Assembly (NCBI RefSeq): GCF_030285785.1
Contig: NZ_CP127247.1
Coordinates: 248,001 to 312,000 of the forward strand
Reading direction: 5' to 3'
DNA from: Parasedimentitalea psychrophila
GTDB lineage: Bacteria; Pseudomonadota; Alphaproteobacteria; Rhodobacterales; Rhodobacteraceae
DNA length: 64,000 nucleotides
In this document: positions 1 through 64,000 of the stretch, piece after piece
How positions within the stretch are numbered: the stretch's first letter is position 1
Layout of the letters: every line of letters starts with the position of its first letter
Notes under the pieces: generated by a model
The model's database searches: none
Told to the model about the DNA's origin: nothing
What the model saw: the letters and a program-made list of their open reading frames with translations, nothing else
Position numbers and translations under genes: made by a program

Positions 1-148
1 CAGTGTCGACAAAATTCACCCCCGCCGCCAGCGCATAATCGATCTGCGCATGGGCCTCTTGCTGCGAGGTCTGGGTACCGTAGGTCATTGTGCCGAGACA
101 CAGTTCCGAGACCTGCAGGCCGGTGCGGCCTAGCGGATTCATTTTCAT
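1..148 (-). CDS. Aldo/keto reductase family protein (5' part only)
   Basis: The first 49 codons of a gene that runs off the left edge of the window. The translation opens MKMNPLGRTGLQVSELCLGT and continues with MTYGTQTSQQEAHAQIDYALAAG, the usual N-terminus of aldo/keto reductases: a beta hairpin, then the first TIM-barrel strand and the NFVDT segment that leads to the catalytic Asp. These enzymes reduce carbonyls with NADPH in the cytosol. The start is an ATG at 148-146. An in-frame ATG two codons further in is also possible. The substrate cannot be judged from this fragment. It is divergent from the rhodanese gene. Confidence 0.8.
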   Translation of the reverse strand, partial: MKMNPLGRTGLQVSELCLGTMTYGTQTSQQEAHAQIDYALAAGVNFVDT

Positions 149-293
149 GGTGCGCGTTCCTTCTTGCTGTCGGGCGCACTTTAATGGTCCAGTGCCCGGG
201 CGCAACCACCTCACGTCATGGCTTGAGATCCCCCGAATAATCCGCCAGCCTGTCGCCAGTATCCAACCCCTCTTCACCATAAAGGACTGCCCC

Positions 294-695
294 ATGCCGC
301 AGATCATCACCAAGGGCATCAAGGCGCTACTGGCCGAAGCCAATGATGTTGTCACCAGACTGCCGGTGGCCGAGGCCAAGAAGCTGGTAGCCAGCGACGA
401 TTATGTCTTCATCGACCTGCGCGACATCCGCGAGTTGCGCCGCGCAGGCCTGATCCCGGGGGCGTTTTCCTGCCCGCGCGGTATGCTGGAGTTCTGGATC
501 GACCCCGACAGCCCCTACCACAAACCGGTGTTCAATCAGGACAAAACTTATGTGTTCTACTGCGCCAGCGCCTGGCGCTCGGCGCTCAGTGCCAAAGTGG
601 CAATGGAGATGGGGCTAAAGCCGGTGATGCATCTTGAGGGTGGCTTTGGCGAATGGCTCAAACAGGGCGGCCCTGTGGTGCCCCAGGAGAGCTGA
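294..695 (+). CDS. Single-domain rhodanese-like protein
   Basis: A 133-residue cytosolic rhodanese domain with no signal peptide. The active-site loop is C90-A-S-A-W-R-S96, so the catalytic Cys that carries a persulfide is present. The CH2A-type segment DLRDIREL (about 41-48) and the closing GGFGEWL helix fit the fold. Rhodaneses move sulfane sulfur to cyanide or another thiol; the true acceptor is unknown. The frame is open upstream to position 90, but homology begins at the ATG at 294, so the shorter start is used. It is a monocistronic gene between a divergent aldo/keto reductase and an ImuA-like gene. Confidence 0.85.
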   Translation: MPQIITKGIKALLAEANDVVTRLPVAEAKKLVASDDYVFIDLRDIRELRRAGLIPGAFSCPRGMLEFWIDPDSPYHKPVFNQDKTYVFYCASAWRSALSAKVAMEMGLKPVMHLEGGFGEWLKQGGPVVPQES

Positions 696-741
696 AGGAC
701 AAATCGACCCGCAATAGATCGATTGAGAACAAAAGTGGAAC

Positions 742-1386
742 ATGATAGGGATCTGCATGTCGTCTCACATGCTGCACCCCCCGTCTCACCACCCCCCGTC
801 TCACCACCGCCCGCAGGTCTCGATCTGTGACGGTATAGCCCTGGATTATGGCCGCACCCATGAGGTCTGCGGCCCTGCCCGGCGCAGCTTTGCCCTATGG
901 CTGGCGGCAGCCATGACAGGGCCGGTGCTGTGGATCTCACCCGCCTGGGAGGCGGATCAACTGAACCCGGACGGGATGATGGATTTTACCTGCCCCAGCC
1001 GTTTTTTGTTTCTGCGCGCCACCCGTCAGGACGATCTGCTCTGGGCCACCGAAGAGGCCCTGCGCGCAGGTCAGCTGCCGCTGGTGGTGACGGACCTGTC
1101 GGCGCCGCCAGCCCTGAAACCGGTGCGGCGCCTGCATCTGGCGGCGCAAAACGGCGGCCGTCATGGGCCACAGCCGCTGGGATTGCTGCTGACACCGGGC
1201 TGCGGCGGCGCCGCTGGCATCGAGAGCCGCTGGCATCTGGCCCCTGACCACCGGGAGCAGCACCGCCAGTGGCTGTTGCAACGGCTGCGCGCCCGCACCC
1301 TGCCACCCTGCAGCTGGCGATTGCGCCAGTCCGCCCCCCGCGCCGGGCTGGAGGAGGTGCAGGAGCCGCTGACGGTTTTGTCCTGA
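742..1386 (+). CDS. ImuA-like (RecA-fold) protein, standing alone
   Basis: A 214-residue protein. The segments HEVCGPARRSFALWLAAAM, GPVLWISPAW, DDLLWATEEALRAG and VRRLHLAAQNGG resemble the RecA-like core of ImuA proteins, which act with ImuB and DnaE2 in damage-induced mutagenesis. No intact Walker A motif is seen; CGPARRSF sits where it would be. Neither imuB nor dnaE2 is adjacent, so the role is unproven. The N-terminus is unusual: HPPSHHPPSHHRP is encoded by a 15-bp unit repeated in tandem at 775-804. Starts at 742, 757 or 769 are all in frame, and none has a strong ribosome binding site. Confidence 0.55.
   Translation: MIGICMSSHMLHPPSHHPPSHHRPQVSICDGIALDYGRTHEVCGPARRSFALWLAAAMTGPVLWISPAWEADQLNPDGMMDFTCPSRFLFLRATRQDDLLWATEEALRAGQLPLVVTDLSAPPALKPVRRLHLAAQNGGRHGPQPLGLLLTPGCGGAAGIESRWHLAPDHREQHRQWLLQRLRARTLPPCSWRLRQSAPRAGLEEVQEPLTVLS
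775..804 (+). repeat. 15-bp tandem repeat, two copies, inside a coding region
   Basis: The unit CACCCCCCGTCTCAC occurs twice head to tail (775-789 and 790-804), followed by a degenerate third start. The unit length is a multiple of three, so copy changes would add or remove HPPSH without shifting the frame of the ImuA-like gene. Confidence 0.85.
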
Positions 1387-1705
1387 GGCGCCGGCAGACC
1401 TGTTGCCCAGACAGACTTGGGGGCCAGACAGACTTGGGGCTCTGCCCCAAACCCCGGGATATTTTTAGCCAGATGAAGTGAGATCCGCCAGGATCGAACG
1501 GGCGGAGCTCCAAGCCCGTCTTGGAAATAATCCGAGGGAGTGAAGACTGTCTTGGAAACCATCTGGGGGACGGTTTCAAGTCTGAACCGGCGGCGCCGTC
1601 AGATTTGAGCGGCGGTGCCCCAAGCGCTTTGGTCAGATCAGGGACCTGCGGGAAAGCAGGTGCAATTTGCAGCCATCCCCCTTAAAATACCGGCCTGGAG
1701 GATGT
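1387..1705. other. Intergenic region with a 17-bp tandem repeat and a conserved intergenic motif
   Basis: A gap of 319 bases with no convincing gene. At 1407-1422 and 1424-1439 the 16-mer CCAGACAGACTTGGGG is repeated with a period of 17. At 1452-1478 lies a 27-base element running from CCCCGGGATATTT to GCCAGATGAAG, which recurs with two differences at 36687-36713. The rest holds near-repeats around CTTGGAAA. The ribosome binding site for the yceI-like gene lies at 1697-1702. Confidence 0.7.
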
Positions 1706-2299
1706 ATGTTTCAAAGACGCCACGCCCTGATCCTGCTTGCAAGCGCCTGGGTCCTGCCCTCGGTCGCCTTGGGCGCGCCGGTCCGCTACCAGCTGGATCC
1801 GGCCAAGTCGCATGTTGGCTTTAAGTTCAAACTGAACGGCGTCACCCAAAATGGTTCGATGCCGATTGAGCGGGCCGATATCACCATTGACCCGCAACGC
1901 CTGTCCAGGTCACGGATTGATGTGACCGTGACTGCCGCGCAGTCGCGCACCGGACTGATCTTTATCACCCGGGCGATGACCGGCCCTGACGTTCTGAACA
2001 CCGCGCAGTTTCCCACCATCCGGTTTGTCTCCCGCCACATCACCCTGGGCGACTCGGGGCGAATATCCGACGGGGCGCGAATACGGGGGGACCTGACGTT
2101 GCGCGGGGTGACCAGATCGGTCACCTTGCAAGCGGCGCTGTATCGGCCACCCGGCACTGCGGCAGATGATCTGAGCCAATTGGATGTGGTGTTGCGCGGC
2201 GGCCTTAGCCGCGCTGACTTTGGCGCCTCGGGATTTCCCGATCTGGTCGCAGATACCGTGATCCTGGACATCCGCGCCCGGATCAACGCAGTCAAATAA
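1706..2299 (+). CDS. YceI family periplasmic protein
   Basis: A 197-residue exported protein. Residues 1-22 form a signal peptide (RRHALILLASAWVLPSVALG, cleaved near GA-PV). The mature part begins YQLDPAKSHVGFKFKLNGV and contains the FPTIRF and GDLTLRGVTRSVTL strands typical of the YceI lipocalin-like barrel, which binds isoprenoid or amphiphilic lipids in the periplasm. The start at 1706 follows GGAGG at 1697-1701; the frame opens slightly earlier, but that start has no such site. No electron-transport partner such as cytochrome b561 is adjacent. The ligand is unknown. Confidence 0.85.
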   Translation: MFQRRHALILLASAWVLPSVALGAPVRYQLDPAKSHVGFKFKLNGVTQNGSMPIERADITIDPQRLSRSRIDVTVTAAQSRTGLIFITRAMTGPDVLNTAQFPTIRFVSRHITLGDSGRISDGARIRGDLTLRGVTRSVTLQAALYRPPGTAADDLSQLDVVLRGGLSRADFGASGFPDLVADTVILDIRARINAVK

Positions 2300-2380
2300 A
2301 CCGGCGCAAAAACGTCAAATGCGACATTGCTGTCGAAAACGATTGCGCCCGTCAGCCATCTGGCGGCATTCTGCGCAGCT

Positions 2381-3604
2381 ATGCGCCTGATCATATCCTT
2401 TGCCGCCTTGCTTCTCTCTGTCGTGCTGTTGCAGCTGTCCACTGGCGGCGTGGGGCCGCTGGATGCCATATCCGGGCTGACCCTGGGCTTTAGCAAGGAA
2501 CAGATCGGCCTGCTGGGTTCGGCTCATTTTCTGGGATTTTTTATCGGTTGCTGGTGGTCGCCGCGGCTGATGGGCACGGTTGGCCATTCGCGTGCCTTTG
2601 CCGCCTTTACCGCGCTGGGGGCGATTGGGCTGATTGGCCATACGCTGACCAATAACCCGTTGGCCTGGGCTGCCATGCGGATTGCATCGGGGCTCTGCGT
2701 GGCGGGCTGTTATACGGTGATCGAGGCCTGGCTGAATGCCAAGGTCACCAATGAGAATCGCGGCCGAGCGATGGGCAGTTACCGGATTGTCGATATGGGG
2801 GCTTCGCTGGCGGCGCAGCTGATCATCGCCGTGCTGCCGCCTGCGGCCTATGTATCCTACAACATGCTGGCCATTCTGTGCTGCGCCGCGCTGCTGCCGC
2901 TGACCCTGACCCGCGCCAGCCAACCCGAGACCCCGTCGGCGCCGCGGCTGCGCCCAAAACTGGCCTGGCGCTGCTCGCCATTGGCGGTGGCCGGGGTGAT
3001 TGTGGCGGCGCTCAGCTCTGCCTCGTTCCGCATGGTCGGGCCGCTTTATGGCCAGGAGGTCGGGCTGGAGATCGACCAGATCGCCTTTTTCCTGGCCGCC
3101 TTTGTGCTGGGCGGCGCATTGGCGCAATATCCAATGGGCTGGCTGGCCGACAAATACGACCGCCGCTGGGTGCTGATCTGGCTGTCGGTGGCCGCCATCC
3201 TGTCCAGCGGCATCACCATCTGGGCCTCTGGGATGGGCACTCTTGCAGTGATGAGCTCGGCGGGGTTGTTTGGCTTTACCACCTTCCCAATCTTTTCGGT
3301 CTCGGCCGCCCATGCCCATGATTTTGCCAAGTCGGACGAAAGGGTTGAGCTGTCGGCCGCGCTGATGTTCTTCTTTGCCCTTGGCGCCATCGCCAGCCCA
3401 TTTACAGCCTCGGCCCTGATCGAAAACTATGGGCCGCGAGCGCTGTTTGCGATGATCGCCGTTGGCCATCTGGCGCTGATCCTTTTTGGGCTGAACCGGA
3501 TGCGCGCCCGACCAACCCCCGAGGAGCGCACCCAATATGTCTATGCCCCTCGCACCTCCTTTATCATCGGCCGCCTGCTGAAACGCAGCCGCGAAAAACG
3601 ATAG
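2381..3604 (+). CDS. MFS transporter
   Basis: A 407-residue integral membrane protein with about twelve hydrophobic helices, a charged central loop near residues 185-200 (TRASQPETPSAPRLRPK) and the MFS loop signature GWLADKYDRRWVL between helices 8 and 9. It resembles the YcaD/YfcJ type of major facilitator carriers. The substrate is unknown. The frame is open from 2327, but the extra 18 residues before MRLIISFAALLLSVV are not hydrophobic and do not look like the family, so the ATG at 2381 is preferred. It is convergent with the DUF1194 gene. Confidence 0.8.
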   Translation: MRLIISFAALLLSVVLLQLSTGGVGPLDAISGLTLGFSKEQIGLLGSAHFLGFFIGCWWSPRLMGTVGHSRAFAAFTALGAIGLIGHTLTNNPLAWAAMRIASGLCVAGCYTVIEAWLNAKVTNENRGRAMGSYRIVDMGASLAAQLIIAVLPPAAYVSYNMLAILCCAALLPLTLTRASQPETPSAPRLRPKLAWRCSPLAVAGVIVAALSSASFRMVGPLYGQEVGLEIDQIAFFLAAFVLGGALAQYPMGWLADKYDRRWVLIWLSVAAILSSGITIWASGMGTLAVMSSAGLFGFTTFPIFSVSAAHAHDFAKSDERVELSAALMFFFALGAIASPFTASALIENYGPRALFAMIAVGHLALILFGLNRMRARPTPEERTQYVYAPRTSFIIGRLLKRSREKR

Positions 3605-3663
3605 CGGGACAACCGGCCCAAAGTAACAACCCTAGATGCAATTTCCGGGTCCACGCCGCCCGC

Positions 3664-4401
3664 CTAAGGCTCCTCTCCCAGCGACCCGATGTAAAAAAAC
3701 CGCAGTTCTTGCAGCAACTTTCGCTTCATTGCTTCCTCAAAAACAGGAAATCCTACAGCGACTTCAACAAAGGCATCCGGCCCTTGGATGACATTCATCG
3801 CGAAATAGTTGACAAGATCCTCATTCTCCGTGTCTCTGCCCCCCAACAGGAACGTGTACTCTTGGCCGACGGCCAAGGCATTTATTGTAACCCCAGTCAG
3901 CGAAGATGAACCTCGTAAATATGATGGGCTGATACCAAAATTGGATTTTCCATCACCAGAGATGTCCAGCGTCAACCGCCAGCATCCGTTCTGGGTTTTC
4001 AGCACATTTCGACCAAACCTCATTGCTTCACCCAACGCGGTATGAGACGAGCGCCTTTGTCGTGTATAGCTGTTCAATACATTTGCGACTTCAATAAGGT
4101 CGGCCTGATCTGAAATCTCTGTCCACGGCAGGATTGTAAAAGTTCCACCTTGTCCGGCCCAAATGTAGATGTACAATCTAACCGGCGCCTCAGGGGCCAC
4201 TAAAAAGGCGTCTTGCACCTCAGGCGCCAGAATGGCCTTTGCCAGGCCTTTCATCTGAAGCTCGAATTCTCCGTTGTCGATCGAGGCAGACACATCCAGC
4301 CCAAGCGCCAACGCCTGTCGACAGGCCGATTGCCCGGCCAGTGGTGACAGCATCAAACAAAGCGCAACAACCCAGCGCAATATGATGGCCGGCTTAACCA
4401 T
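3664..4401 (-). CDS. DUF1194 (von Willebrand A-like) exported protein
   Basis: A 245-residue protein with an N-terminal signal peptide (about residues 1-25, ending GQSA-C) and a VWA-like domain. The MIDAS-type start is LGLDVSASIDNGEF, with LDISGDGKSN further on, so a divalent metal site is likely. DUF1194 proteins are common in Rhodobacterales and uncharacterised; secreted VWA domains usually bind partner proteins. The first ATG (4401) is used; a TTG six codons upstream is the alternative. Its third-position GC is lower than that of its neighbours, which may point to different expression or ancestry. Monocistronic. Confidence 0.8.
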   Translation of the reverse strand: MVKPAIILRWVVALCLMLSPLAGQSACRQALALGLDVSASIDNGEFELQMKGLAKAILAPEVQDAFLVAPEAPVRLYIYIWAGQGGTFTILPWTEISDQADLIEVANVLNSYTRQRRSSHTALGEAMRFGRNVLKTQNGCWRLTLDISGDGKSNFGISPSYLRGSSSLTGVTINALAVGQEYTFLLGGRDTENEDLVNYFAMNVIQGPDAFVEVAVGFPVFEEAMKRKLLQELRFFYIGSLGEEP

Positions 4402-4616
4402 AGTTATAGAGTAGTGCAAAAGGGGTTTCCGTCACCTCTGGGTTCACCAAAAAAGAATGGTCAAAACCGCTAGAAAGCACTGGTCTCGGGCAGCCCTTGT
4501 CTTTCCTTTGCCATTCGTTACCGTTCAAGGAAAATCCGGGAACCCATCGCAGGGGGATTTCTAACCGCTTAGACTTGCGTTAGACGGGCTGTCAGACAGC
4601 TAGGCGGAAACCTGAT

Positions 4617-6335
4617 ATGGCACGAATTCTCATTACCTCGGCGATCCCTTACATCAACGGGATCAAACATCTGGGCAATCTTGTTGGCAGCCAGCTGCCG
4701 GCCGATCTCTATGCCCGCTACCATCGGGGTCGCAGCAATGAAGTGATGTTCCTTTGCGCCACTGACGAACACGGCACACCGGCCGAACTGGCCGCCGCCA
4801 AGGCGCATAAACCCGTCGATGAGTTCTGCGCCGAAATGCACCAGGTTCAGGCCGGAATCGCCAAGGGATTTGGCCTCAGCTTTGACCATTTTGGCCGCTC
4901 CTCCAGCCCGCAGAACCACCAATTGACCCAGCATTTCGCCGGCAAGCTGGCTGAAAACGGCCTGATCCGCGAGGTGGTTGAAAAACAGGTCTATTCCAAC
5001 ACCGATGGCCGCTTCCTGCCGGATCGCTATATCGAGGGCACCTGCCCCAACTGCGGCTACGACAAGGCGCGCGGCGACCAATGCGAAGAATGCACCAAGC
5101 AGCTGGACCCCACCGATCTGATCGAGCCGCGCTCGGCGGTGTCTGGCTCCACCGATCTGGAAGTGCGCGAAACCAAGCACCTGTATCTGTGCCAATCCAC
5201 CCTGAAAGACCAGCTGGACGAATGGATCACCTCCAAACATGATTGGCCGATCCTGACCACCTCGATCGCCAAGAAATGGCTGCATGACGGTGACGGGCTG
5301 CGCGACCGGGGGATCACCCGCGATCTGGACTGGGGCATTTCGGTCAAAAAAGGCGATCAGGACTGGCCCGGCATGGAGGGCAAAGTGTTCTATGTCTGGT
5401 TCGACGCCCCTATTGAGTACATCGCCTGCGCTGGCGAATGGGCCGAGGCCAATGGCAAAACAGATGCCGACTGGCAGCGCTGGTGGCGCACCGACAAAGG
5501 CGCCGATGACGTCAAATATGTCCAATTCATGGGCAAGGATAACGTGCCGTTCCATACCCTGTCCTTCCCGGCCACTATTCTGGGTTCGGGCGAGCCGTGG
5601 AAACTGGTCGATCACCTAAAGTCGTTCAACTACCTGAACTATGACGGCGGCCAGTTCTCCACCTCGCAGGGGCGCGGCGTATTCATGGATCAGGCGCTAG
5701 AGATCCTGCCCGCCGATTACTGGCGCTGGTGGCTGCTGTCGCATGCCCCCGAAAGCTCGGACTCGGAATTCACCTGGGAGAATTTCCAGCAATCCACCAA
5801 CAAGGATCTGGCCGATGTGCTGGGCAATTTTGTCAGCCGCATCACCAAGTTCTGCCGCGCCAAGTTTGGCGAAACGGTGCCCGAGGGCGGTGAATACGGC
5901 GAACAGGAACTGGCGCTGATCGCCGAGCTGACCACCCGCATCCGCGCCTATGAGGCCCAGATGGAAGCCATCGAGGTGCGCAAGTCAGCCCAGGAACTGC
6001 GCGCGATCTGGGCGGCAGGTAATGAGTACCTGCAAAGTACCGCGCCCTGGTCAACCTTCAAGAGTGATCCGGTCAAGGCTGCTACTCAGGTGCGCATGGG
6101 GCTGAACCTGATCCGTCTCTATGCGGTGCTCAGCGCACCGTTCATCCCCACCGCCGCCGCCAGCATGCTCAGCGCCATGAACACGCTGGACACCAGCTGG
6201 CCCGAAGATGTCGCAGCGGCGCTCAACGCCCTGCCCGCTGGCCATGATTTTGCGGTGCCCGAGGTGCTGTTTGCCAAGATCACCGATGACCAGCGCGAGG
6301 ACTGGCAGCAGCGGTTTTCCGGAGTCCGTGACTGA
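4617..6335 (+). CDS. metG: Methionyl-tRNA synthetase
   Basis: A 572-residue cytosolic class I aminoacyl-tRNA synthetase that charges tRNA-Met. The HIGH-type motif is HLGN in [14 protein letters not shown] near residue 18. A zinc knuckle [17 protein letters not shown] lies at about 143-159. The KMSKS-equivalent loop reads [13 protein letters not shown], without lysine at either K position, matching the KFSTS-like form of this bacterial subgroup only partly. No C-terminal tRNA-binding extension is present. Start ATG at 4617. A clear terminator follows the stop. Confidence 0.95.
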
Positions 6336-6366
6336 CCGCCAAGCGCCCCACCAGAACAACAATCAG

Positions 6367-6396
6367 CGCATCCCTTTGGGGGTGCGTTTTTGTTTG
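6367..6396 (+). terminator. Rho-independent terminator after metG
   Basis: An eight-base-pair stem CGCATCCC (6367-6374) and GGGGTGCG (6379-6386) with a TTTG loop and one G-U pair is followed by TTTTTGTTT. It lies 31 bases after the metG stop and separates it from the iron locus. Confidence 0.85.
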
Positions 6397-6621
6397 CGCA
6401 GCTCGAAATATCCCCGCCAGTGAAGGGGATACCATCCTTGCTCCCCCCCAGCAGCCTGCCGCCGCAGCAACCACAGATGATGCAACCTCCTGTAGAAAGT
6501 TATATCTGACTGAAAAACTCAGGTTGACATACCTGAGTAAATAAATCAGGTTAGCGACACTCCAGCCAGCCTGCTTGAATTCAGGTCAGCCCGCACCAGA
6601 AACAACCGTTTAGATCGCCTC
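6397..6621. other. Intergenic control region of the iron-linked locus
   Basis: No gene seen in this stretch. It is AT-richer than its surroundings between 6490 and 6560, where the palindrome and promoter-like hexamer lie. The hexamer TCAGGT recurs at about 6519, 6546 and 6582, and again at about 6639 inside the small ORF, which would suit cooperative binding of a regulator. Confidence 0.5.
6517..6538 (+). promoter_or_regulatory. Palindromic operator overlapping a TTGACA element before hemP
   Basis: Perfect inverted repeat ACTCAGGT (6517-6524), six-base spacer TGACAT, ACCTGAGT (6531-6538). A TTGACA hexamer at 6524-6529 lies across its centre and could be a -35 box; no strong -10 follows. As the genes downstream are an iron-uptake set, an iron-responsive repressor (RirA, IscR, Irr or Fur type) is the natural candidate, but I cannot assign which. 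The symmetry is seen; the binding protein is inferred. Confidence 0.55.
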
Positions 6622-6786
6622 ATGCCGCACAGTGTTTCTTCAGGTCAAAAGCCGCACCCAATCGCGCCGATCCAGCAGCCGCCGGATCCGCTTTGGTCGC
6701 AGGCGCTGTCTGAACCGGAAACCCTGTCTGGTTTTTGCCTGGAATGGATCCAGGACCGGGCGGATATCAACAAAGGGCGACCCTGA
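6622..6786 (+). CDS. Unrecognised 54-aa ORF overlapping the hemP start
   Basis: An open frame with an ATG at 6622 and a TGA at 6784-6786 that shares its last base with the hemP ATG (TGATG), a layout typical of translational coupling. The product is proline-rich at the start (PHPIAPIQQPPDPLWSQ) and ends in a likely helix, SGFCLEWIQDRADINKGRP. There is no signal peptide or known domain. Codon third positions are moderately GC-rich. It could be a true small protein or a translated leader that sets HemP synthesis. No strong ribosome binding site precedes it, so it remains tentative. Confidence 0.45.
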   Translation: MPHSVSSGQKPHPIAPIQQPPDPLWSQALSEPETLSGFCLEWIQDRADINKGRP

Positions 6787-6950
6787 TGAACATGCACGTA
6801 GCCGAAGTGGCCATTCCCACCGCGGAAGTTTTCCCGACTTATCACGCCGAAGAGCTGACCCGCGGCGGCATCCAGGCCCGGATTCTGCTGAACGGTCAGA
6901 TCTACAGTCTGCGCATCACCCGCGCCGGAAAATTGATCCTGACGAAATAA
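6786..6950 (+). CDS. hemP: Hemin uptake protein HemP
   Basis: A 54-residue protein whose second half, RGGIQARILLNGQIYSLRIT followed by RAGKLILTK, is the diagnostic HemP beta-hairpin. HemP/HmuP-type proteins are small cytosolic factors needed for expression or function of haem and iron uptake in many proteobacteria. The start ATG overlaps the stop of the 54-aa ORF before it; an in-frame open stretch further upstream is not needed. It is the first recognisable gene after the palindromic control site and lies 134 bases before the imelysin gene. Confidence 0.85.
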   Translation: MNMHVAEVAIPTAEVFPTYHAEELTRGGIQARILLNGQIYSLRITRAGKLILTK

Positions 6951-7084
6951 GCCACATCGCATCGTGGAGCCGCCGAAGTTGGCACGCTCTTCGCCCTATA
7001 GAGGCAACCGCCCTGAGCCATCTGCAGCCCGGCGCCGCGCCTCCACCAGACCTCACGAATACTCTTCCACAAGGACTTACTTTG

Positions 7085-8353
7085 ATGAAATCACTGACAC
7101 TTGCAGGCACGGCTCTGACGGTTTTTGCCGCCGGAACCACGGCTCTTCTGGCCGCTGACAAAGCTGCAGTTCTGGAGAATTACTCCAATATTGCCGAGGC
7201 CAAATATCAAGACAGCCTGGCCACCGCAAAAGACCTGCAATCTGCCGTCGAGACCCTGCTGGCGAACCCGTCCGATGAAAACCTGAACGCCGCCCGCACC
7301 GCCTGGCTGGCGGCCCGCGTTCCCTATCAGCAGTCCGAAGTGTTCCGTTTTGGAAATGCCATCGTTGACGACTGGGAAGGCAAGGTAAACGCCTGGCCGC
7401 TGGACGAGGGCCTGATCGACTATGTTAGCCAATCCTATGGTGGCCCCTCGGACGAGAACGCCCTGGCATCGTTGAATGTTATTGCCAACCCGATGTTTGA
7501 GCTGTCCGGCAAGACCATCGACGCCAGCGATATCACCCCAGCCCTGCTGGAAGGCTCGCTGCACGAGGCCGATGGCGTAGAAGCCAATGTGGCCACTGGC
7601 TATCACGCCATCGAATTCATGCTCTGGGGCCAGGATCTGTATGGCACAGAACATGGCGCGGGCATGCGGCCCTGGACCGATTACGCTGTCGGCGAGACCT
7701 GTACCAACGGCAACTGCGACCGCCGCAGCGCCTTTCTAACGGCCGCCACCGATCTGCTGGTCTCTGATCTGGACTGGATGGCCGCACAATGGGCTGAAGC
7801 TGGCGACGCCCGCAGCGCATTGCTGGGCGACGAAAATGCTGGCATCGTCGCCATGCTGACCGGCATGGGATCGCTGTCCTACGGTGAACAGGCGGGCGAA
7901 CGTATGCGCCTGGGCCTGATGCTGAACGATCCCGAGGAAGAGCATGATTGCTTCTCGGACAACACCCACAACAGCCATTTCTACGACGGCAAAGGCGTGC
8001 AGAACGTCTATCTGGGGGAATATACCCGCGTCACCGGCGAGATGATCTCGGGCGCCTCCCTGTCCGATCTGGTCGCCGCTGTGAACCCCGATCTGGACAG
8101 CGAAATGCGCACCAAGCTGACCGCCACCATGGCGGCCTTGGGCGCCTTGAAGACCGCTGGCGACAATGGGTTCTCCTATGACCAGATGCTGGAGCAGGGC
8201 AATGCCGAAGGCGAAGCGCTGATCATGGGTGGCGTCAACGGTCTGATCGACCAGACCCAATCCATCGAACGGGTTGTTTCGGCCCTGAAGCTGGACGGCG
8301 TTGCAATCGAAGGCTCGGATTCGCTGGACAACCCCAAGGCTGTTTTTGAATAA
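7085..8353 (+). CDS. Imelysin family iron-regulated periplasmic protein (IrpA-like)
   Basis: A 422-residue exported protein: signal peptide at about 1-22 (KSLTLAGTALTVFAAGTTALLAA), then an imelysin domain covering most of the length. The signature GxHxxE is intact as GYHAIEFMLWG (G172, H174, E177). Imelysins are two four-helix bundles found in iron-induced periplasmic or surface proteins and linked to iron uptake; the once-claimed protease activity is doubtful. The frame extends far upstream, but the signal peptide fixes the ATG at 7085. First of four genes that probably work together. Confidence 0.88.
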   Translation: MKSLTLAGTALTVFAAGTTALLAADKAAVLENYSNIAEAKYQDSLATAKDLQSAVETLLANPSDENLNAARTAWLAARVPYQQSEVFRFGNAIVDDWEGKVNAWPLDEGLIDYVSQSYGGPSDENALASLNVIANPMFELSGKTIDASDITPALLEGSLHEADGVEANVATGYHAIEFMLWGQDLYGTEHGAGMRPWTDYAVGETCTNGNCDRRSAFLTAATDLLVSDLDWMAAQWAEAGDARSALLGDENAGIVAMLTGMGSLSYGEQAGERMRLGLMLNDPEEEHDCFSDNTHNSHFYDGKGVQNVYLGEYTRVTGEMISGASLSDLVAAVNPDLDSEMRTKLTATMAALGALKTAGDNGFSYDQMLEQGNAEGEALIMGGVNGLIDQTQSIERVVSALKLDGVAIEGSDSLDNPKAVFE

Positions 8354-8419
8354 ACAGCATACTCCCGCGATCTGTATAATGATGCCAGTAGTTATGTCAT
8401 CCTGGCGCTATATGAATAG

Positions 8420-8446
8420 GGACTGTCGCGCATAGCGCGGCAGTCC
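8420..8446 (+). terminator. Strong hairpin between imelysin and DUF1111 genes
   Basis: A 12-bp stem, GGACTGTCGCGC (8420-8431) and GCGCGGCAGTCC (8435-8446), closed by ATA with one G-U pair, then AATTTCTT. The T-tract is weak. As the next gene runs the same way, it may be a partial terminator or a structure that protects the imelysin mRNA end. Confidence 0.6.
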
Positions 8447-8498
8447 AATTTCTTAAAAACGCAGCTTGAACTCCACGACCGGATCGGTGCAAAAATCT

Positions 8499-10058
8499 AT
8501 GCTCACCTCAATGCGACCACTATGGAAAACGCAGAATAAAATAGTCCTGGCTGTCGCATTTACGGCGGCCAGTCCTCTGTCAGCGCTGGATCTGACCACG
8601 CTGAACCTCGCAGACCCTCATCTCAATCTGGTGCCCCGGACCGCAGCCGAACAGGCCCGCATCACTGCGGCCACCGCGGCGACCTCGGACTTCACCACAG
8701 CCGAAGCCTTTGAGGATCACCCGGCGGGTGCCGCCACAGTCCGCGCGCGCAAGGATGACGAGGCGTTTTCCCAGCACTCAGACAATATCAGCTTCGAGCA
8801 GCAGCTTGAATTCAAGCTCGGCAACGGATTGTTCAAAAAGATCTGGGTGTTTGCCCCGGCCTCAACCAGAGCGTCGGACGGGCTGGGCCCGCTGCACAAC
8901 GCCCGCTCCTGCCAGCGCTGCCACATCAAGGATGGTCGCGGCCATACCCCGCAGGGCGCCGATGACAGCGCCATATCCATGTTCCTGCGGCTGTCCATTC
9001 CCGGTGATGCACCTGCGGAAATGGCCGCAATACACGACTATATCGGCACCGCGCCAGATCCCAATTACGGCACCCAGCTACAGGATTTCTCGCCGCCGGG
9101 TCTGGCCCCGGAATATCAGTTCTCCGTCACCTACCGCGATATTGATGTCGCCCTGTCCGGTGGCGAAAGTGCCACTCTGCGCGCCCCCAGCTACCGCGCG
9201 CTCAACCTTGGATACGGCCCATTGCACGCCGATGCCATGCTGTCGCCACGGGTGGCGCCTCCGATGATAGGCCTTGGCCTGATCGAGGCCATCCCGGTGG
9301 CTGACATTCTGGCCCAAGCGGACGAAAATGACACCAATGGTGACGGCATCTCCGGTCGGGCCAATCTGGTCTGGTCCAGCGAATATGATCAGGTCATGCT
9401 GGGCCGCTTTGGCCTGAAGGCGGGCCAACCCACGGTGCATCAGCAATCGGCAGCCGCCTTTTCCGGCGATATCGGCATATCCACGCCGCTCTACCCGGAA
9501 CCTTGGGGCGAATGCACCGAGACACAAACCGACTGCCGCAACGCGACCCACGGCGACGGCGATGTGCGCGGAAGTGAGATCGACCAGCCCAACATGGATC
9601 TGGTGACCTTCTACAGCCGCAACCTGGGCGTCCCCGCCCGTCGCGATCTGGACGACCCGCAGGTGCTGCGCGGCAAACAGGTGTTTTACGACACCGGTTG
9701 CAGCAGCTGCCATACACCAAAATTCGTCACCCACCGCCTGAGCGACCGCCCCGAGCAAAGCTTTCAGCTGATCTGGCCCTACTCGGATCTGTTGCTGCAT
9801 GACATGGGCGATGGCCTGGCCGACAACCGCCCCGAGGCCCGCGCTACCGGGCGCGAATGGCGCACACCGCCGCTCTGGGGTGTTGGCCTGACCCAACAGG
9901 TCTCGGATCAGGCGGGCTATCTGCACGACGGCCGCGCCCGCAGCCTGCTTGAGGCGGTGCTCTGGCATGGCGGCGAGGCGCAGCCGGCACGCGACACCGT
10001 GGTGCAACTGGCACCCGACGACCGCGCTGCCCTTATTCGTTTTCTGGAAAGTCTCTAA
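8499..10058 (+). CDS. Di-haem oxidoreductase family (DUF1111) periplasmic cytochrome
   Basis: A 519-residue exported protein with two c-type haem sites: C138-Q-R-C-H142 in ARSCQRCHIKDGRG and C401-S-S-C-H405 in TGCSSCHTPKF. The N-terminus is a signal peptide (NKIVLAVAFTAASPLSA). The layout matches the DUF1111 thiol-oxidoreductase-like family, related to the MauG/CcpA di-haem enzymes. In iron-linked clusters it probably changes the redox state of iron or of a ligand in the periplasm, but the reaction is unknown. ATG at 8499 is chosen because it gives a complete signal peptide; 8511 is also possible. The next gene starts three bases after the stop. Confidence 0.85.
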   Translation: MLTSMRPLWKTQNKIVLAVAFTAASPLSALDLTTLNLADPHLNLVPRTAAEQARITAATAATSDFTTAEAFEDHPAGAATVRARKDDEAFSQHSDNISFEQQLEFKLGNGLFKKIWVFAPASTRASDGLGPLHNARSCQRCHIKDGRGHTPQGADDSAISMFLRLSIPGDAPAEMAAIHDYIGTAPDPNYGTQLQDFSPPGLAPEYQFSVTYRDIDVALSGGESATLRAPSYRALNLGYGPLHADAMLSPRVAPPMIGLGLIEAIPVADILAQADENDTNGDGISGRANLVWSSEYDQVMLGRFGLKAGQPTVHQQSAAAFSGDIGISTPLYPEPWGECTETQTDCRNATHGDGDVRGSEIDQPNMDLVTFYSRNLGVPARRDLDDPQVLRGKQVFYDTGCSSCHTPKFVTHRLSDRPEQSFQLIWPYSDLLLHDMGDGLADNRPEARATGREWRTPPLWGVGLTQQVSDQAGYLHDGRARSLLEAVLWHGGEAQPARDTVVQLAPDDRAALIRFLESL

Positions 10059-10061
10059 CCC

Positions 10062-11072
10062 ATGCGCGCCATTGTCCCCGCCCTCACCCTCAGCCTCAGC
10101 CTGATCCTGTCGCCGCTCACCGCCCGCGCAGATATGGTTGACGATATCCTGGACCAGCAAATCCTGCCGGGCATGATGAGCCTTGCCAGCACCGCCAGTC
10201 AGCTGGCCCAGGTCGCGCAGGCGGATTGCCGGGCTGAATCGCCGCAGTTGCGCCAGGCTTTTGGTGCCACCTTTGATGCCTGGGTCTCGGTCAGTCACCT
10301 GCGCTTTGGCCCAAGTGAGGCCGACAACCGCGCCTTTGCACTGGCGTTCTGGCCGGACAGTCGCGGCAAGATCCCCAAGGAACTGGCCAAGATCATCGCC
10401 GAGGGTGAACCGTCGATTGATCAGCCGTCCGAGTTCGCCAGCTACTCGATCGCGGCGCGGGGGTTATATGCGTTGGAATTCCTGCTTTATGACGCAAATC
10501 TAAGCACCCGTGGCACCCCGGAAACCCGCTGCCGCCTGACACGGGCTATCGCGGGCGACATCGCCAGCACCGCGCGCGCCATCCAGACCGACTGGTACGA
10601 TAATTACGCCGCACAAATGCGCCGCCCCGGTGACCGCTATCAGACCAGGACCGAGATAAAGCAGGAACTGTTCAAAGCCCTGAACACCGGCTTTCAGATC
10701 ACCGCAGATATGCGCCTGGGTCGCCCGTTGGGCAGTTTTGACCGCCCCCGCCCCAACCGGGCCGAGGCGCGCCGCTCAGGCCGCAGCCTGCACCATGTGG
10801 AGCTGTCCCTGCGCGCACTGCAACCCCTCGCTCTGGCCTTATCTGGCGACAACCAGGAGCTGGCCGCAAGGTTCCAAACAGCTTTTTCCCAGACCCTGAC
10901 CGCAACCGCCCGGCTCGACGATCCCACCCTGGCTGGTGTCGCCGATCCCGGCAGCCGGTTCCGCATTGAGGCCCTGCAACAACAGGTCAACGACCTGCGC
11001 AGCCTGGCCGAGACCGACCTTGGCCCCTCACTGGGCGTTGACCCCGGCTTTAACTCGCTGGACGGAGACTGA
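10062..11072 (+). CDS. Second imelysin family protein, lacking the motif histidine
   Basis: A 336-residue exported protein with a signal peptide (PALTLSLSLILSPLTARA) and an imelysin-like domain. The region equal to GxHxxE reads G134-L-Y-A-L-E139, so Tyr replaces His while Gly and Glu stay. FDAWVSVSHLRFGPSE near residues 69-84 is the other conserved block. It starts three bases after the di-haem gene and its stop is followed within two bases by the DUF1513 start, so the three are surely co-translated. The lost His suggests a different metal site from that of the first imelysin. Confidence 0.82.
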   Translation: MRAIVPALTLSLSLILSPLTARADMVDDILDQQILPGMMSLASTASQLAQVAQADCRAESPQLRQAFGATFDAWVSVSHLRFGPSEADNRAFALAFWPDSRGKIPKELAKIIAEGEPSIDQPSEFASYSIAARGLYALEFLLYDANLSTRGTPETRCRLTRAIAGDIASTARAIQTDWYDNYAAQMRRPGDRYQTRTEIKQELFKALNTGFQITADMRLGRPLGSFDRPRPNRAEARRSGRSLHHVELSLRALQPLALALSGDNQELAARFQTAFSQTLTATARLDDPTLAGVADPGSRFRIEALQQQVNDLRSLAETDLGPSLGVDPGFNSLDGD

Positions 11073-11073
11073 T

Positions 11074-12153
11074 GTGACCTCGCGCCGTAACTTTCTTGCC
11101 GGGTTGCTGGCCACCGGGCTGGCCCCGCAGGCCAGTTGGGCGGATCTGGGTTGCCCGGCCTATCTGTCAGCCGCCAAACAACCCGGCGGAACCTATATTC
11201 TGGCCGGAGTGTCAGCCCAGGGCGAAGTGCTTTTTCAATGCCCGCTGCCCGATCGCGGCCACGGCGCCAGCGCCCATCCCCAGCGCCCCGAGGTGATCGG
11301 CTTTGCCCGCCGCCCCGGCCGCTTTGCCGACGTGATCGACTGCCGCACCGGCATGCGACTGGCCCGCCTTGAACCGCCCTCGGGGCATCACTTTTACGGC
11401 CACGGCTGCTTTAGCCAGGACGGCAGCCGTCTTTACACCAGCGAAAACGAATATCACACCGCCCGCGGCATGATCGGGGTTTGGGACGCCACTGACGGCT
11501 ACCAGCGCCTCACCAGCTTTGCCTCGGGCGGCATTGGCCCGCATGAATTGCTGCTGCGGCGCGATGCAGCCGGCCTGGTCATCGCCAATGGCGGCATCCA
11601 GACCCACCCCGACCGGGGCCGCGAAAAGCTGAACCTTGACACTATGCAGCCCAACCTCAGCTACCTGCGGTTCGACGGCACTGTTGACCACCACATGCAG
11701 TTGCCCGACGAGTTGCACCAGAACTCTATCCGCCACCTGGCAATGCGGCACGACGGCACCACTGGTTTTGCCATGCAATGGCAGGGTGAGCCGGGGGCAG
11801 ATATGCCAATCGTCGGGCTGCACCGCCCCGGCATCGCGCCGCGCCTGCTGGCCGAGGACGACCCACGCCTGCGCAACCTGAACGGATATGGCGGCTCGAT
11901 CCAATTCTCAAATGATGGCATGACCCTCGCCGTCACCTCGCCGCGTGGCGGTGTGGTGCAGCTGATGGATGTGGCCTCCGGTGCCTTGCTGCAGGAACAT
12001 CATCTGGACGATGTCTGCGGTCTCGCCAGCAACGGCAACGGCTTCATTGCCAGCACCGGAACTGGCCAGCTTGTGGCGCTCACCAAGACAGCGATGACGA
12101 TGCTGTCCCAAACCGATCTGCGCTGGGACAATCACCTGATCCGCTTGAGCTGA
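11074..12153 (+). CDS. DUF1513 exported beta-propeller-like protein
   Basis: A 359-residue protein with a twin-arginine signal, SRRNFLAGLLATGLAPQASWA, pointing to Tat export in a folded state, as expected for a cofactor or metal protein. The body has repeated blades such as GHGCFSQDGSRLYTSEN, GVWDATDGYQ and SIQFSNDGMTLAVTSPRGG, consistent with a beta-propeller. DUF1513 genes regularly end imelysin/di-haem clusters; the role is unknown. Start is a GTG at 11074, two bases after the previous stop, with GGAG at 11064-11067. No good ATG start exists near the signal peptide. Confidence 0.8.
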   Translation: MTSRRNFLAGLLATGLAPQASWADLGCPAYLSAAKQPGGTYILAGVSAQGEVLFQCPLPDRGHGASAHPQRPEVIGFARRPGRFADVIDCRTGMRLARLEPPSGHHFYGHGCFSQDGSRLYTSENEYHTARGMIGVWDATDGYQRLTSFASGGIGPHELLLRRDAAGLVIANGGIQTHPDRGREKLNLDTMQPNLSYLRFDGTVDHHMQLPDELHQNSIRHLAMRHDGTTGFAMQWQGEPGADMPIVGLHRPGIAPRLLAEDDPRLRNLNGYGGSIQFSNDGMTLAVTSPRGGVVQLMDVASGALLQEHHLDDVCGLASNGNGFIASTGTGQLVALTKTAMTMLSQTDLRWDNHLIRLS

Positions 12154-12211
12154 GTTCACATTTGCTAGTAGCATTGAGAACCTCAGGCGGGTCTACCGGC
12201 ATAAGAAACAG

Positions 12212-12234
12212 AATTGCGAAAGTCTTTCGCAATT
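12212..12234. promoter_or_regulatory. Perfect 11-bp inverted repeat, likely operator for the DeoR/GlpR-type regulator
   Basis: AATTGCGAAAG (12212-12222), one T, then CTTTCGCAATT (12224-12234). It lies 54 bases before the start of the regulator gene, and a further half-like AACGAAAG follows at 12247-12254. GlpR-type repressors of alphaproteobacteria recognise CGAAA/TTTCG half-sites, so autoregulation with glpD is likely. Confidence 0.65.
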
Positions 12235-12287
12235 GAAACGTGACATAACGAAAGAAGACCGCTAGTACCTTGGTGAAGGGATTCCCC

Positions 12288-13073
12288 ATGGATGCTAACA
12301 CTCGCCAATCTGAAATTCTGAAGCTTCTGGACCATCAGGACCGGGTCGAGGTCGAGGACCTGGCCAGCCGTTTTGATGTCTCGCTGCAAACCGTGCGGGC
12401 CGACCTGCGCGACCTTAGCGCGCGCAACGCGCTGTCGCGGGTGCACGGCGGCGCCGTCCGCATCAGCTCGGCGGCCAACCGCGCCTATGCCGACCGCCGC
12501 AAGCTCAATGCCGCAGGCAAGCTGGGCATGGCGGCAATGGCGGCAGATCTGATCCCGGAAAACTGCTCGATCACCCTGAACATCGGCACCTCGACCGAAC
12601 AGGTGGCCCGCGCATTGGCCACCCATCGCGGGCTGACAGTCCTGTCGAACAACATCAATATCATCAACGCCATGATGGGCGGCCAGGCCAAAGAGCTGAT
12701 TTTGGTGGGCGGCACCGTGCGCCAGAGCGACGGCGCCATTGTCGGAGAAGACGCGGTGGAATTCATCTCGCGCTACAAGGTGGATTTTGCCATTATCGGC
12801 GCCTCGGCCCTGGACGCCGATGGGGCGGTGATGGATCACGATGCCCGCGAAGTCTCGGTTGCGCGCGCCATTCTGAAAAACGCCCGCACCAAGGTTCTGG
12901 TCTGCGACAGCAGCAAATTCCAGCTCTCTGCCCCGGTGCGGATCTGCTCGGTTGCCGATCTGGATGTGGTGATCACCGACCAGCCGGTGCCCAGACAATT
13001 CTCCGAAGCCGCAGCGCTGGCTGGCACCCGCATTCTCAGTGCGGCTCAAAACGAAAGCAGCGAAAATGCCTAA
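12288..13073 (+). CDS. glpR: DeoR/GlpR family repressor, probable glycerol-3-phosphate regulator
   Basis: A 261-residue cytosolic regulator. The N-terminal DeoR helix-turn-helix (RQSEILKLLDHQDRVEVEDLASRFDVSLQTVRADLRDL) with the RVHGGAVR turn is followed by the sugar-phosphate sensor domain (LNIGTSTEQVARAL, LSNNINIINAM, GAVMDHDAREV). The gene overlaps glpD by eight bases, so the effector is most likely glycerol-3-phosphate. The start at 12288 puts the recognition domain right at the N-terminus. A perfect palindrome lies just upstream. No glpF, glpK or ABC glycerol transporter is in view. Confidence 0.85.
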   Translation: MDANTRQSEILKLLDHQDRVEVEDLASRFDVSLQTVRADLRDLSARNALSRVHGGAVRISSAANRAYADRRKLNAAGKLGMAAMAADLIPENCSITLNIGTSTEQVARALATHRGLTVLSNNINIINAMMGGQAKELILVGGTVRQSDGAIVGEDAVEFISRYKVDFAIIGASALDADGAVMDHDAREVSVARAILKNARTKVLVCDSSKFQLSAPVRICSVADLDVVITDQPVPRQFSEAAALAGTRILSAAQNESSENA

Positions 13074-14673
13074 CCACCCGATCACTGACCGCCCGCTCAT
13101 GGATCACCCGATCACCGATCTTTTCATCATCGGCGGCGGCATCAACGGCTGCGGCATTGCCCGCGACGCTGCGGGGCGCGGATTGTCGGTGACCCTGGCG
13201 GAAATGAACGACCTGGCCTCAGCCACCTCCTCGGCGGCGACCAAGCTGTTTCACGGCGGCTTGCGCTATCTGGAGTATTTCGAATTCCGTCTGGTCCGCG
13301 AAGCGCTGATCGAGCGTGAAGTCCTGCTGAAAGCGATGCCACATATCTCCTGGCCGATGCGCTTTGTGCTGCCATTCCACGCAGACATGCGGTTTGACAA
13401 TGACACCCCCACATCAAAACTGCTGTCCGGCATCATGCCCTGGATGAAGGGTCGCCGCCCGGCCTGGCTGATCCGTCTGGGCCTGTTCATGTACGACACA
13501 CTGGGCAAACGCGGCATCCTGCCCGGCACCCGCAGGTTGGACCTGACCACGGATGCGGCAGGCAAGCCACTGAACACCAAGTTCAAAACCGCCTTTGAAT
13601 ACTCGGATTGCTGGGTCGAGGACGCCCGTCTGGTGATGCTGAACGCCCGCGACGCGCAGGCCCGCGGTGCTACCATCCTGCCCCGCACCAAGGTGATCGC
13701 CACCCAGCGCCTTGCCGATCACTGGCTGATCACACTGGAGGATCGCGACAGTGGCAAGACCCATACCCGCCGCGCCAAAATGCTGGTCAACGCCGGCGGC
13801 CCCTGGGTGGCCGAGCTGTTGAAGAACCAGTTGAAAATCCAAAGCCGAGAAACTGTGCGGCTGGTGCGCGGCAGTCACATCGTGGTGCCGCGGCTCTATG
13901 ATCATGACCGTTGCTATTTCTTTCAGGGCACGGACGGGCGGATCATCTTTGCCATTCCCTACGAGGAAGATTTCACCCTGATCGGCACCACCGATGCGGA
14001 TCACTCGGATGCCGATACAGCCCCCGAATGCACCGAGGCGGAACAGGACTATCTGGTCAGGTTTGCCTCTGAGTATTTCGCCAAGCCGGTAACGCGCGAC
14101 CAAATCGTCTGGACCTACTCCGGGGTGCGGCCGCTCTATGATGACGGCGCCAGTTCAGCCACCGCCGCAACCCGCGAATACGTGCTGTCCCTGGACCGCG
14201 ACGCGGCGCCGCTGCTCAACGTGTTTGGCGGCAAGATCACCACCTATCGCAAACTGGCCGAGGCTGCATTGGTCAAGATCGCCGAGGCCTTGCCCGGTAC
14301 AAAACCCAAATGGACCGCAGGCGTGCCGCTGCCTGGCGGTGATTTCCCGGTTGCGGATGTTGCAAAACTGCAGGGCAAACTGGCAGGCGACTATGCCTTC
14401 CTCAGCCCTTTCGCCAGCCGCCGCCTGATCCGCGCCTATGGCACCGAGGCCTGGAAACTGCTGGGTGATGCCAAATCAGCGACCGATCTGGGGCAGGATT
14501 TCGGGGCGACAATTACGGCGCGCGAGTTGGACTGGGCCATCGCCCGCGAATGGGTTCGTTCAGGCGAGGATTACCTGTGGCGCCGCACCAAGCTGGGCCT
14601 GCGGCTCAGCGAAGAACAAATTGTGGCAGTGGACGAATACATCACCAACCAGGTGGCCAGTCTTGCAGCCTAA
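13066..14673 (+). CDS. glpD: Aerobic glycerol-3-phosphate dehydrogenase
   Basis: A 535-residue FAD enzyme that oxidises glycerol-3-phosphate to dihydroxyacetone phosphate and passes electrons to quinone at the inner membrane face. The dinucleotide fold DLFIIGGGINGCGIARDAAGRGL is near the start, followed by SATSSAATKLFHGGLRYLE and YDDGASSATAATREYVL, all typical. The C-terminal domain with WAIAREWVRSGEDYLWRRTKLGL is complete. The ATG at 13066 overlaps the regulator stop by eight bases; an inner ATG at 13099 is possible. Confidence 0.95.
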   Translation: MPNHPITDRPLMDHPITDLFIIGGGINGCGIARDAAGRGLSVTLAEMNDLASATSSAATKLFHGGLRYLEYFEFRLVREALIEREVLLKAMPHISWPMRFVLPFHADMRFDNDTPTSKLLSGIMPWMKGRRPAWLIRLGLFMYDTLGKRGILPGTRRLDLTTDAAGKPLNTKFKTAFEYSDCWVEDARLVMLNARDAQARGATILPRTKVIATQRLADHWLITLEDRDSGKTHTRRAKMLVNAGGPWVAELLKNQLKIQSRETVRLVRGSHIVVPRLYDHDRCYFFQGTDGRIIFAIPYEEDFTLIGTTDADHSDADTAPECTEAEQDYLVRFASEYFAKPVTRDQIVWTYSGVRPLYDDGASSATAATREYVLSLDRDAAPLLNVFGGKITTYRKLAEAALVKIAEALPGTKPKWTAGVPLPGGDFPVADVAKLQGKLAGDYAFLSPFASRRLIRAYGTEAWKLLGDAKSATDLGQDFGATITARELDWAIAREWVRSGEDYLWRRTKLGLRLSEEQIVAVDEYITNQVASLAA

Positions 14674-14680
14674 GACTCCA

Positions 14681-14763
14681 TGCCCGGCCGAAAGGCCGGG
14701 CAGCGCCTGACCTTTCCCCCGGGAAGGCGCTTCTCGCCTCCCCAAGGTCAGGCGCTGCCCTCA
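14681..14763. repeat. Intergenic palindromic repeat, copy 1
   Basis: Two nested structures: GCCCGGCC-GAAA-GGCCGGGC (14682-14701), then AGCGCCTGACCTT (14702-14714) paired with AAGGTCAGGCGCT (14744-14756). The core recurs at 17211-17271, 31053-31130 and, with inserts, 53173-53256. It lies between the convergent ends of glpD and cobO, where it could act as a terminator in both directions. Confidence 0.85.
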
Positions 14764-14766
14764 GAT

Positions 14767-15402
14767 TTAAAATTCCACGCCCTTCTGCGCCTTGATGCCC
14801 GCCCGGAACGGGTGCTTGATCTGGCCCATCTCGGTCACCAGATCGGCAATCTCGATCAGCTCTTCCTTGGCGTTGCGCCCAGTCAAAATCACATGGGTCA
14901 TCGGCGGCTTTTCCGTCTGTAAGAATTCCACCACTTCGCCGAGATCCAGATACTCATAGCGCAGCGCGATGTTGATCTCGTCCAGCAACACCATGGTATT
15001 GCGCTCGTCGCGAATCATTTCCTTGGCCTTTTCCCAGCCCGCCTGGGCCGCCGCGATATCGCGCGCCTTGTCCTGGGTCTCCCAGGTGAACCCCTCGCCC
15101 ATCGCATAGAACTGGCACAGATCGGCAAAGTTCTCCTCAATCAGCGTTCGCTCACCGGTCTGCCAGCCACCCTTGATGAACTGCACCACCGCCGAGGGCA
15201 TCTTGTGGGCAATGCAGCGCATGATCATGCCAAAGCCCGAGCTGCTCTTGCCCTTGCCCGGACCGGTGTGAATGATGATCAGCCCTTTTTCACCATCCTT
15301 GGTGGCCATCATCCGGTCACGGGCGGCTTTTTTCTTGGCCATCTTGGCCGCATGACGGGCCTCGTCATCGATGGGGGCTTCTTTTTTCGGGGTGTCACTC
15401 AC
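14767..15402 (-). CDS. cobO: Cob(I)yrinic acid a,c-diamide adenosyltransferase
   Basis: A 211-residue ATP:corrinoid adenosyltransferase of the CobO/CobA/BtuR type, adding the upper adenosyl ligand in the cytosol. The P-loop is G47-P-G-K-G-K-S53 in IHTGPGKGKSSSGFG, with VLLDEINIALRYEYLDL and VILTGRNAKEELIEIADLVTEM further on. The lysine-rich N-terminus (KKKAARDRM) is usual. The GTG at 15402 is taken as the start because AGGAGAA lies eight bases before it and the family begins here. It is divergent from the riboswitch-led cob genes. Confidence 0.93.
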   Translation of the reverse strand: MSDTPKKEAPIDDEARHAAKMAKKKAARDRMMATKDGEKGLIIIHTGPGKGKSSSGFGMIMRCIAHKMPSAVVQFIKGGWQTGERTLIEENFADLCQFYAMGEGFTWETQDKARDIAAAQAGWEKAKEMIRDERNTMVLLDEINIALRYEYLDLGEVVEFLQTEKPPMTHVILTGRNAKEELIEIADLVTEMGQIKHPFRAGIKAQKGVEF

Positions 15403-15470
15403 GGCACTTCTCCTGCTGATTCCACCAATGACTTGACAAGGACCGGGGCGATGACGCAAGGGGGTTTTGT

Positions 15471-15665
15471 TGGTTCCTGTATTTGACAGGCGAAGAGGGA
15501 ATGTGATGTGACCAGTGATCCATCCGGGATCATCAGGTGCAAGCACAGCCGCCCCCGCGACCGTGACCGGAGAGGTCTCTGATGCCACTGGCCTATGGCC
15601 GGGAAGGCAAGAGCACCGCAAAGAGGCAATTGCCTTTTGACTCCGCAAGCCGGGAGACCTGCCAA
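15471..15665 (+). ncRNA. Cobalamin riboswitch controlling the cob operon
   Basis: The conserved parts of the B12 aptamer occur in order on the plus strand: GAGGGAATGTG (near 15495), CCGCCCCCGCGACCGTGA (15549 on), GCCACTG (15584-15590), CCGGGAAGGC (15599-15608) and the B12 box AGCCGGGAGACCTGCC (15648-15663). It ends about 110 bases before the start of the DUF1636 gene, so adenosylcobalamin should switch off DUF1636-cobW and the genes behind. The remaining part of this 375-base gap (15403-15470) holds only the cobO leader. Confidence 0.9.
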
Positions 15666-15777
15666 CACATGAATTCAACGGGCGAACGGGGTGTTTCGCG
15701 ACCGGTTGAGGGATCCTGCTCGACGGGCCCCCCTTCTGGCCCTACCCTTTTTGTCACAGCCAAGGAGACGGTCCCCT

Positions 15778-16152
15778 ATGGGTGACGTAATGCTTACAGT
15801 CTGTACCACCTGCCGCCGCGCAGACGTGGACCCCGAGGCCACCCGTCCAGGATCTATTCTGCTGGAGGCTCTGAAAGAAACCGGGTTGCCCGAAGGCGTC
15901 CAGCTGCGCGGCGTTGAATGCCTGTCGGCTTGTAAGCGAGGCTGCTCAATGGTGCTCAGCGGCGGCGATGCCCGCTGGACCTATGTTTACGGCGATCTGA
16001 ACCCCGACGAACATGTTGACGACATCCTTGCCGGTGCCGCCGCCTATGCCGCCACCGACGATGGCCTTGTGCCCTGGCGCCAGCGTCCGGTCATTTTCCG
16101 CAAACAATCCATCGCCCGCATTCCGCCGGTCGACACCCCTATTCAGGAGTAA
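15778..16152 (+). CDS. DUF1636 metal-binding-type protein, first copy
   Basis: A 124-residue cytosolic protein with cysteines at 9, 12, 48, 52 and 56 (VCTTCRRAD and ECLSACKRGC). The pattern resembles thioredoxin-like [2Fe-2S] ferredoxins, and DUF1636 proteins are found with cobalamin and CobW genes. It is the first gene behind a B12 riboswitch and stops four bases before cobW, so a role in cobalt supply or redox support of corrin synthesis is likely but unproven. Start ATG at 15778 after AAGGAGA at 15763-15769. Confidence 0.8.
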   Translation: MGDVMLTVCTTCRRADVDPEATRPGSILLEALKETGLPEGVQLRGVECLSACKRGCSMVLSGGDARWTYVYGDLNPDEHVDDILAGAAAYAATDDGLVPWRQRPVIFRKQSIARIPPVDTPIQE

Positions 16153-16156
16153 TTCA

Positions 16157-17191
16157 ATGAGCGATCTCAACAAGATCCCGGTCACAGTCGTCACCGGATT
16201 TCTGGGCGCCGGTAAGACCACGCTGATCCGTCACCTGATGCAGAACCCGCAGGGCAAACGTCTGGGCATTCTGGTCAACGAATTTGGCACCGCCGGGGTC
16301 GATGGCGATATCCTGAAGTCCTGCGCCGATGAAAACTGCCCGGAAAACAATATCATCGAGCTGGCCAATGGCTGCATCTGCTGCACCGTGGCGGATGATT
16401 TCATTCCCACCATCGAGGCGCTGATGGCGCTGCCCGAGCCCCCCGAGCACATCCTGATCGAGACCTCCGGTCTGGCGCTGCCCAAGCCGCTGCTCAAGGC
16501 CTTTGACTGGCCCGCCATCCGCTCGCGCATTACCGTCGACGGGGTGATCACCCTGGCTGATGCCGAAGCCGTCGCCAAGGGTCAGTTTGCCCCCGACCTG
16601 AAGGCGGTGCAGGCCCAGCGCGAGGCCGATGACAGCATCGACCACGACACTCCGCTGTCCGAGGTGTTCGAGGATCAGATCGCCTGCGCCGACATCATCC
16701 TGCTGTCCAAGGCCGATCTGGCCGGCGAAGAAGGCGTGGCGCAGGCCCGCAAAATGATCACCAGCATCAACCCGCGCAGCCTGCCGGTGCTGCCGATGAG
16801 CGAAGGCGTGATTGATCCGCGCATCGTTTTGGGCCTCAATGCGGCGGCCGAGGATGATCTGGAGGCCCGCCCCTCACACCACGACGGCCACCACGATCAC
16901 GAACATGACGATTTTGAGAGCATAGTGGTCGAAATGGGCGAAGTATCCGATCCGCAGGCACTGCAAGATGCCATCGTGAAACTCGCCCAAACTCGCAATA
17001 TCCTGCGCGTCAAAGGCTATGTCGCGGTTGAGGGGAAACCAATGCGGATGCTGGTACAGGCTGTGGGCGAGCGTCTGCGGGCGCAATATGACAGACCCTG
17101 GGGCAGCGATAGCCGTCGCACCCAGCTGGTTGTCATTGCCGAACATGATAACATCGACGCCGCCGCCATCCGCGCCGAACTGGGGGCCTGA
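16157..17191 (+). CDS. cobW: Cobalamin biosynthesis GTPase CobW
   Basis: A 344-residue G3E-family GTPase thought to deliver cobalt to the CobNST chelatase. The P-loop is G14-F-L-G-A-G-K-T-T22, the metal motif GCICCT is near residue 75, and LLSKADL gives the guanine-binding NKxD-like site. A His-rich linker HHDGHHDHEHDD near residues 239-250 separates the GTPase from the C-terminal CobW domain and should bind metal. The ATG at 16157 follows the DUF1636 stop by four bases. Confidence 0.93.
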   Translation: MSDLNKIPVTVVTGFLGAGKTTLIRHLMQNPQGKRLGILVNEFGTAGVDGDILKSCADENCPENNIIELANGCICCTVADDFIPTIEALMALPEPPEHILIETSGLALPKPLLKAFDWPAIRSRITVDGVITLADAEAVAKGQFAPDLKAVQAQREADDSIDHDTPLSEVFEDQIACADIILLSKADLAGEEGVAQARKMITSINPRSLPVLPMSEGVIDPRIVLGLNAAAEDDLEARPSHHDGHHDHEHDDFESIVVEMGEVSDPQALQDAIVKLAQTRNILRVKGYVAVEGKPMRMLVQAVGERLRAQYDRPWGSDSRRTQLVVIAEHDNIDAAAIRAELGA

Positions 17192-17203
17192 TGTTTCGGC
17201 CAA

Positions 17204-17288
17204 ATGCACAGGGCGCGCCTGACCTTGGGGAGGTGCAAAGCGCCTTCCCGGGGGGAAGGTCAGGCGCGCCCGACCTATCGGCCGGGCA
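17204..17288. repeat. Intergenic palindromic repeat, copy 2
   Basis: Arms of 16 bases, GGGCGCGCCTGACCTT (17211-17226) and AAGGTCAGGCGCGCCC (17256-17271), are perfect complements. The centre reads GGGGAGGTGCAAAGCGCC and the tail GGCCGGGC. Here it stands in the 149-base gap between cobW and cobN, which run the same way, so it is not only found at convergent ends. Confidence 0.88.
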
Positions 17289-17340
17289 AGAACTTCCCGC
17301 GCAATGATCCACATTTAACTACCACAGAGAACCAAATCTC

Positions 17341-20300
17341 ATGCACGTCGTCTTCCGCGAAAGCCACGGTCTCGAAGAGAGCGAGACCCCACAGGATCTG
17401 GGCCAGACCCCGGCTGATCTGGTGGTACTGTCATTCTCTGACAGTGACCTCGGCGCGTTTGCGGCGGGCTGGCACCGCGGCGACGGTAAACTACCCTCGC
17501 TGCGGCTGGCCAATCTGGTGGCGCTGAAACATCCGCTGTCGGTGGACACCTACGCGGAACAGACCCTCATCGGCGTCAAAGGCATTCTGGTGCGACTGAT
17601 CGGTGGTGAAAGCTATTGGTCCTATGGGCTTGCCACCCTGCAGGATCTGGCCCGCCGCAACGGCATCGCCCTGGCCGTGCTGCCCGCCGACGGCCGCGAA
17701 GACCCGCGTCTGGATGAGCTCTCCACCCTGCCGGTCTCGACCCTGCGCCGGTTGCAATCGCTTTGTGACGCAGGCGGCGCTGTGGCGGCACAGGCGGCAC
17801 TTGCACAGCTGTCTCTGGCGGCCGGCCTATACGCCGGACCAGTCATCGGCCTCAAGACCACCCCCGAGCATGGCTTTTACGATCCGACCACCGGCGCCGC
17901 CACCTCCATCGACGCGGATGGAAAACCGCTGTTTCTCGTCAGCTTCTACCGCTCTTACCTCACTGCCGCCGACACTGGCCCGGTGGACGCTCTGATAACG
18001 GAACTGCGCGCCCGGGGCTTTGCCGCCTACGGTATTTTTGCCGCCAGCCTGAAATCCCCCAAAACCGCCCATTGGCTGCGCCAGACCCTGCCACAGCTGG
18101 CCCCCTCGGCGGTGATCAACGCCACCGCCTTTTCCGCCATCAGCAGCGACGGCAGCGCCTCGCCGCTCAACACCACGGGTTGCCCGGTGTTTCAGGTCGC
18201 CCTGTCCACCGCCCGACGCAAGGACTGGGCCAGCGCCGCCCGGGGTCTGTCGCCCGCCGACCTGGCCATGCATGTGGTGCTGCCCGAGGTCGACGGCCGC
18301 GTCTTTGCCGGCGTGGTCAGCTTCAAATCGCCGGGTCGCAAAGATCCCAAGTTGCAATATTCCCGCTTTGCCCATCACCCGGACCCCAGCCGCATTCAGT
18401 CGGTGGTTGACCGGGTGATCGGCTGGCACCGCCTCTCGGCGCTGGCAAATGCCGACAAACGCCTGTCCCTGGTGCTGTCCACCTACCCCGGCAAAGCGCA
18501 CCAACTGGCCCACGCGGTAGGGCTGGACGCGCTGGCCTCGGCCGAGACAATCCTCACCACACTGGCTGCGCAGGGCTATGATGTGGAGCAGCCCGGCGCC
18601 CTCGCCCCGCGCCTGATAGTTGAGACACTGAGTTTCACCCTGGCCGACTACCAAACCGCCCTGAGCCAACTGCCGCAACCCTTGCGCGATGACCTGACCC
18701 AAGCCTGGGGCGAGCCGCAGTCCGATCCCGATTGCAACGACGGCGCCTTTCACTTCCGCGCCCTGCGCGCCGGCAAGGCGCTGATCGCCCTGCAGCCCGA
18801 GCGCGGCGATGTGACAACCCGCAGCGACGACTACCACGATCTGGAGCGCACTCCGCGCCATGCCTATGTCGCCTTCTATCTCTGGCTACAGGCGCAGGTC
18901 GATGCGCTCGTCCACATCGGCGCCCATGGCACCCTGGAATGGCTGCCCGGCAAATCTGTCGCCCTGTCAACGGAGTGCTGGCCCGAAGCGCTAACTGGTG
19001 CGCTGCCGGTGATCTACCCGTTCATTGTCAATGACCCGGGCGAGGCGGCGCAGGCCAAACGCCGCATCGGTGCCGTCACCCTCGGCCACCTGCCGCCGCC
19101 GCTGGCGCAGACCACTCTGCCCGACGGCATGGCACGGCTGGAAAGCCTGCTGGATGAGTACTCAACCGCCGAAGGTCTCGACCCGGCGCGGCGCGACCGG
19201 CTGATCGCCGACATCCGGGCTGAGGCGCAGGGCACCGGGGTCGAGGCCGATCTGGGCCTCGACGGGGACAGCTCTGCCGCTGAGGCGTTGACCCGCATCG
19301 ACCGCTTTGTCTGCGACATCAAGGAAAGCCAATACGGCGAGGGCCTGCACATCTTTGGCTGCGGCGACTGCGGCGCGCAGGAACAGGCTGGATTGCTGGC
19401 GGCACTCAGCGGCCAGTTGGTCACCCCCGGCCCCTCCGGCTCGCCCTATCGCGGCCGCTCCGACGTGCTGCCCACCGGGCGCAACCTGTTTACCACCGAT
19501 CCACGGGCGGTGCCGTCGCGGGCGGCGCAGGCGCAGGGTGTAAAACTGGCGGAAGAGCTGCTGCGCCGCCACCTTCAGGACCACGGCGACTGGCCAAAGG
19601 GGTTGGTGATCGACCTCTGGGGCTCGGCCACCATGCGCACCGCCGGTGAGGAATTTGCCATGGCGCTGCATCTGGCAGGTCTGGCCCCCAAATGGGACGA
19701 CGGCTCTGATCGCGTCTCTGGGTTTGAGGTGATCCCGCTGGCGCTGCTGGGCCGCCCCCGCATCGACGTCACCCTGCGGGTCTCCGGTCTGTTTCGCGAT
19801 GTCTTTCCCGGTCTGGCACAAATGTTCGAGGTGGCCGCCGCCACGCTGGCACAGCGAGATGAAGACGCCGGCGACAACCCCTACCTGACCCAGACCCCTC
19901 GGGTCTTTGGCCCCAAACCCGGCCAATACGGGCTCAACATGGGCGCCCATCTGGACAACTACACTGACACCGCCCGCCAGGCCGCAGGCGAGGCCTGGCT
20001 CAACGCCTCCTCCCATGCCATCGACGCACAGGGCGACATCGCACCGGCCCGCGCCGCACTGGAAAGCCGCTTGCAAGGGGCCGACAGCTTTGTGCATCTG
20101 CAGGACCTGCCGGAAACCGACCTGCTTATGGCCTCAGACTATGCCGCCCACGAGGCAGGCTTTGCGGCTGCCATGGCCCGGCTTGGCCAGCCCGGCCCGG
20201 CGCTCTACCATATGGATATGACCCGACCCGATCAGCCACAGGCGCGCTCCCTGGGCGAGGAAATCGCCCGCGTCACCCGCGCCCGCGCCGCCAACCCGGA

Positions 20301-20586
20301 CTGGGCCACCTCGATGATGGCACATGGCTTTCGCGGTGGCGCCGAGATCGCGGCGACGCTGGATCACATGGCCGCCTTTGCCCATCTGGCGCAGGCGGTG
20401 CCGCCGCATCTGTTCGACCTGTATTACGAGGCCACTCTGGGCCGCGACGATCTGGTGGATTTCATGCAGGCCGAGAACCCACAGGCGCTGCAAGCCATGC
20501 GCGACCGCTTCCGCGCGTTGCATCAGGCCGGGCTGTGGATCAGTCGCCGCAACTCGATCATCGCCGATCTTGAAGGTACAGCATGA
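17341..20586 (+). CDS. cobN: Aerobic cobaltochelatase large subunit CobN
   Basis: A 1081-residue subunit that, with CobS and CobT, inserts Co(II) into hydrogenobyrinic acid a,c-diamide using ATP. The magnesium/cobalt chelatase core is seen: HIGAHGTLEWLPGKSVALS near residues 523-540, then IFGCGDCGAQEQAG, SGSPYRGRSDVLPTGRN-type block and MMAHGFRGGAEIAATLDHMAAFAH near the end. The length is shorter than the roughly 1250 residues of the Pseudomonas enzyme but usual for Rhodobacterales. cobS and cobT are not in the window. The stop overlaps the cobG start by four bases. Confidence 0.95.
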   Translation: MHVVFRESHGLEESETPQDLGQTPADLVVLSFSDSDLGAFAAGWHRGDGKLPSLRLANLVALKHPLSVDTYAEQTLIGVKGILVRLIGGESYWSYGLATLQDLARRNGIALAVLPADGREDPRLDELSTLPVSTLRRLQSLCDAGGAVAAQAALAQLSLAAGLYAGPVIGLKTTPEHGFYDPTTGAATSIDADGKPLFLVSFYRSYLTAADTGPVDALITELRARGFAAYGIFAASLKSPKTAHWLRQTLPQLAPSAVINATAFSAISSDGSASPLNTTGCPVFQVALSTARRKDWASAARGLSPADLAMHVVLPEVDGRVFAGVVSFKSPGRKDPKLQYSRFAHHPDPSRIQSVVDRVIGWHRLSALANADKRLSLVLSTYPGKAHQLAHAVGLDALASAETILTTLAAQGYDVEQPGALAPRLIVETLSFTLADYQTALSQLPQPLRDDLTQAWGEPQSDPDCNDGAFHFRALRAGKALIALQPERGDVTTRSDDYHDLERTPRHAYVAFYLWLQAQVDALVHIGAHGTLEWLPGKSVALSTECWPEALTGALPVIYPFIVNDPGEAAQAKRRIGAVTLGHLPPPLAQTTLPDGMARLESLLDEYSTAEGLDPARRDRLIADIRAEAQGTGVEADLGLDGDSSAAEALTRIDRFVCDIKESQYGEGLHIFGCGDCGAQEQAGLLAALSGQLVTPGPSGSPYRGRSDVLPTGRNLFTTDPRAVPSRAAQAQGVKLAEELLRRHLQDHGDWPKGLVIDLWGSATMRTAGEEFAMALHLAGLAPKWDDGSDRVSGFEVIPLALLGRPRIDVTLRVSGLFRDVFPGLAQMFEVAAATLAQRDEDAGDNPYLTQTPRVFGPKPGQYGLNMGAHLDNYTDTARQAAGEAWLNASSHAIDAQGDIAPARAALESRLQGADSFVHLQDLPETDLLMASDYAAHEAGFAAAMARLGQPGPALYHMDMTRPDQPQARSLGEEIARVTRARAANPDWATSMMAHGFRGGAEIAATLDHMAAFAHLAQAVPPHLFDLYYEATLGRDDLVDFMQAENPQALQAMRDRFRALHQAGLWISRRNSIIADLEGTA

Positions 20587-21746
20587 ACAACCGCGTCGCG
20601 CCAAAGGTCTATGGCTGGTGCCCCGGCGCGCTGCGGCCGATGATGTCCGGCGACGGGCTGGTAGTGCGTATCCGCGCACCACTGGGCCGCTTATCTGGTG
20701 ACCAAGCGCAAGCGGTCGCCGACCTCTCACACCGCTTCGGCAATGGCATTCTGGATCTCTCATCCCGCGCCAACCTGCAAATGCGCGGCGTGTCCGAGGA
20801 AGATCACGCGCCCTTGGTCACCGCGCTTCAGGATCTTGGTCTGGTTGATGCCGACGCGGCAACCGAATCCCGCCGCAATGTCCTCGTCGCGCCGTTCTGG
20901 GCCGCTGGCGATCAGACCCACAGTCTGGCCCAGCAACTCAGCGACGCGCTGGTCGCGGCCACCGACCTACCCTTGCCGGGCAAATTCGGCTTTGCCGTCG
21001 ATACCGGGCCTGCGCCTGTGCTGCGCGATACCGCCGCCGATATACGCATTGAGCGCAACCCTGATGGACTTGTGCTGATCGCCGACGGCGCTGACAGAGG
21101 CCTCGCAGTGACGCCGACCACCGCCGCGGCCGAGGCCCTGTCTCTGGCCCGCTGGTTCCTGACCCATGGCGGCGCGCCGGACGGTCGCGGCAGGATGCGC
21201 CCGCTCATTGCGCGCCGCGCACCACCCTCAGCGCATGGCGCGACCCTTACCGCCGCCGCGCCACAACAACGGCTTGGACAGATCGCCAGCGGCAGGCTGG
21301 TCGGGCTGGAGTTCGGCCAGATCCCGGCCACCAGCTTTGCCGCCCTCGCCGCTCAGGGTGCCCTGCGCCTGACCCCGTGGCGGATGCTGCTGGTCGAGCA
21401 CGCTACAGACTTGCCCCCCCTTCCCGGCCTGATCCTGGATGCAGCGGACCCGCGCCTGCAAGTGAGTGCCTGCACCGGCGCACCCGGCTGCCTGCAGGCG
21501 CTATCAAACACCCGGAATTTGGCCCGCGATCTGGCACCCTCTGTGCCACCGGGCCGCAGACTACATGTCTCAGGCTGCGCCAAGGGCTGCGCCCATCCCG
21601 GCGCCGCACCGCTGACCCTGACCGCCACCGGGGCCGACACCTTCAACCTGATCTACAACGGCACCGCCAGTGATCAGCCCGCACACCTAAACCTGAGCGC
21701 CAGCCAGTTGCGCGCCGCTCCCGACATTCTGACAAAGGGCAGCTAA
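20583..21746 (+). CDS. cobG: Precorrin-3B synthase
   Basis: A 387-residue iron-sulfur monooxygenase of the sulfite/nitrite reductase fold that converts precorrin-3A to precorrin-3B with O2, a marker of the aerobic route. The N-terminal half-repeat VYGWCPGALRPMMSGDGLVVRIR and NLQMRGVSEEDHAPLV is typical. The [4Fe-4S] ligands are in SACTGAPGCLQAL and VSGCAKGCAHPGAAPLTL. It starts at the ATGA overlap with cobN and stops one base before cobH. Confidence 0.92.
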   Translation: MNNRVAPKVYGWCPGALRPMMSGDGLVVRIRAPLGRLSGDQAQAVADLSHRFGNGILDLSSRANLQMRGVSEEDHAPLVTALQDLGLVDADAATESRRNVLVAPFWAAGDQTHSLAQQLSDALVAATDLPLPGKFGFAVDTGPAPVLRDTAADIRIERNPDGLVLIADGADRGLAVTPTTAAAEALSLARWFLTHGGAPDGRGRMRPLIARRAPPSAHGATLTAAAPQQRLGQIASGRLVGLEFGQIPATSFAALAAQGALRLTPWRMLLVEHATDLPPLPGLILDAADPRLQVSACTGAPGCLQALSNTRNLARDLAPSVPPGRRLHVSGCAKGCAHPGAAPLTLTATGADTFNLIYNGTASDQPAHLNLSASQLRAAPDILTKGS

Positions 21747-21747
21747 T

Positions 21748-22377
21748 ATGCTCCACACCTACCAAACCAACGGCGCCGCCATCTACGCCGAAAGTTTTGC
21801 CACCATCCGCGCCGAGGCTGACTTGGCCCGGTTCTCCAAGGACGAGGAAAGCGTCGCCGTCCGCATGATCCACGCCGCCGGCATGGTCGGGCTGGAACAA
21901 TACATCCGCTTCTCCCCGGACATGGCTGCAACCGCCCGCGCCGCGCTGGCCACTGGTGCGCCGATCCTCTGCGATGCCCACATGGTGTCCGAAGGCATCA
22001 CCCGCCCGCGCCTCGCTGCCAATAACCAGGTGATCTGCACCCTGCGCGACAGCCGGGTTCCGGATATGGCCAAGGAGATGGGCAATACCCGCTCCGCCGC
22101 GGCGCTGGAACTGTGGCGCCCCAACCTCGACGGCGCCGTGGTCGCCATCGGGAACGCCCCCACCGCACTGTTCCACCTGCTGAACATGCTGCAAGACCCC
22201 AGCTGCCCCCGCCCCGCCGCCATCATCGGCTGCCCGGTTGGATTTGTCGGCGCCATGGAGTCCAAAGACGCGCTGATGCTGGACCTGCCAGTGCCTTCGA
22301 TGATCGTGCAAGGCCGCCTGGGCGGCTCTGCCATCACCGTCGCCGCAGTCAATGCGCTGGCCAGCTGGAAAGAATGA
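21748..22377 (+). CDS. cobH: Precorrin-8X methylmutase
   Basis: A 209-residue cytosolic enzyme that moves a methyl group from C11 to C12 to give hydrogenobyrinic acid. The family blocks SFATIRAEADLARF, RMIHAAGMVGLEQ with the catalytic His, GAPILCDAHMVSEGI, AIGNAPTALFHLL and IGCPVGFVGAMESKDAL are all present. It starts one base after cobG. Confidence 0.96.
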   Translation: MLHTYQTNGAAIYAESFATIRAEADLARFSKDEESVAVRMIHAAGMVGLEQYIRFSPDMAATARAALATGAPILCDAHMVSEGITRPRLAANNQVICTLRDSRVPDMAKEMGNTRSAAALELWRPNLDGAVVAIGNAPTALFHLLNMLQDPSCPRPAAIIGCPVGFVGAMESKDALMLDLPVPSMIVQGRLGGSAITVAAVNALASWKE

Positions 22378-22379
22378 CA

Positions 22380-23096
22380 ATGGGTAAAATCATCTGCACC
22401 GGCCTCGGCCCCGGCGACCCCGACCTGATGAGCCTGCGCTCCTACCGCGCGATCCAGGGCGCACATCACGTCGCGTTTTTCCGCAAGGCCGGCTATAAAG
22501 GTCAAGCGCGCACCCTGGTCGACGGGTTACTGCCTGAAGGCGTTGTCGAGCACGCAATGGAATACCCGGTCACCACCGAGATCCACTTCTCGGACCCGGA
22601 ATACAACCGCCAGCTTGCCGCGTTCTATGACCGCTGGGCCGACACCCTGGCTGAGATGGCCCGCAGTCAGGACGTGGTTGTCCTCTGCGAGGGCGATCCG
22701 TTTTTCTACGGCTCCTTCATGCATCTCTACACCCGCCTGCAAGGGCGCGCCGAGATGGAGATCATTCCCGGCATCACCGGCATGACCGGCTGCTGGACCG
22801 CCACCGGCCTGCCGATCACCTGGGGCGACGACGTGCTAACCGTGGCGATGGCCACCCTGCCCGAGGACGAGCTGGCTGCCCGCGCCGCCAATACCGATGC
22901 GCTGGTGGTGATGAAGATCGGCCGCAACCTGCCCAAACTGCGCCGCGCACTGGAAACAGCCGGCCGTCTCGATGACGCTTGGCTGGTGGAACGCGGCACC
23001 ATGGCGGATCAGACCGTGCAGAAACTCACCGAGATCACCGGCAAAGTGCCCTATTTCTCCATTGTCATCCTACATGGACAGGGACGCCGCCCATGA
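22380..23096 (+). CDS. cobI: Precorrin-2 C20-methyltransferase
   Basis: A 238-residue SAM-dependent tetrapyrrole methylase (CbiL/CobI type) that makes precorrin-3A. GLGPGDPDLMSLRSYRAI opens the fold, LCEGDPFFYGSFMHLYTRL is the SAM loop, and IIPGITGMTGCW follows. Two ATGs, at 22374 and 22380, are in frame. The second has the better distance to GGA at 22368 and is chosen; the first would overlap the cobH stop as ATGA. The stop overlaps the cobJ start. Confidence 0.93.
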   Translation: MGKIICTGLGPGDPDLMSLRSYRAIQGAHHVAFFRKAGYKGQARTLVDGLLPEGVVEHAMEYPVTTEIHFSDPEYNRQLAAFYDRWADTLAEMARSQDVVVLCEGDPFFYGSFMHLYTRLQGRAEMEIIPGITGMTGCWTATGLPITWGDDVLTVAMATLPEDELAARAANTDALVVMKIGRNLPKLRRALETAGRLDDAWLVERGTMADQTVQKLTEITGKVPYFSIVILHGQGRRP

Positions 23097-23851
23097 CCCT
23101 ATCAAATACAGGTTGGATCGCAATCGCCGGCCTCGGCCCCGGTGACGAGAGCATGGTGACGGCGCAGGTGCAGGACATATTGGCCGAGGCAACTGATATC
23201 GTTGGCTATATCCCCTACGTCAAACGCATCCTCCCCCGCCCCGGCCTGACCCTGCACGCCACGGACAATCGGGTCGAGATTGAACGCGCCACCCACGCGC
23301 TGGAAATGGCCGCCTCGGGCCGCCGCGTAGTGGTGGTCTCCTCCGGTGATCCGGGCGTCTTTGCCATGGCCTCGGCTGTATTCGAGGCGCTGGAAGCAGG
23401 CAAACCCGAGTGGCTGGATCTGGATATCCAGGTGCTGCCCGGTATCACTGCCATGCTGGCCGCCTCAGCCCGTATCGGCGCACCAATGGGCCACGACTTT
23501 GCTGCCATCAACCTCAGCGACAACCTGAAACCCTGGAGCCTGATCGAAAAGCGCCTGCGTCTGGCGGGTGAAGCAGGCTTTGCCATGGGCTTTTACAACC
23601 CGCGCTCAAAATCGCGCCCACACCAGTTTGGCCGCGCTCTGGAGATCCTGCGCCAGGCCTGTGGCGGTGACACCCTGATCTCATTCGCCCGCGACGTCTC
23701 GAAACCCGGCGAGACCATCACCACCGTCACCCTGAACGAGGCCAGGCCCGAGATGGCCGACATGCGCACCGTGGTGATCGTTGGCAACAGTGACACCCGC
23801 CGGGTGGGCCGCTATGTCTACACCCCGCGCTTTGCCAAAGATGTAGACTAG
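23093..23851 (+). CDS. cobJ: Precorrin-3B C17-methyltransferase
   Basis: A 252-residue methylase that carries out ring contraction and C17 methylation. GWIAIAGLGPGDESMVTAQ, the SAM loop VVVSSGDPGVFAMAS, and QVLPGITAMLAASARIGAPMGHDFAAINLSDNLKPW are diagnostic for CobJ/CbiH. The ATG overlaps the cobI stop by four bases. The TAG stop lies on the palindrome CTAG, which is also the stop of cobK on the other strand. Confidence 0.95.
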   Translation: MTLSNTGWIAIAGLGPGDESMVTAQVQDILAEATDIVGYIPYVKRILPRPGLTLHATDNRVEIERATHALEMAASGRRVVVVSSGDPGVFAMASAVFEALEAGKPEWLDLDIQVLPGITAMLAASARIGAPMGHDFAAINLSDNLKPWSLIEKRLRLAGEAGFAMGFYNPRSKSRPHQFGRALEILRQACGGDTLISFARDVSKPGETITTVTLNEARPEMADMRTVVIVGNSDTRRVGRYVYTPRFAKDVD

Positions 23852-24582
23852 CAATGATCCAGCCAGGCCATCACCTCATCGACGCAGCCCAGGATATGCC
23901 GCTCCGGCACCTGTGGCCGCTCGATCATCACCACCGGCAGGCCCAGTGCGCGCGCCGCGATCAGCTTGGCCTCGGCGCCGCTGCCTCCGGCGTTCTTGGA
24001 GATGATATGGCTGATGCCATGGTCCAACATCAACGCCCGATCGCTGGCGCCGTCAAACGGTCCTCGCGCCAGTACCACCGTGGTATCCGGCAAGGGCAGT
24101 GCCGCCTCGGGCGCATCCACCAGCCGCAGCAGGTAGTGATTGCCCGGCTTGGCGGCAAAGATATCCAGATTCTGCTTGCCAATCGCCAGAAACACCCGCG
24201 CGCCTTGCTCGGGCAAGGCGGCAACGGCGGCTGCCATATCCGCCACCATGATCCAGTTATCACCCTTGCCTGCCTGCCACGGCTGCCGCTCCAGCGCGCA
24301 CAGCGCCACACCGGCCTCGGCGCAGGCGGCAACCGCATGGCGGCTCATCTGCGCCGCAAAAGGATGGGTGGCATCCACCACATGGCTGATGCCTTCATCC
24401 CGCAAATACGCCACCAATCCAGCCACACCGCCAAACCCGCCCAGCCGCATCCGCAACGGCTGCGGCACCGGGCGCGCGGTGCGGCCGGCATAGGAAAACA
24501 CAGCGTCCCGCCCGGCCACCGCCAGCACACGGGCCAAGGCACTGGCTTCGGTGGTGCCTCCCAGCAAAAGGATACCTGTCAT
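23848..24582 (-). CDS. cobK: Precorrin-6A reductase, antisense within the operon
   Basis: A 244-residue NADPH-dependent reductase producing precorrin-6B. The opening GILLLGGTTEASALARVLA, the VDATHPFAAQMSRHAV block and SKNAGGSGAEAKLIAARALGLPVVMIERP are typical CobK/CbiJ. It runs against all neighbouring cob genes. Its start ATG and the cobL start share CATG (24580-24583), and its stop and the cobJ stop share CTAG (23848-23851). Its promoter must therefore lie inside the cobL coding sequence, or it must be read from a longer antisense transcript. Confidence 0.94.
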   Translation of the reverse strand: MTGILLLGGTTEASALARVLAVAGRDAVFSYAGRTARPVPQPLRMRLGGFGGVAGLVAYLRDEGISHVVDATHPFAAQMSRHAVAACAEAGVALCALERQPWQAGKGDNWIMVADMAAAVAALPEQGARVFLAIGKQNLDIFAAKPGNHYLLRLVDAPEAALPLPDTTVVLARGPFDGASDRALMLDHGISHIISKNAGGSGAEAKLIAARALGLPVVMIERPQVPERHILGCVDEVMAWLDHC

Positions 24583-25768
24583 GTCTGACCCCTGGTTGTC
24601 GATTATTGGTCTGGGTGAAAATGGACTGGCTGGCCTGACAGATGCAAGCCGAACCGCACTGCACCGGGCGGAAATCATCTTTGGTGGTCCGCGCCATCTG
24701 GACCTGGTCAATGCCGCCGACAAGGGCCAGCCTTGGCCGCTGCCCTTTTCCATCGACCCGGTATTAGCAGCACGCGGTAAAAAAGTCGCCGTGCTCGCCT
24801 CGGGTGATCCGTTCTGGCATGGCGCCGGCGGTTCGCTGGCCAAGCACCTTCAGCCCGGCGAATGGACCTCCCACCCCGCGCCCTCGACCTTTGCGCTGGC
24901 GGCCAATCATCTGGCCTGGCGACTTGAGGACACCCTCTGCCTCGGGTTGCATGCCGCCCCCTTTGAACAACTGCTGCCGCTGCTGGCCTCCAACACCCAA
25001 GTGATCTGCACCCTGCGCCACGGCGACGCCCCGGCCGAGCTGGCAAACTGGCTGACCAAGCAGGGGTTTGGCGGCTCGCAACTGGCGGTGATGGAACGCC
25101 TGGGCGGCGCACATCAACGGGTGCGCAGTGCCCAGGCCGATGGATTTGATCTGGATGATATTCAGGCCCCGGTGGCGCTGGCCATTGCTGCCGTCGGCCA
25201 CGGCGGTCTGCCGCGCGCCTCGGGCTTGGCCGACGAGATGTTCCACAGCGACGGTCAGATCACCAAACGGCCGATCCGTGCCCTGACCCTGTCGGCACTG
25301 GCGCCGCGCCCCGGCCAGTTGCTCTGGGATATCGGCGGCGGATCAGGCTCGGTCTCGGTGGAGTGGTGCCTTGCCGCCCCCGGCGCCCGGGCGCTGATAT
25401 TTGAGCAGCGCACGCAGCGGAGCGCGAATATTAACCTGAATGCGGCAAAGTTTGGCCTCACACACCGGATCAGCCTGGTGGTCGGACAGGCCCCGGAAAT
25501 ACTGGAGGCGCAAGAGCTGCCCGACACCGTGTTCATCGGCGGCGGTGCCTCGCAGGCCCTGCTGGACCAGCTGTGGCAAATCCTGCCCGTCGGCACCCGC
25601 GTGGTGGCAAACGGCGTAACACTGGAAACCGAGACCCTGCTGATGAATGCCCATGCCCAACACGGCGGCGACCTGATGAAGGCCGAAATCGCCGAAGTCA
25701 GCCCGCTGGGTTCCATGCGCGGCTGGACCCGCGCCCGCCCCGTCATCCAATGGAGCGTCACCCGATGA
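24581..25768 (+). CDS. cobL: Precorrin-6Y C5,15-methyltransferase (decarboxylating)
   Basis: A 395-residue fusion of CbiE (residues 1 to about 200; IIGLGENGLAGL, VLASGDPFWHGAGG) and CbiT (from about 215; ITKRPIRALTLSALAPRPGQLLWDIGGGSGSVSVEW). It methylates C5 and C15 and removes the acetate carboxyl at C12. The ATG at 24581 sits in CATG shared with the opposite cobK start. An in-frame start upstream would lie inside cobK and has no family match. The stop overlaps cobE. Confidence 0.94.
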   Translation: MSDPWLSIIGLGENGLAGLTDASRTALHRAEIIFGGPRHLDLVNAADKGQPWPLPFSIDPVLAARGKKVAVLASGDPFWHGAGGSLAKHLQPGEWTSHPAPSTFALAANHLAWRLEDTLCLGLHAAPFEQLLPLLASNTQVICTLRHGDAPAELANWLTKQGFGGSQLAVMERLGGAHQRVRSAQADGFDLDDIQAPVALAIAAVGHGGLPRASGLADEMFHSDGQITKRPIRALTLSALAPRPGQLLWDIGGGSGSVSVEWCLAAPGARALIFEQRTQRSANINLNAAKFGLTHRISLVVGQAPEILEAQELPDTVFIGGGASQALLDQLWQILPVGTRVVANGVTLETETLLMNAHAQHGGDLMKAEIAEVSPLGSMRGWTRARPVIQWSVTR

Positions 25769-26145
25769 GGATCGCCGGCCTCGGATTTCGCCAAAGCGCC
25801 AGCACAGATGACCTGCGTGCTGCTCTGGCCCTTACCGGCTGTCCACGCCCCGACGCGCTGGCCTCACTCACCGCCAAGGCGGCAGCGCCGCAAATGCAAC
25901 AACTCGCCGCTGATTTGAACCTGCCGGTGATCGCCCTGTCCGAGGACGAGATCGCCGACACCCCGACCCTAACCAGCTCCCCCCGGATCCAAACCCGCTT
26001 TGGCACTGGATCACTGTGTGAGGCCGCCGCTCTGGTCGCCGCCCGCAACGGCCAGCCAAACACATCCGCGCGCCTGATCGCGCCCCGCGTTACAACAGAC
26101 AATGGCCTTGCCACAGCGGCAATTGCCGAAAGGACGACCCCATGA
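25765..26145 (+). CDS. cobE: CobE/CbiG C-terminal-type cobalamin biosynthesis protein
   Basis: A 126-residue protein equal to the C-terminal domain of CbiG (CobE). [47 protein letters not shown] and [17 protein letters not shown] fit the family. CobE is needed for cobalamin synthesis in the aerobic pathway, but its reaction is not settled. The ATG at 25765 overlaps the cobL stop by four bases; another in-frame ATG lies 15 bases before. The stop overlaps cobM. Confidence 0.85.
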
Positions 26146-26927
26146 CCGTACATTTCATTGGCGCAGGCCCCGGTGCCGCCGACCTGATCACCCTGCGCGG
26201 CCGCGACCTGATTGCCGCCTGCCCGGTGTGCCTCTATGCCGGCTCGCTAGTGCCCGAGGCGCTGTTGCAGCACTGCCCCAACGGTGCGCGCATTATCAAC
26301 ACTGCCTCAATGTCACTGGATGAAATCATCACTGAGATCAAAGCAGCCGATGACGCCGGTCACGACATTGCCCGGCTGCATTCCGGCGATCTGTCGGTCT
26401 GGTCGGCGATGGGCGAACAGTTGCGCCGCCTTCGCGCACTGGATATCGCCTACGACGTCACCCCCGGCGTGCCCGCTTTTGCCGCAGCCGCAGCCGCACT
26501 GGGGGCTGAACTGACCCTGCCCGGCGTTGCCCAATCGCTGATCCTCACCCGCACATCCGGACGTGCATCATCGATGCCCGACGGCGAAACGCTGGAAAAC
26601 TTTGCCAAAACCGGCGCCACCCTGGCCATTCACCTGTCGGTGCATGTGCTAGAGAAAGTTATCGCTGAGCTGACACCCCATTACGGTGCCGATTGCCCCG
26701 TTGCCATTGTCTGGCGCGCCACCTGGCCCGATCAGCGGGTGGTCAAGGCGACGCTGGAGACATTGGAAGACGCCACCGAAGGCGAACGTGGCCGCACCGC
26801 GCTGATCCTTGTTGGTCGTGCCATCGGCGCCGAGGAATTCGACGAAAGCTGCCTCTACGCGGGCGACTATGATCGCCGCTACCGCCCCGTCGGCACCGAT
26901 CCGCGCTTTCCCGAAGGAACCGAATGA
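26142..26927 (+). CDS. cobM: Precorrin-4 C11-methyltransferase
   Basis: A 261-residue SAM-dependent methylase making precorrin-5. [71 protein letters not shown] and the long [22 protein letters not shown] block identify CobM/CbiF. It overlaps cobE and cobB by four bases each. Confidence 0.96.
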
Positions 26928-28237
26928 TGATGCCCCCCGGCCTGATGATCTCGGCGCCCTCTTCGGGCACCGGAAAAACCACCGTGATGCTGGGCCTGCT
27001 GCGCGCCTTCGCCGAAGACGGCATGGTGGTGCAGCCTTACAAAAGCGGCCCCGATTATATCGACCCGGCCTTTCACCTCGCCGCTGCCAAACGGCCCTCG
27101 TTCAACCTGGACACCTGGGCGATGGCACCTGACCTGCTGGATGCCGTCGCTTCGCAAGCCACTGGTGCCGAGATCTGCATCGGCGAAGGCTCCATGGGGC
27201 TCTATGATGGCGTCGCCACCCGTGGCCAGACCGCCTTTGGCACCAGTGCCGAAACCGCCAAGCGCATGGGCTGGCCGGTTATTCTGGTGGTCGATGTCAG
27301 CGGTCAGGCGCAGAGCGCCGCCGCCACCGCGCTGGGGTTCAAGAACTACGACCTCGATGTGCCCTTTGCCGGCGTGATCCTCAACCGGGTCGCCAGCCCG
27401 CGTCACGAACGGCTCACCCGGCGGGGCATGGAAAAGGCCGGCATCAAGGTGCTTGGCTCGCTGCCCCGGCGCGGTGATCTGTCGCTGCCCGAACGCCACC
27501 TGGGCCTGATCCAGGCGGTGGAACACCCCGATCTTGAGGCGGCAATCGCCGGATATGCGACCTTCCTGCGCGAAAACGTCGATCTCGACGCCATCAAAGC
27601 CGCCGCCCGAGGCGGCCCGGCTCCGACGCCGAAACCGCTGCCAACACCGCCCGCCCAACGCATCGCCCTGGCCCGCGATGCGGCGTTCTCGTTCACCTAT
27701 CCGCACCTGCTCACCGGCTGGCGCAATGCCGGCGCCGAGATCCTGCCGTTCTCGCCCCTGAACGATGAGGCGCCGGCGCAGGACGCCGATCTGGTCTGGC
27801 TGCCCGGAGGTTATCCGGAACTGCACGGTGGCACCCTGGCTGCCGCCACCACCTATCTGACCGGCCTGCGCAAACATGCCGCCACCAAACCGGTGCACGG
27901 CGAATGCGGCGGCTACATGGCTTTGGGCGAAGCGCTGATCGACAAGCAGGGCAACCGTCACCAAATGGCCGGACTGCTGGGGCTGGTGACCTCTTATGAG
28001 AAACGCAAGTTCCACCTTGGGTATCGCCGCGCCGTGCTGCAAAGCGCCATGCCTGGATTTACAGCCGGTGACGCCCTGCGAGGCCATGAGTTCCACTATA
28101 CCACCATCCTGGATGAACCCGACGCGCCGCTGGCGCAGGTGTTTGACGCCGATGGCAACCCGGTGCCCGAAACCGGATCGGTCAAGGGCCATGTCACCGG
28201 CAGCTTCTTCCACCTGATCACCGGAGAACCCTCATGA
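26924..28237 (+). CDS. cobB: Hydrogenobyrinic acid a,c-diamide synthase
   Basis: A 437-residue ATP- and glutamine-dependent amidase. The N-terminal dethiobiotin-synthetase-like domain has the P-loop S14-G-T-G-K-T-T20. [13 protein letters not shown] and [10 protein letters not shown] follow. The C-terminal type I glutamine amidotransferase domain shows the nucleophile Cys in [16 protein letters not shown] and the closing GSFFHL histidine. It amidates the a and c side chains before cobalt insertion. Three ATGs in a row begin the gene; the first overlaps cobM. Confidence 0.95.
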
Positions 28238-28956
28238 GCGGCTTTGTCAGCTTTGTCTCCTCCGGCCCCGGCGACCCAGACCTGCTGACCGTCAAGGCCG
28301 TCAAACGGCTAGAGGCCGCCGATGCGGTGTTGTTTGACGATCTGTCCTCTGGCCCGATCCTTAACTGCGCCCGGGACGATGCCGATCTGGTCGGCGTCGG
28401 CAAACGGGCCGGCCGCCCCTCGCCCAAGCAGGACCACGTCAGCAAGCTGCTGGTGGACTACGCGCTGTCCGGCGCCAAAGTGGTGCGGCTCAAATCCGGC
28501 GACTCGGGTGTGTTTGGCCGCCTTGAGGAAGAAATCACCGCCCTGCGCGCTGCGGGTATCGGCTACGAGATCATCCCCGGCGTCACCGCCGCCTCGGCAG
28601 CCGCTGCCGCCGCTGGCATTCCGCTGACCCGCCGCCTGACCGCGCGGCGCTTGCAGTACATTACCGGCCATGATGTGACGGGTGAGCTGCCGGACGACTT
28701 GAACCTGACCGCGCTGGCCGACCCAAATGCCACCACCGTGGTCTATATGGGCAAACGCACCTTTGCGGCGCTGGCGGAACTGCTGATAACCCACGGGTTA
28801 CCGCCTGAAACCCCGGCCATGTTGGCGATGGCAGTCTCTACCCCGGATCAACAACTGTCGCATCACACGGTTGGCGAACTGCCCAAGCTGCTGCGCGAGC
28901 TGAAAACCACCGCGCCGGTGCTGATCCTTTACGGCCCTCTGGCCGAACCGGAATGA
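28234..28956 (+). CDS. cobA: Uroporphyrinogen-III C-methyltransferase
   Basis: A 240-residue SUMT that methylates uroporphyrinogen III twice to precorrin-2, the entry to the corrin route. SGPGDPDLLTVKAVKRLEAADAVLFDDL, VGKRAGRPSPKQDHV, RLKSGDSGVFGRLEEEI and IIPGVTAASAAAAAAGIPLTRR are all family signatures. No CysG-type dehydrogenase domain is fused. Overlaps cobB and the second DUF1636 gene by four bases each. Confidence 0.95.
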   Translation: MSGFVSFVSSGPGDPDLLTVKAVKRLEAADAVLFDDLSSGPILNCARDDADLVGVGKRAGRPSPKQDHVSKLLVDYALSGAKVVRLKSGDSGVFGRLEEEITALRAAGIGYEIIPGVTAASAAAAAAGIPLTRRLTARRLQYITGHDVTGELPDDLNLTALADPNATTVVYMGKRTFAALAELLITHGLPPETPAMLAMAVSTPDQQLSHHTVGELPKLLRELKTTAPVLILYGPLAEPE

Positions 28957-29300
28957 ACACGCCAACCCTCACCCTGTGCCGGACCTGCAAAGAGGCCGAT
29001 CCAACCCTGCCAGATCAACTGGCCGAGGCCATCAGCGGCGCTGGGTTGGCGGCCACTTTGCAACAGGTGGACTGCATGTCCGGCTGCAAGCGGCCCCAGA
29101 CCCTGTCAGTACGCCAGACCGGCAAGACGGCTTATCTGTTTGGCGAAATCTCCACCGATGACATCGGCGAGGTCCTGACCTTTCTGCGTCTTTACGCCGA
29201 GTCGCCTGACGGCAATTTCGCCGACGCGCGCCCCTTGGGCAATTTGCGGTTCAAGGCGATTGCCCGAATCCCGGCAAACATCGCAGCCACGCCGCAATAA
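28953..29300 (+). CDS. DUF1636 metal-binding-type protein, second copy
   Basis: A 115-residue relative of the protein at 15778, with cysteines 9, 12, 41 and 45 (LCRTCKEAD and DCMSGCKRPQ). The third Cys of the first copy's second cluster is missing. The C-terminal RFKAIARIP matches FRKQSIARIP of the first copy. It closes the long operon that the first copy opens, by a four-base overlap with cobA. Two copies around one pathway suggest separate partners or metal states; the role is unknown. Confidence 0.8.
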   Translation: MNTPTLTLCRTCKEADPTLPDQLAEAISGAGLAATLQQVDCMSGCKRPQTLSVRQTGKTAYLFGEISTDDIGEVLTFLRLYAESPDGNFADARPLGNLRFKAIARIPANIAATPQ

Positions 29301-29359
29301 GTCGCAAATCCGCCTCTGAACGGTCGGTTTCAAACTTGACCCAGCAAGGGGCAATAAGG

Positions 29360-29563
29360 CACATTGGCGCCATATGGTGTTCACATGGGCGCAAAGCGTC
29401 AGGACTGAAACGGGAATGAGGAACGGCGGACCCAATTGCGGCGTCGAGACCTCAACCGCCCCCGCGACTGTGAGTGGCGAGCGGCTTTCCAGACCACTGC
29501 CGGGCAGATGTCCGGTGGGAAGGGGAAAGTTGGCTGTGACCCACGAGTCAGGAGACCGGCCAT
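29360..29563 (+). ncRNA. Second cobalamin riboswitch, in front of cbtBA
   Basis: Plus-strand B12 aptamer elements: AACGGGAATGAGG (near 29410), CCGCCCCCGCGACTGTGAG (29458 on), ACCACTG (29493-29499), GGGAAGG (29517-29523) and the B12 box GAGTCAGGAGACCGGCC (29545-29561). It lies within the 309-base gap 29301-29609, ending 47 bases before cbtB. It should make cobalt transport follow B12 level. The 5' edge is approximate. Confidence 0.9.
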
Positions 29564-29609
29564 ATGGAACGCAATTGATGCCGTCGGGTGTGACGGCAAG
29601 GAGAACGAC

Positions 29610-29780
29610 ATGACGACTAAAACACTTAACACGACCGCCACTGGCCTTGGTTTTCTGCCGGCCGTTTTTGCCGTGGTTCTGGGTCTGGGCATCATGACCC
29701 TGACCGGCCACGTTCAGGCATCAGCCCTGCATGACGCCGCACATGATGTGCGTCACGCATCCGGCTTTCCCTGCCACTAA
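29610..29780 (+). CDS. cbtB: Cobalt transporter subunit CbtB
   Basis: A 56-residue membrane protein with one transmembrane helix (LGFLPAVFAVVLGLGIMTLTG) and a short C-terminal tail with three His (ALHDAAHDVRHASGFPCH), the features that define CbtB. CbtB and CbtA form a predicted B12-regulated cobalt importer of the inner membrane. Start ATG at 29610 behind AAGGAGAA. cbtA begins four bases after the stop. Confidence 0.88.
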   Translation: MTTKTLNTTATGLGFLPAVFAVVLGLGIMTLTGHVQASALHDAAHDVRHASGFPCH

Positions 29781-29784
29781 GGCA

Positions 29785-30477
29785 ATGTTTAGCCGCATTT
29801 TAACCAGCGCGTTGTTCGCTGGTGCTGCAGCAGGGTTGATTGCCGCCCTGCTGCAGTTAGTGTTCGTGCAGCCTGTTCTGCTCCACGCCGAGCTTTATGA
29901 GTCCGGTGAGTTGGTGCATTTCGGGGCCGAATCCGTGTCTGCTCATCCAACCCTGCCCGGTTTCGATGCCATGCGCGATGGGCTCAGCATCGTCTTCACC
30001 ATGTTGACCTATACCGGTTATGCGCTGGTGATGGTTGCGCTGATGTCCATTGCCGAAGAGCGAGGCGCTAAGATCAATGCCCGTGTTGGTATTATCTGGG
30101 GTCTGGCCGGTTTCATCACCTTCCACTTTGCTCCGGGTCTGACCCTGGCGCCCGAGGTTCCGGGTGTTGCCGCCGCAGACGTAGGCGATCGCCAGCTCTG
30201 GTGGACCGCAACCGTCGCGACGGCTGGCATTGCCATGTGGCTGATCGCCTTTGGTGGCAACAAGATCAGTTATGCGATTGCGGCGGTTCTGCTGCTGGCA
30301 CCGCATCTGATCGGTGCGCCCGAACCCGACAGCTTCTCGGGTCCCGTGCCAACCGAGATCGGCGCTCTGTTTGCCGCCCGCGCCTTTGGCGTTGGCATGG
30401 CAGCCTGGGTTCTGGTCGGCACATTTGCCGGATATTTCTGGCAAGCCGAAGGTGAGCGCGCCGAGGCCTCTGCTTAA
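29785..30477 (+). CDS. cbtA: Cobalt transporter subunit CbtA
   Basis: A 230-residue membrane protein with about five or six hydrophobic helices (ILTSALFAGAAAGLIAALLQL, LTYTGYALVMVALMSI, VGIIWGLAGFITFHFAPGL, LWWTATVATAGIAMWLIAFG, AARAFGVGMAAWVLVGTFAGYFW). FITFHFAPGLTLAPEVPG with conserved His is a CbtA hallmark. It follows cbtB by four bases and a terminator-like hairpin follows its stop. The start at 29785 puts the first helix at the N-terminus. Confidence 0.88.
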   Translation: MFSRILTSALFAGAAAGLIAALLQLVFVQPVLLHAELYESGELVHFGAESVSAHPTLPGFDAMRDGLSIVFTMLTYTGYALVMVALMSIAEERGAKINARVGIIWGLAGFITFHFAPGLTLAPEVPGVAAADVGDRQLWWTATVATAGIAMWLIAFGGNKISYAIAAVLLLAPHLIGAPEPDSFSGPVPTEIGALFAARAFGVGMAAWVLVGTFAGYFWQAEGERAEASA

Positions 30478-30490
30478 TCAAACCTCCATG

Positions 30491-30532
30491 ATCCTCCGCC
30501 GTGTATTGCCCGGCGGAGGATTTTCTTTGTTT
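30491..30532 (+). terminator. Rho-independent terminator after cbtA
   Basis: A perfect 11-bp stem, ATCCTCCGCCG (30491-30501) and CGGCGGAGGAT (30511-30521), with a 9-base loop and a following TTTCTTTGTTTT. It is only 14 bases before the next start codon, so read-through or a new promoter is needed for the gene at 30546. Confidence 0.85.
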
Positions 30533-30545
30533 TGAGGAAAAATAA

Positions 30546-31046
30546 ATGTCCCGCCCACTCGCCCTATTTGCAATTGGTCTCCTTTTTGGAGGCGGCGCTG
30601 GTTTTGTGATTGCTGCCGGTAATGGCGTCACTTTCGAAGGTCACGACCACGCAGATCCATCTCAACATGCTGGCATGGAAATGCAGGCCGAGATGACCAG
30701 CCACGATCACGCAAATGCTGTGAACCTGCCCGCCGGGGCTGATGCCCCCGGTCTGGAAATCAAACTCACCAAAGACCCAATGGCCGGATGGAACCTGCAG
30801 GTTATGCCGCAGAATTTCCGCTTTGCCCCCGAGCATGCCTCGACCACCGATATCGACGGCGAAGGTCATGCGCATGTCTATATCAACGGCATCAAGCTGG
30901 GCCGCCTATACGGCAACTGGCTGCACATCGGTGAGCTGCCCAAAGGCGAGGTCGAGGTGAAAGTCTCGCTCAACGGCAACAGTCACAGTCCACTGACGGT
31001 GGATAATACCCCGGTGGATGCAGCGGTTACAATACAAGTCAAATAA
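30546..31046 (+). CDS. His/Met-rich exported or membrane-anchored protein of unknown function
   Basis: A 166-residue protein I do not recognise. Residues 4-24 (PLALFAIGLLFGGGAGFVIAA) are a signal peptide or anchor. A metal-like segment follows: GHDHADPSQHAGMEMQAEMT plus SHDHAN, with five His and three Met in 26 residues. The rest is a probable beta domain (FRFAPEHASTTDIDGEGHAHVYINGIKLGRLYGNWLHIGELPKGEVEVKVSLNGNSHSPL) with more His. Placed between cbtA and cobF, it may bind cobalt or another metal in the periplasm. Ribosome binding site GAGGAAAA lies just before the ATG. Confidence 0.7.
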   Translation: MSRPLALFAIGLLFGGGAGFVIAAGNGVTFEGHDHADPSQHAGMEMQAEMTSHDHANAVNLPAGADAPGLEIKLTKDPMAGWNLQVMPQNFRFAPEHASTTDIDGEGHAHVYINGIKLGRLYGNWLHIGELPKGEVEVKVSLNGNSHSPLTVDNTPVDAAVTIQVK

Positions 31047-31052
31047 CGTGTT

Positions 31053-31130
31053 GGCCCGGCACCGCCGGGCCGCGCCTGACCTTCCCCCCGGGAAGGCGCT
31101 TTGCACCTCCCCAAGGTCAGGCGCGCCCTC
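31053..31130. repeat. Intergenic palindromic repeat, copy 3
   Basis: GGCCCGGC-ACC-GCCGGGCC (31053-31071), followed by CGCGCCTGACCTT (31071-31083) paired with AAGGTCAGGCGCG (31113-31125). Same orientation as copy 1 and opposite to copy 2. It fills the gap between the His/Met-rich protein and cobF. Confidence 0.88.
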
Positions 31131-31149
31131 TCGTTTCTGGAGACCAGCA

Positions 31150-31899
31150 ATGATCGACCTGACACTGATTGGTATCGGCACCGGCAACCCGCAACATCTG
31201 ACCTTGCAGGCGATTGACGCGCTGAATGCGGTTGATCTGATCCTGATCCCCAACAAGGGCGCCGGCAAAGATGATCTGGCCGGGCTGCGCCGTCAAATCT
31301 GCGATCAGGTGATCACCAACGAAAAGGTCAAAATCGCCGAGTTCGACCTGCCCGGCCGCGACCCCAAGACACCGGATTACCGCCAGCGTGTTGACGACTG
31401 GCACGACGCCATTGCCGTGGTTTGGAGTGAGACAATTGCGGCGCAGCTGCCCAGCGGTGGCAAGGTTGGATTTCTGGTCTGGGGCGACCCGTCGCTGTAT
31501 GACAGCACCATGCGCATCGCCACTCGGCTGCAACGCCAGCAACAGGTCGCCCTGACGGTGATCCCCGGCGTCACCTCGATCCAGGCGCTGACCGCCTCGC
31601 ACGCCATTCCCGTCAATGAAATCGGCGCTCCCTTTACCGTCACCACCGGCCGCCAGCTGCGCGACCACGGCTGGCCCGACAGTGCCGACACGCTGGTTGT
31701 CATGCTGGACGGCGACTGCTCGTTTCAAAGCATCGACGCCACCGGGGTGCAGATCTGGTGGTCGGCCTACGCAGGCATGCGTGAAGAGATCATGGTCTCT
31801 GGTCTGTTGAGCGAGGTTGCCGATCAGATCATAGCCACCCGCGCCCGCGCCCGCGCCGATCACGGCTGGATCATGGATATCTACCTGCTGCGGAAATAA
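31150..31899 (+). CDS. cobF: Precorrin-6A synthase (deacetylating)
   Basis: A 249-residue SAM-dependent methylase that methylates C1 and releases acetate, found only in the aerobic pathway. LTLIGIGTGNPQHLTLQAIDAL, LIPNKGAGKDDLAGLRRQICD, FLVWGDPSLYDSTMRIA and VIPGVTSIQALTASHAIPVNEIGAPFTVTTGRQL are CobF signatures. It stands apart from the main operon, about 1.9 kb behind cobA and directly behind a palindromic repeat. ATG at 31150. Confidence 0.95.
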   Translation: MIDLTLIGIGTGNPQHLTLQAIDALNAVDLILIPNKGAGKDDLAGLRRQICDQVITNEKVKIAEFDLPGRDPKTPDYRQRVDDWHDAIAVVWSETIAAQLPSGGKVGFLVWGDPSLYDSTMRIATRLQRQQQVALTVIPGVTSIQALTASHAIPVNEIGAPFTVTTGRQLRDHGWPDSADTLVVMLDGDCSFQSIDATGVQIWWSAYAGMREEIMVSGLLSEVADQIIATRARARADHGWIMDIYLLRK

Positions 31900-32031
31900 C
31901 CCGCCTCTGCCCACTGGCGCGCCGTAAATCATATCTCTATTTGGCATCTTTTACAGTAATCGAACATTATCCTTTACGTGAGAATGGACAGATCAAATCT
32001 GACGTCTCACCCGTAAAAGGAGCATCGCACG

Positions 32032-34194
32032 ATGTCACTGCGATCCCAAATTCTATTGCTTGTTACCCTGCCGCTTATTGTTCTTGTTTTCATAGGAGGT
32101 CTGAAAGGGTCCGCCGACTTAGACCGGTACCGCAGTGCCCAAACGATACAGTCAGAAACACATGAGGCCCTTACGCTGATCAACCTTGTGCACTTCCTGC
32201 AAGTGGAACGGGGTCAATCAGCCGCTCTGATATCGTCGCAAGGGACTGTTTTCAAAAACGAACTGGTGAAAACCAGACTTGCGACCAAGGCGTCACTGGC
32301 CAAGACCCCAGCGTCAACAATTGGCTTGTTCCCTCAACTCACCAAAATGAACGAGATGCGGAAATCTGTTGACGCGCTCACCATCAACACGCCGCAGATG
32401 GCAGCTTATTATTCTGGTGTTATCAACCAGATTCTGACCCAGGTTGGCGGCCAGCTGGTTCTGCAGGACAATCCAGAAATTGTGCAAATTGGATCTGGTT
32501 TGATTGCATTGAGCACCGCCAAGGAAGCCGCAGGCGTGCAGCGCGCTGCGGGTGCCACAGGTTTTGGACTTGGCCGGTTTGAGCTGCCCACCTATCAAAA
32601 ATTTGCCGAAAAAGGCGCCACCGAGGCGCAGCTGCTGCGCCTTGCGAGCCTGACACTGGGCGAGTATTTTGCCGATCTGGATTTTGCCAAAGGCCTGCGT
32701 CAAAGCCGCCTGCAAGACATCCGCTCAGCAGTGCTGGCGGCTGGGCCAAACGGCCCGGTTCCAGACTTGACGGCACAGGAATGGTTCAGCCGCGCGACAA
32801 GCTGGTTGACCTATTTGCACTCTGTTGAAAATATGATCGCCGCCAACATGGACGCATTGGCCGGACAACAGGCCCAGTCCGCCAGAACCGCCCTGCTGAT
32901 CACTATAACGCTGGTCCTTCTGTCCGTGTTGGCCAGCACCGCAATTGGTGTGCGCCTGATCCTGACATTCACCAGACAATTTGGCGCTTTGCAAAAGGAT
33001 CTGGACAAGCTGGCGCATAAGGAATTCGACTTTGAACCTGCGTTCATGGAGTCAAAAACCGAAATTGGTCATCTGAGCCGAGCCATGAATATCACCCGCG
33101 CGGCGTTGAAGACGGCCGAGGACAGGCTGACCTCTATCGAACAGGAACGGGTGGCAGATCGCGGCGCTGTCATTGGCCGCCTTGACCAGCATCTGTCCCG
33201 ACTGGCGGCGCGCGATCTGAACTGCACAATCGACGACATCTTCCCACGGGACTATGAACAGCTGCGCGAAAGTTTCAACACAACGGTCGCCACCCTAAGA
33301 ACCACGGTCGAGCAAGTGGTCGATGCCGCTGACAGCATTCGCAGTGGCGCCGCTGAGATAAGTCAGGCCTCGGACGACCTGTCCAACCGCACCGAAAGCC
33401 AGGCCGCAACGCTGGAACAAACCGCCGCTGCACTGGAGCAGATGACCGTCTCGGTGAAATCCTCGGCCGAAGGCGCTCATAGTGTCGAAATCATCATGGA
33501 TGAGGCCCGTCAGGAGGCTACAAACAGTGGTGAAGTTGTGCAGAAAACCGTTTCGGCGATGAAGCAGATCGAACAATCCTCCGGCCGCATATCGCAGATC
33601 ATCAGTGTGATTGACGACATTGCCTTTCAGACCAACCTGCTGGCCCTGAATGCCGGTGTCGAAGCGGCCCGCGCCGGCGAGGCAGGCCGGGGCTTTGCCG
33701 TTGTCGCCTCTGAGGTGCGCGCCTTGGCGCAACGCTCCTCGGATGCTGCAACCGAGATCAAATCACTGATAAACGACAGCGCGCGCCACGTGGAAAACGG
33801 CGTCGATCTGGTCGGTCAGGCGGGCAAGGCGCTGGGGAATATCGTTGATCGGGTCAATCACATTTCACAACTCGTCACCGAAATCGCCGAAGGCTCTGCT
33901 GAACAGTCAACCGGTCTGGGCGAGATCAATATTGGCGTCACCCAGCTGGATCAGGTGACCCAGCAAAACGCCGCCATGGTCGAACAGGCAACCGCCGCAG
34001 GTCATTTGCTGAACGACAATGCCAGCAAGCTGGCAGCCATGGTGGCCCAGTTCAAAATTAGCAAAAACAGCCACCGAGCCGTCAGCCGATCCAACCGCTC
34101 AAGCCCAAAGGCCAACTGGGAGCTAGAGGAAAACACAACAGTCAAGCCCGCCAAAGTGGTCGGATTGAAGGCCGGCGATTGGCAGGAATTCTGA
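32032..34194 (+). CDS. Methyl-accepting chemotaxis protein with nitrate/nitrite-sensing domain
   Basis: A 720-residue inner-membrane chemoreceptor. TM1 is at about 6-25, followed by a periplasmic NIT-type helical domain (LINLVHFLQVERGQSAALIS is the typical first helix), TM2 at about 284-306, one or two HAMP segments (about 307-440), and the signalling domain with the invariant tip DDIAFQTNLLALNAGVEAAR near 530-550 and GRGFAVVASEVRALAQRS. The last five residues, DWQEF, match the xWxxF tether that recruits CheR/CheB. It has its own unit and no che genes nearby. The ligand is inferred to be nitrate or nitrite from the domain type. Confidence 0.88.
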   Translation: MSLRSQILLLVTLPLIVLVFIGGLKGSADLDRYRSAQTIQSETHEALTLINLVHFLQVERGQSAALISSQGTVFKNELVKTRLATKASLAKTPASTIGLFPQLTKMNEMRKSVDALTINTPQMAAYYSGVINQILTQVGGQLVLQDNPEIVQIGSGLIALSTAKEAAGVQRAAGATGFGLGRFELPTYQKFAEKGATEAQLLRLASLTLGEYFADLDFAKGLRQSRLQDIRSAVLAAGPNGPVPDLTAQEWFSRATSWLTYLHSVENMIAANMDALAGQQAQSARTALLITITLVLLSVLASTAIGVRLILTFTRQFGALQKDLDKLAHKEFDFEPAFMESKTEIGHLSRAMNITRAALKTAEDRLTSIEQERVADRGAVIGRLDQHLSRLAARDLNCTIDDIFPRDYEQLRESFNTTVATLRTTVEQVVDAADSIRSGAAEISQASDDLSNRTESQAATLEQTAAALEQMTVSVKSSAEGAHSVEIIMDEARQEATNSGEVVQKTVSAMKQIEQSSGRISQIISVIDDIAFQTNLLALNAGVEAARAGEAGRGFAVVASEVRALAQRSSDAATEIKSLINDSARHVENGVDLVGQAGKALGNIVDRVNHISQLVTEIAEGSAEQSTGLGEINIGVTQLDQVTQQNAAMVEQATAAGHLLNDNASKLAAMVAQFKISKNSHRAVSRSNRSSPKANWELEENTTVKPAKVVGLKAGDWQEF

Positions 34195-34348
34195 CCTCAG
34201 GGCAACAGCCACGGCTGGTTCAAGTCTGTGACCGGTCGTGGTCCTGATGCGCCATGACAGTGGCCACCGGGTCTTGATTGAGCTCAGCCAATCTCGCTGG
34301 AGCAGAAACACCGGTGAACCCCGTGGAAATCGCCCTCTTTTCGCGGCG

Positions 34349-35188
34349 CTATTTGGTCAATCCGATGCAGATGATGCCCACAGATACCACAACCGCCGCC
34401 AGCAGACGGCGGCGTTTGGGGCCCTCGCCAAACCACATCACCCCAATCATCGCGGCAAAAATAACAGAGGTCTCGCGCACCGCCGAGACCATGCCAAGCG
34501 GCGCCATTGTATTGGCATAGAGCACCAGCCCGTAGGCCGTGCCCGAAAGCACCCCGCCCAGATATCCCAAGGCGCAGCTTTTCAGTGACATCTCTCTCAG
34601 CCGCTGCCAGCGGGTCGAGAAGACAAATACTGCCACTGTCAGTTCCGAGATATAGAGCCAGCCGATGTAGCCCATGGCATTGTCCGCAAGACGCACCCCA
34701 ACGCCATCCACTAGGGAATACGACGCAACGATCACCGCCGCCGCCATCGCCGCCGCAATCCCTTTGCGCGACATGCCGCCGCGCACGATCCCCTTGGTCA
34801 GGATCAAAACACCTGCCGAAATGATCAGCACCCCGCCCCAGGCCAAGGCGGGCAATGTCTCGCCCAGCCAAAACTGCGCCCCCAGCGCAATCAGCACCGG
34901 CGACATGCCTCGGGTGATCGGGTAGATCATGCTTAGATCGCCCAGCCGATACGCCACGTTCAGCAGGAAATAATATCCCCAGTGGATCACCGTAGACGCA
35001 ATCACATAGGGCAGCACATCCCAGCCCGGAGACGGGAACATGGTGACCAGAATAAGCCCCGGCCCCACGTGCCCCAGCGCGATCAGACCCAGGGTGAGGG
35101 TCTTGTCGCCTGCCCCTTTGACCACCGCATTCCAGAACGCGTGCAAAAAGGCAGCCCCCAGAACGATAAGAACAATTGTGCTGCTCAC
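34349..35188 (-). CDS. EamA/DMT family transporter in the phosphonate operon
   Basis: A 279-residue membrane protein of about ten helices with two EamA repeats (SSTIVLIVLGAAFLHAFWNAVVKG at the start; GYLGGVLSGTAYGLVLYANTMAPLGMVSAVRETSVIFAAMIGVMWFGEG in the second). DMT carriers move small amino acids, amines or metabolites. It starts with GTG whose last two bases begin the pbfA stop (GTGA), so it is translated together with the aminotransferase-like gene. A role in moving a phosphonate, amine or aldehyde is inferred from place only. Confidence 0.82.
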   Translation of the reverse strand: MSSTIVLIVLGAAFLHAFWNAVVKGAGDKTLTLGLIALGHVGPGLILVTMFPSPGWDVLPYVIASTVIHWGYYFLLNVAYRLGDLSMIYPITRGMSPVLIALGAQFWLGETLPALAWGGVLIISAGVLILTKGIVRGGMSRKGIAAAMAAAVIVASYSLVDGVGVRLADNAMGYIGWLYISELTVAVFVFSTRWQRLREMSLKSCALGYLGGVLSGTAYGLVLYANTMAPLGMVSAVRETSVIFAAMIGVMWFGEGPKRRRLLAAVVVSVGIICIGLTK

Positions 35189-36543
35189 CCCAGGGAATCC
35201 TTGATTGCGGTGACAACGATATCCAGTGCCCGGTCCAGATCCCCGCGCGAAATCGTCAGCGGTGGCGACAAGGTCAACACGGAACCCGCCGAGATTTTAA
35301 AGCTGAGTCCGGCGGCCAGTGAGGCATAGTAGATCATCTCAGCCCGAGCAACGTCAGGGGTTTTATCGGTGCGGTCAGTGACGATCTCAATGCCGAACAT
35401 CAGGCCCCGACCGCGAATATCGCTGACGATGGGACAATCGCCCAACTGATCATGCAGCCGCTCAAGCGCGTAGTGCCCAAGTTCAGCTGCGCGGTCCACC
35501 AGACCCTCGTCCTGGATGATCTGGATGGTAGTCAGAGCGGCCCGTGCAGTGACCGGGTTTTTCTCGTGGGTATAGTGACCGATGGCAAAGTCACCGCAGA
35601 CATCCAGTTCAGGGCGCACAATGCAGGCAGCGATGGGCAGAATACCACCGCCCAGGGCTTTGCCCACCGTCAGGATATCCGGCACGATCCCGTCATGTTC
35701 GCAGCAAAACATCTTGCCGGTTTTGCCCAGACCGGTGGGGATTTCATCCAGGATCAGCAGGGCACCGTGGCGATCACAGGCCGCACGCACGGCCTTCCAG
35801 AACCCCGGAGGCGGCACGATTGGCACCGCCCGCATCGCCTCGGCGATGACGGCAGATACATCGCCTTCACGCTCCAGCACATAGTCGATCATATTGGCAC
35901 AGGCCATGGCGCTGTCTTCCAGCGTTTTGTGACCATAGGGGCAACGGCTGGGGTGGAACGGTGCCACATGTTCGCATCCCGGCAACAGGGGCCCGGCGAT
36001 ATGGCTGCGAAACGTCGCCTCGCCGCCAACCGAGGACGCCCCCATGCCGGCGCCGTGAAAGGCATCCCAGAACGATATGGTTTTGAAACGCCCCGTTGCG
36101 GCGCGGGCAATTTTCAACGCTACCTCGTTGGCGTCGGAACCACCGGTGGTAAACAGGGTTTTGCACAGATCTCCGGGGGCAATCTCGGCCAGTTTCTCGG
36201 CCAGCTCCACCGCTGGATCATTGGTAAAGCGGCGCGGCGCAAAGGGCAGATCATCCAGTTGCGCCTTGATCGCCGCCACCAGTCTGGGATGGCCATAGCC
36301 GATGTGATGCACCGAGTTGCCGTGGAAATCCATCAACCGGCGACCGTCCATGTCCTCGATCCAGATGCCATCCGCGCGTGCGATGGTGCTGACGCAGGGG
36401 CTGGACAGGCTTTGATGCAGAAAGGCATCTGAATCGCGGGCCAGAAGCGGCGCGGATTTTGGCCCGATGGATTGCTTCAGCCAGATCTTGCGGGCGTCCG
36501 AGGTATTGGACTCCCCTTCGGTGTGAACAAGTTTGATTTTCAT
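35185..36543 (-). CDS. pbfA: Class III aminotransferase-fold enzyme, probable (R)-1-hydroxy-2-aminoethylphosphonate ammonia-lyase
   Basis: A 452-residue PLP enzyme. Fold-type I signs are FTTGGSDANEVALKIARAATGR, LILDEIPTGLGKTGKMFCCEH and the PLP lysine in DILTVGKALGGGILP. By itself it would be called a class III aminotransferase. In an operon with phnW, phnA and phnY the best match is PbfA, which removes ammonia from hydroxylated AEP to give phosphonoacetaldehyde, the substrate of PhnY. PhnW already performs the AEP transamination, which supports a different reaction here. ATG at 36543 after GAGGT. The 248-base gap to phnY suggests a separate unit or later addition. Confidence 0.7.
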   Translation of the reverse strand: MKIKLVHTEGESNTSDARKIWLKQSIGPKSAPLLARDSDAFLHQSLSSPCVSTIARADGIWIEDMDGRRLMDFHGNSVHHIGYGHPRLVAAIKAQLDDLPFAPRRFTNDPAVELAEKLAEIAPGDLCKTLFTTGGSDANEVALKIARAATGRFKTISFWDAFHGAGMGASSVGGEATFRSHIAGPLLPGCEHVAPFHPSRCPYGHKTLEDSAMACANMIDYVLEREGDVSAVIAEAMRAVPIVPPPGFWKAVRAACDRHGALLILDEIPTGLGKTGKMFCCEHDGIVPDILTVGKALGGGILPIAACIVRPELDVCGDFAIGHYTHEKNPVTARAALTTIQIIQDEGLVDRAAELGHYALERLHDQLGDCPIVSDIRGRGLMFGIEIVTDRTDKTPDVARAEMIYYASLAAGLSFKISAGSVLTLSPPLTISRGDLDRALDIVVTAIKDSLG

Positions 36544-36791
36544 TTGGACCTCGACTCATAACTTGAGCCCCAGCAGTGGAGCCATGTCAAATACTTCTGC
36601 GTCACGGATTTGGCGGGATTTCCTCGCCTCTAGGACAAAGGGGGCCAGCCCCCTCTGAGGGGCCAAGCAATTGGCCCCTCATTCACCCCCGGGATATTTC
36701 TGGCCAGATGAAGCGACCGGCCAGGTTGGTGTAGGGTGCGTGCTCGCACGCACCGCCAGGCGGGTCTTGCGCGACCCTTGATAACTGGATC
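36544..36791. other. Hairpin-rich gap between phnY and pbfA with conserved intergenic motif
   Basis: No gene. Two clean hairpins: GAGGGGCCAA-GCAA-TTGGCCCCTC (36657-36680) and GGTGCGTGC-TC-GCACGCACC (36735-36754). Between them lies CCCCGGGATATTTCTGGCCA and GATGAAG (36687-36713), the second copy of the element at 1452. They may end or slow transcription after phnY on the minus strand. Confidence 0.65.
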
Positions 36792-38240
36792 TTAATTGGG
36801 CCAGGGCAGCGAGTAGGTCTTGACGTTGGTGAAGAACTTCATCGCCTCGGTGACGCCTTCCTTGACGGCATTGCCGCTGTCTTTGATGCCGCCAAATGGA
36901 GAGGTCTCAATCCGGTAGCCGGGCTGTTCCCAGATGTTGCAGGTGCCCACGTCGAGCCCGTTGATATAGGATATCGCCCGGTTCAGGTCGTTGGTGCAGA
37001 CCCCTGACGACAAGCCGAATTCGGTCGAGTTGGAGATCGCCATCACCTCAACATCATCGTCAGGCACCCGCACGATCGGAATGATCGGGCCAAAGGTTTC
37101 TTCCATCACCAATTCGCTGTCATGGGGCACGTGATCGACCACGATGGGCGGCAACAAGGCGCCGCGCCGACCCGGATGATAGAGGATTTTGGCGCCCTCT
37201 TTTTCGGCCTGATAGACGCGGTTCTCAAACAATTCAGCCGCCTGCGCATGGATCACGCAGCCCAGTTGTGTCTCAGGATCCTGCGGGTCACCAAACTTGA
37301 TCGCCTTGGCCTTTTCCAGCACCAAAGGCACAAACCTGTCGGCGACGGAGTGCTGAACCAGAATACGTTTGATCGCAGTGCAACGCTGGCCCGAGTTGCC
37401 GGTGGCCCCAGCCACAGCGATTGTGGCGGCCTTTTCCAGATCTTCGTCCGTCAAATCGTTGCAGATGATCAGCGGGTCATTGCCGCCCAGCTCCAGCGCC
37501 TGACGTTTATAGCCCGCCTTGGAGGCGATCAGCTTGCCCACTGGCACCCCACCGGTGAAGGTGATGATGTCGATATTTTCATTAAGCATCATCTCTTCGC
37601 CGATATCCTGCGGCAAGCCGGTGACAATCTGGAACATTTCCGGCGGCAACCCGGCTTCGTACAGAATGTCGGCCAGCGCGATCGCCGTCAGCGGAGTCAG
37701 CTCGGTTGGTTTGCACACCATGCAATTGTTAGTGGCAATCGACGGCGCGATCTTGTGGCTGACCATGTTCAGCGGGTGGTTGAACGGGGTGATCGCGCTG
37801 ATCGCCCGCACCGGCTCCCGCTTGGTAAAGATTTTGCGCTCTTTACCGTTATGGGTCAGATCGCACGAGAAAATCTGGCCATCGTCCTGCAGCGCCTGTG
37901 ACGCGGCAAACTGATAGACATCCTGCGCCCGCTTGGTCTCATACAGGGCGTGCTGGTGGCAGATGCCCAGCTCCAGCACCAGCCATTTGGCCAGATACTC
38001 GCGCCGTTCGCCGATCAGCTCACCCGCCCGCTGCAGGATCTGGCTGCGCTCATAGCGGCTGAGTTTGGACTTGTAGGCAGCGGCGATTTCAAAGGCCCGC
38101 TTGGCGTGTTCGGCAGTGCCCGCAGGCACTGTGCCGATCACCTCATCGGTATAGGGATACTTCACCTCGATGACCGCGTCGGTAAAGACAATCTCTCCAC
38201 CGATGCGCATACCTTCGTGTCGGATTTCTGTTTTGCTCAT
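36792..38240 (-). CDS. phnY: Phosphonoacetaldehyde dehydrogenase
   Basis: A 482-residue NAD(P)-dependent aldehyde dehydrogenase. The conserved parts are [10 protein letters not shown] (oxyanion Asn), [17 protein letters not shown], the general base in [10 protein letters not shown] and the nucleophile Cys in [16 protein letters not shown]. With PhnW and PhnA on either side it should oxidise phosphonoacetaldehyde to phosphonoacetate. The ATG at 38240 has GGACGGAA before it and lies 14 bases behind the phnA stop. An earlier in-frame start would add MRVDGT and is less likely. Confidence 0.93.
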
Positions 38241-38254
38241 GGTTCCGTCCACCC

Positions 38255-39499
38255 TCAAAGCGCCGCTGCAGTGGTGGCGTAAAACAAAGCATCAAAGTTG
38301 CGCAGATCCGGCTTATTGCCCAGATCAATCACCCGGTTGACGATGAAGGGCACCACCTGCTCGGTCAATCCACCGTGGCTGCGCAGCGGTTCGTTCAGCG
38401 CCGCCAGATCGTGGCGGTGTTCAGAGGTGCCGATGCAGATGTTTTCACCGGAGACCATCACGATATCGCCAATGCGGTCGGCGGGCAGTTCAAACTTCTC
38501 AACCGCACGTTCGCGGGTCAGAACATCGGTCATGCCGTCGATGGCTTGCAGCCGGGCAATGACGTCGTTGCGGTCGGCGCCTTCGGGCAGATAGGCGGTG
38601 GCAAAGGACCCCAGCGCGCCGTGGTGTACGACGTAAGGGTCGGTGATCGGCAGGATCACCCGCGCCGCGGCCTCGCCCAGCCATTCGTCCAGCACGTCCT
38701 GCACATAGATCACGGCGGGAGAGCCATCAGCCAGGTGCTTGGGTTTCATACCGTGATCGGCGGTAACAACAATCGCAGCGCCCATTTCATCCAGCTGGGT
38801 CAGGTACTTGTCGAACATTTCATAGAAGGATTTTGCATCCGCCTGATCGGGTGCGTATTTGTGCTGCACGTAGTCGGTGGTGGTCAGATACATCACGTCC
38901 GGCTGCCAATCCGCCAGTAGTTTGACACCCGCAGCAAAGACAAATTCCGACAGATCAGCCGAATAGACCTCGGGCTGCGCCATGCCCAGCCATGTGCTGG
39001 CGGCGTCCTGACCGTGCACGGCGACGGTGGAAGTGTCCGATTTCTCGGCCGAGAAACATTTGGCGCGGTCATCGTCGAACGACAGGCCTGCCCCCAGCAA
39101 TGCGCGCAGCTTGTCCTTGGCGGTAACAATCGCCACCTTGGCGCCGGCCTCGTAGAATTTGGCGAACACGGTGGGGGCGCGCAGGAAGCGCACGTCGTTC
39201 ATCATCACTTCTTCACCGGTTTCCGGCTCGTAGAGAAAATTGCCGCAGATGCCGTGAACGCTTGGCGGGCGGCCGGTGGCGATGGACAGATTGTTGGGGT
39301 TGGTGAAGGACGGGATCACCGAGTGGGCCAGCCGGTTGGTGCCGGTCTCGCGCATGCGCTTCAGCGTTGGCATCAGACCATCGGCGATGGCCTTGTCCAG
39401 GTATTCCGGCTCGCAGCCGTCCAGACAGATCGCAATCGCGCAAACCTTGGGGGTGGGATAGATGCGGCCGTTGGCTTCGATAGGGGATTGAATAGTCAT
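38255..39499 (-). CDS. phnA: Phosphonoacetate hydrolase
   Basis: A 414-residue member of the alkaline phosphatase superfamily that splits phosphonoacetate to acetate and phosphate. Metal and nucleophile sites are seen in [28 protein letters not shown] (catalytic Thr), [26 protein letters not shown] and [11 protein letters not shown]. PhnA is specific to this pathway, which makes the annotation of phnY firm. RBS AAGGAAG precedes the ATG. It follows phnW by 18 bases. Confidence 0.95.
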
Positions 39500-39517
39500 G
39501 GGTCTTCCTTTGTGTCT

Positions 39518-40705
39518 TCAGGCCGCCAGCTTGGCGCGTTCTTCCAGTGCTCGGGCCGGAGGGGTCGCGGATTTCACGCCCATCTCTGCCAGAGTATCCC
39601 TAGCTGCGGCAACCACCTGCCGCATAACATGTTCATCCATCTGACCGATACAGCCGACGCGGAAACTGTCCACCACGGTGAGCTTGCCAGGATAGATGAT
39701 AAAGCCCTTTGCCTTCATCAGAGCGTAAAATTCGGCAAAGACGAATTTTGGATCCTCCGGGCAGAAAAAGGTCACAATGATCGGCGACAGCCAGCGGTCT
39801 TTGAGCAGGGTTTCAAAGCCCAAGCCGCGCAGGCCGGCCACCATCACATCACGGTTGCGGGCATAGCGTGCGCCACGGCCCTCAACCCCGCCCTCGGCCT
39901 CGTGGGCGCGCAGCGCCACAAGAAAGGCGGCCACCACATGGGTGGGCGGGGTGAACCGCCACTGGCCGGTTTTGTTCATTGTGGCCCATTGCGCATGCAC
40001 ATCCAGGCTCATCGAGGTGCTGTTGCCCTTGGCCGCTTCCAGCTCGCTTTTGCGGGCGATGATAAAGCCAAATCCGGGAACGCCCTCGATGCATTTATTG
40101 GCCGAGGACACCAGCGCCTCGTATCTGACCTGCGCCACCTCTAGTGGGATCGCGCCAAAGGCCGACATGCTGTCGACCAGCAGTTTGCGGCCCGCAGCAT
40201 AGGTCACCTGCGAGATTTCCTCGACCGGGTTCAAGATGCCCGAGCTGGTTTCGCAGTGGATCGCCACCACATGGGTGATCGCCGGGTCATCGGCCAGAAT
40301 TTGCGCCACTTCATCGCCGCGCGGTGGCAGATAATCGCCTTTGTCCAACACCACGTGATCGCGGCCCAGATACTCAAGGGTCTGTACTGTTCGCTGGCCG
40401 TAGGCGCCATTGGCCAGCACCAGAACCTTGCCGTCACGCGGCACAAAGCTGCCCAGCATCGCCTCAACCGAGAAGGTGCCGCTGCCCTGCATTGGCACGC
40501 AGTCAAAATCCTCTGCCCCCTGCCCCAGCATCGCCAAAAGACGGCGGCGCATTTCGGCGGTCATGGCGCGAAAGTCATCGTCCCAGCTGCCCCAGTCGCG
40601 CAGCATCGCCTCTTTTACCGGGAATGAGGTCGTCAACGGCCCCGGTGTCAACAAATATGGCTCGCCCAATCGGGGGGCTGGAAGCGTGCTGTTTGGGCTA
40701 GTCAT
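39518..40705 (-). CDS. phnW: 2-aminoethylphosphonate:pyruvate transaminase
   Basis: A 395-residue PLP aminotransferase that turns AEP and pyruvate into phosphonoacetaldehyde and alanine. LLTPGPLTTSFPVKEAMLRDWGSWDDDF is the usual start; DSMSAFGAIPLEV and SSANKCIEGVPGFGFIIARK with the PLP lysine follow. The ATG at 40705 has GGAG ten bases before it; the longer frame adds eleven residues without support. First gene of the catabolic operon, divergent from a LysR regulator. Confidence 0.95.
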   Translation of the reverse strand: MTSPNSTLPAPRLGEPYLLTPGPLTTSFPVKEAMLRDWGSWDDDFRAMTAEMRRRLLAMLGQGAEDFDCVPMQGSGTFSVEAMLGSFVPRDGKVLVLANGAYGQRTVQTLEYLGRDHVVLDKGDYLPPRGDEVAQILADDPAITHVVAIHCETSSGILNPVEEISQVTYAAGRKLLVDSMSAFGAIPLEVAQVRYEALVSSANKCIEGVPGFGFIIARKSELEAAKGNSTSMSLDVHAQWATMNKTGQWRFTPPTHVVAAFLVALRAHEAEGGVEGRGARYARNRDVMVAGLRGLGFETLLKDRWLSPIIVTFFCPEDPKFVFAEFYALMKAKGFIIYPGKLTVVDSFRVGCIGQMDEHVMRQVVAAARDTLAEMGVKSATPPARALEERAKLAA

Positions 40706-40783
40706 AATGATCTCCGGCACTCGTTTCATGGCTAGCATTGCGGCATTCAGATCTATATGTAAAATTGCAAATAACGATCACTT

Positions 40784-40800
40784 TATAAGCCCTGCTTATA
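40784..40800. promoter_or_regulatory. Inverted repeat between phnW and its LysR regulator
   Basis: TATAAGC (40784-40790), CCT, GCTTATA (40794-40800) in the 114-base divergent region. It has the T-N11-A form expected of a LysR-type recognition site and ends 19 bases before the regulator start, fitting autorepression and control of phnW. The whole divergent region is AT-rich compared with the genes. Confidence 0.6.
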
Positions 40801-40819
40801 TCAAAACGGAGACCGGAAA

Positions 40820-41686
40820 ATGCGCCATAGCCAGTTGAAAGCCTTTCACCATGTGGCGCTGTTGGGCGGGTTCTCACGCGCGGCTGAAGCGCTGCACCTG
40901 ACCCAGCCGGCGATCTCGGAGCAGGTGCGCAAACTGGAGCAGCAGCATGATGTGTTGCTGTTCAGTCGCGACCGCAAGCGAGTGCAATTGACCGAGGCCG
41001 GCCACCAGTTGTTCCTGCGGACAAAACAGTATTTCGAGATCGAGCTGCAGATCCATGATTACCTGACTGAAACCAGCGCTGCGGTGCACGGAACCCTGCG
41101 CATCGTCGCGGATTCGGCGCATCACGTCACCGATATCCTGCGCCTCTATCGCCAGCGCTATCCCAATGTCACCCTGAGCCTGCGGGTCGGCAATACCGAA
41201 GAAATCCTGGAAGAGTTGCGCGCCTATAACGCCGAGATTGGTGTGGCCGGCAGCCCATCGCCGGGCAAGGACATGGATATGCTGGATCTGGGCGCAACCG
41301 AGATCATCGGCTTTGCCAGCAAGGATCTGTTGCCAGCGGGCAAGACCTCGGTGACGCTGAAAGAACTGGCGACTATGCCGCTGATTTTTCGCGAGGTTGG
41401 CTCAAAGACCCGCGAGAAACTGGTTCAGGAGGCGGCGAAGCAGGGCATCACGCTGCTGCCGGCGATTGAGGCCGAAGGCCGTGAGGCGGGGCGCGAGGTT
41501 GTGGCTTCGGGGGCTGGCATTGGCTTTGTCTCAAGGGCGGAATTTGGCAGCGACGCGCGGTTAGTGCCGCTAAAGATTGACGGTTTGAACATCAACATGA
41601 GTGAATCTCTGGTGCATCTATCGCAGCGCCGGGATGTCAAAGTCATCCGCTCATTCATGGACTGCGCCCGCAGCCTGCAGGGTTAA
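40820..41686 (+). CDS. LysR family regulator of the phosphonate genes
   Basis: A 288-residue LysR-type regulator. The N-terminal helix-turn-helix RHSQLKAFHHVALLGGFSRAAEALHLTQPAISEQVRKLE is standard, and the effector domain starts near residue 90 (GTLRIVADSAHHVTDIL). It is divergent from phnWAY and convergent with the AEP importer, so the likely inducer is AEP or a product of it. ATG at 40820 with CGGAGACCGG upstream. A gene symbol is not given, as several unrelated regulators serve this role. Confidence 0.85.
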   Translation: MRHSQLKAFHHVALLGGFSRAAEALHLTQPAISEQVRKLEQQHDVLLFSRDRKRVQLTEAGHQLFLRTKQYFEIELQIHDYLTETSAAVHGTLRIVADSAHHVTDILRLYRQRYPNVTLSLRVGNTEEILEELRAYNAEIGVAGSPSPGKDMDMLDLGATEIIGFASKDLLPAGKTSVTLKELATMPLIFREVGSKTREKLVQEAAKQGITLLPAIEAEGREAGREVVASGAGIGFVSRAEFGSDARLVPLKIDGLNINMSESLVHLSQRRDVKVIRSFMDCARSLQG

Positions 41687-41688
41687 CA

Positions 41689-41718
41689 GCCCCCCACCAA
41701 AATTCATTGGCGGGGGGC
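41689..41718. terminator. Hairpin between convergent lysR and importer genes
   Basis: GCCCCCCACC (41689-41698) and GGCGGGGGGC (41709-41718) pair with one A-C mismatch around an AAAATTCATT loop. It sits in the 44-base gap between two converging genes and may stop transcription both ways, though the T-tracts are poor. Confidence 0.55.
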
Positions 41719-41730
41719 GTTTAGAATGGC

Positions 41731-43752
41731 TTAGCGGGCGCGCCAGGCCTGGGTGCGGCGCAGGATGCCCTTGGAGGCAATCAGGTGGATAATGCGCGCA
41801 CCTGCGTTGGTGTAGAAAATCATCATCCCCATCGCCGCCGCCGGAGCGATATCGCCCGCATCATCCATGTTCAGCACCGCGATCGAGGCGAGCGAGGTTT
41901 TGGGTGAATAGAGGAACACCACCGCCGACACTGTCGTCATCGCATTGACGAACAGGTAGATCGAGATATCCAGCACCGCCGGCAGGCAAACCGGCACCGT
42001 CACCCGGCTGAACAATTTCAGGGTTGGCTGCTTGAGCGAGGCCGACACCGATTCAAACTCGCGGTCCATCTGTTTCAGCGCCGTCACTGCCGTCAGGTGC
42101 GACACCGTGTAAAAGTGCGTCACAGCCGAGATCACCAGAATGGCCATGGTGCCGTAGATCCAGTTCAGCGGATTGGCCGGATTGTTGAAGAAAAAGATAT
42201 AGGCCAGGCCCAGCACCATTCCGGGGATCGCCATCGGCAGCATTGCGATCATCTGGAACAGCGAGCGCCCCACACGAAAGCCATTGGATTTCTCCACCAG
42301 ATAGGCGCCGAAAAAGATCACCGAGGTGCCGATGACTGCCGTCAGCAGACCCAGTTTGATCGAGTTGTAATACGAGGCCCAACCGCCGCCGTCCATCTTG
42401 TCGAACTGATAGTTGTTCAGGCTGAGCGACAGATCGTAGGGCCAGAATTTGATCAGCGCCGCAAACTGGCAGACCGCCAGGATACCGATGATGAAGATGC
42501 CAACCAGGCTGGAATAGATCAGAAAGATCCGGTCCATTTTTGCGTCTGGGCTGGGCTGGAACGGAACTGAGCGCGCCGACAGGGTGGCCACCTGTTTGCT
42601 CTGCACATAACGATCCAGCGCAAAGGCAAAGATCGCCGGCACAATCAGCACCACCGACACCACCGCGCCCATCTCAAAGTTCTGCTGGCCGATCACCTGT
42701 TTGTAGATGTCCACCGCCAGCATATTGAACTGACCGCCGATCACTTTGGGCAGGCCAAAATCGGTGATCACCAGATTGAACACCACAAAGCCAGCCGAGA
42801 TCAGCCCGTAACGGGCGCTGGGGATGGTGACAGTCCAGAAGGTGCGCCAGGGCGAGGCCCGCAGCGACACCGCCGCCTCGTACAGGCGGGCATCAGAGAT
42901 CGCCAGCGCGGTTGAAATGATCAGGAAAGCATGTGGAAAGGTGAAGAACACCGAGCCGATGATAATGCCGATCGGGCCATAGATACTGGCGCCGAACAGC
43001 AGCTCCTTGAGCATGCCCTGATTGCCGAACAGATAGACCAGCGCAATGCCGGGCAGCAGCGACGGCACCAGAATCGGCGCCATGGCAATCAGCCGGAACG
43101 CGCCCTTAAAGCGCATGCAACTGCGGTTCAGCGCATAGGCGAACCAGAACGCCAGGGTGACGGTGACCACGGTGCTGATCACCGCGATGAACAGCGAGTT
43201 CTTGATCGAGTTGAACAGAGCCGGGGTTGAGAAATAATTGCTGAAATTGTCCAACCCGGTGGATTTCATCGGCCGCAATTGCACCCGGCGGAAACTGTTG
43301 CTGTCCAGCTCGAGCCAGGTGGACTCGTCATGCAGGGTTGAGCCGACGAGGAACCGACCGCCAGGCTGCGCATTGCGGATCTGGTACATCACCGGGCTGC
43401 GGAAGCTGAAATCGGGGAATAGTTTGCTCACCGGCAGGCGACCGTCTGATCCGGTGCTGAGATCGGCGTTGTCAAAGACCCCCACGGCAGCGTTCAGATC
43501 CGCCGGGTTCAACACCGTGCCGTCAAACACCCCATCCTGATCTGACACCTGCATTTCATATTGTGACAGCTCAAACCGGTAGGTGGAGAAGGATTTGGAC
43601 AGCATCACGTAGAGCGGCAGCGCCAGGGTCACCACCAGATACAGCGCGATCACAATCATACCGCCGCGCATAACGATGTCATCGCGGCTCAGCTTGCCCT
43701 TGATCACCGGTCCGGGTGGCATCGTGGTGAGGTCAGTTGTTGTCTCAGTCAT
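41731..43752 (-). CDS. 2-aminoethylphosphonate ABC transporter, double permease
   Basis: A 673-residue inner-membrane permease with two BinD-type halves: helices around FIAVISTVVTVTLAFWFAYAL to the EAA-like loop EAAVSLRASPWRTFWTVTIPSARYG, and a second set ending with the loop FESVSASLKQPTLKLFSRVTVPVC. A periplasmic loop of about 125 residues follows TM1. The layout equals the PhnU2 family of putative AEP importers. The ATG at 43752 shares one base with the stop of the ATPase gene; a GTG directly before it is possible. Confidence 0.85.
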   Translation of the reverse strand: MTETTTDLTTMPPGPVIKGKLSRDDIVMRGGMIVIALYLVVTLALPLYVMLSKSFSTYRFELSQYEMQVSDQDGVFDGTVLNPADLNAAVGVFDNADLSTGSDGRLPVSKLFPDFSFRSPVMYQIRNAQPGGRFLVGSTLHDESTWLELDSNSFRRVQLRPMKSTGLDNFSNYFSTPALFNSIKNSLFIAVISTVVTVTLAFWFAYALNRSCMRFKGAFRLIAMAPILVPSLLPGIALVYLFGNQGMLKELLFGASIYGPIGIIIGSVFFTFPHAFLIISTALAISDARLYEAAVSLRASPWRTFWTVTIPSARYGLISAGFVVFNLVITDFGLPKVIGGQFNMLAVDIYKQVIGQQNFEMGAVVSVVLIVPAIFAFALDRYVQSKQVATLSARSVPFQPSPDAKMDRIFLIYSSLVGIFIIGILAVCQFAALIKFWPYDLSLSLNNYQFDKMDGGGWASYYNSIKLGLLTAVIGTSVIFFGAYLVEKSNGFRVGRSLFQMIAMLPMAIPGMVLGLAYIFFFNNPANPLNWIYGTMAILVISAVTHFYTVSHLTAVTALKQMDREFESVSASLKQPTLKLFSRVTVPVCLPAVLDISIYLFVNAMTTVSAVVFLYSPKTSLASIAVLNMDDAGDIAPAAAMGMMIFYTNAGARIIHLIASKGILRRTQAWRAR

Positions 43753-44864
43753 CACACAGCCTCCGGGCGGGCAAAGGCCATCAATCGGTTTTCGGGCAGT
43801 TCAACAACCATCGCCTTGCCCTCGCCCAGCTCTAGCCGGCGCACCGCGTTAATAGAGAAATCAGCGATCAGCTCAGAGGCGCCAAAGCGGTCGCTGTGCA
43901 GGTGGCAGCGCCAGAACGAGCCGAGGAATTCCATCTCCTTCAACATGACTTCGATGCAATTGCTGTTTTGTGCATCGGGGACAAAGCCAGCCTCGTGCGG
44001 GATGATGTCCTCGGGGCGGATGGCGGCGACCACTGGGCTGCCGGCGGCAAATTTATGACTGATGCAGGCATAGTTTTCCGACCCCAACGACAGCTGGCCG
44101 TCAGAGGCTACGGTGGAGTCGATCTGGTTCATCTCACCAATGAAGTCGGCGACAAACAGATTGGCCGGTTCGCGGTAGATCTCAGTGGGCGAGCCGACCT
44201 GTTCGATCACCCCTTGGTTCATCACCACAATCTTATCGGCCATGGTCAGCGCCTCTTCCTGATCGTGGGTCACCATAACGGTGGTCACGCCAAGTTTGCG
44301 CTGTAACTCTTTGATTTCGTGACGCAAATGCACCCGCACCTTGGCATCCAGTGCCGACAGCGGTTCATCCAGCAACAACAAGCCGGGATTGGTGGCAATG
44401 GCGCGCGCCAGCGCAATGCGCTGCTGCTGGCCTCCGGACAGTTGCGCCGGGTATTTTTTGCCCTGCTCGGGCAAGCCCACCAGATGCAGTAATTCACTGA
44501 CCCGCGCGGTGATTTCAGATTTGCCGCGGCCGGTATTTTCCAAACCAAAGGCGATGTTTTTCTCGATCGTCAGGTTGGGGAACAGGGCGTAAGACTGGAA
44601 CACAATGCCAAAGTCACGCTCGGAGGGAGGCAGGTTCGACACATCCTTGCCATCCTGCAAAACCTGACCCCTGGTCTGTAGATCCAGCCCGGCGATAGCG
44701 CGCAGCAGGGTGGTTTTTCCGCAACCCGAGGGCCCCAGAAAACAAATGAACTCGCCCTCGTTTATGTCTAGGGAAATGTCTTTGAGCGCCAGGAAATCGC
44801 CAAAGGCTTTCCAGAGGTTAGTGATGCTCAGATAGAGATCACCAGATGCTGTTGCTTGCGTCAC
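43752..44864 (-). CDS. 2-aminoethylphosphonate ABC transporter, ATPase
   Basis: A 370-residue ABC ATPase. Walker A is GPSGCGKTT, the signature LSGGQQQR, Walker B LLLLDEPLSALD, and the H-loop VTHDQEEAL; a TOBE-like domain fills the last 110 residues. It powers the permease at 41731. The start is taken as the GTG at 44864, with GAAGGA ten bases before it; the open frame reaches further upstream through sequence without family similarity. The 146-base gap to the binding-protein gene holds the hairpin GGGGCA-AGGT-TGCCCC (44963-44978), often seen after highly expressed binding proteins. Confidence 0.88.
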   Translation of the reverse strand: MTQATASGDLYLSITNLWKAFGDFLALKDISLDINEGEFICFLGPSGCGKTTLLRAIAGLDLQTRGQVLQDGKDVSNLPPSERDFGIVFQSYALFPNLTIEKNIAFGLENTGRGKSEITARVSELLHLVGLPEQGKKYPAQLSGGQQQRIALARAIATNPGLLLLDEPLSALDAKVRVHLRHEIKELQRKLGVTTVMVTHDQEEALTMADKIVVMNQGVIEQVGSPTEIYREPANLFVADFIGEMNQIDSTVASDGQLSLGSENYACISHKFAAGSPVVAAIRPEDIIPHEAGFVPDAQNSNCIEVMLKEMEFLGSFWRCHLHSDRFGASELIADFSINAVRRLELGEGKAMVVELPENRLMAFARPEAV

Positions 44865-45010
44865 GAGATTGGTCCTTCGGTCTGCGCTATGCGCACGGGC
44901 CGACACGTCGCGGCCAAGGCCACCGTACGCTGCCGGAATAATTTGGGAGATAGGGGGAACGAGGGGCAAGGTTGCCCCCCGTCCGTCAGTGCTTATTTAG
45001 GAGTCAGTTC

Positions 45011-46030
45011 TTACTTGGGATCTGACTTGCCGTCGTAACGCGACTGCCACTCTTTCAGGATCGAGGCGCGGTTGTTGGCGGCGAATTCAAAATCATTGTC
45101 GATCATCGCGTCCAACAGGCCGGCGGGGAAATGCTCCACCGGCTTGGCAACACCGGGATAGGCAACAACCGCATAACCGGTGTTATACATCTCGTTGGCA
45201 CCCAGGGTGACGGTGAAATCAACCAGTTTCTGCGCTGCTTCCAGATTGGCGGTACCGGCTACAATCGCGGTGGCCTCCATGTCCCAACCAACACCTTCGC
45301 TTGGCACGATGATGTCCAGTGGCGCGCCTGCGGCCTTGGATTTGGCACCGCGGAAGGCAAAGGAAATGCCAATCGGGATTTCACCGGCAGCGGCCAGTTT
45401 ACAAGGCTTGGAGCCGGAGTGGGTATAGCGCGCGATGTTGTTGTGCAGCGCGTCCATGTACTCCCAGCCGCCCTCTTCACCAAAGATCTGCAGCCAGCTG
45501 GAGACGTCGAGGAAGCCAGTGCCCGAAGAGTTCGGATTCGGCATGATCAGATGACCGGCATACTGTGGGTCGGTCAGGTCCTGCCAGGATGTTGGCGGTG
45601 TCAGGCCAGCCTTTTCGGCCTCAACTGTGTTGTAGCAAACAGAGGCCACCCAGGCATCCATGCCAACCCAAGCGGGTGGGTTGTCGCCGTCGACAAATTT
45701 GGCGTCGAGCTTTTCAACACCGGCAGGCGCATAGGCTTCGAGCATGCCTTCGGCCTTGAGCAGCAGCAGCGAGGTCGCCGCCAGTCCCCAGACCACATCG
45801 GCCTGCGGGTTGTCGCGCTCGGCCAGCAGCTTGGCAGTAATGATACCCGTAGAATCGCGGACCCAGTTGATTTTAATATCTGGATTGGACTTGTTGAAGG
45901 TCTCCGCATAGCGGGCCAGATCCTCGGCCTCGACTGCGGTGTAGACTGTCAGCTCAGTTTCAGCCGCAAGTGATGACGCAAAAAACGCACCCGCGAGCAG
46001 AGATGTGAGAGTTGATACCTTAAGTTTCAT
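45011..46030 (-). CDS. 2-aminoethylphosphonate ABC transporter, substrate-binding protein
   Basis: A 339-residue periplasmic binding protein: signal peptide at 1-22 (VSTLTSLLAGAFFASSLAAE), then ELTVYTAVEAEDLARYAETFNKSNPDIKINWVRDSTGIITAKLLAERDNPQADVVWG, as in the iron/AEP binding family PhnS2. Near its end NTGYAVVAYPG and SILKEWQSRYDGKSDP are seen. It leads the importer operon phnS-T-U. RBS AGAGGAG precedes the ATG. Iron(III)-binding relatives exist, but the phn context favours AEP. Confidence 0.85.
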   Translation of the reverse strand: MKLKVSTLTSLLAGAFFASSLAAETELTVYTAVEAEDLARYAETFNKSNPDIKINWVRDSTGIITAKLLAERDNPQADVVWGLAATSLLLLKAEGMLEAYAPAGVEKLDAKFVDGDNPPAWVGMDAWVASVCYNTVEAEKAGLTPPTSWQDLTDPQYAGHLIMPNPNSSGTGFLDVSSWLQIFGEEGGWEYMDALHNNIARYTHSGSKPCKLAAAGEIPIGISFAFRGAKSKAAGAPLDIIVPSEGVGWDMEATAIVAGTANLEAAQKLVDFTVTLGANEMYNTGYAVVAYPGVAKPVEHFPAGLLDAMIDNDFEFAANNRASILKEWQSRYDGKSDPK

Positions 46031-46492
46031 GTTAGTCTCCTCTGTTAGTCTTAATGAACTTCATGCGGGGTTGTTGATCACCCCTTTGTAAGATCCATGT
46101 GAAGCCTTGGTCAGTTTGGCATGATTTTTTAACAAGAAAAATCGATTAAACCTACAACTTCATTACTAGAACCTATAGTTAAGCATTCGATCAATTCCTG
46201 ATTGGCCCAACCAGGGAAGGTGTCTTTCGAGTGATCGCCATCACAGTTTGGCTAAGCGTATCAGCCCGCAGTCAACACCTTGAGATCACGACAGAACCTG
46301 CCGTCCAGCACATGGGATTCTTAGCCTCCTATCAGGTTACCCTAGTGTGTAGTCCTGTGTATTTCTATGTTTTCTTGCATAATTGTGTTTTTCTGTCTAC
46401 AACCGGGCTCATCAGAGCTTTGATGCAATTACGCCGCACGGCAAGACGCCTATGTTTACGCCGGGCCAGATCAGTCACAATTGGGACCCCCT
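46031..46492. other. AT-rich divergent region between the AEP importer and the phosphatase gene
   Basis: 462 bases, clearly AT-richer than the genes, with no convincing coding frame. It must hold the promoters of both neighbours. On the plus strand TTGCAT (46375-46380), 17 bases, TACAAC (46398-46403) is a fair sigma-70 candidate about 90 bases before the phosphatase start. Nothing else firm is seen. Confidence 0.5.
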
Positions 46493-47296
46493 ATGAGCAA
46501 TACTCGCATCGTCGCGGATAGCACCGTGGAATTCGCCATATATCTGGCGGACCAAGCCCGGTTGGTTTCGCTGCCAGGATTCCGAAAAGATGTTCAAATC
46601 GTAGAGAAAAATGACCTTAGCCCGGTGACTGAAATCGACCGGAGCGTCGAATCCTTTGTGCGTGGAATGGTTGAGAAGACCTATCCGTCACACGGGTTTC
46701 TGGGCGAGGAATTTGGCTCTCTGAACCTGGATGCCGAGGAGTTATGGGTTGTTGATCCCATCGACGGAACCCGAAGCTTTATCACTGGATGGCCCATTTG
46801 GGGCACCTTGCTGGCCAAGCTTCGCAACGGGAGCCCGGAGATCGGCCTAATTGATATGCCCGCGATTCGGGAAAGATGGCTGGGTATTTGTGGAAAAGGT
46901 TGTACTTTTGAGGATCGCAGTGGGGTCAAACAGGACTGCCGGGTTTCAAGCTGTGAAACACTAGCGCAAGCCCGGTTCTATACCACCAATATCCTGTATT
47001 TTGAGCCCGCCGACCGGGCCAAGATCGAGATCCTGTTGCAAACGGCAGCGGTGCCGCGCTTTGGCGGTGACTGTTATTCTTACGGGTTGCTGGCCTCGGG
47101 TCATGTGGATCTGGTGGTCGAGGCAAAATTGGAACCCTATGATTATTTCGCCCTCATCCCGGTAGTGGAAAGCGCCGGCGGCATTATTACCGACTGGTCC
47201 GGCAACACCCTGCATCAGGGATCGGACGGACGGGTGATTGCTGCCGCGACGCCGCAATTGCACGCGGCGGCGCTGGAAATACTGCAACAGATCTGA
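46493..47296 (+). CDS. Inositol monophosphatase family protein
   Basis: A 267-residue Mg-dependent phosphatase. The metal motifs are FLGEEFG, WVVDPIDGTRSFITG and, at the C-terminal side, the CxxYGLLASGHVDLVVEAKLEPYDY segment. It resembles the histidinol-phosphatase (HisN-like) branch rather than suhB. The substrate is unknown. It is followed 14 bases later by a DeoR regulator whose effector is a phosphorylated compound, so the two probably serve one sugar- or polyol-phosphate. Start ATG at 46493. Confidence 0.82.
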   Translation: MSNTRIVADSTVEFAIYLADQARLVSLPGFRKDVQIVEKNDLSPVTEIDRSVESFVRGMVEKTYPSHGFLGEEFGSLNLDAEELWVVDPIDGTRSFITGWPIWGTLLAKLRNGSPEIGLIDMPAIRERWLGICGKGCTFEDRSGVKQDCRVSSCETLAQARFYTTNILYFEPADRAKIEILLQTAAVPRFGGDCYSYGLLASGHVDLVVEAKLEPYDYFALIPVVESAGGIITDWSGNTLHQGSDGRVIAAATPQLHAAALEILQQI

Positions 47297-47309
47297 CACA
47301 GATAGCAGC

Positions 47310-48092
47310 ATGTGGAAAAACCAAAGACATCAGAGAATATTCAGACGGCTCGAAGAGTTACAGAGCGTCACCACCGATGATCTGGTCGATGACCTGTCGG
47401 TGTCGCGTGAGACGGTGCGCCGGGATCTGCTGGACATGGAGGCGCTGGGGCTGTTGCGGCGGGTACACGGCGGCGCGGTCTCGGCGGATGCGCATTCGGA
47501 ACCGCCTCTGGATGTGCGTTCCAAACTGAACGTCAAGGAAAAGAAGGCGATTGCCCGCGCCGCCTGCAACCTGATCACTGATCACAAGGTGATCTTTTTC
47601 GACACTGGCAGCACCACGATTTCCCTGGCCAAGCAGTTGGGCTCCATTCACGGGTTGCACGTCATCTCCAATTCGCTGAAGGCGGCAGGCCGGTTGCAGA
47701 GGGAGTATGACGCCAATCGCATTGCAAGCCGGGTGACCCTACTCGGCGGCAGCCTGACGGCGTTTGATTTTGCCACCTCCGGACAGCAGACAATCCGTGA
47801 AATCTCGCGCATTCAGGCGGATATTGCCTTTGTGTCCCCCACTGCGATCGACCATCAATATGGGGCTTTGAACGCGGCTGAGGAAGAAACCGACGTTGCC
47901 CTGGCGATGTTGGAGAACAGCCGCGAGAATGCGGTTTTGGCGGATGCGGCCAAGTTCTCGGCCAATGGCAATTATCGCTATTGCCGCTTCGAGCAGATGG
48001 ATACGCTGGTGACGGATACCCAGATCCGCAAGCAGCCGGATCTGGTGCACAGCGTCGCTGAACGGGTTAAACAGCTGATTATCGCTGAATAA
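47310..48092 (+). CDS. DeoR family transcriptional regulator
   Basis: A 260-residue regulator with the DeoR helix-turn-helix (RHQRIFRRLEELQSVTTDDLVDDLSVSRETVRRDLLDMEALGLLRRVHGGAV) and a sugar-phosphate sensor domain (FFDTGSTTISLAKQL, ISNSLKAAGRL, LLGGSLTAFDFATSGQQ). It lies directly behind the phosphatase gene and ends 20 bases before the converging deaminase gene. No operator is obvious. The effector is unknown. Confidence 0.85.
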   Translation: MWKNQRHQRIFRRLEELQSVTTDDLVDDLSVSRETVRRDLLDMEALGLLRRVHGGAVSADAHSEPPLDVRSKLNVKEKKAIARAACNLITDHKVIFFDTGSTTISLAKQLGSIHGLHVISNSLKAAGRLQREYDANRIASRVTLLGGSLTAFDFATSGQQTIREISRIQADIAFVSPTAIDHQYGALNAAEEETDVALAMLENSRENAVLADAAKFSANGNYRYCRFEQMDTLVTDTQIRKQPDLVHSVAERVKQLIIAE

Positions 48093-48112
48093 CCCGATCC
48101 TGTCGTGACCAC

Positions 48113-49405
48113 CTAGCTGGACTGTTGCGGCGCGTAGTCTGCCGGGTTCAGCCCTGCTGGTCTGCCGGGCAAGGCCAGTTCTGTCAATTGCGGCGCGGTC
48201 CGGGCGATCACTTTGCCAGCCCGGATCACCGCCAGACGGGTGGCCCGCAGGCGAAGCGCCTCAATCGGGTCGCGGGCCTGTAGCAGCAGCATGTTGGCAG
48301 CACAGCCCTTTTGCAGCCCGTAGCCCTGCAACCCCATGATTTTGGCCGAATTGCTGGTCACTGCCTCAAAACACCAGGTCATGTCGGCGCGGCTGGACAA
48401 TTGCCCCACATGCAACCCCATCGAGGCCACATCCAGCATATCGGCGCGACCCAGCGAATACCACGGATCCATCACACAGTCCGAGCCAAAGCCAACGGTG
48501 ATGCCGGCCTCGCGCAGTTGTGGCACCCGGGTCTGGCCACGGCGTTTGGGATAGCTGTCGTGGCGGCCCTGCAGCATGATGTTGATCAGCGGATTGGGGA
48601 TCGCATGCACCTGTGCCTCGGCGATCAGCGGGATCAGTTTGGAGACATAGTAATTGTCCATCGAATGCATCGAGGTCAGATGCGAGCCGGCCACCCGGCC
48701 CTGTAGCCCCAACCGTTGGGTCTCATAGGCAAGCGTTTCGATGTGGCGGCTGTGGGGGTCGTCGCTTTCGTCGCAGTGCATATCCACCATCAGCCCGCGC
48801 TTCGCAGCGATTTCACAGAGCTGGCGCACAGATTCAGCCCCGTCAGCCATGGTGCGCTCAAAATGTGGGATGCCGCCGACCACATCGACGCCCATGTCCA
48901 GCGCCCGGATCAGGTTCTGCATCGCCGTGGGGTCGCGCAGCACGCCGTCTTGCGGAAAGGCCACCAATTGCAGGTCCAGATAGGGCGCCACCTGTTTGCG
49001 CACCTCGATCAGCGCCTGCACGCCGGTCAGCGCATCGTCGCAGACGTCCACATGGCTGCGGATGGCGCCGATCCCCATCGACACCGCCAGATCGCAGTAG
49101 CGCAGGGCGCGGCTGACAATGTCCTCGACGCTCTGGATCGGTTTCAGCTCGCCCCACAGCGCGATCCCTTCAAGCAGGGTGCCCGAGGTGTTCATGCGCG
49201 GGGTGCCCAGCGACAGGGTGGCGTCCATGTGGAAATGCGGGTCAACAAAAGGCGGCGACACCAGATAGCCTGTGGCGTCGATAATCTCTTGCGCCTCGGC
49301 GGTGATATTCGCCTCGACGGCGGCGATCATGCCATCCTTGCAGGCGATGTCTATGCCGCTGCGGCCATCTGGCAGGGTGGCGTTTTTGAGGATCAGATCG
49401 AACAT
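48113..49405 (-). CDS. Cytosine deaminase-like amidohydrolase
   Basis: A 430-residue metal-dependent hydrolase of the amidohydrolase superfamily. The metal sites are PFVDPHFHMDATLSLG, VDMHCDESDDPHSRH, GSHLTSMHSMDNYY and GFGSDCVMDPWYSLGRADML, the last typical of cytosine deaminases (CodA group). It should hydrolyse cytosine or a related base to the oxo form and ammonia in the cytosol. It is linked to a BMP-type importer running the same way, which supports a nucleobase substrate. Start ATG at 49405; guanidinium- or triazine-type substrates are less likely alternatives. Confidence 0.85.
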   Translation of the reverse strand: MFDLILKNATLPDGRSGIDIACKDGMIAAVEANITAEAQEIIDATGYLVSPPFVDPHFHMDATLSLGTPRMNTSGTLLEGIALWGELKPIQSVEDIVSRALRYCDLAVSMGIGAIRSHVDVCDDALTGVQALIEVRKQVAPYLDLQLVAFPQDGVLRDPTAMQNLIRALDMGVDVVGGIPHFERTMADGAESVRQLCEIAAKRGLMVDMHCDESDDPHSRHIETLAYETQRLGLQGRVAGSHLTSMHSMDNYYVSKLIPLIAEAQVHAIPNPLINIMLQGRHDSYPKRRGQTRVPQLREAGITVGFGSDCVMDPWYSLGRADMLDVASMGLHVGQLSSRADMTWCFEAVTSNSAKIMGLQGYGLQKGCAANMLLLQARDPIEALRLRATRLAVIRAGKVIARTAPQLTELALPGRPAGLNPADYAPQQSS

Positions 49406-49454
49406 TTGGATACCTGCGTGTTTGTTTTTTTCAGGTGCGGATCGCAAAGCGGTC

Positions 49455-49583
49455 CGGGCAGCGCCCGACCCTCCCCACGGGAGGGCGCACTTCGTGCTTC
49501 CTGGGCTAAAGCCCGCTGCGGCCTCAAATGCTCCACTGGAGCATTTGCAAGACGGCCTTCGCCCCAGGGTCGGGCGCCGCCCT
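49455..49583. repeat. Intergenic palindromic repeat, divergent copy 4
   Basis: Outer arms GCGCCCGACCCT (49461-49472) and AGGGTCGGGCGC (49566-49577) are perfect complements. The long centre carries several small palindromes, among them GGGCTAAAGCCC and AAATGCTCCACTGGAGCATTT-like symmetry. It shares the plan, but little of the exact sequence, with copies 1-3. Confidence 0.7.
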
Positions 49584-49597
49584 TAGCAATGGTCATT

Positions 49598-50542
49598 CTA
49601 CCGTTGCCCTTTGAACCAGGGCGTTAGCAGCGCACGCGGATATTCCGCCCTGCGGGCCGCCAGCACCAGTGCAATGATCGACAATACATAAGGCGCCATC
49701 AGAAACACCTGTCCCGGCACCATGGCGCCGACCTCGGTTTGCAAGCGGACCTGCAGGGCGTCAAATGCTCCGAACAACAGTGCGCCCAGCAGCGCCTTAC
49801 CGGGCCTCCAGCTGGCAAAGATCACCAGCGCAATGCAGATCCAGCCACGCCCGTTGACCATACCAAAAAAGAATGCATCAAAGGCCGACATGGTCAGAAA
49901 GGCACCACCCAGGGCCATCAGGGCAGATCCTGCCATCACCGCGCCAATACGCAGGCCATAGACCGACAGGCCTTGGGCGTCGACACTGTCAGGATTGTCG
50001 CCAACCGCCTGCAAGGCCACGCCAAGCGCAGTGCGGTTCAGCACGTACCAGACCAGCAGCACCATCGCCAGCGCCAGCATGGTCATTGCGGTTTGCTGGA
50101 ACACCACAGGGCCCAGAAACGGAATGTCCGACAGTATGGGGATGTCGAGCGCCCGGAACGGTTCGATCCGAGGCGGCGATGTCACGGTGGGAAGCGCCGT
50201 GCGATAGGTGAAATAGCTAAGCGAGGTGGCAAACAGCGTCACCCCCAGCCCGGAGACATGTTGCGACAGGCCCAGCGGCACTGTCAGAATTCCGTGGATC
50301 AGGCCAAAGAACGCGCCGGCAAGGGCAGCGACCAGAACCCCGCCCCACAGGCCCGCGCCCAGCCAGACCGCCATCCAGCCACACATGGCGCCAGCGGCAA
50401 AGATACCCTCGATGCCAAGGTTCAGCACCCCGGATTTTTCGCATAGCAGCGCCCCCAGAACGCCAAAGATCAGCGGCGTGGCAATACGCAGGGAGGCGGC
50501 CCAGAAGGACTCAGACAGCAGAATTTGCAGGATATCCATCAT
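49598..50542 (-). CDS. ABC transporter permease, BMP/nucleoside type (second subunit)
   Basis: A 314-residue inner-membrane protein with about eight or nine helices, similar to the NupQ/YufQ permeases. FGVLGALLCEKSGVLNLGIEGIFAAGAM is the typical N-terminal signature, and GVALQAVGDNPDSVDAQGLSVYGLR the cytoplasmic coupling loop. It overlaps the other permease gene by four bases (50539-50542) and belongs to the same importer. Confidence 0.9.
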   Translation of the reverse strand: MMDILQILLSESFWAASLRIATPLIFGVLGALLCEKSGVLNLGIEGIFAAGAMCGWMAVWLGAGLWGGVLVAALAGAFFGLIHGILTVPLGLSQHVSGLGVTLFATSLSYFTYRTALPTVTSPPRIEPFRALDIPILSDIPFLGPVVFQQTAMTMLALAMVLLVWYVLNRTALGVALQAVGDNPDSVDAQGLSVYGLRIGAVMAGSALMALGGAFLTMSAFDAFFFGMVNGRGWICIALVIFASWRPGKALLGALLFGAFDALQVRLQTEVGAMVPGQVFLMAPYVLSIIALVLAARRAEYPRALLTPWFKGQR

Positions 50543-51612
50543 GCGGCCCTCGCTGCGGGTTTGCTGCGGGTGATGCGATAGCGGGCGACAAAGCCGCCAA
50601 CCAGCACACAGAGCAGCGACATCGCCACCACCAGATCCGCCAGATAAGACGACACCCCCATGGCGCGGCTCATACTGTCAGCGCCGACAAATACCGATGC
50701 GATGAACAGCGCCGAGATCACCACGCCCACCGGAGACAGACCCGCCAGCATGGCGACGACAATGCCGGTATAGCCAAAGCCCGGTGACAGATCAGCCGTC
50801 AGATAGCCTTTGAGCCCCGCCACTTCGCTAACGCCAGCCAGCCCGGCCAGACCGCCGGACAGGATCGCGACGCCAAACAGCGAGCGGTTGACGCCGATGC
50901 CTGCGTGCCGCGCGGCGGCGGCGTTTTCACCAACGGCGCGCAGCCGGAACCCCCAAACGGATCGCGCCAGCATGAACTGGGCAACCCCCGCCAGCACCAG
51001 CGCCAGGATCAAACCCGAGTGCATGCGCATCCGCGGCATCAACTGCGGCAACATTCCTTGATCCAGGATCGGAGCAGACTGCGGCCAGCCCAGCCCCATT
51101 GGGTCTTTCAGCGCGCCCTCTAGCATCATCTGCACAAAGATCAGAATGATGAAGTTGAGCAGCAGGGTTGTCACCACCTCATCCGCACCAAAGCGGGTTT
51201 TCAGCAGTGCAGGCACCGCCATGCCAGCAGCCCCGGCAGCGGCGCCCAGGATAATGATCAATGGGATCAGGAAGATGCCGGGGATATCCACGGCCCCGGC
51301 GCCAATGGCGACGGCGGCCATGGCGCCCAGATACAACTGGCCCTCGGCACCGATGTTCCACAGCTTGGCGCGAAAGGCCAAGGCGGCGGCAAGCCCGGTG
51401 AACATCAGCGGTGTGGCGCGGGTCAGCATTTCGGAAAACGCAAACATCGAGCCAAACACCCCTTTGACCATCTCACCATAGGCCACGGTGATATCCGCCC
51501 CGGCCAGCGCCAGTGGGATCGCGGCCAGGGCCAATGCGATTACGGCAGACAGCACCGGCACCCCCAGCGTCATCAACCGGCTCGGCGCGTTGCGTGGCTC
51601 GATACGGATCAT
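50539..51612 (-). CDS. ABC transporter permease, BMP/nucleoside type (first subunit)
   Basis: A 357-residue permease of the NupP/YufP type: FSEMLTRATPLMFTGLAAALAFRAKLWNIGAEGQLYLGAMAA near residues 57-98 and FRLRAVGENAAAARHAGIGVNRSLFGVAILSGGLAGLAGVSEV further on. It pairs with the permease at 49598 and overlaps the ATPase gene by four bases. Nucleoside or nucleobase import is inferred from the family and the deaminase next door. Confidence 0.9.
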   Translation of the reverse strand: MIRIEPRNAPSRLMTLGVPVLSAVIALALAAIPLALAGADITVAYGEMVKGVFGSMFAFSEMLTRATPLMFTGLAAALAFRAKLWNIGAEGQLYLGAMAAVAIGAGAVDIPGIFLIPLIIILGAAAGAAGMAVPALLKTRFGADEVVTTLLLNFIILIFVQMMLEGALKDPMGLGWPQSAPILDQGMLPQLMPRMRMHSGLILALVLAGVAQFMLARSVWGFRLRAVGENAAAARHAGIGVNRSLFGVAILSGGLAGLAGVSEVAGLKGYLTADLSPGFGYTGIVVAMLAGLSPVGVVISALFIASVFVGADSMSRAMGVSSYLADLVVAMSLLCVLVGGFVARYRITRSKPAARAA

Positions 51613-53126
51613 GTGTGCTCTCCTGCCATTTTCAGGCCAATGTCTTCACGGTTGCGGCTGCTGATCTCGGTCAACTGGCCGTCGTGGATCACCATGATGC
51701 GGTCAGCCAGCCCCAGAATCTCGTCCAGATCCTCAGATATCAGCAGCACCCCTGCCCCGGCGGCGCGGGCCTCTAGCAGGCGGCGGCTGACCTCGGCGGC
51801 GGCGCCCATGTCGAGGCCTCGGATCGGTTGGTTGGCCAGGATCAGCCGGGCGTTCTGTTCAAACACCCGCGCCAGGATCAGTTTCTGGATATTGCCGCCA
51901 GATAGCAGCCGGGCCGGAGCATCGGGACCGGGGCCGCGCACGTCATAGGACTGGCTGAGGGTCTTGGCATTGGCCGCAATTGCGTGGCGGTTCAGCAAGC
52001 CATTGGTCTGTACCAATGGATCATCCAACCGCTCGATGATCATATTCTCGGCCACCGACATGGCACCAACGATACCATCGTGATGGCGGTCTTCAGGGAT
52101 GCGGCCGACGCCGGCCTTGATCATGACCTTGGGGTCAGGGTTCAGGATTTCGACGCCATCGACCTGAATGCTGCCGCTATCGGGGCGGCGCAGGCCTGAG
52201 ATCACGGCCGCCAGTGCCGACTGGCCATTGCCCGACACCCCGGCAATGCCGAGGATTTCATGGGCGTGTACGGTCAGGTTTACATCTGTCAGGCTGTCGC
52301 GCGCCGCATGGCTGCGCAGTCCAAGGCCCGACAGTGCCAGCACCGGGGCGCCGGGTTTCATCGCGGCCCGGGTTGGGGTTGGGGTGTCCTCGCCCACCAT
52401 CATCCGGGCAATCACCCGCTGATCCGCATCAGAGGTGGCGATCTCGCCCACCTTCACACCGTGGCGCAGCACCGCGATGCGGTGGGAAAACGCCAGCACT
52501 TCGCGCAGTTTATGCGAGATGAAGATCACTGATAGCCCGTCGCGGGTCATGGCGCCGATGTTTTCAAAAAGGGTGTCGGCCTCTTGCGGGGTCAACACGG
52601 CGGTGGGTTCATCCAGCACCAGAATGCGGGCATCGCGGTACAGCGCCTTGAGGATCTCCACCCGCTGACGCTCGCCCACCGACAGCTTGCCAACCGGCGT
52701 GTCCAGCGGCGCGGTCAACCCGGTGCGGGTCATGATGCCCTGCACCTTGGCGCGGGCCCCGGCCCGGTCGCGGCGCAGGGAGAACAGCGGTTCGGACCCC
52801 AGCGTGATATTGTCCAGTGCCGACAGGTTTTCGGCGAGGGTAAAGTGCTGATGCACCATACCGATACCCGCCGACAGCGCCGCCTGTGGATGGCCGAGGG
52901 GCAGCGGCTGCATGTCGCCACTGGGCGCGGCCACGTCGATAGAGCCGCCGTCGGGCATATAGTGGCCAAACAGCATGTTCATCAGCGTCGTCTTGCCAGC
53001 GCCGTTTTCACCCAGCAGGGCCAGAACCTCGCCCCGGTGCAGTTCGAGACTGACGCTGTCATTGGCCACAACGGAGCCAAACCGCTTGGACAGCGCGTTT
53101 AATGAGAGGATTTTGGGCTGTGTCAT
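51609..53126 (-). CDS. ABC transporter ATPase, double domain (NupO-like)
   Basis: A 505-residue protein with two ABC domains. The first has Walker A GENGAGKTT, signature LSVGERQRVEI and DEPTAVLTPQE. The second has a changed Walker A (GVSGNGQSAL) and signature LLSGGNIQKLILAR, as is usual in the sugar/BMP class where only one site is fully active. The ATG at 53126 follows AGAGAGACTT. The 172-base gap to the binding-protein gene carries a palindromic repeat. Confidence 0.9.
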   Translation of the reverse strand: MTQPKILSLNALSKRFGSVVANDSVSLELHRGEVLALLGENGAGKTTLMNMLFGHYMPDGGSIDVAAPSGDMQPLPLGHPQAALSAGIGMVHQHFTLAENLSALDNITLGSEPLFSLRRDRAGARAKVQGIMTRTGLTAPLDTPVGKLSVGERQRVEILKALYRDARILVLDEPTAVLTPQEADTLFENIGAMTRDGLSVIFISHKLREVLAFSHRIAVLRHGVKVGEIATSDADQRVIARMMVGEDTPTPTRAAMKPGAPVLALSGLGLRSHAARDSLTDVNLTVHAHEILGIAGVSGNGQSALAAVISGLRRPDSGSIQVDGVEILNPDPKVMIKAGVGRIPEDRHHDGIVGAMSVAENMIIERLDDPLVQTNGLLNRHAIAANAKTLSQSYDVRGPGPDAPARLLSGGNIQKLILARVFEQNARLILANQPIRGLDMGAAAEVSRRLLEARAAGAGVLLISEDLDEILGLADRIMVIHDGQLTEISSRNREDIGLKMAGEHT

Positions 53127-53154
53127 AAGTCTCTCTGGCATTCAGGTCCACACG

Positions 53155-53275
53155 CTTGCTCCCCCACACAGAGCCGCGACTGACCTTGGGGAAGTGCAAA
53201 GCGCCTTCGTCGTGCTGAAAGCACGCCTATGGCGTGTCGGGAAGGTCAGGCGCGGCCCGACCTGTCGGCCGGGCC
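53155..53275. repeat. Intergenic palindromic repeat, copy 5 with an insert
   Basis: Arms GCCGCGACTGACCTT (53173-53187) and AAGGTCAGGCGCGGC (53242-53256) pair with one mismatch; the core GTGCAAAGCGCCTTC equals copy 2, but about 30 extra bases with their own symmetry (GTGCTGAAAGCAC) are added to the loop. A GGCCGGGCC tail follows. It stands between the binding-protein and ATPase genes of one operon. Confidence 0.85.
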
Positions 53276-53298
53276 ATTCCCATCAGTTTGAACTTGAG

Positions 53299-54291
53299 TT
53301 ACTTATCCGAGACCGGACGGTCGTCGTTCACGTTGACACGGAACATGCCCTCCATGATCGACTCTTCGGTCTTTTCGACCTCGGCCAGCACCTCGGCTGA
53401 GACCAGCGATTCATCCACCACCAAGGATCCGCCGCCGTAGCCCATAAAGCTGTACTGGCCATAATCGGCTGCCTCAAACGTGCCACCGGCCACAGCCGCA
53501 ATGGCGCGGTCGATGGTGGGTTCCATGTGCCACAGGGCAGAGGTCAGGATGGTATTGGGATAGTCGGCAGAGGTGTCGATCACATTGCCGACGGCCTTGA
53601 CGCCACGCTCCACGGCGGCATCGGCGACGCCGAACCGCTCGGCGAACATGATGTCCGCACCGGCATCCATCATCGCAAAGGCGCTTTCCTTGGCCTTGGG
53701 CGGATCATACCAACTGTCGATGAAGTTCACCAGGAACTTGACCTCGGGGTTGGTGGCGCGGGCGCCCTCCATAAAGGCGTTCATCAGCCGGTTCACTTCG
53801 GGGATCGCATAGCCACCGACCATGCCGATCACGTTGCTTTCGGTGCTGGCGCCCGCCACCATGCCAGACAGATAGCTTGGTTCGTGGATCCAGTTGTCGA
53901 ACACCGAGAAATTCGGTGCGACCGGACCAAAGGAGGAGCCCATCAGGAAGCCCGTTTCGGGATAGTCTGCGGCCACTTTGCGCGCCGCACGTTCCAGGCC
54001 GAACACCTCGCCCACCACCAGTTGCACGCCTTGTTCAGCGTATTCGCGCATCACCCGCTCATAGTCGGTGTTGGCGACGTTTTCCGAGAAAACATAGTCG
54101 ATCTCGCCGCGGTCTTTGGCGGCATTCAGCGCCAGGTGGATACGGCTGATCCATTGCTGCTCCACCGGCAGCGTGTAAATAGCTGCGACCTTGACGGTTC
54201 CGGCTAGGGCCGCACCGGCGGGCAACATAAGTGCCAGCGCAGCCGTTCCGGCCAACATTGCCCGTCGTGTAATAGAAAATTTGCTTTTCAT
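53299..54291 (-). CDS. BMP family ABC transporter substrate-binding protein
   Basis: A 330-residue periplasmic binding protein. Residues 1-28 (KFSITRRAMLAGTAALALMLPAGAALA) are a signal peptide with a twin arginine, so Tat export is possible. VKVAAIYTLPVEQQWISRIHLALNAA, VVGEVFGLERAARKVAADYP and IGMVGGYAIPEVNRLMNAFMEGAR are typical of the BMP/PnrA family, which binds purine or other nucleosides. It leads the importer operon. The ATG at 54291 is preferred over a longer frame without signal features. Confidence 0.88.
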   Translation of the reverse strand: MKSKFSITRRAMLAGTAALALMLPAGAALAGTVKVAAIYTLPVEQQWISRIHLALNAAKDRGEIDYVFSENVANTDYERVMREYAEQGVQLVVGEVFGLERAARKVAADYPETGFLMGSSFGPVAPNFSVFDNWIHEPSYLSGMVAGASTESNVIGMVGGYAIPEVNRLMNAFMEGARATNPEVKFLVNFIDSWYDPPKAKESAFAMMDAGADIMFAERFGVADAAVERGVKAVGNVIDTSADYPNTILTSALWHMEPTIDRAIAAVAGGTFEAADYGQYSFMGYGGGSLVVDESLVSAEVLAEVEKTEESIMEGMFRVNVNDDRPVSDK

Positions 54292-54334
54292 CTGCCAATC
54301 CCCGGTTGAATGAATGTCGCAATGAGGCATTTAT

Positions 54335-54350
54335 TTAACCAACCGGTCAA
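54335..54350 (-). promoter_or_regulatory. RutR-like operator before the nucleobase importer operon
   Basis: Read on the minus strand: TTGACCGGTTGGTTAA, 44 bases before the binding-protein start. From memory, the enterobacterial RutR consensus is TTGACCANNTGGTCAA; this site differs at two fixed positions. RutR senses uracil or thymine, which fits a cytosine-deaminase and BMP importer locus. No rutR gene is in the window, so the link is inference. Confidence 0.45.
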
Positions 54351-54462
54351 TAAAATTCGCACTTTAAGGCACAACACAAGGCCATATGACCCTTTGTTGT
54401 GGCCGCGTCCAAGCAAATCGCACAAGGGCCAGGCATTAAAAAAAACATTACAGGGCAGTTTG

Positions 54463-55524
54463 TTACCGCAGACGCTGCTCGGATATCTTGTCAAAAACCA
54501 GCACATCCGCGTCGTCAAAGCGCAACCTGACCGAACCGCCCTCGGGGAGAGCCTCGTCTCCACGGGTTTCAACGGTGATACGTCCGCCGGTGGGCGTGGT
54601 CAGGTAGACATAGGCGACGCCGCCCAGCTGCTCGCGGATATCTAGTTTGATATCGCTGTCACCCTCTTCGATGTTCAGATGCTGCGGGCGCAACCCGACA
54701 TAGACCGGCGCGCCCTCCGCCGGCAAAGCAACCGAAGTGGCCACCAGCACATCCCCCAGCGAAGGCACCCGGATCTGGCCGCCTTCGACCACACCGTCGA
54801 TGAAGTTCATACTGGGCGAGCCGATGAAGCCGGCCACAAATTTATTGTCGGGATCGTTGTACAGATGCATCGGGCTGCCGACCTGTTCGATGCGGCCATC
54901 GCGCAGCACCACGATCTTGTCCGCCAGCGTCATTGCCTCCACCTGATCATGGGTCACATAGATCATGGTGGCGCCGATTTCCTTGTGCAGGCGGGCGATC
55001 TCGATCCGCATATCGACGCGCAGCTCGGCATCAAGGTTGGACAGCGGCTCATCAAACAGGAACACCTCGGGGCCACGCACGATGGCGCGACCAATGGCGA
55101 CGCGCTGGCGCTGGCCGCCGGACAGAGCCTTGGGCTTTCGGGCGAGATAATCGTCGAGTTTCAGGATCTTGGAGGCGGCGGCAACCTTTGCCCGGACCTC
55201 ATCCTTGGGGTGGCCGGTCATCTTCAGGCCAAAGCCCATGTTTTGCTCAACCGTCATATGCGGGTACAGGGCGTAGGTCTGAAACACCATCGCCACACCG
55301 CGTTCAGCGGGATCAATTGCGGTGACGTCCCGACCACCAATGGTGATCTGGCCATCGGTGGTTTCTTCCAGCCCGGCGACCATCCGCAACAGGGTGGATT
55401 TACCGCAGCCCGAGGGGCCGACGAAGACGCAGAATTCACCGTCATCAATCGTCAGATCAACCCCGTGGATTACCTGGATGTCGCCATATTTCTTGACCAC
55501 GTTGTTCAGTGTCAGTCCCGACAT
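54463..55524 (-). CDS. Sugar ABC transporter ATPase (UgpC/MsmK type)
   Basis: A 353-residue ABC ATPase: Walker A GPSGCGKST, signature LSGGQRQRVAIGRAI, Walker B VFLFDEPLSNLD, H-loop VTHDQVEAMTLADKI, then a TOBE domain with NFIDGVVEGG and VYVGLRPQHLNI. This is the CUT1 class that energises malF/malG-like permeases such as those at 57798 and 58695. It is placed on the other side of the IclR gene, four bases (55525-55527 plus stop layout) behind it, so iclR and this gene form one operon divergent from the rest of the importer. Confidence 0.9.
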   Translation of the reverse strand: MSGLTLNNVVKKYGDIQVIHGVDLTIDDGEFCVFVGPSGCGKSTLLRMVAGLEETTDGQITIGGRDVTAIDPAERGVAMVFQTYALYPHMTVEQNMGFGLKMTGHPKDEVRAKVAAASKILKLDDYLARKPKALSGGQRQRVAIGRAIVRGPEVFLFDEPLSNLDAELRVDMRIEIARLHKEIGATMIYVTHDQVEAMTLADKIVVLRDGRIEQVGSPMHLYNDPDNKFVAGFIGSPSMNFIDGVVEGGQIRVPSLGDVLVATSVALPAEGAPVYVGLRPQHLNIEEGDSDIKLDIREQLGGVAYVYLTTPTGGRITVETRGDEALPEGGSVRLRFDDADVLVFDKISEQRLR

Positions 55525-55527
55525 AAA

Positions 55528-56337
55528 TTATGTCCCCGCTCGAATAGTGTCAGTGGCTTGGTCAGGAAAGCGCCAGTTCTGGGCCTCGACCGCGATGTCT
55601 TGTGCTGTGGCCTGAACCTGCGGCGCCAGCGCCTCAAGCTCGGCCAGTGATTTCTGTGCAGTGGTCGATGTGACCGATAGCCCGCCCAGCACCCGGCCGC
55701 GTCGGGTCAGGATTGGCGCGGCGATACAAATGATGCCGGGCTCGTGCTCTTCGCGGTCCATGCCGAACCCCTTGACGCGGATGTCCGCCAGATCAGCCCG
55801 CAGCGCCGCCTCGGTGGTTAGCGTGTGTTCAGTGAAGCGGTGAAAGCTTTGCTGGGCGATGATCCGGGCCACCTCTTCTTCGCCCAGAAAGGCCATCATC
55901 GCCTTGCCAACACCGGTGCAATAGGCCGGGCCAATCTTGCCAGCCTGTGAATACATCTCGATCGGGTTGAGCGCGTTGCGTTTGTCCAGATAGAGCACCT
56001 GTGCATGGTCAAACTGCGCCAGATGTACCGTCTCGCCGGTGGACTGGGACAGGGCATCCACATAGCTGCGGGCAATGGGCGCCAAGGAGCTTTGCTGCCA
56101 GGCGGCATGGGCCAGACGGACCAGCCGCACACCCAGCCCATAGGTTTGACGATCCGGGTCATAGGACAACATGCCCTGATTGGTGAGCGTCTGAAATAAA
56201 CGATACAGCGTCCCCTTTGGATAGGGGCTGTCCTCCAGGACCTCTGAAAATCGCACGGGACGTTCAAAGCCCGCCACCATATCAAGCACTTCCAGTGCTT
56301 TTCCGACGGTTCCGTCCCCTGCCTGCCGTTCTGCCAT
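55528..56337 (-). CDS. IclR family regulator of the galactoside operon
   Basis: A 269-residue regulator with an N-terminal winged helix (GKALEVLDMVAGFERPVRFSEVLEDSPYPKGTLYRLFQTL) and the IclR effector domain (GPAYCTGVGKAMMAFLGEEEV, FGMDREEHEPGIICIAAPI). The start ATG has a full AGGAGG eight bases before it. It is divergent from the binding-protein gene at 56467, with four evenly spaced half-sites in between. The inducer is probably galactose, galactonate or a galactoside. Confidence 0.9.
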   Translation of the reverse strand: MAERQAGDGTVGKALEVLDMVAGFERPVRFSEVLEDSPYPKGTLYRLFQTLTNQGMLSYDPDRQTYGLGVRLVRLAHAAWQQSSLAPIARSYVDALSQSTGETVHLAQFDHAQVLYLDKRNALNPIEMYSQAGKIGPAYCTGVGKAMMAFLGEEEVARIIAQQSFHRFTEHTLTTEAALRADLADIRVKGFGMDREEHEPGIICIAAPILTRRGRVLGGLSVTSTTAQKSLAELEALAPQVQATAQDIAVEAQNWRFPDQATDTIRAGT

Positions 56338-56383
56338 AGATACCTCCTTCGATCACTTCCGACCAGAGACCTGGACGAAAGCA

Positions 56384-56414
56384 TTGACAAGACATAGCGA
56401 GTCGCGGTTATATT
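56384..56414 (+). promoter_or_regulatory. Sigma-70-like promoter of the galactoside operon
   Basis: TTGACA at 56384-56389 with TTATAT (56408-56413, spacer 18) or TATATT (56409-56414, spacer 19). It precedes the binding-protein start by about 55-80 bases. The operator array begins at the -10 box, so a bound repressor would cover the transcription start. Confidence 0.6.
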
Positions 56415-56448
56415 TTCAATATGTGAAATTCAGTTTCAAATAATGAAA
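56414..56448. promoter_or_regulatory. Four-half-site operator array, probable IclR target
   Basis: TTTCA (56414-56418), TGAAA (56424-56428), TTTCA (56434-56438), TGAAA (56444-56448): alternating complementary half-sites, each five bases apart, so centres fall every ten bases on one helix face. This permits two or three nested palindromes and suits a tetrameric IclR protein. It overlaps the -10 box and the early 5' leader. Confidence 0.7.
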
Positions 56449-56466
56449 CCGCCTAGGGAGGGCATC

Positions 56467-57705
56467 ATGGTTACCAAATTCAAAACAACCATCGCGGCGC
56501 TAGCTGCCTCGACGATCCTTGCGACATCTGCATTCGCGGGTGAGCTGGTGATCAACACCGACACATCCGACCCGGCCCCCAAGGCGGCCTTTGAACAGTT
56601 GATCGCCGATTTTGAGGCGGCCAACCCAGGTATCACCGTCAAATGGAACCTGTTCGATCACGAGGGCTATAAGACCTCGATCCGCAACTTCCTGACCGCT
56701 GATGCGCCTGATCTGGCCAACTGGTATGCCGGCAACCGCATGTTGCCCTACGTCAACGCCGGCCTGTTTGAAGATGTCAGCGATGTCTGGGACGACAATG
56801 GCCTGAACGAATCGCTGGCCTCGGCGGCCGGTTCGATGACCATCGACGGCAAAAAATGGGGGGTGCCTTACACCTATTACCAGTGGGGTGTTTACTATCG
56901 TAAGGACATCTTTGAGGCCAATAGCATCGAAGTGCCCACCAACTGGGACGAGTTCAAGGCGGCAGGTGCCACTCTGACCGAGGCAGGCGTTACCCCGATC
57001 ACCATCGGCACCAAATACCTGTGGACGGCAGGCGGTGTGTTTGACTACCTGAACCTGCGCACCAATGGCTATGAGTTCCACATGGCGCTGACCAAAGGTG
57101 AGGTCGAGTGGACCGATCCGCGCGTTGTCGACACCATGAACAACTGGAAAGAGCTGATCGACGCCGGTTTCTTCCTGGAGAACCACACCTCGTATTCATG
57201 GCAGGAAGCCCTGGCGCCAATGGTTGCTGGCGACGCCGCCATGTATGTCATGGGCAACTTTGCCGTGGCGCCATTGCGTGAGGCAGGTCTGAGCGATGAT
57301 CAGCTGGGCTTCTTCCAGTTCCCGGTGATCAACCCGGATGTACCGCTGGCCGAAGAAGCGCCAACCGATACGCTGCACATCCCGGCCAATGCGACCAACA
57401 AGGAAGACGCAAGGAAATTCCTGGCATTCCTGGCAACGGCTGATGCGCAGACCAAGATCAATGAGACGCTTGGTCAGCTGCCAATCCACAAGGATGCAAC
57501 CGTGGGTGACGACAAGTTCCTGCAGGCTGGTTATGCCATGCTGTCGTCAACCGATGGCGGCATTGCCCAGTTCTTTGACCGCGATGCGCCGGCTGAAATG
57601 GCCAAGATCGGCATGGAAGGGTTCCAGGAGTTCATGGTCAAGCCCGAGCGTCTGGACGCCATTCTGGCGCGTCTCGAAAAGACCCGTCAGCGCGTCTACA
57701 AATAA
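56467..57705 (+). CDS. Sugar ABC transporter substrate-binding protein (alpha-galactoside)
   Basis: A 412-residue CUT1-type periplasmic binding protein. Signal peptide about 1-24 (KFKTTIAALAASTILATSAFAG), then ELVINTDTSDPAPKAAFEQLIADFEAANPGITV, WGVPYTYYQWGVYYRKDIFE and MVAGDAAMYVMGNFAV. The start ATG at 56467 has GGGAGGG before it. It leads the operon to the GH4 alpha-galactosidase, hence raffinose/melibiose-type sugars are the inferred ligands. Confidence 0.88.
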   Translation: MVTKFKTTIAALAASTILATSAFAGELVINTDTSDPAPKAAFEQLIADFEAANPGITVKWNLFDHEGYKTSIRNFLTADAPDLANWYAGNRMLPYVNAGLFEDVSDVWDDNGLNESLASAAGSMTIDGKKWGVPYTYYQWGVYYRKDIFEANSIEVPTNWDEFKAAGATLTEAGVTPITIGTKYLWTAGGVFDYLNLRTNGYEFHMALTKGEVEWTDPRVVDTMNNWKELIDAGFFLENHTSYSWQEALAPMVAGDAAMYVMGNFAVAPLREAGLSDDQLGFFQFPVINPDVPLAEEAPTDTLHIPANATNKEDARKFLAFLATADAQTKINETLGQLPIHKDATVGDDKFLQAGYAMLSSTDGGIAQFFDRDAPAEMAKIGMEGFQEFMVKPERLDAILARLEKTRQRVYK

Positions 57706-57724
57706 GAGCAGTACTAAAAAATCG

Positions 57725-57746
57725 CGCAGGACCCAAGGGTCCTGCG
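57725..57746 (+). terminator. Hairpin behind the binding-protein gene
   Basis: A perfect 10-bp stem CGCAGGACCC-AA-GGGTCCTGCG, 20 bases after the stop and without a T-tract. It more likely protects the abundant binding-protein mRNA or dampens read-through into the permease genes than ends transcription. Confidence 0.65.
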
Positions 57747-57797
57747 TCACTGCCCTGCGCAGATGCCACCCCCTAATAAACCAACAGGATTTGACCC

Positions 57798-58691
57798 ATG
57801 TCAGCGTCTCGCGCATCCCGTTTCAATCAGCGCAGCCTTGCCCCGGTGTTATTCCTGGCGCCGGCCATTCTGTTTTTCATGTTCTATGTGATCTTTCCGA
57901 TTTTTCAGTCGATGCAAATTTCGCTGTATGACTGGGATGGTCTGGGGGACAAAACCTTTGTTGGCATCGACAATTATGTTGAGCTGATGGATGATGAGGC
58001 GTTCTATACCTCGCTCAAGAACAACGTGATCTGGCTGGTGCTCTATATGCTGGCGATCCCGGCGGGCCTGTTCATCGCGCTGTTTCTGAACCAGACTGTG
58101 TTTGGCATGCGCCTGTATAAATCGCTGTTCTTCTTTCCTTTTGTGATCAGCCAAGTGGTGGTTGGCCTGGTGTTCACCTGGTTCTATGACCCCTCTTATG
58201 GGCTGCTGAATGTGATCCTCGGCTGGTTCTCCCTGGGGCCGGTGACCATCCTGGGCGATGAGACTTGGGTGACCTATGGCATCATCTTTGCCGGGCTCTG
58301 GCCGCAGACCGCCTATTGCATGATCCTCTATATTACCGGGCTGAACGCCGTTGACCCCGAACAGATCGAGGCCGGGCGTCTGGACAATGCCAAGGGCTGG
58401 AACATGCTGTGGTACATCATCTTGCCGCAACTGAAACCGGCCACCTTCATCGCCATCGTGGTCACCGTCATTGGCGCGTTGCGCAGTTTCGATCTGGTGT
58501 CGATCATGACCGCAGGCGGCCCCTGGGGCAGCTCACGGGTGCTGGCCTACTACATGTATGAAAAAGCCTTTTCCGAGTACGGATTCCGCATGGGCTATGG
58601 CGCCGCAATTGCCGTTGTCCTGTTCCTGATCATGATGATCTACATCACCGTCTTCCTGGTGAAGATGTACCGCGACGAAAAGGGCCACTGA
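57798..58691 (+). CDS. Sugar ABC transporter permease (MalF-like)
   Basis: A 297-residue inner-membrane permease with six helices. VLFLAPAILFFMFYVIFPIFQSMQISLYDWDG is the usual start and EQIEAGRLDNAKGWNMLWYIILPQLKPAT the EAA loop that meets the ATPase. It works with the permease gene three bases downstream and the ATPase at 54463. Confidence 0.92.
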   Translation: MSASRASRFNQRSLAPVLFLAPAILFFMFYVIFPIFQSMQISLYDWDGLGDKTFVGIDNYVELMDDEAFYTSLKNNVIWLVLYMLAIPAGLFIALFLNQTVFGMRLYKSLFFFPFVISQVVVGLVFTWFYDPSYGLLNVILGWFSLGPVTILGDETWVTYGIIFAGLWPQTAYCMILYITGLNAVDPEQIEAGRLDNAKGWNMLWYIILPQLKPATFIAIVVTVIGALRSFDLVSIMTAGGPWGSSRVLAYYMYEKAFSEYGFRMGYGAAIAVVLFLIMMIYITVFLVKMYRDEKGH

Positions 58692-58694
58692 CCG

Positions 58695-59543
58695 ATGTTC
58701 CCAACCCCTATTGAGCGCCGCTCGGCCGCCGTGCAACGGCTGTATAAAACCGCCCTGCCCTTTGCCATGGTGTTGTGGCTGCTGCCGCTGATCGCTGTGG
58801 CGCTGACCTCGGTCCGCTCGGCGGGAGACATCACCGCCGGCAATTACTGGGGCTGGCCGACATCCTTTAATCTGGCGCAGAACTACTCGGACATCTTCAC
58901 CAATACGCCGCTGGGCAGTTACATGTGGAATTCAGTCCGGGTGACTGTTCCCACGGTGATCGGCACCCTGGCGCTGTCGTGCATGTCGGGCTTTGCGCTG
59001 GCAGTGTATAAATTCAAGGGCAACATGCTGGTGTTTTTCATGTTTGTGGCCGGCAATTTTGTGCCATTTCAAATCCTGATGGTGCCGGTGCGGGATCTGA
59101 CCCTGCAAATGGGCATTTACAACACCGTCACCGGGCTGGCGCTGTTCCACATCGCCTTTCAGACCGGGTTCTGCACCCTGTTCATGCGCAATTTCATCCG
59201 CGCGCTGCCGGTTGAGCTGATCGAGGCGGCACGGGTTGAGGGGGTCAAGGAATGGCGGATTTTCTGGTTCATCATCCTGCCACTGATGCGGCCGGCCATT
59301 GCGGCGCTGGCGGTGCTGGTGTTCACCTTTATCTGGAACGATTATTTCTGGGCCACGGTGCTGACCCAGGGTGCCGAAAGCCAGCCGGTCACTGCGGGTC
59401 TGTATTCGCTGAACGGTCAGTGGGTCGCCGCCTGGCATCTGGTTTCGGCGGGATCAATAGTGGCGGCGCTGCCACCGGTTGCGATCTTCTTTTTGCTGCA
59501 AAAACACTTCATCGCGGGCCTGACTCTGGGCGCTGTCAAGTAA
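58695..59543 (+). CDS. Sugar ABC transporter permease (MalG-like)
   Basis: A 282-residue permease: FAMVLWLLPLIAVALTSVRSAGDI at TM1, the EAA loop VELIEAARVEGVKEWRIFWFIILPLMRPA, and the C-terminal LQKHFIAGLTLGAVK characteristic of MalG-type subunits. Three bases behind its partner and 33 bases before the alpha-galactosidase gene. Confidence 0.93.
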   Translation: MFPTPIERRSAAVQRLYKTALPFAMVLWLLPLIAVALTSVRSAGDITAGNYWGWPTSFNLAQNYSDIFTNTPLGSYMWNSVRVTVPTVIGTLALSCMSGFALAVYKFKGNMLVFFMFVAGNFVPFQILMVPVRDLTLQMGIYNTVTGLALFHIAFQTGFCTLFMRNFIRALPVELIEAARVEGVKEWRIFWFIILPLMRPAIAALAVLVFTFIWNDYFWATVLTQGAESQPVTAGLYSLNGQWVAAWHLVSAGSIVAALPPVAIFFLLQKHFIAGLTLGAVK

Positions 59544-59576
59544 TCCGCAAGCGCGGATATTCGTATAGGAAAGCCA

Positions 59577-60935
59577 ATGGCCATCAAGATTGCCTTTATC
59601 GGCGCCGGCTCGACCATCTTCATGCGCAACATCATCGGCGATGTGCTGCACCACCCTGCCCTGAGCGATGCTATGATCGCCCTGATGGATATCGACGCCA
59701 CCCGGTTGGAGGAATCCGCGCTGGTGGCCAACAAGATGATCGCATCCATGGGTGTGGCGGCGCGGGTGGCGACATTCACCGATCAACGAGCGGCGCTGGA
59801 GGGCGCGGATTTCGTGGTGGTGGCGTTCCAGATCGGCGGTTACAGGCCCTGCACTGTCACCGATTTCGACATCCCCAAAAGCTATGGTCTGGATCAGACC
59901 ATTGCCGACACGCTGGGCATTGGTGGCATCATGCGGGGCCTGCGCACCGTGCCGCATCTGTGGTCGGTCTGCGAAGACATGATGGCGGTCTGCCCTCAGG
60001 CGACCTTGCTGCAATACGTCAACCCGATGGCGATCAACACCTGGGCGATTGGCGCGCGCTACCCAAAGATCAAACAGGTGGGCCTGTGCCATTCGGTTCA
60101 GGGCACCGCCGAGGAACTGGCGCGGGATCTGGGGATCGCCGCCAGTGATCTGCGCTATCGCGCCGGTGGCATCAACCATATGGCGTTTTATCTGGAGTTT
60201 GAGGGCCGTCAAAAGGATGGCAGCTACCGGGATCTCTACCCTGCCCTGAAGGCGGGCTATGACGAGGGCCGCTTTCCCACCGCCACCGGCGCCAATGATC
60301 GTTGCCCGAATTTTGTGCGCTATGAGGTGATGAAACACTTTGGCCTGTTCGTCACCGAATCCTCCGAGCATTTCGCGGAATATGTGCCCTGGTTCATCAA
60401 ATCGCACCGGCCTGACCTGATCGAGCAGTTTCAGATCCCGCTGGATGAATACCCGCTTCGCTGTGAAGAGCAGATCGCCGATTGGGTCGCTCAGGCCGAG
60501 GCGCTGCGCCAGGCCCCGACACTCGAAGTTGCCAAAAGCCACGAATATGCGGCGATCATCATGAACGCCATCACCACCGGCACGCCGTCAGTGATCTATG
60601 GCAACCTTCCAAACCGCGGCCAGATCCCGCAACTGCCGCTGGGTGCGGCGGTTGAGGTGCCCTGTCTGGTGGATGCCAGTGGCATTCAACCCACGGTGGT
60701 CAATGACATCCCGCCGCAGCTGGTTGCGATGATGCGCAGCAATATCAATGTGCAGGAGCTGACGGTGCAGGCGCTGCTGACCGAGAACCGCGACCATATC
60801 TACCATGCCGCCATGATGGACCCGCGCACCGCCGCCGAGCTGGATCTGCGCCAGATCCGAAAGCTGGTGGACGAGTTGCTGGTCGCGCATGGTGACTGGA
60901 TGCCCGGCTGGGTCAGCGGTAAGGTCGCAACATGA
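59577..60935 (+). CDS. melA: Alpha-galactosidase, glycoside hydrolase family 4
   Basis: A 452-residue cytosolic GH4 enzyme using NAD and Mn in an oxidation-elimination mechanism. The Rossmann start is KIAFIGAGSTIFMRNIIGD; the metal ligands Cys and His stand in KQVGLCHSVQGTAEE and YRAGGINHMAFYLEF; YVNPMAINTWA is the GH4 signature. It should cleave melibiose-like sugars brought in by the importer genes upstream and give galactose to the following oxidation pathway. Confidence 0.93.
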   Translation: MAIKIAFIGAGSTIFMRNIIGDVLHHPALSDAMIALMDIDATRLEESALVANKMIASMGVAARVATFTDQRAALEGADFVVVAFQIGGYRPCTVTDFDIPKSYGLDQTIADTLGIGGIMRGLRTVPHLWSVCEDMMAVCPQATLLQYVNPMAINTWAIGARYPKIKQVGLCHSVQGTAEELARDLGIAASDLRYRAGGINHMAFYLEFEGRQKDGSYRDLYPALKAGYDEGRFPTATGANDRCPNFVRYEVMKHFGLFVTESSEHFAEYVPWFIKSHRPDLIEQFQIPLDEYPLRCEEQIADWVAQAEALRQAPTLEVAKSHEYAAIIMNAITTGTPSVIYGNLPNRGQIPQLPLGAAVEVPCLVDASGIQPTVVNDIPPQLVAMMRSNINVQELTVQALLTENRDHIYHAAMMDPRTAAELDLRQIRKLVDELLVAHGDWMPGWVSGKVAT

Positions 60936-61005
60936 ACCATGTCACGAACATGAAAACCGAACTTGGTGGGGGTCTCTCCCACCCTTGCATACGAAAGACC
61001 CAACG

Positions 61006-61776
61006 ATGAGCAAAACAGCCACATTTCACGATCTTGCAGGTGCTTCCGTCTTCATCACCGGCGGCGGCTCGGGCATTGGCGCCTCGTTGACCGAAGGCTT
61101 CCTGCGCCAGGGCGCCAAGGTGGCTTTTGTCGGGCGTTCGGATGCCTCGGGTTTTGTCGATCAGATGGAGCGCGACACCGGTCAGCGACCGCTGTTCATT
61201 CAGTGTGACATCACCGATACCGCTGCCCTGCAGGCCGCCATCGCGCAAAGCGCGCAGGCAAACGGCACCATCGACGTTTTGGTGAACAATGCCGCCAACG
61301 ACCAGCGCCATGAGACGCTGGAGGTCACCGAAGAGTTCTGGGACTGGATGCAGGCGATCAACCTCAAGGCCTACTTCTTTGCCTGTCAGGCGGTGCTGCC
61401 GGGAATGAAAGCGGCAGGCACGGGGTCCATCATCAACTTCTCGTCGATCAGCTATATGATGGGCAATGCGGGCTATCCGGCCTATGTCAGTGCCAATGCG
61501 GGTATCACCGGCATGACCCGTGGTCTGGCGCGTGAATTTGGCCCCGACGGCATCCGAGTCAACGCGCTGGCGCCGGGCTGGGTGCTAACCGACAAACAGC
61601 TAGAGAAATGGGCGACGCCCGAGGCCCTGTCGGCGCATCTGGAGCGCCAGTGCCTGAAAGACCATTTGAAACCGCAGGATATCATTGATGCCGTGTTGTT
61701 CCTGGCCTCGGGTACCAGCCGGATGATGACCGGCCAGACCATGGCGGTTGATGGCGGAGTGGTGGTATCAGGTTGA
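61006..61776 (+). CDS. SDR family oxidoreductase, probable galactose 1-dehydrogenase, with Asn for the catalytic Lys
   Basis: A 256-residue short-chain dehydrogenase. The cofactor motif TGGGSGIG and NNAAND are present. The catalytic Ser147 (INFSSIS) and Tyr160 (YPAYVSANAG) are in place, but the Lys of YxxxK is Asn164 (AAT at 61495-61497). Standing between an alpha-galactosidase and dgoK it is expected to oxidise D-galactose to the lactone with NAD(P). The changed residue may mean an altered mechanism, low activity or a sequence error. Start ATG at 61006; the frame is open further upstream but overlaps melA. Confidence 0.85.
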   Translation: MSKTATFHDLAGASVFITGGGSGIGASLTEGFLRQGAKVAFVGRSDASGFVDQMERDTGQRPLFIQCDITDTAALQAAIAQSAQANGTIDVLVNNAANDQRHETLEVTEEFWDWMQAINLKAYFFACQAVLPGMKAAGTGSIINFSSISYMMGNAGYPAYVSANAGITGMTRGLAREFGPDGIRVNALAPGWVLTDKQLEKWATPEALSAHLERQCLKDHLKPQDIIDAVLFLASGTSRMMTGQTMAVDGGVVVSG

Positions 61777-61787
61777 GGACCGGAGAT

Positions 61788-62699
61788 ATGGAAAACCTAA
61801 ACTGGATTGCCGTTGACTGGGGCACCTCGCATCTGCGGCTGTGGCTGATGGATGATCAGCACCAAGTGCTGCAGCACATTGCTTCCGCCCGGGGCATGTC
61901 CAGCCTTCGGCCAGAGGAATTTGAGCCGACGCTGATCGCTCTGGTCGGCGCTGCGCTGCCCGAACAGGGCCGCATCCCGGTGATCTGCTGCGGCATGGTC
62001 GGATCCCGTCAGGGATGGGCGGAAGCCCGCTATAGTCAGGCCCCCTGCACCCCGCCCTCGATTGACGCGGCGACGCGGGTACAGACAGAGGACCCACGGA
62101 TCAGCGTCTATCTTCTACCCGGTATCAAGCAGCTACCCGCCGCTGATGTCATGCGCGGAGAAGAGACCCAGATTGCCGGGTTCCTTGCGGTAACCCCAGA
62201 TTTCGACGGGGTGATCTGCCTGCCGGGCACCCATTGCAAATGGGTTCACATCAGCGCCGGAGAGGTTGTCAGCTTTCGCACCTTCATGACCGGCGAGCTG
62301 TTTGCACTGATCTGCGGCGCATCAGTGTTGCGCCATTCGGTGGGCGATGATGGCTGGGACGCCGAGGCGTTTGAGGCGGCGGTTGCCGATGCCATCTCCA
62401 GGCCCTCGGCGGTGGCGGGCAATCTATTTTCCATCCGCGCCGAAACGCTGCTCTGTGATCTGGGCAGCGCCGCAGCCCGATCCCGGATCTCGGGGCTTTT
62501 GATCGGTATCGAACTGGCAGCCGCCCGCCCCTATTGGCTGGGTCAGGATGTGGTGATTGTCGGCGAAAGCGGCATTGCTGCGGCCTATGAAAGTGGCCTT
62601 GCCCAACAGGGCGCAATGGCGCGCCGCGTTACCGCTGAAAACATGACCCTGAACGGCTTGCGCGCCGCCCGGGCCAAACTGGCAGAAATGACCCCATGA
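61788..62699 (+). CDS. dgoK: 2-dehydro-3-deoxygalactonokinase
   Basis: A 303-residue sugar-acid kinase of the ASKHA type: WIAVDWGTSHLRLWLMD (phosphate 1 motif), CCGMVGSRQGWAEARY, VICLPGTHCKWVHI and FMTGELFALI are DgoK signatures. It phosphorylates 2-dehydro-3-deoxygalactonate with ATP. ATG at 61788 follows GGAG, 11 bases behind the SDR stop. It overlaps dgoA by four bases. Confidence 0.94.
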   Translation: MENLNWIAVDWGTSHLRLWLMDDQHQVLQHIASARGMSSLRPEEFEPTLIALVGAALPEQGRIPVICCGMVGSRQGWAEARYSQAPCTPPSIDAATRVQTEDPRISVYLLPGIKQLPAADVMRGEETQIAGFLAVTPDFDGVICLPGTHCKWVHISAGEVVSFRTFMTGELFALICGASVLRHSVGDDGWDAEAFEAAVADAISRPSAVAGNLFSIRAETLLCDLGSAAARSRISGLLIGIELAAARPYWLGQDVVIVGESGIAAAYESGLAQQGAMARRVTAENMTLNGLRAARAKLAEMTP

Positions 62700-63301
62700 C
62701 ACGAGAAATCATCGCCATCCTTCGCGGCATTCGAGGCCACGAGATCTGTGACATCGCCGATGTGCTGATCGATGCCGGCATCACCAAAATCGAAGTGCCG
62801 CTGAACTCACCCGACCCGTTTGCCACCATCGCGCGGCTGGTTAGCCATGCAGGCGATCGGGCTGTGGTCGGGGCGGGTACCGTTCTGGACACGGGTGCGG
62901 TGGCCCATCTGGCCAAGTTCGGCGCTCAGATGGTGGTGTCGCCCGACACCTGCGCCGAGGTGATCCGTGCGACCAAGGCGGCGGGCATGCTGTCGTATCC
63001 GGGCGTTATGACCCCAACTGAGTGTTTTGCGGCGCTGCGGGCCGGCGCCGATGGCATCAAGCTGTTCCCGGCGTTCAAGATGGGGCTTGATGGGCTGGCG
63101 GCGGTGAAATCGGTGCTGCCAGCAGGCACCAAGACCTATGCGGTTGGCGGCGTTGGCCCGGCCAACTTTGCCGACTGGCAGGCGGCAGGCATCACCGGTT
63201 TTGGCATTGGATCAGGCCTCTACAAGCCCGGGTTCAGCGCCGAGGATGTGAAAACCCGCGCCGATGACATTGTTGCCGCTTATGACGCGGTTTTCTCATG
63301 A
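62696..63301 (+). CDS. dgoA: 2-dehydro-3-deoxy-6-phosphogalactonate aldolase
   Basis: A 201-residue KDPG/KDPGal-type class I aldolase. The Schiff-base lysine is in GADGIKLFPAFKMG, with IAILRGIRGHE, KIEVPLNSPDPF and GAGTVLD as the other conserved parts. It yields pyruvate and glyceraldehyde-3-phosphate. It overlaps dgoK before it and the lactonase gene after it by four bases each. Confidence 0.94.
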   Translation: MTREIIAILRGIRGHEICDIADVLIDAGITKIEVPLNSPDPFATIARLVSHAGDRAVVGAGTVLDTGAVAHLAKFGAQMVVSPDTCAEVIRATKAAGMLSYPGVMTPTECFAALRAGADGIKLFPAFKMGLDGLAAVKSVLPAGTKTYAVGGVGPANFADWQAAGITGFGIGSGLYKPGFSAEDVKTRADDIVAAYDAVFS

Positions 63302-64000
63302 CGCGGGCTCAGGTCTTTAGCGACACGGCCTGCACCCTGGGCGAAGGCCCCCTGTGGCACCCCGAGCGCAAGCAATTGTTCTGGTTCGATATCCTGTCCA
63401 AGCAGCTGTTGAACCGCGACGCGAAAGGCGAGCACATCTGGCGCTTTGATGATTGTGTCTCAGCCGCCGGTTGGGTGGATTTTGAGACCCTGTTGATGGC
63501 CGCCGAGACCGGGCTGTATCGGTTCGATATCCCCAGTGGCCAGCGCGAACTTGTGGTGCCACTGGAGGCTGACAACCCGTTAACCCGGTCAAACGATGGC
63601 CGCGCCGATCCCTGGGGCGGGTTCTGGATTGGCACCATGGGGTTCAACGCTGAACCCGGTGCCGGCGCGATCTATCGGTTTTATCGCGGCGAACTGAAAC
63701 AGCTTGTCGGTGACATCACCATCAGCAACGCGATTTGCTTTGCCCCAGATCGGTCTTGCGCCTATTACACCGATACCGCCGATGGACGCATCCTGCGGCA
63801 ACCCCTGGATCAGGCTGATGGCTGGCCGCTAGGTGACCCTGAGGTGTTTCTGGATTTCTCGGGCGAGGATTTTGGCCCGGATGGCGCCGTGGTAGATGCC
63901 GAGGGCTGTTTCTGGAATGCCCAATGGGGCGCCGGGCGCGTTGCGCGATACTCGGCCAGCGGCGCGTTGCTGTCAGTCTGGCCCCTACCGCCCGCACAGA
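63298..64000 (+). CDS. SMP-30/gluconolactonase family protein, cut at the right edge
   Basis: The first 234 residues of a calcium-dependent lactonase-type beta-propeller. TACTLGEGPLWHPERKQLFWFDIL contains the metal Glu, SNDGRADPWGGFWIGTMGF the Asn and Asp region, and YYTDTADGRILR the third ligand area. In this operon it should open galactonolactone to galactonate. The start ATG overlaps the dgoA stop. The C-terminal part lies outside the window. Confidence 0.88.
   Translation, partial: MTRAQVFSDTACTLGEGPLWHPERKQLFWFDILSKQLLNRDAKGEHIWRFDDCVSAAGWVDFETLLMAAETGLYRFDIPSGQRELVVPLEADNPLTRSNDGRADPWGGFWIGTMGFNAEPGAGAIYRFYRGELKQLVGDITISNAICFAPDRSCAYYTDTADGRILRQPLDQADGWPLGDPEVFLDFSGEDFGPDGAVVDAEGCFWNAQWGAGRVARYSASGALLSVWPLPPAQ

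What the first reader, a model, noticed from the sequence alone, without database searches (positions are those of the whole stretch)
23848..24583. cobK sits antisense inside the cob operon with four-base palindromes joining both ends
Seen directly: the cobJ and cobK stops share CTAG (23848-23851) and the cobK and cobL starts share CATG (24580-24583). Each tetramer is its own reverse complement, so both genes read the same start or stop letters from opposite strands. The gene fits without one spare base. A clean inversion of a former in-line gene that had ATG/TAG overlaps at these palindromes would give this result and leave neighbours intact. It also means cobJ-cobL transcripts are fully antisense to cobK mRNA, and cobK needs a promoter inside cobL. 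This could tune precorrin-6A reduction against the rest of the pathway.
Basis: partly seen in the sequence, partly recalled or inferred. Interest (0 to 1): 0.72.

Follow-up and report, generated by a model that had tools for sequence, protein, structure and literature searches.

The report
Translated bridge ORF antisense to cobK
A vitamin B12 gene lies backwards inside its operon, and the strand opposite it is kept free of stop codons with linked start and stop signals, apparently so that ribosomes can pass from the gene before it to the gene after it.

Summary
The letters are as described: cobK lies antisense between cobJ and cobL, with CTAG and CATG at its ends. The + strand opposite cobK carries an ORF (23854-24588, 244 codons) whose codons mirror cobK's. 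It starts 2 nt after the cobJ stop and stops inside cobL's start (ATGTCTGA). In relatives with this gene order it is conserved as a bridge: 140 of 147 loci, 15 of 17 more. Most bridges begin at NTGA on the cobJ stop and end at ATGNNTGA on the cobL start. cobK here avoids TTA/CTA/TCA, which would stop the bridge: 3 seen, 133.5 expected, 139 loci at GC 0.55 or more. cobK in other gene orders, cobJ and cobL stay near expectation. The bridge protein shows no clear selection, no family match and no confident fold. Best reading: a ribosome relay carrying translation from cobJ to cobL. The CTAG end varies, the CATG end is widely kept, and inversion is not supported. Nine loci of this gene order lack the bridge. 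Translation is inferred from sequence, not measured.

The parts
23093..23851 (+). cobJ (precorrin-3B C17-methyltransferase), stop TAG
   Evidence: ORF; PF00590; same gene order annotated in Paracoccus
23848..23851 (.). CTAG: stops of cobJ and cobK overlap by 4 nt
23854..24588 (+). bridge ORF, 244 codons, ATG..TGA, opposite cobK in the frame whose codons mirror cobK codons; starts 2 nt after the cobJ stop and ends inside the cobL start
   Evidence: conserved in 140 of 147 loci
23848..24582 (-). cobK (precorrin-6A reductase), 244 aa, no TTA/CTA/TCA codon
24580..24583 (.). CATG: start codons of cobK (-) and cobL (+), coding regions share 2 nt
24581..24588 (+). ATGTCTGA: cobL start with the bridge stop TGA inside it (-8 coupling motif)
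24568..24572 (+). AAGGA, likely Shine-Dalgarno of cobL, lying opposite cobK codons 4-5
24589..24593 (-). AGGGG, possible Shine-Dalgarno of cobK, lying opposite cobL codons 3-5
24581..25768 (+). cobL (precorrin-6Y methyltransferase)
15454..15680 (+). cobalamin riboswitch (RF00174) upstream of the + strand cob genes
20583..23096 (+). cobG, cobH, cobI: upstream + strand operon genes (cobH 21748-22377; cobI taken from 22374)
   Evidence: ORFs; PF02570 (cobH) and PF00590 (cobI); same order annotated in Paracoccus
25765..28956 (+). cbiG C-terminal gene, cobM, cobB, cobA: downstream + strand genes, each joined by a 4-nt overlap
   Evidence: ORFs; PF01890 and PF00590 (first two); the names cobB and cobA are recalled

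Best explanation
The + strand opposite cobK is a translation bridge. Ribosomes that finish cobJ restart at a start codon touching or next to the cobJ stop and translate about 244 codons of antisense cobK sequence. They stop inside the cobL start codon region and restart on cobL. This keeps the long + strand mRNA covered by ribosomes through the stretch where cobK lies backwards, so the distal genes escape Rho-dependent polarity and possibly pairing with cobK mRNA, and cobL stays coupled to cobJ. What is selected is that the frame can be translated, not the protein made. Shown from sequence: the open frame, the coupled ends, the codon avoidance, the embedded cobL Shine-Dalgarno and the lack of clear product constraint. 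Inferred: translation itself, co-transcription of cobJ and cobL, and the role of Rho.
For: (1) Bridge intact from the cobJ stop to the cobL start in 140 of 147 cobJ+ cobK- cobL+ loci (two exact duplicates removed), while the other two + frames are open in 0 of 147; 15 of 17 further loci. Within the 147, 138 of 139 at GC 0.55 or more. (2) cobK TTA/CTA/TCA codons in all such loci at GC 0.55 or more: 1 against 55.4 expected (65 loci) and 2 against 78.1 (74 loci). Same loci, cobJ 67 against 64.9 and 81 against 87.3; cobL 122 against 136.9 (64 loci) and 195 against 170.5. cobK in other gene orders: 110 against 94.9 (63 loci used of 92). At GC 0.55-0.65: 0 against 65.5 (32 loci) versus 84 against 67.4 (30 of 43). 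(3) Ends: a start codon at -4 on the cobJ stop in 129 of 147 (ATG 103, GTG 22, TTG 4; four of the 129, L022, L233, L237 and L241, are unbridged); bridge stop at +5 of an in-frame cobL start candidate in 124, ATGA or similar in 8, +8 in 5. Controls in the 57 CATG loci: cobJ stops read ATGA in 39 and cobK stops in 0; a stop at +5/+8 in 53 cobL starts and 0 cobK starts. (4) Phase cobJ/cobK is 1 mod 3 in 142 of 147, also in 11 of 11 loci of that set where the genes are 2-107 nt apart and in 3 of 4 gapped loci. In L328 and L341 the bridge crosses a 170-nt gap in frame. (5) The cobL Shine-Dalgarno inside cobK is stronger than the mean of synonymous shuffles in 100 of 122 CATG bridge loci, -6.91 against -4.37 kcal/mol on average. 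(6) -4 NTGA and -8 NTGNNTGA are known enriched spacings of coupled genes (PMC12548453, passages). (7) Product not clearly constrained: 4-fold-site divergence cobJ 0.31, cobK 0.355, cobL 0.368 over the 45 pairs with least cobJ divergence of 2973; cobK below cobJ+cobL in 15 of 45.
Against: No RNA, ribosome or protein data. Six low-GC loci of the same gene order (L022, L041, L059, L233, L237, L241) and the uncoupled L078 lack the bridge, as do L334 and L343 of one other family at GC 0.62-0.65, so it is not essential to the gene order. With low-GC loci included, cobK has 34 against 93.9 and 37 against 118.5. In the 15 first-set loci without CATG the count was 21 against 26.4 (this includes low-GC L041 and L034, L038 without cobL). 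cobI, cobH and cobB, not bridged, also lie somewhat below expectation (0.63-0.83 of it), though far from cobK's 0.02. Loci share ancestry, mostly one clade, so they are not independent trials and the p-values are overstated. Frames mirroring a GC-rich gene are often open by chance; the controls address this. Mirror-protein similarity exceeds simulation slightly more for cobK than for cobJ or cobL (+0.27, +0.18, +0.20 BLOSUM), which leaves room for weak product selection.
Confidence: 0.76

Rival explanations
1. The bridge ORF is a true antisense overlapping gene whose 244-residue product has a function in the B12 pathway.
For: Open in 140 of 147 loci with proper start and stop; mirror-protein similarity above simulation, a little more than for cobJ and cobL.
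Against: 4-fold sites of cobK, which are first codon positions of the bridge, diverge about as fast as those of cobJ and cobL (0.355 against 0.31 and 0.368; the pairs were picked for low cobJ divergence, so cobL is the fairer yardstick). Same-residue codon identity is 0.500 against 0.488 and 0.480. 1 invariant column among 38 bridge proteins, 45 among 20 CobKs. No Pfam or PHROGs match at E 0.001 in any of 38. AlphaFold mean pLDDT 38, though on a shallow alignment.
Confidence: 0.13
2. Chance: the frame mirroring a GC-rich gene is open because TTA, CTA and TCA are rare codons, and the end motifs are coincidence.
For: Mirror frames are often open in GC-rich genes: cobJ in 30 of 74 new loci, close to the 30.7 expected.
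Against: cobK 3 against 133.5 expected over 139 loci, with controls near expectation; coupled ends with controls at zero; frame kept across gaps.
Confidence: 0.02
3. One reading: a clean inversion of an in-line cobK at palindromes, kept because antisense RNA tunes precorrin-6A reduction.
For: Antisense geometry is real and a + strand riboswitch lies upstream. Antisense regulation could coexist with the bridge.
Against: Undoing the inversion fuses cobJ to cobK and destroys the cobL start. 0 same-strand cobJ-cobK neighbours against 152 opposite. CTAG is not conserved. Nearly one clade.
Confidence: 0.04
4. The + strand is translated only to keep the mRNA free of pairing or RNase III cuts where it is complementary to cobK mRNA; coupling to cobL is a by-product.
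For: In the S. aureus noncontiguous operon the paired stretch is described as untranslated and the transcripts as processed by RNase III (PMC7154746, passages).
Against: The exact join to the cobL start and its strong embedded Shine-Dalgarno fit coupling better.
Confidence: 0.05

Closest known systems
Noncontiguous operon (S. aureus menE-menC-MW1733-ytkD-MW1731)
   Same: An operon holding a gene transcribed from the opposite strand, giving complementary mRNAs.
   Different: There the stretch opposite the inner gene is described as untranslated (PMC7154746, passages); here it is kept as an end-coupled ORF, conserved across many families.
Translational coupling by termination-reinitiation (NTGA, NTGNNTGA)
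   Same: Same spacings, -4 at the cobJ side in most relatives and -8 at the cobL side.
   Different: In the passages read, coupling joins co-oriented genes (PMC12548453); here the middle ORF lies opposite a gene and its product seems not to be selected.
Antisense overlapping genes (E. coli O157 examples)
   Same: A long ORF antisense to an established gene, sometimes in an operon (PMC9927249, passages).
   Different: Those are proposed to encode products; here the selected property seems to be translatability.
Ensifer and P. denitrificans cob cluster
   Same: Overlap of every neighbour pair from cobH to cobL reported (PMC4070679, passages).
   Different: No bridge ORF is mentioned in the passages read.

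Membership tests
Noncontiguous operon | Gene on the opposite strand inside a run of same-strand genes | tested here: met
Noncontiguous operon | Outer genes co-transcribed through the inner gene | not testable with these tools
   No RNA data; only the upstream riboswitch and 4-nt overlaps suggest it
Noncontiguous operon | Paired internal stretch of the polycistronic mRNA is untranslated (as described in PMC7154746) | tested here: inconclusive
   Sequence points the other way: open, end-coupled ORF with selection against stops; translation itself not measured
Translational coupling pair | Stop and next start overlap or lie within a few nt on one strand | tested here: met
   Window +2 and -8; relatives mostly -4 and -8
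Translational coupling pair | Downstream translation depends on upstream translation | not testable with these tools
   Needs mutants
Antisense overlapping protein-coding gene | Purifying selection on the product | tested here: not met
   No reduction of 4-fold divergence; a slight excess in mirror-protein similarity remains
CbiJ/CobK family | PF02571 above cut-off | tested here: met
   239.3 bits against a cut-off of 28.6

The most novel reading that the evidence does not exclude
A new kind of genetic element: a long ORF, hidden opposite another gene, that evolution keeps only because it can be translated. It relays ribosomes and transcription across a backwards gene while its protein is irrelevant. 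cobK's codon choice is shaped across many families to keep stop codons off the other strand.
Probability: 0.68. Interest if true: 0.87.

Novelty: new variant of a known kind. Interest (0 to 1): 0.78.

Why it matters
It would show how an operon can hold a backwards gene without losing translation of the genes behind it. It would also explain codon avoidance in cobK by a demand of the opposite strand, and give a clean signature (mirror frame free of stops, coupled at both ends) for finding other relay ORFs. It makes the cost of untranslated antisense stretches directly testable with synonymous mutations. It warns that conserved antisense ORFs need not encode useful proteins.

Tried and rejected
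Inversion at palindromes: rejected. Conserved CTAG: rejected, variable. A clear cobK promoter inside cobL: one weak - strand match at 25184-25155, and no stretch of raised synonymous conservation that stands out along cobL. Product function: Pfam, PHROGs, AlphaFold and divergence tests gave nothing clear. Other bridged antisense genes in 1.2 Mb of the own genome: 8 loose sandwiches, only cobK bridged with both ends coupled.

Mistakes and dropped rows: the obs/exp counts printed were circular, because they used loci preselected as open; one search replaces them and uses every locus. In one search several pairs were read as 'no4' because my script defined overlap differently; searches corrected this. 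L034 and L038 (cobJ and antisense cobK, no cobL found in the fetched stretch, phase not 1 mod 3) and L194 (cut by its contig end) are not in the 147. L198 and L200 were dropped as exact duplicates; near copies such as L233 and L237 stay in. L330 and L344 were left out of the 17 because their genomes were already counted; the 17 were not otherwise checked for duplicates. In one search the five in-line cobL-cobK rows failed to be extracted and are not in the tree. Lower-scoring PF02571 matches were not fetched.
Full report
WHAT WAS CHECKED. The window shows cobJ (+ 23093-23851), cobK (- 24582-23848) and cobL (+ 24581-25768), with CTAG and CATG at the joints; Pfam agrees. The coding regions share 4 nt at the stops and 2 nt at the starts. 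In 1.2 Mb of the own genome a crude gene caller gives 5 of 146 convergent pairs with a 4-nt overlap and 1 of 145 divergent pairs with a 2-nt overlap, the one being cobK/cobL. CATG is forced whenever two ATGs overlap this way, so its palindromy is not a separate fact.

GENE ORDER IN RELATIVES. PF02571 was sought in 149 genomes of the family (113 with a match) and 240 of the class (79 with a match). 180 loci were read, lower-scoring matches left out: 70 have cobJ+ cobK- cobL+ and 2 more have cobJ+ cobK- with no cobL found beside it. Many others have cobK behind a gene on its own strand that looks like cbiD (named from memory). A genome-contig search with an alignment of 20 CobKs of this gene order kept the best 80 of 548 confirmed places; 79 have the same order and one is cut by its contig end. 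That set was drawn with such CobKs and is not a frequency estimate. Its record titles include Rhodobacteraceae, Acetobacter, Bradyrhizobium, Sphingomonas, Acidovorax, Comamonas and Halomonas. Over these 260 loci cobJ within 300 nt of cobK is on the opposite strand 152 times and on the same strand 0 times. In Azotobacter, cobK follows cobL in line. In a tree of 107 CobKs the 62 of this gene order need two changes of label, one nested row, L166, having a different order.

THE BRIDGE. The + strand ORF 23854-24588 lies opposite nearly all of cobK in the frame whose codons mirror cobK codons. In the 57 first-set loci with CATG the mirror frame is open over cobK in 54 and the other two frames in none. 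Of the three exceptions two are low-GC (L022, L059); in the third, L072, the only stop comes from cobK codon 2 and lies 1 nt before the cobL ATG, read. Over all loci with exact duplicates removed the bridge runs from the cobJ stop to the cobL start in 140 of 147 (66 of 70 old, 74 of 77 new). A further batch gives 15 of 17. A start codon lies at -4 on the cobJ stop in 129 of 147, four of these in unbridged loci. The stop lies at +5 of a cobL start candidate in 124, at +1 (NTGA) in 8 and at +8 in 5 (the candidate nearest to +1 was taken). In the window the cobJ stop is TAG, so the bridge start sits 2 nt downstream; the nine loci with a 4-nt tail overlap all have such a start at -1 to +8.

SELECTION. 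A stop in the bridge needs TTA, CTA or TCA in cobK. With codon use taken from the other cob genes of each locus, the 139 loci at GC 0.55 or more hold 3 such codons against 133.5 expected. Two are at the very end of cobK (L214, L218), which lies inside the cobJ overlap, before the bridge start; one is in L078, where the genes have drifted apart and the bridge is lost. In the same loci, old and new sets: cobJ 67 against 64.9 and 81 against 87.3; cobL 122 against 136.9 and 195 against 170.5; cobI 34 against 54.1 and 53 against 70.8; cobM 29 against 24.4 and 88 against 105.9; cobH 12 against 16.0 and 55 against 66.6; cobB 12 against 18.4 and 55 against 72.1. cobK in other gene orders has 110 against 94.9 (63 of 92 loci used). 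With low-GC loci included the bridged gene order shows 34 against 93.9 (70 loci) and 37 against 118.5 (77 loci). An earlier count on part of the same loci gave 1 against 48.0 in 53 CATG loci, 231 against 170.4 in 78 controls, and 21 against 26.4 in 15 loci without CATG, among them low-GC L041 and the two without cobL. Where cobJ and cobK do not touch, the phase that links them through the bridge is kept in 11 of 11 loci of the main set and in 3 of 4 of the later batch, L334 being the miss; L328 and L341 carry the frame through a 170-nt gap.

PRODUCT OR RELAY. If the bridge protein mattered, third positions of cobK should change slowly. They do not: 4-fold divergence is 0.31 for cobJ, 0.355 for cobK and 0.368 for cobL over the 45 pairs with least cobJ divergence, and cobK is below cobJ and cobL together in 15 of 45 (the pairs share loci, three of them are between unbridged loci, and picking on cobJ favours a low cobJ value). 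Same-residue codon identity is 0.500, 0.488 and 0.480 for cobK, cobJ and cobL, and mirror-protein similarity exceeds simulation in all three, a little more in cobK. Pfam and PHROGs find nothing at E 0.001 in 38 bridge proteins. AlphaFold gives mean pLDDT 38; a poor model on 38 sequences does not prove disorder. The reading that fits is selection for being translated.

INITIATION SIGNALS. Because the starts overlap, each gene's Shine-Dalgarno lies in the other's coding region. The cobL one is stronger than in synonymous shuffles of cobK (-6.91 against -4.37 kcal/mol, 100 of 122 loci); the cobK one only slightly stronger than in shuffles of cobL (-4.51 against -3.88, 87 of 122). In the window the values are -5.4 against -4.8 for cobL and -6.0 against -4.1 for cobK. 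The nominal p-values treat related loci as independent.

HOW IT LIKELY WORKS. A cobalamin riboswitch lies upstream on the + strand at 15454-15680. By the sequence and ORF coordinates, seven of the eight other + strand joints from cobN to cobA can be read as 4-nt overlaps (cobI taken from its ATG at 22374); cobG/cobH has a 1-nt gap. Without the bridge, cobJ-cobL would be a break of about 730 untranslated bases. With it, translation can continue to cobL. Untranslated mRNA is exposed to Rho (PMC12548453, passages). Transcription, translation and Rho action were not tested.

EXCEPTIONS. Bridge absent: L022, L041, L059, L233, L237, L241 (GC 0.40-0.51), L078 (GC 0.74, cobJ and cobK 107 nt apart), and L334, L343 (GC 0.62-0.65, one family). 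Two loci at GC 0.52-0.53 (L056, L079) keep it. The gene order can therefore live without the bridge.

KNOWN WORK. Overlap of cobH through cobL was reported in Ensifer and P. denitrificans (PMC4070679, passages). I recall, unverified, that older maps of P. denitrificans draw cobK backwards. The noncontiguous operon is the closest concept; the review describes the internal stretch as untranslated (PMC7154746, passages). Searches for cobK with antisense, opposite strand or opposite direction, and for coupling with antisense or noncontiguous operons, listed no paper whose title, shown abstract start or passages read describe such a bridge. Some lists were capped (15 of 59, 12 of 178), and only openly licensed PMC papers were searched. 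Passages only were read of PMC3621897, PMC8665328, PMC9157374, PMC8832061, PMC6728339 and PMC9927249. Paracoccus and Rhizobium plasmid records annotate cobK backwards and no bridge gene.

VERDICT. The palindrome and inversion story is mostly not. The locus holds a conserved translation bridge.

Noticed in passing
window 29358-29578: A second cobalamin riboswitch (102.6 bits) upstream of a + strand ORF at 29731-30477 that looks hydrophobic to me.
   Followed up: no
L083, L097, L141, L163: A second kind of CobK locus in the same families has cobK in line behind a gene that looks like cbiD (named from memory), in L097 with a 4-nt overlap; several genomes hold two or more PF02571 matches.
   Followed up: partly
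L041, L059, L233, L237, L241: Low-GC loci keep cobK antisense but lose both the bridge and the cobJ/cobK phase (overlap 23 or 47 nt).
   Followed up: partly
L328, L341: In these loci (L328 is Methylobacterium bullatum, L341 unnamed) cobJ and cobK are 170 nt apart, yet the bridge frame stays open across the gap from the cobJ stop to an ATGA at cobL.
   Followed up: partly
L334, L343: Two GC-rich loci of one family have cobJ+ cobK- cobL+ without the bridge; natural comparisons for a test.
   Followed up: partly
L323, L346, L347, L348: cobK lies beside cobL on the same strand; in Azotobacter (L323) it follows cobL with a 4-nt overlap, an alternative coupling solution.
   Followed up: no
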